A DNA stretch of 38,323 nt, from contig JAJDXD010000162.1 in the NCBI GenBank assembly GCA_022823405.1, positions 1-38,323 on the forward strand, in the 5' to 3' direction. Made by a program: the position numbers and the translations under genes. The notes below the pieces were generated by a model, which saw only the letters and a list, made by a program, of their open reading frames with translations, was not told the DNA's origin and searched no databases. Shown here piece after piece: positions 1 to 38,323 of the stretch. Source of the DNA: Gammaproteobacteria bacterium (lineage in GTDB: Bacteria > Pseudomonadota > Gammaproteobacteria > Arenicellales > JAJDZL01). The stretch's first letter is position 1, and each line of letters opens with the position of its first letter.

Positions 1-104
1 CCACACTGTTCGATAAAAAGCCTTTATATCAATTATTTACGGATTACGGATACAAAGAGCAACCGATTGAAGGACCTAAACAGTTGAATTTGTTCGATTA
101 TTAA
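1..104 (+). CDS. 3' end of an unidentified gene (partial)
   Basis: An open frame enters from the left edge (first full codon at 3) and stops at TAA 102-104, giving 33 residues that end in QLNLFDY. The gene starts outside the window. The residues are plausible coding sequence but I do not recognise the family. The stop lies 14 bases before the left inverted repeat of the IS1595-type element, so the gene appears to finish just outside the insertion rather than being cut by it. Confidence 0.4.
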   Translation, partial: TLFDKKPLYQLFTDYGYKEQPIEGPKQLNLFDY

Positions 105-118
105 GCGGGACACTAGTG

Positions 119-133
119 AGTTAATTACACAAA
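119..133 (+). repeat. Left terminal inverted repeat of IS1595-type element
   Basis: AGTTAATTACACAAA here is the exact reverse complement of 2944-2958. It is followed within 7 bases by the transposase promoter. Confidence 0.8.
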
Positions 134-136
134 ATG

Positions 137-145
137 TGATATAAT
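137..145 (+). promoter_or_regulatory. Extended -10 promoter of the transposase
   Basis: TG at 137-138, one base, then a consensus TATAAT at 140-145 form an extended -10 element. No good -35 is visible, which such promoters tolerate. The transposase ATG lies 36 bases downstream of the -10. The promoter sits just inside the left inverted repeat, a common IS arrangement in which transposase binding to the end could repress the gene. Confidence 0.55.
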
Positions 146-181
146 GGTACACAATCAAAATCTTAGCATTGGAACGCAATC

Positions 182-1153
182 ATGTGCAAAGAAACATCCC
201 GCAAAGCCCCTGGCAAGTCATATCGCAAGGGCATATCACTAATCGAACTGTTTGAAATGTTCCCCGACGAAGCCACTGCGGAACGGTGGTTTGAAGATTG
301 GCGTTGGGGCGACAAGGTTGAATGCCCGCGTTGCGGGTCAGACAAAATCACACACCGCAAAAGTCGAAAGCCTCAACCTTTCTGGTGCAAGCCGTGTCGC
401 AAGTATTTCAGCGTCCGCATTGGCACCCAGTTTGAAAATTCAAGAATCCCATTGAGAAAGTGGGCGATTGGAATCTATCTGTATACTACCAGTCTCAAAG
501 GCGTATCTTCAATGAAGCTTCATAGAGATTTGGGCATTACCCAAACATCTGCGTGGTATATGCTTCACAGACTTCGCGAAGCGGCTGGCGATGATACCGA
601 TCAGTTCAACGGAACTGTTGAGGTTGACGAAACCTATGTTGGCGGACTGGAGAAGAACAAACACGCTGACAAGAAACTGAACGCCGGGCGTGGCGGAACT
701 GGCAAATCAACCGTAATCGGAATGAAAGAGCGTGAATCGAATCAGGTAACCGCAAAGGTCATCGAGAACACGAAACGCCCAACACTGCATGGTTTTATCG
801 AAGACAATGCCAGTCATGGAGCAACCGTTTACACTGATGACTTCAAGAGTTATGAGAAACTTGACGGCTACGAACATGGGACGGTTCGGCACAGTGTCGG
901 TGAGTATGTAGACGAGCAGATTCACATCAACGGCATGGAATCTTTCTGGGCAGTTCTGAAACGGGCGCATAAAGGCACTTATCACAGAATGAGCAAGAAA
1001 CATCTGCACCGCTACATCAAGGAATTTGCAGGCAGACACAATCTGCGTGAACTCGACACCATCAATCAGATGGTGAAAATCGCAACGACTGTCGTTGACA
1101 GCAGATTGAGATACGACGATCTGATCAGCGGTGTTGATGGTCGGTTTCATTGA
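182..1153 (+). CDS. IS1595-family (ISXO2-type) transposase
   Basis: This 323-aa protein catalyses transposition of the element that carries it. An N-terminal zinc ribbon is visible as CPRC (residues 48-51) and CKPC (69-72), followed by a helix-turn-helix-like region. The ISXO2-type RNase H-fold domain shows the catalytic acidic residues in VEVDETYVGG (D149), VYTDDFKSY (D219 or D220) and NGMESFWAVLKR (E253), then the family's conserved KRAHKGTYHRMS stretch. Length is normal for the family and no frameshift is present, so it looks active. The ATG at 182 is preceded by GGAA about 8 bases upstream. The stop is 11 bases before the methyltransferase start, which suggests co-transcription. Confidence 0.9.
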   Translation: MCKETSRKAPGKSYRKGISLIELFEMFPDEATAERWFEDWRWGDKVECPRCGSDKITHRKSRKPQPFWCKPCRKYFSVRIGTQFENSRIPLRKWAIGIYLYTTSLKGVSSMKLHRDLGITQTSAWYMLHRLREAAGDDTDQFNGTVEVDETYVGGLEKNKHADKKLNAGRGGTGKSTVIGMKERESNQVTAKVIENTKRPTLHGFIEDNASHGATVYTDDFKSYEKLDGYEHGTVRHSVGEYVDEQIHINGMESFWAVLKRAHKGTYHRMSKKHLHRYIKEFAGRHNLRELDTINQMVKIATTVVDSRLRYDDLISGVDGRFH

Positions 1154-1164
1154 GATAGTGCAAA

Positions 1165-2487
1165 GTGTCAGAGTGCAATGTATCGAATCGCACGATATTC
1201 TGCGATGACAATCTCGATGTTCTGCGTGGCATAAATTCAGAATGCATCGACCTGATCTATCTCGACCCGCCGTTCAACAAGAACAAGAAATTCACCGCGC
1301 CAATCGGTTCGAGTGCCGAAGGTGCGGAGTTTAGCGACATATTCAGACAGGAAGATGTCAAGGAAGAGTGGATACAGACGCTTGAACAGGATCAGCCGGA
1401 ACTGCATCAATATCTGAAAGGTATAAGAGGCGTAGGCAAGCCTTACAATTTCGCATACCTTGCATATATGGCGATTCGGTTAATCGAGTGTCATAGAGTG
1501 TTGAAACAATCCGGCAGTGTTTATCTGCATTGTGATCCGACAATGTCGCACTATCTCAAAACCACAATGGATTGCATTTTTGGCGAAGATAATTTCAGGA
1601 ACGAGATTGTCTGGTGTTATACCGGTCCCAGCAATGTCTATAAGCACTTTCCAAAGAAACATGACGTGATCATGTTTTACGCAAACCGAAATTTCAGTTT
1701 CAATCGGGACGCTGTTCGCATTCCCTATAGTGGTGAAACCATGGCACGTAGAGGGAGAGTGGAAGGCGTTAGAAGCATTATTTCATCCTCTGCTGAAACT
1801 CAGGAGCGCAGAAGCAAGGAAACTGTTGAAGATTTGTTTGGATCTGGGAAAATTCCAGAAGATTGGTGGTCGGACATTCCCATACTGACAAACCAAGCGG
1901 AACGCACAGGTTACCCCACCCAAAAACCGATTAAGTTGTTAGAACGGATTGTTAAGGCAGGCAGCAGCGAAAACGATGTAGTACTCGATCCCTTCTGTGG
2001 TTGCGCAACGACCTGCGTAGCGGCTGAACGTCTGAATAGACAATGGATTGGTGTAGATATATCAGTGAAAGCCTATGAGTTGGTCAAGCAGCGCCTTGAA
2101 CAGGAATCGATCAACATCTGGAATCCTGATGATGTAGTCAACATGCGAACTGACCCACCGAAGCGAACTGATCTGGGTGAGGATTACCGGGAGCATAAAT
2201 TCGTTTACGTCATCTCGCACCCAGCCTATCCAGGTGAGTTCAAGGTTGGCATTGCCAGGAACTGGAAGCAGAGACTGAACGCCTACCAGACATCAGACCC
2301 TGACCGGCAGTACAGGATTGAATTCAAACTCGAAACGCCATACTTCAGAGACACCGAGCTGTTCATTCATGATAAATTCGAGAACAAACATGAGTGGGTC
2401 AGAGGTGATATAAAGGAAATCATTAGAGAAATAGAGAATTTCAAACCAACACATAGCAGTCAGTCTGTTCAACAGTCGTTGCTATAA
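1165..2487 (+). CDS. Beta-class DNA methyltransferase fused to a GIY-YIG-like domain
   Basis: This 440-aa passenger protein has an N-terminal N4/N6 amino-methyltransferase module in beta order: catalytic motif IV DPPF at residues 34-37, then the SAM-binding motif I DPFCG at 275-279. It should methylate adenine N6 or cytosine N4 in a short DNA target. Residues 344 to about 430 form a separate domain with VYVI, KVGIA, an Arg in WKQRLNAYQ and a Glu in DTELF. That pattern matches GIY-YIG nucleases of the T5orf172/MUG113 type. The GTG start at 1165 gives a complete motif IV region; no strong ribosome site is seen, so it may be translationally coupled to the transposase. Whether the GIY-YIG domain cuts or only binds DNA cannot be read from sequence. 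Confidence 0.85.
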   Translation: MSECNVSNRTIFCDDNLDVLRGINSECIDLIYLDPPFNKNKKFTAPIGSSAEGAEFSDIFRQEDVKEEWIQTLEQDQPELHQYLKGIRGVGKPYNFAYLAYMAIRLIECHRVLKQSGSVYLHCDPTMSHYLKTTMDCIFGEDNFRNEIVWCYTGPSNVYKHFPKKHDVIMFYANRNFSFNRDAVRIPYSGETMARRGRVEGVRSIISSSAETQERRSKETVEDLFGSGKIPEDWWSDIPILTNQAERTGYPTQKPIKLLERIVKAGSSENDVVLDPFCGCATTCVAAERLNRQWIGVDISVKAYELVKQRLEQESINIWNPDDVVNMRTDPPKRTDLGEDYREHKFVYVISHPAYPGEFKVGIARNWKQRLNAYQTSDPDRQYRIEFKLETPYFRDTELFIHDKFENKHEWVRGDIKEIIREIENFKPTHSSQSVQQSLL

Positions 2488-2509
2488 ACAACAGAAGAGG
2501 GAGCATGAA

Positions 2510-2662
2510 ATGAAAGAACCACATAAAAACCTGCCCAAGAACAATCTCACGAAAGATCAGCACAGACGCGCTGGTGAGTTGGCTTCAAAACTGATGAGCA
2601 AGCCTCAAACCCGCCAGAAAGAAAACAGCAAAAACAATCAGAAACAAGCATATTGCCTCTGA
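2510..2662 (+). CDS. Small basic passenger peptide, unknown function
   Basis: This 50-codon ORF starts at ATG 2510 with a GAGG ribosome site at 2497-2500 (9-base spacing) and stops at TGA 2660-2662. It begins 22 bases after the methyltransferase stop and in the same direction, so it is probably the third gene of the element's operon. The product is very hydrophilic, rich in Lys, Asn and Gln, with a central HRRAGELASKLMSK stretch that could be a helix. It has no membrane segment or signal peptide. I do not recognise it. A nucleic-acid-binding role is possible from charge alone. Confidence 0.5.
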   Translation: MKEPHKNLPKNNLTKDQHRRAGELASKLMSKPQTRQKENSKNNQKQAYCL

Positions 2663-2743
2663 TTGTGCTATAAACAGACATCAAAACAGTCTGGCTTGTG
2701 CAGGATACCTGGCTTATCGTCGTGGATTCATTGCTCCTGTATT

Positions 2744-2836
2744 TGGAGGCCCGGGCGGGAATCGAACCCGCGAACGCTCTGTGAAAGCGAAGCCTGGGAT
2801 TGCGAATCCAGCACATTACCATTCTGTCACCGGGCC
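2744..2836 (-). tRNA. Class II tRNA-like gene, isotype uncertain (CGC or GCA anticodon)
   Basis: On the minus strand a 93-nt cloverleaf can be drawn. It has a perfect 7-bp acceptor stem (GGCCCGG with CCGGGCC), U73 and an encoded CCA. The D arm has a GG in its loop and a 3-bp stem, ACA/UGU. The variable arm is long (CGCUUU-CAC-AGAGCG, 6 bp). The T arm is a perfect 5-bp stem (GCGGG/CCCGC) with loop UUCGAUU. The anticodon arm, CUGGA-UUCGCAA-UCCCAG, is abnormal. It has either a bulged C in the 3' strand with anticodon CGC, or four pairs with an enlarged loop containing GCA. U73 and the D arm resemble tRNA-Cys, whereas long variable arms belong to Ser, Leu and Tyr tRNAs. It lies inside the IS1595-type element, opposite to the transposase. 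Confidence 0.7.
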
Positions 2837-2874
2837 TATCCGCCGTGTCGTATCGCCTGTCGGTAAGACATAAA

Positions 2875-2901
2875 GAAAGGGGCGACAATGTCGCCCCTTT
2901 C
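2875..2901. terminator. Bidirectional hairpin terminator
   Basis: GAAAGGGGCGAC at 2875-2886 and GTCGCCCCTTTC at 2890-2901 form a perfect 12-bp stem with a 3-base loop. Reading +, CGCTTTT follows; reading -, TTTAT follows. It would end the plus-strand passenger operon before the right end. It also lies upstream of the tRNA, so it would insulate that gene from outside transcription. Confidence 0.7.
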
Positions 2902-2943
2902 GCTTTTCAAACGACGGTGAGATTTTATCACAGCCAAAATGAG

Positions 2944-2958
2944 TTTGTGTAATTAACT
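2944..2958 (-). repeat. Right terminal inverted repeat of IS1595-type element
   Basis: TTTGTGTAATTAACT is the exact reverse complement of the left repeat at 119-133. Confidence 0.8.
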
Positions 2959-3080
2959 ATATAATTCCCTTTTTTTTGCATAACAGAAACCACTGTCATG
3001 TCCCACCACATTCATGACGTGCGTCTGACGCTGATCCTCACCGCCAGACCCGCGCAATGTCTTTAATGGGAACCTTATGG

Positions 3081-3147
3081 TTATGGGAACCCGAGCCACT
3101 GCAACCAAAGATTATCAATGAGTTGAGTCCAAGTCAGGTTCCCATAA
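3081..3147. repeat. 67-bp MITE-like unit bounded by TTATGGGAACC repeats
   Basis: TTATGGGAACC at 3081-3091 and GGTTCCCATAA at 3137-3147 are a perfect 11-bp inverted repeat 45 bases apart. A further copy (ATGGGAACC) is at 3066-3074, and the same 10-mer forms the core of the 42-bp palindrome at 3445-3486. No coding sequence is seen in 2959-3158. The pattern suggests the end sequence of some mobile element, but its identity is not known. Confidence 0.4.
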
Positions 3148-3158
3148 AAATTGCCGCC

Positions 3159-3446
3159 TCAGGCAGCGTCTATTATTGCGAGCAGTTCATCGTGAACACC
3201 TTTAAATTTGCCTTTGCGCAGGGTCACAGGTCGCCATTTATCGAGTGTATCCAGTTTGTCAGTTGGGTCCGAGAGCAGATACATTTCGGTCGTCTGCAGA
3301 CTTGAGTGCCCCAGCCACAACGAGACTTTCCTGACATCTCCGGTTGCTTCCAGAGTATGAAGTGCACATGCATGACGAAGCAGATGCGGTGATACAGTCT
3401 TTCGGGCGATTGAGGGCACGTTCTGTGCCGCGCTTTGCGCATGCAC
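3159..3446 (-). pseudogene. C-terminal fragment of a tyrosine recombinase/integrase
   Basis: About 95 residues correspond to the C-terminal catalytic part of a phage-type integrase. The stretch VSPHLLRHACALH carries the H-x-x-R box, WLGHSSLQTTEMYL carries the second conserved His and the tyrosine nucleophile, and a normal tail and TGA stop at 3159-3161 follow. The N-terminal arm-binding and core-binding domains and the first catalytic Arg are missing. Upstream in frame the 42-bp palindrome introduces a stop, so this is a remnant and not a gene starting at GTG 3446. It shows that an integrase-bearing element once lay here. Confidence 0.75.
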
Positions 3447-3486
3447 GGCAAGACGTTATGGGAACGTTCCCATAACGTCTTGCCGT
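3445..3486. repeat. Perfect 42-bp palindrome at a rearrangement junction
   Basis: Two 21-base arms, 3445-3465 and 3466-3486, are exact reverse complements with no spacer. On the minus strand the first arm encodes the DGKTLWE stretch of the truncated transposase. The second arm is its mirror and leads into the integrase remnant. A perfect spacerless palindrome is unstable, so it is probably recent or functional. It marks where the two broken genes were joined. Confidence 0.85.
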
Positions 3487-4465
3487 CAATCGCAACAGCT
3501 TCCAGAGGCGTGCCAAAGTGCCTGGCAGTGAAATCATTGACGCGGCGCTGCAGTTCATCGGGCTTGACTTCCAGCATCACATTGCGAATCACCGTGATTG
3601 ACGGCACATGACGTTTGCCTTTCGATAACCGACAGCGGAAATGACGCCGGTTCGCCTGCGAGAACTCATCACACCAGACCCAAATCTGCTTGTAGCCGCG
3701 CGCGCCGGAAAGCATCGCTGCTGCAATCAGCGCCAGTACGCAGGCAAGTGAGTGGCGCCGCCCCTGACGGCTTCGGAAATCATCAATCGACTCAAAATAC
3801 TCAAGCAGTGAATGGCATTCTGTCGGTGCAAGTCTCATTTTCTCAACCCCAGCAAGATACGCATCCGGCAACTTCGGCGCACACAGAATGCGCCGCGCAT
3901 CGCGGTGCAATGATTTGACAAATACGAACTTGACTGACTCGGTGGGATGGGCGCTGTAGCCGCCGTAAACACGCCTGTAGCCGCGGGTATCGCCTGCGTA
4001 GACCCAATTGTCCGCACGGTATATCGTGCCCAAATGAAAATCTGAATCCACAAAAGTCTCCAGCAGCAGCGGCTTTGAGAAATGCTCAAGCCAATCATCA
4101 GCCAATCGGTGACGGCAGGCTGACAGAATGCGAGTAGCCAAGTTCGGGTAATGGTGTCCGGGCAGGATGAGAAAGCGGGAATTGTTCGCAATCAATCTGA
4201 GTCGGTCTGTGCGATACGGCTGTGGCCAGCCGATCCACTGGTCTCGGGCAGCGCATTTCAGCGCAGCCGGAGAAAAACTGATCAGTGCAATCCATTCCCC
4301 CTCATCGATGACGACATAATGCAGTTCGTGACCAATGCGCCGAAGCGCACCGCGTCGATGATGTTTCGCCATGAAATCATCGAACTGCGACTGTTCATCA
4401 GTGCTGATTAATCGAAGATTCAGCTCCGATGGGTACAATTTGCATGTCTTGACACGCCCGAACAT
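3466..4465 (-). pseudogene. Truncated ISAs1-type transposase (DUF4338 + DDE)
   Basis: From ATG 4465 the frame encodes a DUF4338 domain (about residues 10-205, including the HYPNLATRILSACRHRL stretch). The ISAs1/H-repeat transposase N-terminal region follows (LLEYFESIDDFRSRQGRRHSL, then a hydrophobic helix). It then reaches VAIDGKTL, which holds the first Asp of the catalytic DDE triad. At that point homology stops at the 42-bp palindrome; the remaining frame down to 3224 is out-of-frame read-through of the integrase fragment. The second and third catalytic residues are absent, so it cannot transpose. DUF4338 fused to ISAs1-type transposases is a known architecture. The same domain also occurs as DruA of the Druantia defence system, but no Druantia partners are nearby. 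Confidence 0.8.
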
Positions 4466-4498
4466 GGCTATAGAATAGCAAACTCATGTCCAATTTTA

Positions 4499-4535
4499 AG
4501 TTAAGTGTTGACCGCGCAAGCGTCTTCACTTAACT
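4499..4535. repeat. Inverted repeat upstream of the truncated transposase
   Basis: AGTTAAGTG at 4499-4507 and CACTTAACT at 4527-4535 form a 9-bp perfect stem around a 19-base loop. It lies 34 bases before the transposase ATG, so it may be an operator or end structure of the old ISAs1-type element, or a terminator. No clear T-tract follows on either side. Confidence 0.35.
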
Positions 4536-4618
4536 GAAGTCCAGTAGCAGACGTTATTTTTTTATTCTCATTGACTTACTGGGAAAATGAAATCGCCCTG
4601 CATATCAGATACCTTTGA

Positions 4619-5635
4619 TTACCTCAATTGAGGCATCACCTCTTCGGCAAAACATTGTATGGACTCCAGCGTTTCCGCCTGACTGACGCCAAAATTAATG
4701 TTCAGCACCATGCGATCAATACCCAGCTCAACGTACGGCATCAGTCTGTCAACCATCTCCCCAGGTGGGCAAATCAGGAGGTTTTCGCCAAGTTCCTCGA
4801 TCGATTGCTCGCGCGGCAGCGGTCGAATCATGCCGGCATCCACAATGCCTGGCCCGGTGAATACGTTATCAAAACGCCGGTAGTAGGCATCAGCTGTTTC
4901 AAGGTGAGACTGACGTGCGCGTTCACTTTGCGCAACAAAACCAACCCGTGATAGTGTCAGAGTGAGATTTTCACCAGCCTCTGACAGTTCTTCTTTCGCC
5001 CGCCGAAATGCATTGACCTGTCTTTCCAGCAACTCCTGTCCACCAGCGAGCGGAGTTGTTTGAATATGCATGCCCTCCTTCGCATAACTGTAAACCCGAT
5101 CTGGGTTCACCACTGCAACCATCATCGGCGGCCCGCCGATTCTCACTGGACGCGGCATAATCGTTAAGGGTTCGAATTTGTAATACTGACCATCCCAGGA
5201 CACCTCTTCTTCACTCAGCAAAGCCTTTAACACGGCCAAAGCTTCGTCAAACCGTTCCTGTGTTTCAATAATTGGTACACCGAGACGCTCCATTTCAAAC
5301 TTGTACGCACCTCGCCCCACTCCAAGCAACAGACGCTGATCAGTAAATATGTCCGCCGCTACAATTTCACCGGCAAAAACCCGCATGTCATGCAAAGGCA
5401 AGACAACTACTGATGTAATTATTTTAATGTTCGTAGTGTGCGCAGCAATTTTGACAGCGAACTGAAGTGGTGCCGGCATCATGAGAACATTGATCAGATG
5501 ATGTTCTGTCATGGAGATGGATTCAAATCCAAGCCGATCTGCCAGTATCGCCTGCTCCACCATATCTTTGTAGACTCGATCACCCCCGTATGACTTGTCA
5601 GGATAGTCTGCTGACAACTGAATGCAAAAGTCCAT
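4619..5635 (-). CDS. LLM-class flavin-dependent oxidoreductase (luciferase-like)
   Basis: This 338-aa cytoplasmic protein of bacterial luciferase fold has the usual early barrel motif SMTEHHL (residues about 41-47). The middle contains LLLGVGRGAYKFE, typical of the family, then the RFDEALAVLKALL helix and the YYKFEPLTIMPRPV segment that forms one side of the active site. Such enzymes use FMNH2 or F420H2 to oxygenate or reduce small organic substrates; sequence alone does not name the substrate. Length is normal. It reads in the same direction as hemA upstream, 132 bases apart, and may be in its transcript. ATG at 5635 is the only sensible start. Confidence 0.85.
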   Translation of the reverse strand: MDFCIQLSADYPDKSYGGDRVYKDMVEQAILADRLGFESISMTEHHLINVLMMPAPLQFAVKIAAHTTNIKIITSVVVLPLHDMRVFAGEIVAADIFTDQRLLLGVGRGAYKFEMERLGVPIIETQERFDEALAVLKALLSEEEVSWDGQYYKFEPLTIMPRPVRIGGPPMMVAVVNPDRVYSYAKEGMHIQTTPLAGGQELLERQVNAFRRAKEELSEAGENLTLTLSRVGFVAQSERARQSHLETADAYYRRFDNVFTGPGIVDAGMIRPLPREQSIEELGENLLICPPGEMVDRLMPYVELGIDRMVLNINFGVSQAETLESIQCFAEEVMPQLR

Positions 5636-5767
5636 ATCAAATAAAGAGAGAACAGTCAGTTAACGAGTTGCCAACCAGATAGTCGCTGATACCCTACACA
5701 AGAGCGATGCTTTCTGATCAGGTGTTAATCCGACCGAAGTGTGTCGAGTAAATTCGAATGCAACAGA

Positions 5768-6988
5768 TTACGCTGCAGATTCACCAACAGGCTGTCGAAC
5801 CAGGTCCAGTTCATGAAACACGCTAACCAGCGCATCAACAAGATAGTCGATCATTTCGTCAGTGTGCAGCGGAGTTGGGGTAATCCTCAATCGTTCAGTA
5901 CCGACAGGGACAGTGGGGTGATTGATATGCTGGACAAAGATATCGTATTTGTCAAGCAGCAGGTGGCTGGCTTCTCGACAGCGTTTTGCATCGTAGACCA
6001 TGACGGGCACAATATGACTGGGGTTAGGCAAAATTGGTAATCCGGCTTCAGCAAGCCTGGACTTGACAACATTAACATTTCGATGCAATCGAATGCGGGC
6101 CTGAACATCCTGCTTTACGTGTCTAACACTCGCGACTGCTCCAGCTGCTGTGGCCGGTGGCATTGCTGTGGTAAAGATAAAACCACTGCCGAAGCAACGA
6201 ATGTAGTCGATCAATAATGCACTGGCAGCGATGTAGCCACCAATAACACCAAATGCCTTCCCCAATGTCCCCTGGATAACATCAACCCGGTCTGACAACC
6301 CATCGCGCTGTGCGACGCCGCCTCCGGATTCGCCATACAGGCCGACGGCATGAACTTCATCCAGGTAAGTGAGTGCGTTATATTTGTCGGCCAAGTCGCA
6401 AAACTCCTTTATGAACCCAATATCACCGTCCATTGAATAGACAGACTCGAAAGCAATCAGCTTGGGACGGTTGATGTCAACACTCGCGAGCAGTTCTTCC
6501 AGATGTTCTGCATCATTGTGCCGAAATATATGTCGTTCACTTTTACCAAACCGAACACCTTCAATCATGGAGGCGTGATTCAAAGCATCAGAAAAGAGCA
6601 CCATGTCTGGCAACCCGCCTAAGGTACTGAGCACGGTTGAATTAGCAACATAGCCTGATGTGAACACCAGCGCACTTTCTTTCTCGTGCAGTTCGGCCAG
6701 CTCTTCTTCCAGCCTCACCAGCGGATGACTGGTACCGGCAATATTGCGGGTTCCACCAGCACCAGCACCAATTTCCCTGACCGTTTCGCAAATCGCATCC
6801 GCGATCACTGGGTGCTGACCCATACCGAGGTAATCGTTGCTGCACCACAAGGTGATTTCCCGACCAACAGAATGGTTCATGGCGCGCGGATAGTTCCCCG
6901 CTCGCCGCTGAAGATCTGTAAACTCGCGGTAATTTCCCGCGTCCTTGAGACGACCTATCGATAGGGAAAAAAGGTGATCGTAGTTCAT
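5768..6988 (-). CDS. hemA: 5-aminolevulinate synthase
   Basis: This 406-aa PLP enzyme condenses glycine and succinyl-CoA to 5-aminolevulinate, the first step of tetrapyrrole synthesis by the C4 (Shemin) route. Seen directly: the ALAS-type [13 protein letters not shown] segment (48-60), [13 protein letters not shown] (74-86), SLNHASM-like [21 protein letters not shown] (210-219), and the PLP lysine K244 in GTLGKAFG. The match to alphaproteobacterial ALAS is close, and clearly closer than to KBL or BioF of the same fold. Most gammaproteobacteria instead use GtrA/HemL from glutamyl-tRNA, so the gene may have been acquired or be a lineage trait. The name hemA here means ALAS, not glutamyl-tRNA reductase. 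Confidence 0.9.
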
Positions 6989-7425
6989 TGTTTACAGACT
7001 TGAGTCTAGGTCAAGCAAGCATTCTAATTGTTTTGCGAAAAAAGAAGTACCCATTAAACTCATCAATACGGTGCAGATTTGCTGAACTTTATCAGCAAAT
7101 TCCGCCGGAATCAATTGACTGCATGCTCAATTTGGACTAACAGCCAAAACCAGTTATTCTGGCAAGGTGACCTGATATTTTCTACCAAAGCACATAAAAA
7201 TGGAAATATTTGTTCACAACGCACAATACTTGCCTTACAGCATAGCCGTTTGTACCGCCTAAAACGAAAGTGTTTTTTGCGTCTTGAACTTCAAATTCAA
7301 GAAAATTACATGAGCACTGGCGTCTTTGAGAAACTGGATTAGAACTGTAAATCAGGTAGAATAACGACCTTGCCTGATCAATGAATACACTTGTTCATTC
7401 AAACCGACTGCAATTGGAACGATAG
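6989..7425. other. Divergent intergenic region between hemA and the HAD gene
   Basis: These 437 AT-rich bases separate the divergent hemA and HAD phosphatase genes and should hold both promoters. The only clear structure is a perfect 9-bp inverted repeat, ATTTGCTGA (7077-7085) and TCAGCAAAT (7092-7100), with a 6-base loop, about 90 bases upstream of the hemA start. It could be an operator or a leader hairpin. I see no convincing gene, riboswitch or consensus promoter; the 87-codon open frame at 7079-7342 has no ribosome site and unconvincing composition. Confidence 0.5.
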
Positions 7426-8106
7426 ATGCAGCCTCTCAACCCGATCCGTTTTGTAATTTTCGATGTCGACGGCTTACTGCTAGATACAGAACCGGTCTAC
7501 ACACAGGTTACACAAGAAATTGTTGCCCGATTTGGCAAAACTTTCGACTGGTCGATCAAGGGGAACATGATCGGCCTGGCAGAAATAGAATCAGCTCGTT
7601 ATCTAGTAGAAAAGCTTGATCTTCCAATAACTCCTCAAGAATATCTTTCCGAACGCAATGGAATGCTACGAAAGGGATTTGCCAAATGTGATGCCATGCC
7701 CGGGGCTGAGTCGCTGGTACGTCATCTTCATCGACATCAGGTTCCAATCGCCGTCGCAACCAGTTCCTCCGAAGAGTTGTTTCAGGTCAAAATTACTCGA
7801 CATACTGCCTGGTTTAAACTCTTTCCGGTTATCGTGACTGGTGATGATCCAGCCATCCGTCATGCCAAACCCGCGCCAGATCTGTTCCTGACTGCAGCGA
7901 ACAGACTGGGAGCCGATGCGAAGTCTGTTCTCATATTTGAGGACGCTCCATCCGGTTTGACAGCCGGAATTGCTGCGGGTATGCGGGTGGTCACCGTACC
8001 TGACCCGAACATGGATCGATCGCGTTATGAAGGTTCAGTGGAAATATTGGAAAATCTGAACTCCTTCGTACCGGAAAAATATGGTCTTCCCGAGATGGAT
8101 TCGTGA
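7426..8106 (+). CDS. HAD-superfamily phosphatase (HDHD1/GS1-like)
   Basis: This 226-aa cytoplasmic hydrolase has motif I DVDGLLLDTE (nucleophile D13, acid/base D15), motif II in the VATSSS region, and motif IV in LIFEDAPSGLTAG with the metal-binding acidic pair. A helical cap lies between residues about 20 and 85. The arrangement matches the HDHD1/GS1 branch, whose members dephosphorylate pseudouridine 5'-phosphate or sugar phosphates; the true substrate is not deducible. It is the only gene on its transcript. A short GC hairpin (8107-8121) follows the stop, and the convergent MFS gene ends 30 bases away. Confidence 0.85.
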   Translation: MQPLNPIRFVIFDVDGLLLDTEPVYTQVTQEIVARFGKTFDWSIKGNMIGLAEIESARYLVEKLDLPITPQEYLSERNGMLRKGFAKCDAMPGAESLVRHLHRHQVPIAVATSSSEELFQVKITRHTAWFKLFPVIVTGDDPAIRHAKPAPDLFLTAANRLGADAKSVLIFEDAPSGLTAGIAAGMRVVTVPDPNMDRSRYEGSVEILENLNSFVPEKYGLPEMDS

Positions 8107-8121
8107 GCGGCTAATCGCCGC
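8107..8121 (+). terminator. Short hairpin after the HAD gene
   Basis: GCGGC-TAATC-GCCGC begins one base after the TGA stop and is followed by CAGTTTTCC. The stem is only 5 bp and the T-run short, so it is a weak terminator at best. It sits between two convergent genes. Confidence 0.4.
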
Positions 8122-8136
8122 CAGTTTTCCACTCTT

Positions 8137-9549
8137 CTATCGACTGCTGACGAATTTCACTGCCGCCACCAGGCCAAGCAGTGCGAATGGAAGGCAGGAA
8201 ATAAATACACTTCTAGCAACAAATTCGATCGTCTCCACAGAAGCACCCGTGGCCAATCCAGCGGCGTTCGCAACAATCCCAATCCAGGCTGCCCCAATCG
8301 CAAATCCCAGCCGATGAACGGTTGGAATCGCTGCGGAAGTTCGCTCACGATCATCTGCATCAACCAGTGTCAGCAGACGGCGAAGAATACTTGACCAGGC
8401 TAAACCAAAACCAAATCCTTCCATGATCACGAACAAACCCAGCAGAAGCAATGGCCCTTCGGTGATGGCATAAATCAATCCAACAATACCCGCTGTCAGA
8501 ATCGACATACCCAGCAGTATGACCCGGGTATCCAAAGACACTGGAACGCCTGATACCAACATTGCTGCAACACTCCAGCCTACGGCGGTTAAGGCAACAA
8601 CATACCCGGCAGCGATGATGGAAAACTGGTGGATTTTGACCATAAACAGAGGTCCATACACCGTGACCGCCATTGCGCCCATCGCAAAACAGAGAATCAT
8701 GGTCAGACCAGCACTTGTTCTTTTAGTAAAGCCAATCGGCCGTTTGGGCAGAAGTCGGTTATCCTCAACCCTGGCGTCCATTCTGAGGAACAGCCATAGA
8801 AGTGCGACCCCTGCTAATACAAGAATTGGTGTCTTTGCGGTAGAAACGTTAATACCTGCTGTAGCAATCAACAACACACCAAGACACAGAACCAGGAGTC
8901 TGCGAACGGGAAATCGACCGCCTGACTTTGCTATTTCGCCGGTGGACAGGTCCGAAAAGCCGAAACGAATCCAGGTAGCAAGAACCACAGACAAAATTGT
9001 GAAGTACCAGAAGGCACTCTGCCAGGAAAGGTGCTCTACAAACAGCGCTCCGATTAGTGGGCCGAGAAATGCTGAAGTACCCCATATTGCGGAGATGATT
9101 GCCATCGCTCTTGGCATTAGATGTGAGGGGAAAAGGGTACCGATTGCAACAAAAGACATGGCAACCAGTCCGCCCCCACCGAGTCCCTGAAAGAGACGGC
9201 CGACGAGCATCACCGGCATAATGTTTGCAAGAGCGCATATGATGCTGCCCAATGTAAAGACAAGGGCGGCTATACTCATAGGATTGCGCAAACGATAGCG
9301 GTAAACGATCAGACCACTTCCTGCCCCTACGAGAATGGACCCTAGTTCATAAAGCGCAAATGTCCAGGGAACAAGTGAAATGCCACCAATGTTGTCGACG
9401 ATATTCGGAATCATCGTCGACATCGCGGTCACCATTGAGGCATGGAGCCAAACAGAAAGACAGATAAAGGCCATTGATCGTCGATAGTCTTTCTGCAGGA
9501 TTTCCTTCCACCCGGATTTTGCAGGTACGGAGTTAAGTTGGGGGCTCAC
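8137..9549 (-). CDS. MFS transporter (drug/proton antiporter type)
   Basis: This 470-aa inner-membrane protein has about 12-14 hydrophobic segments. Near the N-terminus it reads HASMVTAMSTMIPNI, then a loop region around VYRYRLRNPMS (motif A position). The segment RLFQGLGGGGLVAMSFVAIG carries the conserved Arg-Gly motif B/C pattern of proton-driven multidrug exporters of the EmrB/DHA2 type. It probably exports a hydrophobic compound or drug; the substrate is unknown. The start is GTG at 9549; no better ATG covers the first membrane helix. It is a single-gene unit, convergent with the HAD gene and separated from prmA by 205 bases in which I see no gene. Confidence 0.85.
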   Translation of the reverse strand: MSPQLNSVPAKSGWKEILQKDYRRSMAFICLSVWLHASMVTAMSTMIPNIVDNIGGISLVPWTFALYELGSILVGAGSGLIVYRYRLRNPMSIAALVFTLGSIICALANIMPVMLVGRLFQGLGGGGLVAMSFVAIGTLFPSHLMPRAMAIISAIWGTSAFLGPLIGALFVEHLSWQSAFWYFTILSVVLATWIRFGFSDLSTGEIAKSGGRFPVRRLLVLCLGVLLIATAGINVSTAKTPILVLAGVALLWLFLRMDARVEDNRLLPKRPIGFTKRTSAGLTMILCFAMGAMAVTVYGPLFMVKIHQFSIIAAGYVVALTAVGWSVAAMLVSGVPVSLDTRVILLGMSILTAGIVGLIYAITEGPLLLLGLFVIMEGFGFGLAWSSILRRLLTLVDADDRERTSAAIPTVHRLGFAIGAAWIGIVANAAGLATGASVETIEFVARSVFISCLPFALLGLVAAVKFVSSR

Positions 9550-9754
9550 ACTCTTAACTCAAAGAAAAAAGTTGCATCTCATCACCAATACGATGAACTG
9601 AACCTGGTTTGGCTGTCGTACCATTTCCTGGACCCATGGAATACCCCGACTACATACTTTGATAAAGCGTCAAAGTTTGCACTCGAACCATTAAGTGATT
9701 AAGGGGTTCAATCACATTCTACATACTGATTTTCTTGTTTAAAGCAAGATTTCT

Positions 9755-10636
9755 TTAACAGTTATTTGGTCCAAAATCATCTCGCTGCCCTGAAAGTGCA
9801 CCCCACTCACCGATGCACTCTACGGAAAATCGGAAGGCATGCGCGTATGCGTTGCATACTTGATTGATTTGCGATTGTAGAATGCCGGACAAAATCAACC
9901 AGCCACCAGGCCGGGTTAACTGAATCAACTCATCGCTCAAACCGACTAGTGCATCTGCAAATATGTTCGCAACAACCACATCCGCCTGAAATGTCTTCGG
10001 AAGTTCTTCAGGTAGACTGCACCGATAGGCGCCGTCGACACCGTTTAGCACTGCATTGTCCCGACTGTCTGTCAGTGCATCTGGGTCAATATCAACACCC
10101 CATGCAAACGTAGCACCAAGTTTCAATGCAGATATTGCCAGGACTCCGCTACCACAGCCGTAGTCAATCACACTGCATCCCTTAAGTTTCAGACCTGTCA
10201 GCAGTTTTGTACACAAACGAGTCGTTTCGTGATGGCCGGTTCCAAATGAAATTCCGGGGTTGATGATAATGCTCAGTCGATCATTTTCAGAGATGTCATG
10301 CCATGGAGCGATAATTCTTAAGTTTTGACTGATCTCAACAGGTTCCAGATTCTGCTGTGATTCGCCAACCCAATCCCGATCAGCAAGCAGTGATTGAGTG
10401 ACTTGAAGGTTTTGATCCTTAGACCTGAACTTTTCTACTTCCACCAGAACCGACGGCAACCTCTCAGAGTCCGGGCTGAACAAAGCTTCAATGCCTGTAC
10501 GTTCAGAATCTGAAACCAGTGTGGATACGGAAAGTGCACCTGAATCCTCCAACACTGCGCTGATCGAATCGGCTTGCTCACAGAGACAATCGATGGAGAT
10601 TTTCACCCAGCCGGGACTGCCCAGAGTTCCAGTCAA
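9755..10636 (-). CDS. prmA: Ribosomal protein L11 methyltransferase
   Basis: This 293-aa enzyme trimethylates lysines and the N-terminus of ribosomal protein L11 using SAM. The N-terminal substrate-binding domain (about 1-95) is followed by a linker and a Rossmann methyltransferase domain. Visible motifs are INPGISFGTGHHETT, the SAM loop VIDYGCGSGVLAISALKLGA, and VVANIFADAL (catalytic-site strand). Length is normal for PrmA. The TTG start overlaps the accC stop by 4 bases (TTGA), so it is translationally coupled as the last gene of the aroQ-accB-accC-prmA operon, a linkage common in gammaproteobacteria. Confidence 0.92.
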   Translation of the reverse strand: MTGTLGSPGWVKISIDCLCEQADSISAVLEDSGALSVSTLVSDSERTGIEALFSPDSERLPSVLVEVEKFRSKDQNLQVTQSLLADRDWVGESQQNLEPVEISQNLRIIAPWHDISENDRLSIIINPGISFGTGHHETTRLCTKLLTGLKLKGCSVIDYGCGSGVLAISALKLGATFAWGVDIDPDALTDSRDNAVLNGVDGAYRCSLPEELPKTFQADVVVANIFADALVGLSDELIQLTRPGGWLILSGILQSQINQVCNAYAHAFRFSVECIGEWGALSGQRDDFGPNNC

Positions 10637-11973
10637 TTGTTCAGGGAGCGCTCCAGGTAGTTGATGTCAACGATACCGCGCCGAAATTTATTTTTTTCAA
10701 GAACCTTCTGATGCAGTGCCGTTGTTGTATCGACCCCTTCAATCACCAGTTCTGCCAAAGCACCCCGCATCCTCGCAAGTGCTTCGTTTCGGTCGCTTCC
10801 ATACGTGACAATCTTTGCGATCAATGAATCGTAGTGAGTGGTGATCTCAAAATTGGTGTAGATATGAGAATCAATTCGCACACCCGGTCCACCTGGTGGA
10901 TGGTAACGGGTAATGACACCCGGGGAAGGCATCAGCGACTCGGGGTGCTCAGCGTTGATTCGACATTCAATGGAGTGGCCGGTTATCTTGACTTCGTCCT
11001 GAGTCATTCGAAGCGGTTCTGAGGCGGCAATTCGAATCTGCTCCTTCACAATATCAATACCTGTGACAAATTCGGTCACCGTATGCTCAACCTGAACGCG
11101 GGTGTTCATCTCAATGAAGAAAAACTGCTCACCATCGTACAGAAATTCAAAAGTTCCCGCACCAAGATAACCAATTTTTTTGCACGCAGCAACACAGCTT
11201 TCTCCCAACTGGCGGCGCTGTTCGTCGGGGATTCCAAATGCTGGTGCTTCTTCGATCAGCTTTTGTCGGCGTCTTTGAATGGAGCAGTCCCGGTCACCGA
11301 GATAGATGGCATCTCCATAGCTGTCTGCCAATACCTGAATCTCAATGTGCCGGGGATTATGCAAAAACTTTTCCATGTAAAGTGTTGAGTCCCCGAATCC
11401 GTGACTCGACTCACCTTGTGAAATCGCGAGTGCGGTTTCGAGCTGTGATTCGTCCTCAACCAAACGCAAACCCTTGCCTCCCCCTCCAGCAGCCGCCTTG
11501 ATCAGAATCGGGTATCCGATCGACTCGGCTTGCGTTTTAATCTCATCAAGATCGTTGCCTAGTGCGCCACCTGAACCGGGCACACACTGTAATCCTGATT
11601 CTCCCATGGTATTGATTGCTGCAATCTTGTCACCCATGAGACGAATCGAAGCGGATGAGGGGCCGATAAAAATAAATCCGCTCTGTTGTACGCGCTCTGC
11701 AAAGTCTGAATTTTCGGCCAAGAACCCATAGCCGGGATGAATGGCGCTGGCATTCGTCACTTCTGCCGCAGCGATGACTGCAGGAATATTAAGGTAGCTT
11801 AGAGCTGCAGCAGCCGGTCCAATACAAACCGATTCATCAGCAAGTTTTACATACTTGGCGTCCCGGTCGATCTCCGAGTGCAGGGCAACGGTGGCAATTC
11901 CAAGATCGCGGCAGGCGCGCAGGATACGAAGGGCAATCTCGCCACGATTGGCGATAACAACTTTTTCGATCAT
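10633..11973 (-). CDS. accC: Acetyl-CoA carboxylase, biotin carboxylase subunit
   Basis: This 446-aa ATP-grasp enzyme carboxylates the biotin carried by AccB, the first half-reaction of malonyl-CoA synthesis for fatty acids. Seen: KVVIANRGEIALRI at the N-terminus, the IHPGYGFLAENSDFA segment, the glycine-rich ATP loop around KAAAGGGGKGLR, and the metal/substrate region EMNTRVQVEHTVTE. The C-terminal domain includes GHSIECRINAE. Length equals the family norm. Its ATG overlaps the accB stop by 4 bases (ATGA), so the two subunits are coupled. Confidence 0.95.
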   Translation of the reverse strand: MIEKVVIANRGEIALRILRACRDLGIATVALHSEIDRDAKYVKLADESVCIGPAAAALSYLNIPAVIAAAEVTNASAIHPGYGFLAENSDFAERVQQSGFIFIGPSSASIRLMGDKIAAINTMGESGLQCVPGSGGALGNDLDEIKTQAESIGYPILIKAAAGGGGKGLRLVEDESQLETALAISQGESSHGFGDSTLYMEKFLHNPRHIEIQVLADSYGDAIYLGDRDCSIQRRRQKLIEEAPAFGIPDEQRRQLGESCVAACKKIGYLGAGTFEFLYDGEQFFFIEMNTRVQVEHTVTEFVTGIDIVKEQIRIAASEPLRMTQDEVKITGHSIECRINAEHPESLMPSPGVITRYHPPGGPGVRIDSHIYTNFEITTHYDSLIAKIVTYGSDRNEALARMRGALAELVIEGVDTTTALHQKVLEKNKFRRGIVDINYLERSLNN

Positions 11974-12422
11974 TCACTCAAAATGAACAGCGGTTCACCA
12001 TACTCAACTGGGTCGCCATTGTCTTTCAGAATTTCTAGTACAGTTCCGCTGTGCTCAGCTTCAATCTGATTGAAAATTTTCATCGCCTCAATCAGGCACA
12101 ATGGCTGGCCTACAATCACCGAATCACCAACTTTCACAAACGCATCATCTGTAGGTGAAGGGGAGGAAAAAAATGTTCCAACCATGGGCGAAAGAACCGA
12201 AATTGTGTGCTCATCATCAATTTCATCGTCGTCCACATGAAATTCACCCACTGACTGAGTTTCGGGCATTGGAACATGAATAACCTGCTGTTGGGGTGAA
12301 CCCGGCAGTGTTGATGTCGTCCGCGAAAGCCGGATTGACTCTTCACCCTCGTGAATTTCAATCTCGGTTAGATTGGTATGATTGAATATCTCAATGAGCT
12401 TTCTTATTTTCCGAAGATCCAT
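11970..12422 (-). CDS. accB: Acetyl-CoA carboxylase, biotin carboxyl carrier protein
   Basis: This roughly 150-aa protein carries the biotin that shuttles CO2 from AccC to the AccAD carboxyltransferase. The N-terminus MDLRKIRKLIEIF is followed by IHEGEESIRLSR, as in other AccB proteins. A flexible linker of about 40 residues comes next, unusually rich in Asp/Glu (DDDEIDDEH) instead of the Ala/Pro seen in E. coli. The C-terminal biotinyl domain carries EAMKIFN, whose Lys (K115) is biotinylated. I chose ATG 12422 because it aligns with family N-termini. A TTG at 12431 overlapping the aroQ stop is the alternative and would add three residues. Confidence 0.93.
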   Translation of the reverse strand: MDLRKIRKLIEIFNHTNLTEIEIHEGEESIRLSRTTSTLPGSPQQQVIHVPMPETQSVGEFHVDDDEIDDEHTISVLSPMVGTFFSSPSPTDDAFVKVGDSVIVGQPLCLIEAMKIFNQIEAEHSGTVLEILKDNGDPVEYGEPLFILSE

Positions 12423-12427
12423 ATCGA

Positions 12428-12880
12428 TCAACCATTGGCTTTTGCTGCTAGATACGAAATGGCAGCCTGCACACCAAACTCGTAGCCCTGGGCACCTAAA
12501 CCGCAGATAACTCCGACTGCAATGTCAGATAAATAAGAATGATGACGAAATTCTTCTCTACTGAAGATATTTGACAGGTGGACTTCGATAAAAGGAACTT
12601 CAGCAGCTATCACGGCATCCCGTAGTGCCACACTGGTGTGCGTGAAAGCGGCAGGATTGATTACGATAAAGTCTGTACCGTCTATCGCTGCTGACTGTAT
12701 GAAGTCAACCAATTCATGCTCCGCATTACTCTGTCTGGAAATTAAGTCATGCCCTGCTTGTAACGCGATGTCGGATATACGCTGATTGATCTCGCTAAGT
12801 GTGAGCCCACCGTAAAGGTGTGGTTCTCTTGTACCAAGCAAGTTGAGATTGGGTCCGTGCAGAACCAGAATTCGAGACAT
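12428..12880 (-). CDS. aroQ: 3-dehydroquinate dehydratase, type II
   Basis: This 150-aa enzyme of the shikimate pathway dehydrates 3-dehydroquinate to 3-dehydroshikimate. The N-terminal [20 protein letters not shown] motif contains the catalytic Arg and the Tyr-bearing lid. [16 protein letters not shown] (substrate-binding Asn and His region) and the [17 protein letters not shown] stretch follow. Length is normal for the dodecameric type II enzyme. The neighbour accB starts at or just beyond its stop, the usual gammaproteobacterial aroQ-accB-accC order. Confidence 0.95.
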
Positions 12881-13009
12881 AACCGTATTCAGAAATTGTT
12901 GATGGGAATATTTTAACCGAAGTTGGAAGCTTTTCTTATGGTTTTAAATGCAATAGATTGCATTTTAGTTAATTATGAAATCAGTTGAGTAACTATCTCC
13001 GGTGCAATT

Positions 13010-13582
13010 TCATTCAATCAGAAATTCCAGATCCCGCTCATCTAGCGGTCCAGCCTTGGTGAAGAAGCGCCTCCCGGACTTGTCAAAAGCAACTGAGTAC
13101 GGCAGTACAAAATCTGTATTCTGGTAATCGACTAGCAATTCATTTACAAATGTCTGGCTAAACAGTAAAGAAGGAAAACTGATCTCGTGTTTCTTCAGAA
13201 ATAACTTAGCAGGTCCTTCCTGATCGATTACGATTCCAACGATCTGAATAGAATTATGTTCCGAGTTGAATCGGTCCAGAAGTGGCATTTCTTCGACGCA
13301 GGGTGGACACCAGCTACCCCAGAAATTTAGCAGCACCACTTTGTTTGCCCAGTCGTCGACCTTTACTGGACCAGAGTTTAGAACTTTCCAATGTTCTTCA
13401 AATTTTCGTAATTGATCAATGGACTGTCCAGGTTTTGCAGGTTCAGTTATCCAATTGCGCCAAGTGAGTCCAGCGACAAGCGATGTCAGGGCGACGCAAA
13501 AAAACAGAGCAACGACGATGATTGTTCGCCGTCTGGAAAATCCTGCACTGGTGTGACCAGACAAAAATTTGGTACCAGGCAA
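13010..13582 (-). CDS. Membrane-anchored thioredoxin-like protein (TlpA/ResA type)
   Basis: This 190-aa protein has an N-terminal membrane anchor (about residues 20-40) preceded by SRRR, then a periplasmic thioredoxin fold with the redox motif WCPPC (W91, C92, C95) in LLNFWGSWCPPCVEEMP. A cis-Pro region LPYSVAF follows later. It is most like TlpA/ResA thiol-disulfide proteins. It starts at TTG 13582, 23 bases after the dsbD stop. Because that DsbD lacks its own thioredoxin-like gamma domain, I infer that this protein takes the gamma role or is DsbD's main client, for example in cytochrome c maturation. No ATG start is available in frame near the anchor. Confidence 0.85.
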   Translation of the reverse strand: MPGTKFLSGHTSAGFSRRRTIIVVALFFCVALTSLVAGLTWRNWITEPAKPGQSIDQLRKFEEHWKVLNSGPVKVDDWANKVVLLNFWGSWCPPCVEEMPLLDRFNSEHNSIQIVGIVIDQEGPAKLFLKKHEISFPSLLFSQTFVNELLVDYQNTDFVLPYSVAFDKSGRRFFTKAGPLDERDLEFLIE

Positions 13583-13605
13583 AGTGGTTTCTGTTCAGTC
13601 CGAAA

Positions 13606-15501
13606 TCAGACTATTGTCTCGACAACTGAACTGTATGCGGCGATTTGTGGCAGTGGTTGAAGAACATCTCGATTACCGAGCATTCCACCAATCAGGCAAA
13701 GTATGCCCCATATCAGCAATACAACACCTACACCTTTCCAAAAATAGCGCCAGCCACCAGCGTCTGCCGGCAGCTCTTGAGATGCGCCAAGATAGACGCC
13801 AGTGACAATGAATAGTGCACCCCAAAGCAACAGAACCGGCACATCAGGCAAGTTACCTAGCAAATATATGGCGACACCCAGCAGCAATACGCCAAATCCC
13901 TGTTTTAGACGATCCATCCATGGACCGGCTTTTGGCAGCGCGATGCCAACACCAAACCCAATGGCAATGAGTATTGCGCCCATTCCCAAAGCCATCGAAG
14001 TCATCATGGCTGCACCGAGATATGGATCGGCTCTAGCGATTGCAATACCAAGTGCCGAAATCAAAAGCGGTGAGACACAGGCGCTGACAACCAGAGCTGA
14101 CAAAACTCCCAACACGAAAACTGCACTGACTCTACCACCACCAATTTTCATGCTGCTTTCCTGGATTCGTGATTCCAGTGCTGCAGGCATTGTGATCTCG
14201 TATAGACCAAACAGCGATAGTGACATAAGAACAAATACTGCACTCATAATGCCGATCGCCCACGCATTCTGAAAGTAGGCATTTAGCTGATCACCGGTTG
14301 CACCGGCAACAGCCCCGATGAATGCATATGCAACGACCGTTCCGAATACGTAAATGATCGATAGTGTACCACTGCGCATTCGGCTCTCCCCACCTTGTCC
14401 GATCACAATGGAAGACAGAATTGGAATCAGCGGTAAAACGCAGGGAGTAAAGGTCAGCAGCAGTCCGGTACCGAATGCTGAAATAATCAACCACCAAAAG
14501 CTGAGATCCTGCAAGCTTGAGGACTCGGTTTGAACTGCGCCGGTAGACGCACTGGCACTATTGATCAAACTTGGAAGACTAATGTTGAATGTCTTACTGA
14601 CCGGCGGATAACAAATTAAATCTTTGGCACAGCCCTGGTAGAACGCGGTCAACATCAATTCAGATGCTTCAGGTGTAGCACGAATAAACGGCAATTCGAT
14701 CTGAAAGTCCCTGGGGTAGATGACAACATCACCAAAATATTCATCCGTGAAGGCTTCGCCAGGTGGAAATTTCGGCTCCTGTGGCTGGACGTCTCCAGTG
14801 GTTTCGAAGTTCAGTTTATCTTGGTAAAGATAGTAGCCTTCAGCAACCTGGACGGATACCAAGAGGCTGGATTCGCCGACTGGGACAACGCCAAACTGAA
14901 ATGCCTGATCAACTTCAAGCAGGTCATCCGCAGTCACACTCGGCAAATCTGATAGCAGATCTGACAGAGAACTGATTCCACCAGCAGATTCAGTTGGTTC
15001 GGTCGTGGAAAGTTCCTGTGCCTGCGCCGTCGATATTAACGCCAACGGATTTGAGGCTTCGTATTTTGTGGGTGGATAACAGACGCCAATGGGTTCATTA
15101 CACCCCTGCCCCCAAACCGTCAGTGAAACACCGGTGACCGGTGTTTCAGCAATTAGAGGAATCTGAACTTCAGCATTATCGGTGTAGATTACAACCTCAC
15201 CAAAGAATGGATCGTCTTTCACGATGCCTGGTGATGTGACTAACTCACCTATCTCGACACCTTCAGTTTGAGATTCGACCGCAAACTTGTCCTCATACAT
15301 GTAATAACCATCCGCAATCTGCCACCGGCCGATCAGGGCATTGTCCTTCCACTCACTGGTGAACGCAAAAGCTTCTTCCGGTGGCAGCAGTTCTTCATCG
15401 CTCTGTGCAAACACAACGGCTGAACTGAACAATAGGAGCATCGCTGTCAGTGAAGTAATAATCTGTTCAGCAACAGAGTGATTGATAGTTACTTTCAGCA
15501 T
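13606..15501 (-). CDS. dsbD: DsbD-type thiol:disulfide interchange protein, duplicated alpha, no gamma domain
   Basis: From ATG 15501 this is a 631-aa protein with a signal peptide (hydrophobic TSLTAMLLLFSSAVVFA). Two tandem periplasmic DsbD-alpha (DsbC-type) domains follow, with cysteine pairs in GQGCNEPIGVCYPP and YQGCAKDLICYPP. An eight-helix CcdA-like beta domain has LTFTPCVLPLIPI and SACVSPLL, which hold the two transmembrane redox cysteines. The protein then ends with a short tail, whereas E. coli DsbD continues into a thioredoxin-like gamma domain. It should carry electrons from cytoplasmic thioredoxin across the membrane. A longer frame from TTG 15591 is possible, but ATG 15501 puts the signal peptide near the N-terminus. 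Confidence 0.88.
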   Translation of the reverse strand: MLKVTINHSVAEQIITSLTAMLLLFSSAVVFAQSDEELLPPEEAFAFTSEWKDNALIGRWQIADGYYMYEDKFAVESQTEGVEIGELVTSPGIVKDDPFFGEVVIYTDNAEVQIPLIAETPVTGVSLTVWGQGCNEPIGVCYPPTKYEASNPLALISTAQAQELSTTEPTESAGGISSLSDLLSDLPSVTADDLLEVDQAFQFGVVPVGESSLLVSVQVAEGYYLYQDKLNFETTGDVQPQEPKFPPGEAFTDEYFGDVVIYPRDFQIELPFIRATPEASELMLTAFYQGCAKDLICYPPVSKTFNISLPSLINSASASTGAVQTESSSLQDLSFWWLIISAFGTGLLLTFTPCVLPLIPILSSIVIGQGGESRMRSGTLSIIYVFGTVVAYAFIGAVAGATGDQLNAYFQNAWAIGIMSAVFVLMSLSLFGLYEITMPAALESRIQESSMKIGGGRVSAVFVLGVLSALVVSACVSPLLISALGIAIARADPYLGAAMMTSMALGMGAILIAIGFGVGIALPKAGPWMDRLKQGFGVLLLGVAIYLLGNLPDVPVLLLWGALFIVTGVYLGASQELPADAGGWRYFWKGVGVVLLIWGILCLIGGMLGNRDVLQPLPQIAAYSSVVETIV

Positions 15502-15718
15502 GTCAAATAAATAATGAGTAAGACTTTTGAAATGCCAATCGCTATCGGATTGGTGGTTACGTATGATTGAGATTTTGACTGCAGGTTTCAATTTTATTGA
15601 AGACTTGACTCAATGACCGAAAATATCGCTCTATTCGGTCTCATTCAACCGACCAATCCGATGCATTTTGGAGTTGTTATCCTCTCCCTAATCAAAAACA
15701 AAATAATATAAATAAATG

Positions 15719-15747
15719 TTGTAAAAATAAATGATAATGGTTATCAT
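15719..15747 (+). promoter_or_regulatory. Promoter of fbpA
   Basis: TTGTAA at 15719-15724 and TATCAT at 15742-15747 are separated by 17 bases, a plausible sigma-70 pair. The -10 lies inside the first Fur box, so Fur binding would block RNA polymerase. Confidence 0.5.
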
Positions 15748-15774
15748 TAATGCCACTATTGATAATAATTATCA
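15732..15774 (+). promoter_or_regulatory. Tandem Fur boxes upstream of fbpA
   Basis: Box 1 (15732-15746) reads TGATAATGGTTATCA; box 2 (15760-15774) reads TGATAATAATTATCA, a perfect match to the 7-1-7 Fur consensus. Centres are 28 bases apart. The pair lies between the divergent dsbD and fbpA starts. Ferric uptake regulator with Fe2+ should repress the iron importer here. An effect on dsbD, whose start is about 230 bases away, is possible but unsupported. Confidence 0.88.
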
Positions 15775-15815
15775 TTTGCAAAACAAACTCAACACAAAAT
15801 TTTGAGAATACTGAT

Positions 15816-16856
15816 ATGAAAATTCATTTGAGGACCTTGCTTGCTTTTACTTTCGCCGGATTTCTTTTAGCTACAAGCATGACAATCGTTAATGCTAGTG
15901 AAGAGGTGGTGAATGTCTACTCTGCAAGAAAAGAAGCATTAATTCTTCCGATTTTAGAGCGATTCAAAGAAGATACCGGGATTGACTTTAACCTGATCAC
16001 CGGAAAGGCAGATGAACTTCTGAAACGCATCGAACTCGAAGGTGAAGCAACACCTGCTGATTTTTTCATTACCTCGGATGCAGGCCGGCTGAATCGAGCA
16101 AAGGAAGCTGACGTGCTGCAGGCAATTCCAAGCGCTTCAATAGAACCAACACCAGAACACCTACAGGATGCAGACGCCATGTGGGTTGGACTCTCGATGC
16201 GTGCAAGACCAATTTTTTACGCTTTAGACCGAGTCAATCCAGACGAGCTTAGCACCTACGAACAACTTGCAGATGAGAAATGGCAAGGTCGTGTATGCAT
16301 CCGATCTTCTTCCAATATTTATAACCAGTCCCTTCTTGCTTCGATGATCGAGTCAATCGGTCCTGATAAGACCTTGGAATGGGCAACTGCATTTGTCAAA
16401 AACTTTGCCAGACCACCGTCTGGCGGAGATACGGATCAGATTAAAGCTGTAGCAGCCGGACTTTGTGATGTGGCAATCGCCAACACCTACTATTACGGAA
16501 GGCTCGCTGCCAGCGATAAAGATGCCGATAACGAAGTCGCTGCAAAAGTCGGTGTTTTTTGGCCAAATCAAGGCGATGGTGATCGGGGCACTCATGTGAA
16601 CGTCAGCGGTGGCGGCATCGTTAAGCATTCGAAGAATGTTGGTAACGCAGTCCGCTTGATTGAATATCTGCTCACTACAGACTCACAAAGCTGGTACGCT
16701 AATGTCAACCACGAATACCCAGTAGTTCCAGGTGTACCCATCTCAAGCTCTCTCAAAGGGATTGGCAGCTTCAGAGCAGACGATGTCAACATGACCGTCC
16801 TTGGAAAGAACAATAGAAAAGCAGTGGAGTTGATGGACAAAGCTGGCTGGAAATGA
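15816..16856 (+). CDS. fbpA: Ferric iron ABC transporter, periplasmic binding protein
   Basis: This 346-aa FbpA/FutA-type protein binds Fe3+ in the periplasm and hands it to FbpB. A signal peptide spans about residues 1-28 (cleavage likely after NA in TIVNASEEV). The mature protein starts VVNVYSARKEA, the family's first strand with the iron-ligand Tyr. ITGKADELLKRIELEG, DFFITSDAGRL and a paired-Tyr site in ANTYYYGRL, characteristic of the iron-binding Tyr cluster, follow. I chose ATG 15816: it is preceded by a GAG-containing site and opens the signal peptide. An upstream ATG at 15750 would place the Fur box region inside the gene. Expression should be iron-repressed. Confidence 0.92.
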   Translation: MKIHLRTLLAFTFAGFLLATSMTIVNASEEVVNVYSARKEALILPILERFKEDTGIDFNLITGKADELLKRIELEGEATPADFFITSDAGRLNRAKEADVLQAIPSASIEPTPEHLQDADAMWVGLSMRARPIFYALDRVNPDELSTYEQLADEKWQGRVCIRSSSNIYNQSLLASMIESIGPDKTLEWATAFVKNFARPPSGGDTDQIKAVAAGLCDVAIANTYYYGRLAASDKDADNEVAAKVGVFWPNQGDGDRGTHVNVSGGGIVKHSKNVGNAVRLIEYLLTTDSQSWYANVNHEYPVVPGVPISSSLKGIGSFRADDVNMTVLGKNNRKAVELMDKAGWK

Positions 16857-16960
16857 AACTAGGTAACAAGAATATTTTTTACACGATTTCCTTCTCTTGC
16901 AAAATTGCAAACAGCTAAACAGAGTGTACTTCGTTTGACACACAGGGTTTAGTTTCTGCA

Positions 16961-17001
16961 CCTCACTTTGGGGTCCACCCCGAAGTGAGGTTTCCTTTCT
17001 T
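16961..17001 (+). terminator. Attenuating terminator between fbpA and fbpB
   Basis: CCTCACTTTGGGG (16961-16973) pairs with CCCCGAAGTGAGG (16978-16990) across a TCCA loop: 13 pairs including one T-G, followed by TTTCCTTTCTT. It lies 105 bases after the fbpA stop. Such hairpins after the binding-protein gene let more FbpA than FbpBC be made. Outside this hairpin I see no gene or other clear signal in the 361-base gap 16857-17217. Confidence 0.75.
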
Positions 17002-17217
17002 ATCAGACCCGCAGTAGTCCATTCCATATCGCTTCATTTTTACCAACCGCTCAACCTTTCGGCCCAGCTGAAAAGTCTTTAGAATCACCTGTGTCCAAAT
17101 TGCAACTGCTCAAACATCTGCTAGAATCCGTTAAGTGCTGCTTTCTTCCTATCATGTAAGCCTTATCCAGTTGATATAACTTGATGTCAATCACAGCAAA
17201 GACAGTCCATCATTTGA

Positions 17218-18903
17218 GTGTTGAAGCAGTCACTGCTTCCTGAATATCGATTCATGACACCACTTCACACCTGGAAATTCAACGGGTTGGGGGTCGCTGC
17301 TCCATTAGCCGCCCTCATCATCATTTCACCCTTAATCACAATTGCAGCGTCGATTTTCGAAGCCGAAAGCAGTGAAATTCTGACTCACTTGTGGGACACA
17401 GTCCTTACAGAGTATGTCATTAATTCTTTACTGCTAGTCGCCGGTGTCAGCGTGCTGACCCTGGTTCTTGGCGTTCCTGCAGCCTGGTTTACAAGTGTTT
17501 GTTCCTTTCCTGGACAACGTGTGTTTGTCTGGATGCTTCTGTTGCCGTTGGCGTTCCCGGCTTATATCATCGCATACACCTATACCGGTGTCCTGGATTA
17601 TGCCGGTCCAGTCTATACATTCCTTCGCGAAGCTTTAGGCAAGTCTTTGGCCGATCAGCTCTACTTCTCCATTCGAACTGTATCCGGTGCGATTTTCATG
17701 CTCGGACTCGTGCTCTACCCGTATGTTTACCTTCTAACACGCGCAGCATTTTTGGAGCAATCTGTCAGTTTCCTTGAGGTTGGTCGGACACTTGGTTACA
17801 GTACTATTCAAGGATTTTTCAGACTAGCCATTCCTCTTGCTCGCCCGGCAATCATCACTGGATTGTCTCTTGCATTAATGGAAACGCTGGCCGATTACGG
17901 GACCGTTGCGTACTTCAGTATCAGTACATTCACCACCGGAATCTTTCGTACCTTTTACGGGTTTGGCGACCTCACTGCAGCGGCACAGTTATCCACCATG
18001 TTGTTGCTGTTTGTCGCTTTGCTGATCTTCACCGAAAGATACTCGCGTCGACAAGCGAAGTATCACGAAACGGCTGGCCGCAAATCGCATCAGACTCGCA
18101 TTATTCTGCGTGGTGCGAATGTATTTTGGGCATGGCTGTTCTGCCTGGTTCCGGTGTTGTTTGGTTTCATCATTCCTGCGCTCATTCTCATCAAATGGTC
18201 GATTTTTGACGCCGAATGGGATATACCCTCTTTCATCAGTCTGAGTTGGCACTCTTTTGAATTGGCAATTCTTGCAGCACTGATTGCCGTCGCACTTGCA
18301 ATCTTGTTAAGTTATGCCAGACGCCAGAGTGAAGCTATTGTGATTCACGGATTCATCAGTGTCGCCGGCTTGGGTTATGCCATTCCAGGTGCTATTATTG
18401 CAGTCGGCGTCATTGTCCCGCTAGCATGGATGGATCACCGTTTGATTGCATTTTTCAAGAGTGTTTTTGAAGTTGACACTGGATTGATTCTATCAGGTTC
18501 GATTTTCGCACTACTGTTTGCGTATACGGTACGGTTTTTGGCTATCTCTTTGAATGCGGTCCAGACTGGACTTGACAAAATCAAGCCCAGCATGGATCAA
18601 ACTGCCCGATGCCTGGGCTATAGAAAAATGGAAGTGCTGCGAAAGGTGCACATTCCTCTGATGCGCACTTCGCTATTGACGGCGTTTCTAATCGTATTTG
18701 TTGACGTTCTGAAAGAACTACCCGCCACACTGATATTGCGACCCTTCAACTTCAATACCCTGGCGGTTCGAGCCTACGAACTCGCCTCTGATGAGAGACT
18801 CTATGATGCAGCCCTGACTTCTATTCTGATTGTGCTGACTGGCGTCATACCCGTTATACTTTTGAATCGAACAATGACAACGCGACATCGAAGAAATGCC
18901 TGA
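17218..18903 (+). CDS. fbpB: Ferric iron ABC transporter, permease
   Basis: This protein of about 561 aa is a fused double permease: two binding-protein-dependent transport (BPD_transp_1) domains of about six helices each. EAA-type loops face the ATPase: EVGRTLGYSTIQGFFRLAIPLARPAI in the first half and DQTARCLGYRKMEVLRKVHIPLMR in the second, each with the conserved Gly. Length and duplicated layout fit the FbpB/SfuB family. GTG 17218 gives the longest frame; ATG 17254 (residue 13) is an equally good start, and neither has a clear ribosome site. fbpC overlaps the 3' end by 8 bases, so the two are coupled. Confidence 0.9.
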   Translation: MLKQSLLPEYRFMTPLHTWKFNGLGVAAPLAALIIISPLITIAASIFEAESSEILTHLWDTVLTEYVINSLLLVAGVSVLTLVLGVPAAWFTSVCSFPGQRVFVWMLLLPLAFPAYIIAYTYTGVLDYAGPVYTFLREALGKSLADQLYFSIRTVSGAIFMLGLVLYPYVYLLTRAAFLEQSVSFLEVGRTLGYSTIQGFFRLAIPLARPAIITGLSLALMETLADYGTVAYFSISTFTTGIFRTFYGFGDLTAAAQLSTMLLLFVALLIFTERYSRRQAKYHETAGRKSHQTRIILRGANVFWAWLFCLVPVLFGFIIPALILIKWSIFDAEWDIPSFISLSWHSFELAILAALIAVALAILLSYARRQSEAIVIHGFISVAGLGYAIPGAIIAVGVIVPLAWMDHRLIAFFKSVFEVDTGLILSGSIFALLFAYTVRFLAISLNAVQTGLDKIKPSMDQTARCLGYRKMEVLRKVHIPLMRTSLLTAFLIVFVDVLKELPATLILRPFNFNTLAVRAYELASDERLYDAALTSILIVLTGVIPVILLNRTMTTRHRRNA

Positions 18904-20008
18904 AACCGTACCCGCTACCGCTGTCAGTCCAGAATCACAAACGCTTCCTCCTCTTCTGGACATACAAAGCGTTTCTTTCAGGTACAAAGATAAAACTGCT
19001 GTGTCTGGCGTTACACTTTCACTTGACGACGGCGAAATTGGAGCCATTGTTGGCCCGAGTGGCTGTGGAAAGTCTACGCTGATGCGCGGCATTGCGGGAT
19101 TTGAAACACCAATTCACGGCAGCATTGCGATGAATGGTTCAGTGATCTCAACACCCGACGGGGTCGTCGAGCCGGAAAACCGCGGGGTCGGTATGGTTTT
19201 TCAGGACGTGACGCTCTTCCCGCACCTTGATGTTGCAAAAAACATTAAGTTTGGAATTCGTAAGTGGCACCCGGATTCACAACTTCAGCGTGTCAAAGAG
19301 CTTCTTGATCTATTCAACCTTTCCAAATTTGAGGATCGTCACCCCCACTCCTTATCAGGTGGCGAACAGCAACGCATCGCGCTTGCACGCGCTATGGCAC
19401 CGAGACCCAAACTGTTGTTGATGGACGAGTCTTTTTCAAGCCTGGATGCCGAACACCGTCATCAACTCGTACCGAAGGTGCGGGAAGTCCTAAAATCGGA
19501 AAAAATCAGTGCTATTTTGGTAACTCACAACCAGGATGTAGGGTTCGCTCTTGCAGATCGCATTGGTGTGATGGAATCAGGCCAACTGCATCAGTGGGAT
19601 ACTCCATTAAATATCTACCACCAGCCGTGCAATCGATTTACCGCACGATTTATTGGTGAAGGTACACTGATTTCGGCAACTGTGCTAGGCGAGAGAAAAT
19701 TGAGTACCGCATTCGGTACACATTACTTCGAGAATGACGAGCGGCTGCAGGTCGGCGATCAAGTAGACATCATGCTACGTCCTGACGATATTCTTCATGA
19801 TGATGAAAGCGAAATTAGAGGAAAAGTCGAGCACAAGGCATTTCGGGGCTCACATTTTCTCTATCGCATTCGACTTGTGAGCGAGGAAATGCTTTACTGC
19901 CTGGCCGACTCGCACCACAATCACCACATTGGCGAGTGGATTGGAATCACTCCAAATATCGAACACATCGTTATTTTTGACAAGAAAAATGGTGAGCATC
20001 GTAAGTGA
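18896..20008 (+). CDS. fbpC: Ferric iron ABC transporter, ATP-binding protein
   Basis: This 370-aa ATPase drives FbpB. Walker A GPSGCGKST (residues 53-61), Q-loop in VFQDVTLFPHL, signature LSGGEQQRIALARAMA, Walker B LLLMDESFSSLD and the switch His in LVTHNQD are all intact. The C-terminal quarter is a TOBE-like regulatory domain (LRPDDILHDDESEIRGKVEH), as in FbpC and other importers of this class. Overlap with fbpB by 8 bases indicates one operon under the Fur boxes. Confidence 0.92.
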   Translation: MPETVPATAVSPESQTLPPLLDIQSVSFRYKDKTAVSGVTLSLDDGEIGAIVGPSGCGKSTLMRGIAGFETPIHGSIAMNGSVISTPDGVVEPENRGVGMVFQDVTLFPHLDVAKNIKFGIRKWHPDSQLQRVKELLDLFNLSKFEDRHPHSLSGGEQQRIALARAMAPRPKLLLMDESFSSLDAEHRHQLVPKVREVLKSEKISAILVTHNQDVGFALADRIGVMESGQLHQWDTPLNIYHQPCNRFTARFIGEGTLISATVLGERKLSTAFGTHYFENDERLQVGDQVDIMLRPDDILHDDESEIRGKVEHKAFRGSHFLYRIRLVSEEMLYCLADSHHNHHIGEWIGITPNIEHIVIFDKKNGEHRK

Positions 20009-20071
20009 CTTGATTGGGTGAAGGTTGATTTTGCTCCCACCTACCCCAAATTGTGAATTGAGGAACCTGAA

Positions 20072-20830
20072 TTGAGTGGAACTGCCCAATCGTTCGAACT
20101 ACCTGCGCGGGACGGGCAGTTGGTGCGTGGCATCAGCCGCGATACTGGTAGCGGGCCAGTCGGGCTCTTCCTGCACGGACTTTTATCGGATGCGGAAGGT
20201 GATAAGTCGATCACACTCTGGAATCAGGCAGAGCAGCACCATCGATCTTGGGTTCGGTTCGATATGCGGGCCCATGGCAGATCTGATGGCACCTTTGATG
20301 AGTTTACGATCTCCAGGGCACTCGAAGATGTCAGACTCGTACTGAGTCTTTTTCCCGACCGACCAAAGATCCTGGTTGGTTCCAGTATGGGTGGATGGGT
20401 CGCCGCACAGCTTGCTACCGAAAAACAGCTGAACATAGCCGGGGCTGTTTTGATTGCTCCCGCATTTTCATTCATGATGCAGCTGTTCTTTCAAGTTCAG
20501 CCACATGAAAGACAACGGTGGATCGAACAAGAGCACTGGACTTTCAAAAGCGATGAAATGGAGGACGATTTCACCCTCTCATACAATGCAGTAGTCGATT
20601 CAAAACCGTACGATCTAATGGGAAAACCGGTGAATTACGGATGCCCAATTAGAATTTTGCATGGCAGGCTTGATGATGTCGTACCGGCAATGCAAAGTGT
20701 AGAGTTTATGGGCCACATGCCATCCTATTCGGATGTAGAACTCAGGATATTACCCAATGCAGATCATCGACTTTCGGGGCATATTGAACACATCACCAAC
20801 TGCGTCGATGAAATCTGGCCGATTACATAA
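20072..20830 (+). CDS. Alpha/beta hydrolase, ABHD10-like
   Basis: This 252-aa serine hydrolase shows the nucleophile elbow GSSMGG (S105), the acidic residue in HGRLDDVVP (D201 or D202) and the catalytic His in NADHRLS (H232). The oxyanion region is in FLHGLLSD. The layout and spacing resemble mitochondrial ABHD10 and bacterial relatives, which are thioesterase/carboxylesterase enzymes; the natural substrate here is unknown. It starts at TTG 20072, supported by GAGGA at 20059-20063. It follows fbpC by 63 bases, so it could be read through from the iron operon, but nothing links it to iron. Confidence 0.8.
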   Translation: MSGTAQSFELPARDGQLVRGISRDTGSGPVGLFLHGLLSDAEGDKSITLWNQAEQHHRSWVRFDMRAHGRSDGTFDEFTISRALEDVRLVLSLFPDRPKILVGSSMGGWVAAQLATEKQLNIAGAVLIAPAFSFMMQLFFQVQPHERQRWIEQEHWTFKSDEMEDDFTLSYNAVVDSKPYDLMGKPVNYGCPIRILHGRLDDVVPAMQSVEFMGHMPSYSDVELRILPNADHRLSGHIEHITNCVDEIWPIT

Positions 20831-20848
20831 AAAAGAGATATTGAACAA

Positions 20849-21277
20849 ATGAAACCTTTCACGATTATTTTTCTTTGCTTTCTGGTGATTCCAACGGCAG
20901 AGATTTACCTTCTGATCCAAATCGGCCAAATTATCGGGGCAGGTTGGACGATTTTTGGTGTTGTCGCAACCGCCGTAATTGGCGCCTGGCTGATCAGAAT
21001 TCAGGGCATACTGACTCTTCACCGGGCTCTTGAGTCGTTACGAAGAAAGGAAGTACCTGCAATTGAATTGATTGAAGGTCTGTTTCTGCTAATTTGTGCA
21101 GCGCTTCTAATCACTCCTGGATTTGTAACCGATTCAATTGGATTTTTGTGTCTGGTGACTCCCGTGCGTCGCGCATTGGCTGCGATGGTGCTACAGTACG
21201 GTATTGCAAACATGAAGAAGAAACAGGGAAGCGAAGGTCAAACGACATTCGAGACCAAATTCAGAGAGATCAAATAA
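20849..21277 (+). CDS. fxsA: FxsA family membrane protein
   Basis: This 142-aa inner-membrane protein has three to four hydrophobic segments and the FxsA-type N-terminus with PTAEIYLLIQIGQIIGAGWT. A central IRIQG segment and LLICAALLITPGFVTDSIGFL follow, then a charged cytoplasmic tail. In E. coli FxsA (suppressor of F exclusion of phage T7) sequesters phage T7 gene 1.2-related exclusion effects; its normal cellular job is unclear. It starts 18 bases after the hydrolase stop with AGAGA upstream, so the two are probably co-transcribed. The 179-base gap after it contains a 10-bp repeat (AAACCGTCTG and CAGACGGTTT) with a large loop, possibly a weak terminator. Confidence 0.88.
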   Translation: MKPFTIIFLCFLVIPTAEIYLLIQIGQIIGAGWTIFGVVATAVIGAWLIRIQGILTLHRALESLRRKEVPAIELIEGLFLLICAALLITPGFVTDSIGFLCLVTPVRRALAAMVLQYGIANMKKKQGSEGQTTFETKFREIK

Positions 21278-21456
21278 TAAACCGTCTGGAATCACAAGTC
21301 TGGAAGATGGGTAAACTTCATTTTGCAGACGGTTTCATACCCAATTTCGTCAGTTTTATGACTGCAACTCAGCAGGCCAGTTTCGGAATCTGTATATGCC
21401 TGTTCCTGCAATTCGAATATTCCCAAAGCGGTTTGGAGTCGAATACCTGTTGATCA

Positions 21457-22131
21457 ATGGTTGAAACGTCTCAAAACGTAGTAATTCGCGCTCTTAGCAA
21501 GTCCTATCTCGAAGGTGATCACAATCATGTTGTTCTAAATGATGTAAACGCAGAATTCGATGCCGGATTGATGCATGCTGTAACCGGGCGTAGTGGTTCA
21601 GGAAAGTCAACTCTGCTGAATCTCATCGCTGGTATCGATTTGCCTGACAGCGGCACAGTTTCCATTGCTGGGCACGATGTTTCAGGATTGAACGAAAGAC
21701 AGCGAACTTTACTCAGGAGACAGAAAATCGGAATTGTCTTTCAGTTCTTTAATCTGATTGAATCCCTGACAGTCGCAGAAAACGTCATGCTGCCATTGGA
21801 ATTAAACGGTGAACCTGATCGCTCACAACGAACCAATGAAGCACTCGACCGTGTCGGACTTGGTAATCTCAGCCAAAGATTTCCTGCAGGACTGTCGGGT
21901 GGTGAACAGCAGCGGGTTGCAATCGCACGCGCGATCGTTCATAAACCAAGCCTGATACTGGCTGATGAGCCGACCGGCAACCTGGATGATGACTCAGCTA
22001 AGCAGGTCATTTCCACACTGGATGAATCGCGGGGTGAATCGACGGTTATTGTCGTGACGCACAGCATGGAACTGGCTGAAAGATGTGACCAACAGTGCGT
22101 GTTGCGGTCCGGGCAAATTGAAATGCGCTAA
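21457..22131 (+). CDS. ABC exporter ATP-binding protein (AttE/YbbA/LolD type)
   Basis: This 224-aa ATPase of the type VII (MacB/LolD) class shows Walker A GRSGSGKST (residues 44-52), Q-loop VFQFFNLIESLT, signature LSGGEQQRVAIARAI, Walker B LILADEPTGNLD and switch His VVTHS. It works with the FtsX-type permease encoded immediately downstream, with which its 3' end overlaps or abuts. With the AttH-type gene after that, the trio matches the attE-attF/G-attH layout. It is likely to move a lipid-like or lipoprotein substrate using mechanotransmission. Confidence 0.88.
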   Translation: MVETSQNVVIRALSKSYLEGDHNHVVLNDVNAEFDAGLMHAVTGRSGSGKSTLLNLIAGIDLPDSGTVSIAGHDVSGLNERQRTLLRRQKIGIVFQFFNLIESLTVAENVMLPLELNGEPDRSQRTNEALDRVGLGNLSQRFPAGLSGGEQQRVAIARAIVHKPSLILADEPTGNLDDDSAKQVISTLDESRGESTVIVVTHSMELAERCDQQCVLRSGQIEMR

Positions 22132-22138
22132 CCTTAGT

Positions 22139-24643
22139 TTGAAAACTGTACTGCTTGCCTGGGTGCGCGAGGTTGTTCGTGCACCATTACAATCGACACT
22201 TTCCGTTCTTGGTGTCGCACTAGGTGTTACCGCAGTCGTCGCAGTCAATATCACCAATCACAGCGCTCGCGAAAGCTTTCTTGCTGCCAGTAACGCATTA
22301 GCCGAATCTGCGACACACAGCATCGCAGGGCAGCCAAGTGACCAACTCTATCGCGAGTTGAGACTGAAAACAAAATATCCCATACAACCCATTGTTCAAG
22401 GCCGAGTTCGACTCAGCGATATTAACGACAGCTCGGCAACCGTCTATGGAATTGATCCGATCGCCTACTATCGGTTCAACATTGGATCGAATGCCACCCC
22501 TTCAAGTTCAGAAGAGATCAACCAACTAATGGCTGAAGCGTTTAGCACGTTTGCAACCGCGGATTCACTGGATCAGCTGGATGTCAAACTCGGGGACAGC
22601 ATCAAATTACGTTATGGACGCAAGAACCATGAGCTTCGAATCACTGGACTGATCGAAACCAGCACACCTTTACAAGAGCAGTCATTCAGACTGCTATTTT
22701 TGACTGATATAGCAACTGCGCAAACCATACTAGGTATGCGAGGTCAACTCTCCTCAATTCAGCTGCAACTGCCACCAGGAGATATTGTGCTGCAGGAAAT
22801 TGAAGATCTGCTGCCCCAAGGCACGCATCTGGAAGGTCGGCTCAATCGGCAGCACTCTCTCACTTCTATCACCGATGCATTTCAGACCAATCTAACCGCG
22901 ATGAGCCTGCTCGCACTACTGGTCGCAATATTTCTAATTTACAACACCATGGCATTTCTTGTGATGAGGCGCAGACCGACCATTGAGATTCTTCGGGCAT
23001 TGGGATTTTCGCGCTCTGGGATAACACTTTGTCTGACTCTGGAGGCCGCCGCCATTGGTCTGGCCGCATCAATCACCGGAATTTTGATTGGCAGTCAACT
23101 CGCCAAGCTTCTGCTCGTTTTAGTTGAGCGCTCAATCAACAATCTGTACTTTCCAATTGAAGCTGATATTACGATTCTGACGCCAACGGTCATATTCCTG
23201 GCGGTGTGCCTGGGAATCGGCTCAACAATTTTGGCAGCTCTGCCCGCCCTCCGTGAGGCACAAAACCTGATGCCATCATTTGGTACTGAATTTCGCCACC
23301 TGCCGTCTTCTGCCCGAAAACGGGTTTTTGTTTTCCTAATCTCATGTAGCGGATTTGTTGGTGTCGGAGTCTTGTTAATGCGGTTGTACCCTACCAGCAT
23401 TGCTTTAGGTTTTGTCAGCATTAACCTCATCGTGATCGGGTACTTTTGCCTGGTTCCACTATTGTCTCAGGCTTTGGGACGGGTTTTTCGGGTGGTTTCA
23501 AAACAAATTTTTGGCCTTCGTGGAGTACTGTCAAGTCGCGCATTGTCAATGTCCGGCGGAAGATCATCTATCGCCATTTGCGCGCTGTGTGTAGCCATTT
23601 CAGCAACTGTTGGCGTCGGCGTTATGATCAGCAGTTTTCGTACTGCTGTAGACGACTGGCTTAGCGACCGCTTGCGTGCTGATGTTTACGTCTCGACACA
23701 GGATTATGGTGGCCAGTTGAGCGGAATTGAAATCAATCGTCTGAGAATGATTCGGGGAGTCGAGTCTGTCGGTGTTGCGAAATGGGACTGGCTACAGGGA
23801 CCTGATGGCCGATCCCGTATCTTCGCAGTTGACTATGGTGAACGCGCATTCGATGGATATCGGTTTAAGGTAAATGCAGCCGATGTTTGGAATCGGTTTC
23901 AGGGCGGGGGCGTCATCATTAGCGAACCATATGCCTGGAAGCGCAAACTTTCGCTCGGTGACACAGTTGAATTCTTTAGGGACGATGCTGTCATCGAGAT
24001 GCCAGTCGTTGGAGTGTTTTACGATTACAGTTCCGATCGCGGTGTTGTGGTTATCCATCGAGATGTATATGTTTCGAACTTTAACGACTACGAGATCACA
24101 ACTGCCGCTCTTTTCGGGGACCCAGGTACCAATAAACAGACACTGGAACATGAAGCTAACCAAGCGATTACCTCGCCCGGAGTGACAGTTTGGACAGCTG
24201 GCGGTATGCATGGTGCAGCAATGGAGATTTTTGATCAGACTTTTGCTATTACCGCAGTATTGAGAAGTCTTGCAGTCATTGTTGCGATCATTGCGGTTGT
24301 GTCAATTCTGGCTATGATTCAGATCGACCGCGGACGTGAACTTCGCATTCAAAAAGCAGTTGGGTTCACTTCCCGCGAAATTTGGACCTCAGCAAGCATC
24401 GAAGCCGGTGTAATGGGGATGATTGCCGGCGTGCTATCACTTCCGGTTGGATTGCTGCTGTCATGGCTTTTGATTTGGGTTGTCAATCAGCGATCATACG
24501 GCTGGACAATGCAAATGCTGATTGATGGCACAATTCTCATCGAGGCAGTTTTACTTGCAATCATCGCAGCCCTGTTAGCTGGAATTGTTCCGGCATGGTG
24601 GTTGGCAAACCGCGCACCAAAGCAAGATCTGCAGGCTGAATAG
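22139..24643 (+). CDS. FtsX-type ABC permease (AttFG/YbbP-like)
   Basis: This inner-membrane protein of about 834 aa has an N-terminal helix (STLSVLGVALGVTAVVAV) and a MacB-type periplasmic core. A first FtsX domain reads LLALLVAIFLIYNTMAFLVMRRRPTIEILRALGFSR (several helices). A second periplasmic core and a second FtsX domain containing IQIDRGRELRIQKAVGF follow. That is the ten-helix YbbP/AttFG plan in one chain. The start is uncertain: TTG 22139 (just after the ATPase stop) gives the conserved KTVLLAWVRE start, while GTG 22085 would overlap the ATPase by 47 bases and adds a Cys-rich unlikely leader. It pairs with the ATPase upstream. Confidence 0.85.
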   Translation: MKTVLLAWVREVVRAPLQSTLSVLGVALGVTAVVAVNITNHSARESFLAASNALAESATHSIAGQPSDQLYRELRLKTKYPIQPIVQGRVRLSDINDSSATVYGIDPIAYYRFNIGSNATPSSSEEINQLMAEAFSTFATADSLDQLDVKLGDSIKLRYGRKNHELRITGLIETSTPLQEQSFRLLFLTDIATAQTILGMRGQLSSIQLQLPPGDIVLQEIEDLLPQGTHLEGRLNRQHSLTSITDAFQTNLTAMSLLALLVAIFLIYNTMAFLVMRRRPTIEILRALGFSRSGITLCLTLEAAAIGLAASITGILIGSQLAKLLLVLVERSINNLYFPIEADITILTPTVIFLAVCLGIGSTILAALPALREAQNLMPSFGTEFRHLPSSARKRVFVFLISCSGFVGVGVLLMRLYPTSIALGFVSINLIVIGYFCLVPLLSQALGRVFRVVSKQIFGLRGVLSSRALSMSGGRSSIAICALCVAISATVGVGVMISSFRTAVDDWLSDRLRADVYVSTQDYGGQLSGIEINRLRMIRGVESVGVAKWDWLQGPDGRSRIFAVDYGERAFDGYRFKVNAADVWNRFQGGGVIISEPYAWKRKLSLGDTVEFFRDDAVIEMPVVGVFYDYSSDRGVVVIHRDVYVSNFNDYEITTAALFGDPGTNKQTLEHEANQAITSPGVTVWTAGGMHGAAMEIFDQTFAITAVLRSLAVIVAIIAVVSILAMIQIDRGRELRIQKAVGFTSREIWTSASIEAGVMGMIAGVLSLPVGLLLSWLLIWVVNQRSYGWTMQMLIDGTILIEAVLLAIIAALLAGIVPAWWLANRAPKQDLQAE

Positions 24644-24646
24644 TTC

Positions 24647-25813
24647 GTGGGAACGAAAACAACACTCGGAATTGCTACGTTCGTTGTGCTGTCAACTGGC
24701 GTTGTCGTCTGGCTGATGAATTGGTCACCAAAGCTGGAAGATTCCGGTGAACAGTTTCAGAAACCGGTTTTGGGAAATGTCCTACTTGAAAGTTCTGACA
24801 GTCACTTTGAATCAGTTACAAAGTCCAGATTACTTGAGTTTCCTCAAGATCACGGTTCTCACCCCGAATTTCAAACAGAGTGGTGGTACTTCACGGGTAA
24901 CCTCAAGAACAACGAGGGCAGACAGTTCGGCTATCAGTTCACGGTTTTTCGGCGTGCACTATCTAGAGACTCCCCAAATCTTGACTCTGACTGGGCAACT
25001 TCACAGGCTTATCTGGCACATGCCGGTGTAACGGATGTGCAATCGAAGAGGTATTTCGCTGATGAGATTTACAGCCTCGGTGCGCTGAATTTGGCAGGTG
25101 TACGTGCGGAACCCTTTTCAGTTTGGGTCGAAAACTGGATCGCTGAGGGCTCTGCGGGACAATGTGCAGGCTGCTTGACACTTAGCATCAAATCGGAGTC
25201 CGATGATTTTTCTTTCAGTCTTCATCTTGATAGCGCCAAACCCGCTGTGCTTCATGGAGAACGCGGTGTTAGCCGAAAAAGCACGATACCTGGAAACGCA
25301 TCCTACTACTATTCGCTGTCAAGACTTCGAACCAGTGGCACGCTCACAATTCAGGGTGAGAGCATAACGGTATCTGGCGACAGCTGGATGGACCATGAAT
25401 GGTTCTCGTCAGTCCTTGACGAGGGACAGTCCGGCTGGGACTGGTTTTCGCTGCAGTTGGATGACCGGCGCGAGATGATGCTATTCCAGGTTCGAAATCA
25501 CGATCCTACAGTGGAAACGTTCAAATACGGTGTAGTGGTTGATCAGCGCGGTCAATCTGAACTGATTCCCCCTGACCAGATTACTCTGATTCCGGCGAGG
25601 GTATGGAAAAGTAATCACAATCAGTCTGAGTATCCCGTACACTGGAAAATTGAAATTCCATCACACAATATACGACTCGACGTTGAGTCTCTGATTGATG
25701 CACAGGAAAGGGACGATTCATTTCGTTATTGGGAAGGTGCGGTCAGAGTGAGTGGAATGCAAAGTAACCAACCAATTACCGGTCTAGGGTACCTGGAGAT
25801 GACAGGATACTGA
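24647..25813 (+). CDS. AttH/CrtC-type lipocalin-like secreted or anchored protein
   Basis: This 388-aa protein has an N-terminal hydrophobic segment (residues about 7-25) that acts as signal or anchor. Two lipocalin-like halves follow. The hallmarks are TEWWYFTGNL and SWMDHEWFSS, shared by AttH and hydroxyneurosporene/carotenoid 1,2-hydratase (CrtC) proteins. GTG 24647 lies 4 bases after the permease stop, so it belongs to the same operon. In Att systems the lipocalin protein is thought to handle a hydrophobic molecule delivered by the ABC exporter. No other carotenoid gene lies in the window, so AttH is preferred to CrtC. Confidence 0.85.
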   Translation: MGTKTTLGIATFVVLSTGVVVWLMNWSPKLEDSGEQFQKPVLGNVLLESSDSHFESVTKSRLLEFPQDHGSHPEFQTEWWYFTGNLKNNEGRQFGYQFTVFRRALSRDSPNLDSDWATSQAYLAHAGVTDVQSKRYFADEIYSLGALNLAGVRAEPFSVWVENWIAEGSAGQCAGCLTLSIKSESDDFSFSLHLDSAKPAVLHGERGVSRKSTIPGNASYYYSLSRLRTSGTLTIQGESITVSGDSWMDHEWFSSVLDEGQSGWDWFSLQLDDRREMMLFQVRNHDPTVETFKYGVVVDQRGQSELIPPDQITLIPARVWKSNHNQSEYPVHWKIEIPSHNIRLDVESLIDAQERDDSFRYWEGAVRVSGMQSNQPITGLGYLEMTGY

Positions 25814-25908
25814 GCACTGCCCATTCAACTTGTATCATATGCATTGCAAATCAGTCGAAGGTTATTTTTCTCGCGCAGCAGCTGTCAGCGCATTCAAAAC
25901 AGGCACAA

Positions 25909-26808
25909 ATGCACGATTTTGCATACCGAAAAAAATTACTTGAGCCCGCGCTGATTCGAAAACTCAGCCAACGCTCAAATATGGATGCGACTGTCCATCT
26001 CATTTCTCATATTGCGCTGATTGCTATCGGGGCAACGATGGTTTCGCTTGCAGAATTCAGCTGGTGGCTGTTGCCCGCATGGATCGTTTACGGAATCTTT
26101 CTGATGTTTTTGTTCTCACCTCTGCATGAGTGCATTCACAGAACTGCCTTTCGAAACCGAACTGCGAATGATCTCGTGGCGACTGTTATTGGATTTTTGA
26201 TCATGCTGCCTGCGAACTACTTTCGCAACTTTCACTTTGCACATCACCGGTATACAAACGATCCAAAGCGTGATCCGGAACTTCTAACGCCAAAGCCAGC
26301 GACCTTTCCACGGTATTTGTGGGCGATGTGCGGTCTAGGTGCCTATTGGTGGGCACAGTTGCGCACAATTGTGCAACACTCTCTAGGCAGCGTTTCGGAA
26401 GACTTCATCGCTGAATCGAGTCACAGGACGATCATTCTTGAAGCGCGATTGCATTTGGTACTCTATCTTGCCATATTTGGCGCCTCAGTTCTGTTCGAGA
26501 CGACAATATTCCTCTTTTACTGGATCATACCGGCAATATTAGGCACAGTTGGACTACGGCTATTCTTGCACGCTGAACACGCTGGCTGCGAATTGTCAGA
26601 CAACATGCTGCGCAACACCCGCACAACCCTGACCAATCCAGCAATCAAACTACTGAGCTGGAATATGCCCTATCACTGCGAACACCACGTATTTCCAGCC
26701 GTTCCATTCCATCAACTTCCAGCGCTTCATCAGCACCTGAAAGACCACTTGGCGGTTGTGTCAAACGGTTATTACCGATTTCACCGCGAATTCGTCGACT
26801 CGATCTGA
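25909..26808 (+). CDS. Membrane fatty-acid desaturase family protein
   Basis: This 299-aa di-iron membrane enzyme carries the histidine boxes HECIH (73-77), HFAHH (109-113) and HCEHH (256-260), plus an extra HAEH at 221-224. Four or so hydrophobic helices surround them. The spacing fits the type 1 fatty acid desaturase/hydroxylase superfamily, which also includes carotenoid ketolase-like enzymes; the substrate is not fixed by sequence. It follows the AttH-type gene by 95 bases in the same direction and may belong to the same lipid-related unit. Its stop lies 5 bases from the convergent cobQ stop. Confidence 0.82.
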   Translation: MHDFAYRKKLLEPALIRKLSQRSNMDATVHLISHIALIAIGATMVSLAEFSWWLLPAWIVYGIFLMFLFSPLHECIHRTAFRNRTANDLVATVIGFLIMLPANYFRNFHFAHHRYTNDPKRDPELLTPKPATFPRYLWAMCGLGAYWWAQLRTIVQHSLGSVSEDFIAESSHRTIILEARLHLVLYLAIFGASVLFETTIFLFYWIIPAILGTVGLRLFLHAEHAGCELSDNMLRNTRTTLTNPAIKLLSWNMPYHCEHHVFPAVPFHQLPALHQHLKDHLAVVSNGYYRFHREFVDSI

Positions 26809-26813
26809 ATTGC

Positions 26814-28292
26814 TTAACTGAAATTGGCATCTTTTAAAAGCGCATCGATGTCCAATGCGTTTTCCAGATCCTCAGCCAGGTTGTCAAGTGCAATTTCTAC
26901 GGTATTGCGATAATGTAAATCTGATGCCGTACCCTGTTGAAGCTGGTTCAACCAGGCTACACGAAATGCATCGCTCCAAAACAGGCCGTGTACATAGCAA
27001 CCCACTACATTCCCTTCCAGATTAACTGCACCATCTTCACCATTTGTGGTTCGAATGTATCTGCGATGGGTATCCTTACCAGTTGTATCGCCCATATGAA
27101 TTTCATATCCAATGACAGATTGTCCGTTTACCAGACACTCACCACTTAGCGAACGCACCGTTTTGCTGGCAAGCATATCAGTTTCAACTTCTAGCAAGCC
27201 CAAACCATCCGCTTCTTCCGGAGGTCCTTCGACACCGTGCAGATCGCGAATTTTCCGACCCAGAATTTGATACCCACCACACAATCCGACCACCGCACCA
27301 CCTGCTCTGGCGTGGGCAATGATGTCGTGATTCCATCCCTGCATTTTCAGGAATCGCAGATCTGCCAGAGTGGATTTTGTTCCTGGAATGATGATTACAT
27401 CTGAATCCCGCGGAATCGAATTGCCTGGAGGCACAAAATTAAGATCAACATTGCGCTCCAGACGCAAGGGATCATAGTCGTCGGAATTTGCAATTCGAGA
27501 GAGCATTGGTACCGATATTTTCAGAACTCTGATCCCAGATTCCGGCTCGCTTTCTGATAGTTGAGATCTCACAACGGCATCTTCCTGAGGCAACTTCCGG
27601 GCGGATTTCAGCCAAGGAATCACGCCGCGACAAGGCCATGCCGTTCTAACTTCAATGTCCCGCCTGCCATGGTCAAAGAGCGAAACATCTCCTCGAAATT
27701 TATTGATGATGAAACTTCTAACCAGAGACGAATCTGCCTTCTCCAATACTGCTTTGGTACCCACTAAAGATGCAATAACCCCACCGCGTTCTATATCTGC
27801 CAATAAACAAACGGGTACATTTGCAGCTCGGGCAAACCCCATATTAGCAATATCGCTTTCCCGCAGATTAGTTTCCGCTGGACTGCCTGCACCTTCTACA
27901 AAAACCAGTTCAAATGTTTCAGTCAATTTTCGAAAACTCTCCATCACCGGATTCAAAAGTGACAATCGATGGGTAATGTAATTTTTCGCATCCAAATTAG
28001 AAATAACCTTGCCGTGTACCACGACCTGAGACACCTTATCAGACTGCGGTTTGAGAAGCACTGGATTCAGGTCTACTGACATTTCAATCTCGGCGGCTTG
28101 AGCTTGAAGTGCCTGGGCTCGCCCGATTTCACCACCTGTTGGACAAGCGGCGGCATTATTCGACATGTTCTGAGGTTTGAAAGGTGCCACGCGAATCCCG
28201 CGTCGCTTCGCAGCCCGACACAACCCAGCAACGATGACAGATTTACCGACATCTGATCCGGTTCCCTGAATCATTAACGAGGCAGCTTTCAA
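26814..28292 (-). CDS. cobQ: Adenosylcobyric acid synthase (glutamine-hydrolysing)
   Basis: This 492-aa enzyme amidates four side chains of adenosylcobyrinic acid a,c-diamide in cobalamin synthesis. The N-terminal dethiobiotin-synthase-like ATPase has the P-loop GTGSDVGKS (10-18). The C-terminal class I glutaminase domain has the catalytic Cys in GLCGGYQ (C338) and a His in YVHGLF. Full length and intact. The start is TTG 28292; ATG 28274 would remove the first six residues. It is divergent from the B12 uptake operon. No other corrin-ring gene lies in the window, so it is either one part of a dispersed pathway or serves salvage of incomplete corrinoids. Confidence 0.92.
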   Translation of the reverse strand: MKAASLMIQGTGSDVGKSVIVAGLCRAAKRRGIRVAPFKPQNMSNNAAACPTGGEIGRAQALQAQAAEIEMSVDLNPVLLKPQSDKVSQVVVHGKVISNLDAKNYITHRLSLLNPVMESFRKLTETFELVFVEGAGSPAETNLRESDIANMGFARAANVPVCLLADIERGGVIASLVGTKAVLEKADSSLVRSFIINKFRGDVSLFDHGRRDIEVRTAWPCRGVIPWLKSARKLPQEDAVVRSQLSESEPESGIRVLKISVPMLSRIANSDDYDPLRLERNVDLNFVPPGNSIPRDSDVIIIPGTKSTLADLRFLKMQGWNHDIIAHARAGGAVVGLCGGYQILGRKIRDLHGVEGPPEEADGLGLLEVETDMLASKTVRSLSGECLVNGQSVIGYEIHMGDTTGKDTHRRYIRTTNGEDGAVNLEGNVVGCYVHGLFWSDAFRVAWLNQLQQGTASDLHYRNTVEIALDNLAEDLENALDIDALLKDANFS

Positions 28293-28423
28293 TCCTAGAC
28301 GACTCCGATGAAAAAGACAGCTTTAGAATTAATTTGGAATGTAGTAAGGGAAAAGTCTGCGTCATTATGTATTAGTTCATCGGCACACTCACTGATATGA
28401 ATTTCCGAGGTCTCACATTGCAC

Positions 28424-28451
28424 TTGAACTGAAATATCGAGTCAGTATAAT
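28424..28451 (+). promoter_or_regulatory. Promoter of the btu operon
   Basis: TTGAAC at 28424-28429 and a consensus TATAAT at 28446-28451 are 16 bases apart. The expected start near 28458 falls just before the riboswitch aptamer. Two GAGTCAG copies flank the -10 (28439-28445 and 28454-28460). Confidence 0.75.
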
Positions 28452-28463
28452 TCGAGTCAGCAT

Positions 28464-28625
28464 TGGTTCCCTTGAATGGGAAGCGATATGGAACAAGGTC
28501 AGGCAATTTGCTGAATCCTTGGCTGCCCCCGCAACTGTATGCGGAGAGCAAATGCTCAATTGAGCCACTGGGTAACTGGGAAGGCAGAGCACAAGCATCG
28601 ACCCGCAAGCCAGGAAACCTGCCAT
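28464..28625 (+). ncRNA. Cobalamin (B12) riboswitch
   Basis: The conserved blocks appear in order: GGTTCCC and TGGGAAG near 28465-28483, CCCCCGCAACTGTATGCGG (28526-28544), CCACTGGG...CTGGGAAGGC (28565-28585) and the B12 box AGCCAGGAAACCTGCC ending at 28623. The loop sequence TGGGTAAC (28569-28576) is complementary over 8 bases to GTTACCCA (28633-28640) just after the aptamer. That matches the L5-L13 kissing loop that couples ligand binding to gene control. It sits 234 bases before btuB, so B12 should reduce expression of the uptake operon. Confidence 0.93.
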
Positions 28626-28641
28626 TGCTAGCGTTACCCAA

Positions 28642-28687
28642 CCACCGAACGGGGTGTTCTGGTGGAGCGGATACCCGTTTTCGGTGG
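28642..28687 (+). promoter_or_regulatory. Expression-platform hairpin after the B12 riboswitch
   Basis: CCACCGAACGGG (28642-28653) can pair with CCCGTTTTCGGTGG (28674-28687), giving 12 pairs with a 2-base bulge. It begins two bases after the predicted L13 strand. No T-run follows, so it is not a standard intrinsic terminator, and the btuB ribosome site is about 155 bases further on. It may rearrange with the kissing loop or protect a regulatory site. Confidence 0.5.
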
Positions 28688-28858
28688 CGCGCCAATTTGT
28701 GTTAACTGCAAAAGGGCACCGAAATATGGGACTCCCTTCCAATTTCATCGCAGCAAAATCCTTGGGTCAACTTACTGAACTCAAGGAAAATGCTCGCGCT
28801 GAGTCTAGGCTTTTGCCCTTCTGCGATCAATCTTCAACTTTCACAGAGAGGCGATCCA

Positions 28859-30859
28859 ATGTCCTGCCAATACCACTTGTTCTCATCGAGACTCGCCAGA
28901 GCACTTTTCGGCTTGATTGTAGGCCTGTGCCTGGCGTTAACTTCCCTTTCAATCCCAGCTCAAGACGAAATGTCTGAGGCGGAGGAAGATAATGAACAAT
29001 CCGAGTCTACCGCTACCGTAACGACGACACCAGAAGTGGTCGTTTCCGCCAGTCGGATTTCCATCCCGACCAAACAGATTGGCAGCAGCGTCACTGTTTT
29101 CAATGAAGAAGAAATTGAACAGCGGCAACCGGAATTTCTGCATGAAATTCTACGAGAAGTTCCGAGTGTTGCTGTCAGCCAATCTGGTGCTGGCGGAGGC
29201 AATGCCAGCATTCGAATTCGCGGTGCAGAGGCGAATCACACACTTGTGCTGATAGACGGTCTGGACATGGGAAATCCATTTAGTGGTGATGAATTCCAAC
29301 TGCAGCACATGCCAGTATCCTCCCTTCAATCGATTGAGGTTCTGCGTGGCCCACAAAGTTCAATTCATGGCAGCGAGACAATTGGCGGTGTAATCAGCAT
29401 TACAACGCCCATACCCGAAGAGGGTGTTGAAGCTTCTGTAAGTGCAGAACTGGGAACTCTAAGTACTAAAAAAACCAAGAGTTATGTCGGGTTTGCTAAT
29501 GATAATTTTTATGCAGCAATTACCGCTAGTCATTCTGAATCGGAAGGTGCAACTTCCAGAACTCACAATTCAGAAAGAGACGGATACAAGAATCAATACA
29601 TGCACCTCAAGTCGGGGCTCGAGATCGCGGAAAATCTCAATCTTTCTGCTGTCTTCATTGGCATTAATTCAGAAGGCGAATATGACGATTACAGTGGTGA
29701 GGCATCTCCTTTTTTTAGTGGGACAAACAACTACTTGGGAAAAGACAGGAAAAGAGTCCTCGGCACCACGGTGAAATACAACGAAGACGATGACCCGATC
29801 ACACACAAAATTTCACTGTCAGCGTCAAAACACGAAAGAAGAGACTTTAAAGACGGCAGTCAGACAACGCTTAGCCGCGGTAAAAGCAGAAAGTTCTCTT
29901 ACCAAGGAACACTAAACTACCAGGCATTTGATATTGAGCACTCAACTACATTCGCTGCTGAACGAAAAATTTCTGAAGTCAGTTCAGGTGCTTTGAGCCA
30001 CCCTGTTGGTGGCAAGCTGAAGCTTCGCAGTGCAGTGCTTGAACATCGTCTTAATTTTGACGATACAGGATTCTTTTCAGTAAGCGGACGAGTTGATGAC
30101 AGCGAAGATGCCGTATTTGACAGTCGGGATACCTATCGAGTAACCGGTGCTTGGATTCTAAATGAACAAACTCGTTTCCATGGAAGTTTCGGTACTGGCA
30201 CAAAAAATCCAACAATTCAGGATATTTACGGATGGACAACGGAGTGGCAACCCAATCCTGATATCAAACCGGAAACAAGTAAGGGTTTTGATATCGGTAT
30301 TGAAAATCAAATCGGCGATGGCAGATTCACGCTCGACGCTACTTATTTCTATAACAAGATTACGAATCTCATTACCATCTTCAACTGCGTTTCGGGCTGT
30401 CAAATTGGCGATTCTGACCCCAGCGTGTACCAGGCCAGAAATTCGACTGGTGTTTCGCATATCAAAGGGTTGGAATTATCTGCTCGGGGGGAGTTTGGAG
30501 ATGGTTACGATATTGCGTTTCAGCTTACACATAGCGATGGTGTTGACGCAGATAAGAACAAACTGGTCAGACGTCCGACTCGAACCGCCAGTCTTAATAT
30601 CAATAAGAACATCCAGATTCTTGGCTACCCGGGTAACATAAACCTCAATGTTCAGCATACAGGCTCGCAGTTGGATACAGGGGCAGTCAAATTAGACGGA
30701 TTTACGCTCGCTCACCTCGGTGCGAATCTGCAAATCTCCCCCAATAGTCAATTGACCGCAAGAATTGATAACCTATTCAATAAAACCGACTACGAGGAAG
30801 TAGGCGGTTACGGTGTTGCAGAGAGGTCATTTCACATAGGAGTCAAGTACGATTTTTGA
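28859..30859 (+). CDS. btuB: TonB-dependent vitamin B12 receptor
   Basis: This 666-aa outer-membrane receptor has a signal peptide (hydrophobic LFGLIVGLCLALTSLSIPA) and an acidic spacer. A TonB box-like PEVVVSASR and a plug domain (SIRIRGAEANHTLVLIDGLDMGNPF, then VLRGPQSSIHGSETIGGVISI) follow. A beta-barrel ends in the aromatic residue of HIGVKYDF, the usual outer-membrane signature. The plug matches E. coli BtuB closely in layout. ATG 28859 has a strong AGAGAGG site 8 bases upstream; the frame extends to ATG 28790 but that would bury the signal peptide. Control by the preceding cobalamin riboswitch supports B12 as ligand. Confidence 0.93.
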   Translation: MSCQYHLFSSRLARALFGLIVGLCLALTSLSIPAQDEMSEAEEDNEQSESTATVTTTPEVVVSASRISIPTKQIGSSVTVFNEEEIEQRQPEFLHEILREVPSVAVSQSGAGGGNASIRIRGAEANHTLVLIDGLDMGNPFSGDEFQLQHMPVSSLQSIEVLRGPQSSIHGSETIGGVISITTPIPEEGVEASVSAELGTLSTKKTKSYVGFANDNFYAAITASHSESEGATSRTHNSERDGYKNQYMHLKSGLEIAENLNLSAVFIGINSEGEYDDYSGEASPFFSGTNNYLGKDRKRVLGTTVKYNEDDDPITHKISLSASKHERRDFKDGSQTTLSRGKSRKFSYQGTLNYQAFDIEHSTTFAAERKISEVSSGALSHPVGGKLKLRSAVLEHRLNFDDTGFFSVSGRVDDSEDAVFDSRDTYRVTGAWILNEQTRFHGSFGTGTKNPTIQDIYGWTTEWQPNPDIKPETSKGFDIGIENQIGDGRFTLDATYFYNKITNLITIFNCVSGCQIGDSDPSVYQARNSTGVSHIKGLELSARGEFGDGYDIAFQLTHSDGVDADKNKLVRRPTRTASLNINKNIQILGYPGNINLNVQHTGSQLDTGAVKLDGFTLAHLGANLQISPNSQLTARIDNLFNKTDYEEVGGYGVAERSFHIGVKYDF

Positions 30860-30900
30860 TCGATACGGTGCTTGGAGTGATCTGAAACTGAATCTGAATC

Positions 30901-31764
30901 ATGCTTTCATCAAAAACAATTCGGCTCGGAACGACAACTGCAGTCTTGTTCACAATATTGTCGTTTGCTGGTGAATACACATTCGCCGAACAACGACCTG
31001 AACGAATCGCATCAACGCACCTTTGTACTGACCAGTTGCTGATGCTGCTTGCAGAACCGGAACGCATTGTTTCATTGAGCTACTTTGCGAGTAATCCGGA
31101 CATGTCAATGATGGCGGAATCCGCCAGACCTTACCCTGTCAATCACGGTTTAGCAGAAGAGTTGGTGCTGCAGAAACCCGATCTGATTCTGACGAGCCAG
31201 TTTGGCAGTCCCAGCATTCTGATTCTCAAGAGTCTTGGATATCAGGTGTTGAGCGTTCCTGTCGCTCTCACTTTGGAAGACATCCGTGAAAACATTCAGA
31301 CGGTCGCTGATGCAATTGGTGTTCCGGATCGTGGCAGGGAGGTGGTACGACAATTTGACTTTGAGTTGAATCAGGTGAGTGCACCATTTCATGAACCTCG
31401 ACCGAAGATACTGATTTACGAAGCTAATGGTTACACCACTGGAAAGCGTACTCTGCAGTCTGACATACTCGAGATGGCGGGATTTAACAACCTAGCAGTC
31501 GATCTTGGGATTTCTGGCAATCAATATCTACCTCTTGAAGCACTGGTTATTCACCCGCTGGACGCTTTGATGACAGCCTCGGATTACGAGCAAAATTCCC
31601 TCGCTTACGAAGTCCCAAATCATCCGGCTCTTCGCTCAGCCTTCGAGAACGTTCCCACAGTCAACATTCCGGGGAAAATCTGGATTTGTGGAACACCCTT
31701 TGTTTCGGATGCACTTCGCCTACTCACTGAATTTCGCATTGAGGTTGTACAGTCGGTTCAATGA
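30901..31764 (+). CDS. btuF: Vitamin B12 ABC transporter, periplasmic binding protein
   Basis: This 287-aa class III binding protein has a signal peptide (about residues 1-29, ending FAEQ). Two lobes are joined by a long helix. Lobe 1 holds RIASTHLCTDQLLMLL and the EELVLQKPDLIL stretch; lobe 2 holds PKILIYEANGYTTGKRTL. It is the periplasmic catcher between BtuB and BtuCD. It begins 41 bases after btuB and its stop overlaps the btuC ATG by 4 bases. Iron-siderophore binding proteins share the fold, but the riboswitch and BtuB point to B12. Confidence 0.87.
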   Translation: MLSSKTIRLGTTTAVLFTILSFAGEYTFAEQRPERIASTHLCTDQLLMLLAEPERIVSLSYFASNPDMSMMAESARPYPVNHGLAEELVLQKPDLILTSQFGSPSILILKSLGYQVLSVPVALTLEDIRENIQTVADAIGVPDRGREVVRQFDFELNQVSAPFHEPRPKILIYEANGYTTGKRTLQSDILEMAGFNNLAVDLGISGNQYLPLEALVIHPLDALMTASDYEQNSLAYEVPNHPALRSAFENVPTVNIPGKIWICGTPFVSDALRLLTEFRIEVVQSVQ

Positions 31765-32777
31765 ACGTTCACACCCATAAGACGACATTGAGCTACCGTG
31801 CGCTCATGCTTGTACTAACAGCACTGACTTTGATTGCCTTTATCTGCTCACTGTCTGTCGGTCCAGCAGGAATCAAGACTGTCGACATGCTTTACGCCTT
31901 GTTGTCCGTTGAACCGAGTACGGCAGCGGTGATTGTGCAGGAGATACGACTGCCACGTGCGTTGCTTGGATTGTTGATTGGCGCTGCACTGGGTCTTTGT
32001 GGAGCTGCAATGCAGGGATATGTAAGAAATCCACTGGCAGAGCCGGGTCTGATTGGGGTATCCGCATCCGCTGCGCTGGGAGCGGTCATTACCATTTACT
32101 TCGGACTTTCGGCCATGTATGTATGGATTCTTCCATTTGGTGGCATGCTGGGCGCCAGTATCGGGGTAGCAGTCATGATGGCCATCGCGGGTCGAGAAAG
32201 CTCAGCTTTAACCCTGATACTCGCCGGCGTTGCTGTCTCAACCATGGCAGGAGCATTGACCTCACTCGCTCTGAATCTTGCACCCAATCCATTTTCTTCG
32301 CTTGAAATCGTGTTTTGGCTGCTCGGGTCGTTAGCCAATCGCAGTTTTGAGCACATCTGGCTTGCTGCCCCATTTATTTTGGCTGGTATGGCACTTGTTC
32401 TAACGCTTGGCCGTGCACTTGACTCTTTGTCGCTAGGCGAAGATACCGCAGCCACACTGGGCATCGATCTTCGCAGTGTAAGACTGAAAATTATTCTGGG
32501 CGTTACCGCGTCTGTCGGTGCCGCGACCGCCGTAGCAGGTGCAATTGGATTTGTTGGGCTGGTGGTTCCTCATCTGATTCGCCCTTTTGTAGGTCACCGA
32601 CCCAGCCGCCTGCTTCCTGCGAGCGCACTGGGGGGTGCCATCTTGCTGCTGTTTTCGGATGTGGCAGTACGCTTGATCTCATTGGGCGTGGAATTGAAAC
32701 TTGGTGTTTTCACTGCTCTGATTGGAACACCGATTTTTCTTTGGTTGATACTACGCATGAGGCATCAGTATGTATGA
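31761..32777 (+). CDS. btuC: Vitamin B12 ABC transporter, permease
   Basis: This 338-aa FecCD/BtuC-type permease has about ten helices. Visible family signatures are RLPRALLGLLIGAALGLCGAAMQGYVRNPLAEPGLIG-type segments near the N-terminus (the conserved RNPLAEPGLIGVS) and LGIDLRSVR. A further signature is GAIGFVGLVVPHLIRPFVGHR, which forms the coupling loop to BtuD. Overlaps at both ends (ATGA with btuF and with btuD) indicate a tightly coupled operon. The family also serves siderophores and heme; B12 is inferred from context. Confidence 0.92.
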   Translation: MNVHTHKTTLSYRALMLVLTALTLIAFICSLSVGPAGIKTVDMLYALLSVEPSTAAVIVQEIRLPRALLGLLIGAALGLCGAAMQGYVRNPLAEPGLIGVSASAALGAVITIYFGLSAMYVWILPFGGMLGASIGVAVMMAIAGRESSALTLILAGVAVSTMAGALTSLALNLAPNPFSSLEIVFWLLGSLANRSFEHIWLAAPFILAGMALVLTLGRALDSLSLGEDTAATLGIDLRSVRLKIILGVTASVGAATAVAGAIGFVGLVVPHLIRPFVGHRPSRLLPASALGGAILLLFSDVAVRLISLGVELKLGVFTALIGTPIFLWLILRMRHQYV

Positions 32778-33547
32778 GTATGCTTAGTGTGAACAACATC
32801 AGCGTTTCGCGTCGCGGACGAATCATTCTTTCGCGCCTGTCGTTCAGTGTTCATCAAGGTCAGTTGATTGGGCTGATTGGTCCGAACGGTGCTGGAAAAA
32901 CCACACTGCTGCGTGCTTTGAGCGGACTCCAAGCGGTTGAATCCGGACAAGTCTCTTTCGACGGGAAAATGGTTGACCGACAAAATCGTCAGGAAGTCGC
33001 CAGAAAGGTCGCCTATCTTGAACAGAACAGTCGAAGTTATTGGCCGCTTTCAGTCGAAAACCTTGTCATGTTGGGTCGAATGCCTCACCTTGGACAGTGG
33101 CAACGACCAACCGCTACAGACTGGGAAATTGTTCATCAGACCATGCAAACCTGCGATGTTCTTCAGTTCGCAAGACGACCTGTCACAACACTGTCTGGCG
33201 GTGAGCAGGCCCGTGCAATGCTTGCCAGAGCATTGGCGACGGAGCCGGAGATTCTTTTGGCTGACGAGCCCATCGCCGGACTCGACCCGGCTCACCAGTT
33301 GGATGTAATGGACAAGCTTCAGGAGTTGGTTGCAGAGGGAGCCGGTGTCGTTGTTGTCATGCACGACTTAAGCATCGCTGCACGCTACTGCAACAGGCTT
33401 ACATTGCTGTTCGAGGGCAAAGTCACATCGGAAGGAGATGCTGCTACAGTTTTGTCCGCTCAAAATTTAATGCAATGCTATGGAATTGATGCACATTTCG
33501 GCAAGATGGACGATGAACTTTTCGTGATTCCCAGAAACAGGTTGTAA
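32774..33547 (+). CDS. btuD: Vitamin B12 ABC transporter, ATP-binding protein
   Basis: This 257-aa ATPase shows Walker A GPNGAGKTT (residues 36-44), signature LSGGEQARAMLARALA, Walker B ILLADEPIAGLDP and switch His VVMHDLSIAARYC. ATG 32774 overlaps the btuC stop (ATGA); a longer frame from 32741 is only permease overlap. It powers BtuC. The TonB-like gene begins 5 bases after its stop. Confidence 0.92.
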   Translation: MSMLSVNNISVSRRGRIILSRLSFSVHQGQLIGLIGPNGAGKTTLLRALSGLQAVESGQVSFDGKMVDRQNRQEVARKVAYLEQNSRSYWPLSVENLVMLGRMPHLGQWQRPTATDWEIVHQTMQTCDVLQFARRPVTTLSGGEQARAMLARALATEPEILLADEPIAGLDPAHQLDVMDKLQELVAEGAGVVVVMHDLSIAARYCNRLTLLFEGKVTSEGDAATVLSAQNLMQCYGIDAHFGKMDDELFVIPRNRL

Positions 33548-33552
33548 AACAG

Positions 33553-35985
33553 GTGCAGAACAATCGTACTCAACGATTTTTACTATGTGTACTGCTGTCT
33601 TTAGTAGTACACGCAGGACTCGCGGCAACTTTCGTCTCAGCGATTCGTTCAAAGCCGGTCCATTTGGAATTTGTTAATCCGATTCGGGTGTCTCTGGTTC
33701 GGGAAGTTTCCGATGCTATTGGAACGGCAGCGAGTCAATCAGTCGAATCTGCTCTTTATCAATCGTTTGATTCAGGGACTCAAACCAATTCAATTGATCT
33801 TATTCAACTTGCTGAGGATTCCACCGATTCAACCAATGAAGTGTCCGATGAGTTGGTTTCAGCAGCAGTCGCAAGTGTAGACGCGAATCATCCAACGGAA
33901 ATTTCCGACATTGATCAACCACCACCTTTACCTATTATCAAAATAGAGGTAACAAAAGAAATCCCTGACGCAGAAGTCCCGCAGGTCCGAACCGAATCTG
34001 GTGACATTTCACGGAGTACCGAACAATTGCCTGAACCAGATAAGTTGGAATCAATAGAATCTGCGTTTGTTAAGGCTGAAGAGGAACCAATGCATCCAAA
34101 GTCTGTAATTGAGCGGGATTTATATTTGACAGAACCAGTTGAGAATCTTGCCAGTCAGGTGATCAATTCAGGAATCGACAATGAGATTGAGCACATATTA
34201 GAATCAGATCAAGATTTAATTTCAATCATCACTCCGATTGAATTTCCGCAATTACAGATGCAGGCAAGTGCGGACATAGCAGTCGATTATTCGGATGCTG
34301 ACAGAATTGCTGGAATTTGGCCCGCGGATGTTAGAGAGCCCGCTACAACAAGAGTCGATCAATCACCATCGAAAAGGTCACTGCCTGATGAAATCGTCGA
34401 GTCTCAGTCTCAGGACGCGGGCATCGCTGACTTGTCACAACCAGTCTCGGTCACTGCGATTGAAATTGTGCAGCATTCACCACCTGAATTTATTGATGAC
34501 GAGCAATTCACCGATGAGCTTGCGGGGATTTTTTCCTCCGGCATAGTGGAGCCTGCACCATCGAAACTCGATCAACCACCACCGACGGGATCATCACCTG
34601 AAGAAATCGTGGAGTCTCAGATTCAGCATGCAGGCATCACTGATTCGTCTCATTCTGACTCGGTCACTGCAATTGAAGTTGTGCAGCATTCACCACCTAA
34701 GAATATTAATGACGAACGCATCACGGACAAGACTGTCTCGACTTCCAGCCTTGAGACTGAAACCGCATTTGCCGAGCAATTCACTGATGAGACACCTTCA
34801 AATACCTCTCAAATTGCCTACACGGGATTTGAGGATGAAATTCAGCACATCACGGACTCTGAACTTCAACCGAATTTGGACATTACATCGGCCCAAGGAG
34901 CAGACTTACCTGTGCAGTCAGGTACGGAACTATCTGCTGATATTTCAGATGCTGATGAGCTTGCGGGAATTTGGTCCACGGAAGAAACAGACCCTGTATC
35001 TGTCAATTTCGATCAAGTTTCATTGAAAGAACCAACAACTGAAAAAGTCATCAAATCTGAAAGTCAAGTCCAGATCACAAAATTTGCTGAACTGGCAGTA
35101 CCAATACAGCAAGTTGCTAATCAGGCAGCGGCAAAACCTCAGCCCGTCACTTCCGAATTTAATCCGGTAGCTAACCGGGTGACATCACCCCCCATCTACA
35201 CACCAGAACTGGATGAACAGGTTTCAGACGCAAAGGCTGTTGATCTGAATGATTCATGGCTCAGCGATTCCGAAAAATCTGCCACAATTCAAATGGCTTA
35301 TGCCACACCAGAACTAGAACCAACTCCAATTCGAGAGGAGATTCATGCCACCCATAAGACACCATTGGAGAATGAACCTCTAAGCCAAACCGACGCACCT
35401 GAATATTCAATCACGGAGCAAGTAATCGAACCTGAAATAGACGAATCCGAAACAAAGCGGAATGAAACAGTTTCGGAAACAACAGATGATAATTCGCCAG
35501 GATCCGATAACTCCAGTCCTTTAACGATTCAAGAATCACCGCATAGCACTGACTTCGCAGAAACTGATGAGAATTCAATCCCGAAAGAAAAGTACCAAGT
35601 TGCATCCCTAGACCCAGTTCAGCAAACGGTGAACAGCAACGATGAGGATACGGCAAACACCATCACCCAAATAACTAATCTTGGCGGCATCACATCTGAT
35701 GTGGGGCCGAAATACGGAATTAAAGGACTGTCTAATCAAGCGCCTCGCTATCCTTACCTCTCCCGTGTCAATGATGAGCAGGGAAGAGTCATTCTTCGCG
35801 TGATTGTTGATCGCAAAGGTAGAGCAAAGGAAGTTAAGATCCTTGAATCGAGCGGCTACTCAAGGCTTGACAAAGCCGCCAGAAAGGCGGTGAAGCGATG
35901 GCGATTCCAACCTGCCCGAAAAAATGGACAATCAACTCAAGGTGTTGTCCAGGTTCCAATCAATTTTGTACTCGACAGCTCCTGA
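33553..35985 (+). CDS. Very long TonB-like energy transducer with repeated acidic linker
   Basis: This 810-aa protein has a TonB plan. A short cytoplasmic tail and one N-terminal membrane helix (FLLCVLLSLVVHAGLAATFVS, residues about 9-29, with the TonB-typical SxxxH pattern, S16 and H20) come first. A periplasmic linker of about 700 residues follows, then a C-terminal TonB domain (from residue about 733: YPYLSR, GRVILRVIVDRKGRAKEVKILESSG, AVKRWRFQPA). Usual TonB proteins are 230-300 aa. The linker is rich in Glu, Asp, Ser and Thr rather than Pro/Lys and contains 71-residue tandem repeats. It starts at GTG 33553, directly after btuD, so it is probably the operon's own energiser of BtuB. No exbB/exbD is in the window. 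Confidence 0.88.
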   Translation: MQNNRTQRFLLCVLLSLVVHAGLAATFVSAIRSKPVHLEFVNPIRVSLVREVSDAIGTAASQSVESALYQSFDSGTQTNSIDLIQLAEDSTDSTNEVSDELVSAAVASVDANHPTEISDIDQPPPLPIIKIEVTKEIPDAEVPQVRTESGDISRSTEQLPEPDKLESIESAFVKAEEEPMHPKSVIERDLYLTEPVENLASQVINSGIDNEIEHILESDQDLISIITPIEFPQLQMQASADIAVDYSDADRIAGIWPADVREPATTRVDQSPSKRSLPDEIVESQSQDAGIADLSQPVSVTAIEIVQHSPPEFIDDEQFTDELAGIFSSGIVEPAPSKLDQPPPTGSSPEEIVESQIQHAGITDSSHSDSVTAIEVVQHSPPKNINDERITDKTVSTSSLETETAFAEQFTDETPSNTSQIAYTGFEDEIQHITDSELQPNLDITSAQGADLPVQSGTELSADISDADELAGIWSTEETDPVSVNFDQVSLKEPTTEKVIKSESQVQITKFAELAVPIQQVANQAAAKPQPVTSEFNPVANRVTSPPIYTPELDEQVSDAKAVDLNDSWLSDSEKSATIQMAYATPELEPTPIREEIHATHKTPLENEPLSQTDAPEYSITEQVIEPEIDESETKRNETVSETTDDNSPGSDNSSPLTIQESPHSTDFAETDENSIPKEKYQVASLDPVQQTVNSNDEDTANTITQITNLGGITSDVGPKYGIKGLSNQAPRYPYLSRVNDEQGRVILRVIVDRKGRAKEVKILESSGYSRLDKAARKAVKRWRFQPARKNGQSTQGVVQVPINFVLDSS
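34309..34734 (+). repeat. Two 213-bp in-frame tandem repeats in the TonB linker
   Basis: Copies at 34309-34521 and 34522-34734 encode 71-residue units starting AGIW or AGIF (residues 253 and 324). They share EIVESQ, DSVTAIE-type and VQHSPP blocks. A partial third start, SDADELAGIW, recurs at 34951-34974 (residue 471). Nucleotide similarity is high enough to indicate recent duplication with later drift. Confidence 0.75.
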
Positions 35986-35995
35986 ACAGCGCTCA

Positions 35996-36195
35996 TTGCC
36001 AATCAGAACTGTCGTTGATCATTTTTTCTGTAGCAGATGACGCAGTCTGTCGTGTCCGAGTGCGTAAACTGTTGTGCCGCAACAACCGGTCATTTTTTAT
36101 TGACAATCATTGAATCGACTACCGATTCTTCAGTCGCCTGTACAACTGCTTCAAATAAAGGGTTCAGAAAATCCCGGTTAAACCGCCGATACCGG
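35996..36195 (-). pseudogene. Decayed 3' end of a second P1 (DmpA-like) peptidase gene
   Basis: On the minus strand this segment encodes RDFLNPLFEAVVQATEESVVDSMIVN, then shifts frame and hits a stop. The nucleotide sequence closely parallels 37562-37735, the 3' end of the intact P1 peptidase gene, including the bases after its stop. A small deletion has destroyed the frame. No upstream part of the gene survives. It is therefore a leftover of a paralogue or of a duplication flanking the ATPase gene. Confidence 0.8.
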
Positions 36196-36219
36196 TTGGA
36201 AACAATGATCAGATTAAAT

Positions 36220-36260
36220 TACCTTGATATTTGAATATAATCTGTTCATATTTCAAGGTA
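36220..36260. promoter_or_regulatory. Long inverted repeat upstream of the AAA/DUF4143 ATPase gene
   Basis: TACCTTGATATTTGAA (36220-36235) and TTCATATTTCAAGGTA (36245-36260) match as an inverted repeat at 14 of 16 positions around a 9-base spacer. The spacer edge contains TATAAT (36236-36241). It may be an operator over a promoter for the ATPase gene, whose ATG is 125 bases downstream, or the end of an inserted segment. Confidence 0.45.
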
Positions 36261-36385
36261 TATTGAAATTTTCTCTCAATTTACAATTCTAATTGCGGCC
36301 TTCGGGCCATCTAACTTGGATTAACAACTGTAAATAGAGATGAATTTCTAGACTGATTCCATTGAAGTTTGAGTAGTATCAACAG

Positions 36386-37534
36386 ATGATTGAACGAGAG
36401 TCTCATTTGGCAAACATAAAGAGCCTGCTGGAGCAGTTTCCCGTTGTCGCATTGATCGGAGCTCGACAAGTTGGCAAGACCACTCTAGCTCAAATGCTAG
36501 TGCGGCAAGGGAGTGATCAAACACATCATTTTGATCTCGAGTCACCCATTGATCTTGCTCAAGTTTCTGATCCGATGCTTGCGCTGTCGCCATTGCACGG
36601 ACTCATAATTCTTGACGAAATTCATAGACTTCCAGAGGTATTTCCTGTACTTCGAGTATTAGCTGACCGTAAACCGAATCAAGCTAGATTCTTGATTCTC
36701 GCAAGTGCTACCCCTTCTCTACTGAAGCAGAGTAGCGAATCTTTGGCTGGACGTATTGCCTACTACGAACTACCGGGAATTTCCATGTCAGAGGTTGATC
36801 GCAATGAATTCGATAAACTCTGGTTTCGCGGTGGGTTTCCGTTATCAGTTACTGCACAGAATGATGAATCAAGTTACCGCTGGAGAAATCAGTTTATCCG
36901 AACTTTCTTGGAACGCGATATCCCTCAATTTGGAATCGGAATTGCCAGTGCAACTCTCGACCGATTCTTATCAATGGTGGCACACTATCATGCACAGGTT
37001 TGGAATGGTGCTGAACTTTCACGGGCATTTGGAATTTCACACACTGCTGTTCGTCGATACCTTGATGTGATGGAATCAACGTTTATGCTCCGCTGCCTAA
37101 AACCATGGGCTGCCAACATCAGGAAAAGACAGGTCAAATCGCCAAAAGTTTTTTTTCGTGATTCAGGCCTGCTGCATACCATGCTTGGAATCAAGAGTCG
37201 AGAAGAACTGGTCAAACACCCGAAAGTTGGCGCGTCTTGGGAAGGTTACATCATTGAAAACGTTTTACAAGCTTTACAGGTTGAGAACCGACATAGCTAC
37301 TTTTGGGCTACACATGCCGGGGCTGAGATTGACTTGCTGATACAGCAAGGAGGTAGACTCAAAGGATTTGAGGTGAAGCGTACTTCCGCACCTGCAATTA
37401 CTCCATCCATGAGAATCGCTCTCGATAATCTTGACTTGAGTCAAATAGATGTAATTTATCCAGGTGAAAAGACGTTTGCATTAAGCGATAGAATTCGAGC
37501 GGTTGCAGCAAGTCGGATTCTTGAGGATTTATAG
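36386..37534 (+). CDS. AAA_14/DUF4143 ATPase
   Basis: This 382-aa protein has an AAA_14 ATPase domain with Walker A GARQVGKTT (25-33) and Walker B LIILDEIH (D77, E78). A winged-helix-like middle (ELSRAFGISHTAVRRYLDVME) follows. The C-terminal DUF4143 domain includes KVFFRDSGLLHTMLG, WEGYIIENVL, HAGAEIDLLI and GFEVKRT, a PD-(D/E)XK-like nuclease pattern. The family is widespread and patchily distributed in bacteria, often in accessory DNA, with no settled function. It stands alone, with no toxin or partner gene beside it, and is flanked by copies of the same peptidase gene end. No strong ribosome site precedes ATG 36386. Confidence 0.85.
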   Translation: MIERESHLANIKSLLEQFPVVALIGARQVGKTTLAQMLVRQGSDQTHHFDLESPIDLAQVSDPMLALSPLHGLIILDEIHRLPEVFPVLRVLADRKPNQARFLILASATPSLLKQSSESLAGRIAYYELPGISMSEVDRNEFDKLWFRGGFPLSVTAQNDESSYRWRNQFIRTFLERDIPQFGIGIASATLDRFLSMVAHYHAQVWNGAELSRAFGISHTAVRRYLDVMESTFMLRCLKPWAANIRKRQVKSPKVFFRDSGLLHTMLGIKSREELVKHPKVGASWEGYIIENVLQALQVENRHSYFWATHAGAEIDLLIQQGGRLKGFEVKRTSAPAITPSMRIALDNLDLSQIDVIYPGEKTFALSDRIRAVAASRILEDL

Positions 37535-37584
37535 AATCCAGCGTGACCAGATTTCTTTGCCTCAGCAATCTGAACTGTCAGCGA

Positions 37585-38323
37585 TCAATTTCCCTGTAGC
37601 AAATGACGTAGTTTGTCGTGTCTGAGAGCGTAAACTGTTGTGCCATCACAACCAATCATTGTTTCATTGACAATCATCGAATCGACCACTGATTCTTCTG
37701 TCGCTTGTACAACTGCTTCAAACAAAGGGTCCAATAATTCATTACTCAGTTGAAGCCAGATCATCATCCCATCATCCGAATTGATGGGTTTCGCCGTAGA
37801 AAAGCTTAAAAACAGGTCACCCGACCCATCGTTACCAATAGTTCCGGTTCGACCGATGCCCAAAACAACTCGGCGCGACAGACGTTTAAGCTGATGAGGC
37901 AATAGAGGGGCATCAGTTGCCAAAATCGCAATCACAGATCCCTTTCCCTTAGAGCGGACCTCGCCACCTTTAAGATCCTTTCCAACAGGTGTGCCTGCGA
38001 TTACAAGGTCTTTCCTGCGACCAAAATTGGCCTGCACGAACACACCCACTGTATAGGTAGACTCTCCCACTTCAACTTTTCTCGATGCCGAGCCACTACC
38101 ACCTTTGAAATCGTAACAGACCATGCCGGTGCCACCTCCAACGCTACCTAGTTCGATTGGCCCGGGAGTGGCACTTTCAATGGCTGAAATCACGTGTTCA
38201 TCAGTTACATGAAACCCGTTGATGTCGTTCAACTCGCCATCGAACGTTTCGGCAGCCACCGGTAATACCCCTTCAGTCGCATGCTCAGGATAGTTGCGTA
38301 CAACCCACTTGGTAGCAGCGGCT
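37585..38323 (-). CDS. P1 family (DmpA-type) aminopeptidase, 5' end outside the window
   Basis: At least 246 C-terminal residues are present; the frame stays open to the right edge (upstream of the GTG at 38259 it reads WVVRNYPEHATEGVLP). The family is self-cleaving N-terminal nucleophile hydrolases that remove N-terminal amino acids from peptides. Visible: CYDFKGGSGSASR, YTVGVFVQANFGRR, then KGKGSVIAILATDAPLLPHQL. In the last, the Gly-Ser bond is the expected autocleavage site and the Ser becomes the nucleophile. The stop is TGA-type at the 37585 end. The decayed 3' copy at 35996-36195 shows this gene was partly duplicated. Confidence 0.88.
   Translation of the reverse strand, partial: AAATKWVVRNYPEHATEGVLPVAAETFDGELNDINGFHVTDEHVISAIESATPGPIELGSVGGGTGMVCYDFKGGSGSASRKVEVGESTYTVGVFVQANFGRRKDLVIAGTPVGKDLKGGEVRSKGKGSVIAILATDAPLLPHQLKRLSRRVVLGIGRTGTIGNDGSGDLFLSFSTAKPINSDDGMMIWLQLSNELLDPLFEAVVQATEESVVDSMIVNETMIGCDGTTVYALRHDKLRHLLQGN

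What the first reader, a model, noticed from the sequence alone, without database searches (positions are those of the whole stretch)
2744..2836. tRNA with long variable arm, U73 and an irregular anticodon arm
The acceptor, T and variable arms are perfect and CCA is encoded, so this is not random decay. The anticodon arm has one base too many: CGC with a bulged stem, or a U-U-C-G-C-A-A-U 8-base loop. Compared with tRNA-Cys (U73, similar D arm, GCA) it looks like an inserted C plus a long variable arm. It could be a mis-charging tRNA, a frameshift-suppressor type or a recoding tRNA.
Basis: partly seen in the sequence, partly recalled or inferred. Interest (0 to 1): 0.75.

Follow-up and report, generated by a model that had tools for sequence, protein, structure and literature searches.

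The report
Odd tRNA carried by a transposon
A bacterial jumping gene carries its own strange transfer RNA, whose anticodon asks for alanine but whose body is built so that the alanine enzyme should not charge it; relatives sit in the same place in other jumping genes, so it seems to be kept by selection and may misread the genetic code or regulate the element.

Summary
The tRNA at 2744-2836 (-) is real, but it is not a frameshift-type tRNA-Cys. It lies inside an IS1595-family transposon (transposase, DNA methylase fused to a T5orf172 domain, a conserved 50-aa ORF, tRNA on the opposite strand, hairpin, right terminal repeat). Six homologues were found: five in the same bacterial order and one in an IS1-type transposon of another gammaproteobacterium. 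One relative (L112) is a complete 3,411-bp transposon with a perfect 8-bp target duplication and the tRNA inside, so the tRNA is cargo. Across the seven tRNAs the acceptor stem is fully paired with compensatory changes at 5 of 7 pairs. U33, G35, C36, A37, A38 and U73 are invariant; base 34 is C, A or U. The anticodon is NGC (alanine box) in a normal 7-base loop, yet none has the alanine mark G3:U70. The body resembles tRNA-Ser except for U73. The 'extra base' is not a family trait: pair 27:43 is always mismatched and this copy also lost 28:42. Best reading: a transposon-borne missense tRNA, probably seryl, at alanine codons. Cargo status is shown; charging and decoding are inferred. Allo-tRNAs are closest but fail the 8/4 or 9/3 test.

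The parts
2744..2836 (-). class-II-like tRNA gene, anticodon CGC (bases 34-36), U73, CCA encoded
182..1153 (+). IS1595-family (ISXO2-like) DDE transposase, 323 aa, intact
   Evidence: Pfam PF12762 1.8e-40 and PF12760 2.9e-08; NCBIfam NF033547 4e-56
1165..2487 (+). N6/N4 DNA methylase fused to a C-terminal T5orf172 domain (restriction-modification-like cargo)
   Evidence: Pfam PF01555 3.1e-45, PF10544 6.3e-09
2510..2662 (+). 50-aa ORF conserved next to the tRNA (P-H-x-x-L-P-x-N-x-L-T-x-x-Q-H ... L-M-S-K-P), no Pfam or NCBIfam match
   Evidence: alignment A3; genome searches
2875..2901 (.). near-perfect hairpin GAAAGGGGCGACAATGTCGCCCCTTTC, conserved terminator-like element between tRNA and right end; an ordinary phage terminator has the same form
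2837..2920 (-). region upstream of the tRNA, strongly folding (z = -6.2) and structurally conserved in relatives
2922..2951 (-). promoter-like TACACA-18-TAAAAT with TG before the second hexamer, reading inward from the right end; the TAAAAT-type hexamer recurs in relatives
   Evidence: consensus match only
2634..2666 (-). terminator-like stem of 14 pairs plus T-run, downstream of the tRNA on its strand
   Evidence: consensus match only
119..133 (.). left terminal inverted repeat, inner 15 bp (AGTTAATTACACAAA); the outermost ~11 bp are replaced in this copy
2944..2969 (.). right terminal inverted repeat; reverse complement GGGAATTATATAGTTAATTACACAAA, element end at 2969

Best explanation
A passenger tRNA gene of an IS1595-family transposon, carried with a DNA methylase and a small conserved ORF. 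SHOWN: it lies between the transposon's terminal repeats, is conserved as a folded tRNA under selection in seven loci, and combines an alanine-box anticodon (NGC) with a body lacking the alanine identity pair. INFERRED: it is transcribed from the right end of the transposon, matured by the host, charged by a synthetase that ignores the anticodon (most likely SerRS, from the long variable arm and tRNA-Ser-like D and T arms), and inserts that amino acid at GCN codons, as a missense tRNA. Its benefit to the element is unknown; adjustment of host translation, or coupling to the methylase cargo, are guesses.
For: Transposon cargo: 15-bp inverted repeats flank the gene set. A sibling element L112:809-4219 (3,411 bp) has matching ends and an identical 8-bp target duplication TCTTTTAA, with the tRNA at 3994-4090 inside. 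Same gene order (transposase, methylase, small ORF, tRNA on the opposite strand, hairpin, right end) in window and L112; L045, L113 and L111 keep parts of it. The same tRNA family lies in an IS1-type element with its own terminal repeats (L078, 760-2430). Selection as tRNA: acceptor stem 100% paired in seven sequences, 5 of 7 pairs with double changes, covariation 0.474 against 0.179 shuffled (0 of 500) and at most 0.118 when slid. U33, G35, C36, A37, A38, U73 invariant, base 34 variable. 3:70 is C-G, U-A or A-U, never G:U, whereas a host tRNA-Ala has G3:U70 (L022). tRNA-Ser-like: background hits of the family model in other genomes of the class are almost all ordinary tRNA-Ser; the T-arm GCGGGUUCGAnUCCCGC occurs in tRNA-Ser genes of the same order (L103, L110).
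Against: U73 instead of the serine G73. The variable arm is joined by more unpaired bases than in ordinary tRNA-Ser. No expression or charging data. The transposases show no sign of depending on serine at alanine codons (3 A/S differences). A terminator-like hairpin lies between the putative promoter and the tRNA. Some copies are decaying (L113 ends CCT, L111 ends CTA, L114 has lost the transposon).
Confidence: 0.45

Rival explanations
1. A tRNA-shaped regulatory RNA of the transposon that does not decode. The tRNA fold recruits host RNase P, CCA or decay machinery, or shields or terminates transcripts at the right end; it lies antisense to the 3' end of the small-ORF transcript.
For: The gene lies between the small ORF and a hairpin on the strand opposite to the ORF in all intact copies, and in L078 too. 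The region upstream of the tRNA is strongly structured and conserved. A + strand motif TTGTGnTATAA recurs just before the tRNA in window, L045, L111 and L114.
Against: Anticodon-loop bases U33, G35, C36, A37, A38 and the U73/CCA end are conserved as in a decoding tRNA; a mere fold would not need them.
Confidence: 0.3
2. A tRNA-Cys derivative with an 8-nt anticodon loop, GCA shifted by one base, acting as a +1 frameshift suppressor or four-base decoder.
For: U73 and conserved GCAA; the slipped register pairs slightly more cells (29 against 25 of 35).
Against: Long variable arm; L111 and L112 close a perfect 4-bp stem on a 7-nt loop; T-arm and variable arm fit tRNA-Ser better; arm length matches ordinary tRNA-Ser(GCU) (L110).
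Confidence: 0.08
3. Decaying pseudo-tRNA dragged along by an old transposon.
For: Mismatches at 27:43 and 28:42 in this copy; several relatives degenerate; left end of this transposon damaged.
Against: Perfect acceptor and T stems with compensatory evolution in divergent copies; transposase and methylase ORFs intact.
Confidence: 0.12

Closest known systems
allo-tRNAs (Mukai et al. 2017, as reviewed in PMC7609411)
   Same: Long variable arm, anticodon that does not match the body's identity, thought to be read by SerRS; [quoted passage not shown]
   Different: Allo-tRNAs are defined by a 12-bp acceptor branch as 8/4 or 9/3; this family is a plain 7/5 with U73, and sits at a fixed place inside complete transposons with small-ORF and methylase partners
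selC* tRNA-Cys (PMC7609411)
   Same: U73 and long variable arm
   Different: selC* tRNA-Cys has an 8/4 branch with a bulge and GCA or UCA anticodon; here 7/5 and NGC
bacterial tRNA-Ser
   Same: Long variable arm, T-arm, D-arm, C11-G24 in six of seven
   Different: G73 and serine anticodon absent
IS1595-family transposons with passenger genes
   Same: Transposase, inverted repeats starting GGGA, 8-bp target duplication in siblings, methylase or nuclease cargo
   Different: I found no report of a tRNA gene as such cargo in the searchable literature

Membership tests
tRNA (Rfam RF00005) | score above gathering threshold with cloverleaf | tested here: met
   48.5 bits vs 29; relatives 30.5-54.3 bits
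tRNA-Ala | G3:U70 pair (and A73) | tested here: not met
   C3-G70, U73 here; no G3:U70 in any of seven
tRNA-Ala | anticodon NGC | tested here: met
   CGC here; AGC and UGC in relatives
tRNA-Cys | GCA at positions 34-36 | tested here: not met
   CGC in the canonical register; GCA only if the loop has 8 nt
tRNA-Cys | U73 | tested here: met
   invariant in seven
tRNA-Cys | short (class I) variable loop | tested here: not met
   long arm with covarying stem
tRNA-Ser | long variable arm | tested here: met
tRNA-Ser | G73 discriminator and serine anticodon | tested here: not met
   U73, NGC
tRNA-Ser | charging by SerRS | not testable with these tools
   needs aminoacylation assay
allo-tRNA | 12-bp acceptor branch as 8/4 or 9/3 | tested here: not met
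   7-bp acceptor and 5-bp T stem, all pairs formed in seven
allo-tRNA | anticodon not matching the identity elements | tested here: inconclusive
   anticodon NGC without G3:U70; true identity unknown
frameshift-suppressor tRNA | 8-nt anticodon loop | tested here: inconclusive
   two registers possible; homologues and arm length favour 7 nt
IS1595-family transposon | DDE_Tnp_IS1595 transposase with zinc ribbon | tested here: met
IS1595-family transposon | terminal inverted repeats and 8-bp target duplication | tested here: inconclusive
   met in siblings L112, L160, L161; in the window the inner 15 bp of both repeats are perfect but the outer left end is replaced and no duplication is seen

The most novel reading that the evidence does not exclude
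A family of transposon-borne missense tRNAs: mobile elements that carry, with DNA-methylase cargo and a dedicated small protein, a tRNA that makes the host insert a non-alanine amino acid at alanine codons, as a regulatory or stabilising device, and that has moved between two unrelated transposon families.
Probability: 0.33. Interest if true: 0.85.

Novelty: new variant of a known kind. Interest (0 to 1): 0.62.

Why it matters
Insertion sequences are known to carry protein genes as cargo; a conserved, structurally selected tRNA as cargo, with an anticodon at odds with its body and found in two transposon families, is to my knowledge undescribed. If it is charged and used, it is a natural, mobile source of mistranslation at alanine codons. 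If not, it is a case of a mobile element using the tRNA fold as a regulatory RNA. Either outcome can be tested in a laboratory E. coli strain.

Tried and rejected
tRNA-Cys origin with inserted C: rejected as family trait. Phage or plasmid origin: no full-length match in phages or plasmids; a phage tRNA-Ser(GCU) in L081 shares the D-arm but is an ordinary tRNA-Ser in a tRNA cluster. Vreelandella hits of the D-arm pattern: chance match in what looks like coding DNA, no tRNA there. Recoding dependence of the transposase on serine at alanine codons: no signal. L114 lying about 1 kb from a cysS-like gene looked suggestive, but it is a lone copy without the transposon and I treat it as chance. Upstream hairpin as a specific RNA element: the same hairpin form follows a phage gene (L170), so it is probably a terminator. 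Wider search: none above the tRNA-Ser background in samples of the class (369 genomes), phylum (398) and the order of the L078 genome (245), but only part of the first-look candidates was scored in these large runs, so absence is weak evidence. Small ORF: no plasmid match; in the class sample only the window's own.

Full report
Observation. ARAGORN and Rfam both find a tRNA at exactly the reported place and strand. The acceptor stem (GGCCCGG/CCGGGCC), the T stem, a long variable arm, U73 and CCA are as described. ARAGORN names it tRNA-Ala(CGC). The whole draft genome (3.15 Mb, 166 contigs) has one copy and 41 tRNA matches, among them ordinary tRNA-Cys(GCA), tRNA-Ala(CGC) and tRNA-Ser(GCT), so this is an extra gene.

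It is transposon cargo. Left of the tRNA lie an IS1595-family transposase (182-1153), an N6/N4 DNA methylase fused to a T5orf172 domain (1165-2487) and a 50-aa ORF (2510-2662). A perfect 15-bp inverted repeat brackets the set: 119-133 and 2944-2958. Related elements in the same genus and order begin with GGGAATTATA or close variants, and three have exact 8-bp target duplications (L112 TCTTTTAA, L160 GAAATTAA, L161 GAATTTTA). The window's right end matches this form at 2969; its outermost left ~11 bp are replaced and no duplication is seen. In L112 the element is complete (809-4219): transposase, methylase, an unassigned ORF, the small ORF, and the tRNA on the opposite strand just inside the right end. 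This is the strongest evidence that the tRNA travels with the transposon.

Homologues. The tRNA was found in G002 (L032/L045, 85% identical, in the same kind of transposon), a second and a third copy in G002 (L111, L114), in G022 (L112) and G003 (L113), and in a gammaproteobacterial MAG contig JAPOYI010000064.1 (L078), there inside a different, IS1-type element with its own inverted repeats (760-2430), a single-frame IS1-like transposase and an HNH-like frame. That frame resembles, by eye, the tail of a methylase-HNH protein carried by a sibling IS1595 element, L160, which suggests that cargo moves between transposon families. Many IS1595 relatives in the genus have no tRNA; some carry only methylase or nuclease-like cargo, and one pair in G005 has a similar small ORF but no tRNA.

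The tRNA is under selection. In the seven-sequence alignment the acceptor stem is paired in every cell, with changes on both sides at 5 of 7 pairs. For the whole structure 92.5% of cells pair, and the covariation score is 0.474 against 0.179 +/- 0.031 for shuffles and at most 0.118 for slid controls. U8, A14, U33, G35, C36, A37, A38, most of the T-loop and U73 are kept. Base 34 is C, A or U.

Anticodon arm. In the canonical register the loop is U-U-N-G-C-A-A (C-U-A-G-C-A-A in L032), the anticodon is NGC, 27:43 is never paired, and this copy also has U28*C42. Pair counts (25 against 29 of 35) do not decide. Arm length equal to that of ordinary tRNA-Ser(GCU) of the same order (L110) and the clean stems of L111 and L112 favour 7 nt. 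My verdict is that the extra base is apparent, not real, with moderate confidence.

Identity. AlaRS recognition by G3:U70 is excluded on sequence in all seven, while a host tRNA-Ala carries G3:U70. CysRS would want GCA at 34-36. SerRS and LeuRS are the remaining synthetases that, by established knowledge, do not read the anticodon; LeuRS wants A73. Long variable arm, T-arm and D-arm fit tRNA-Ser, with U73 as the exception. So serine is the likeliest charge, cysteine second; this is inference.

Surroundings. On the tRNA strand there is a promoter-like site in the right end (2951-2922), then a hairpin (2901-2875), the tRNA, and a terminator-like stem at 2666-2634. The hairpin and the region between it and the tRNA are conserved and fold strongly (z = -6.2 in the window, -3.6 to -7.8 in relatives), but the hairpin has the same form as an ordinary phage terminator (L170), so I read it as a terminator of the + strand operon that also lies in the tRNA's leader. 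How the tRNA is expressed past it is unexplained. A + strand motif TTGTGnTATAA lies between ORF and tRNA in window, L045, L111 and L114; its meaning is unknown.

Function. Invariant anticodon-loop bases argue for decoding of the alanine box; the body argues against alanine. Hence a missense tRNA is the best-supported mechanism, at about 45%. A non-decoding regulatory RNA is the main rival. I found no sign that the transposase needs the substitution.

Novelty. Allo-tRNAs (reviewed in PMC7609411) are the closest kind: long variable arm, mismatched anticodon, and for one group a suspected link with transposable elements. The defining 8/4 or 9/3 branch is absent here (7/5), so it is not a member. 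Literature searches in the open-access library found no tRNA gene described as passenger of an insertion sequence; subscription papers could not be searched, and the original allo-tRNA paper was not held.

Limits. Seven sequences only; large genome searches scored only part of the candidates; metagenomes could not be scanned; no expression data.

Noticed in passing
3445-3486: Perfect 42-bp palindrome (21-bp arms, no spacer) inside the reading frames of broken mobile-element genes (integrase fragment 3159-3446, DruA-like/DDE_Tnp_1-associated ORF 3224-4465); possibly a junction or an assembly artefact.
   Followed up: no
28447-28640: Cobalamin riboswitch (Rfam RF00174, 101.5 bits) directly upstream of a TonB-dependent-receptor-like ORF at 28790-30859 and ABC-transporter-like genes, probably a B12 uptake locus.
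   Followed up: no
5768-6988 (-): ORF that reads like 5-aminolevulinate synthase (judged by eye), an enzyme more typical of Alphaproteobacteria, in what appears to be a gammaproteobacterial genome.
   Followed up: no
2663-2673 (+): Motif TTGTGnTATAA (extended -10-like) recurs between the small ORF and the tRNA in window, L045, L111 and L114, reading antisense into the tRNA.
   Followed up: partly
L157, L160, L161: Sibling IS1595 transposons in the same genus carry different DNA methylase and nuclease-like cargo between their inverted repeats: a family of restriction-modification-carrying transposons.
   Followed up: partly
L114:412-509: Lone copy of the tRNA with intact acceptor stem and CCA but no transposon, about 1 kb from a cysS-like gene; relic or domesticated copy.
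   Followed up: partly
108-133: Outer left end of the window's transposon is replaced although the inner repeat is perfect; this copy may be unable to move.
   Followed up: partly
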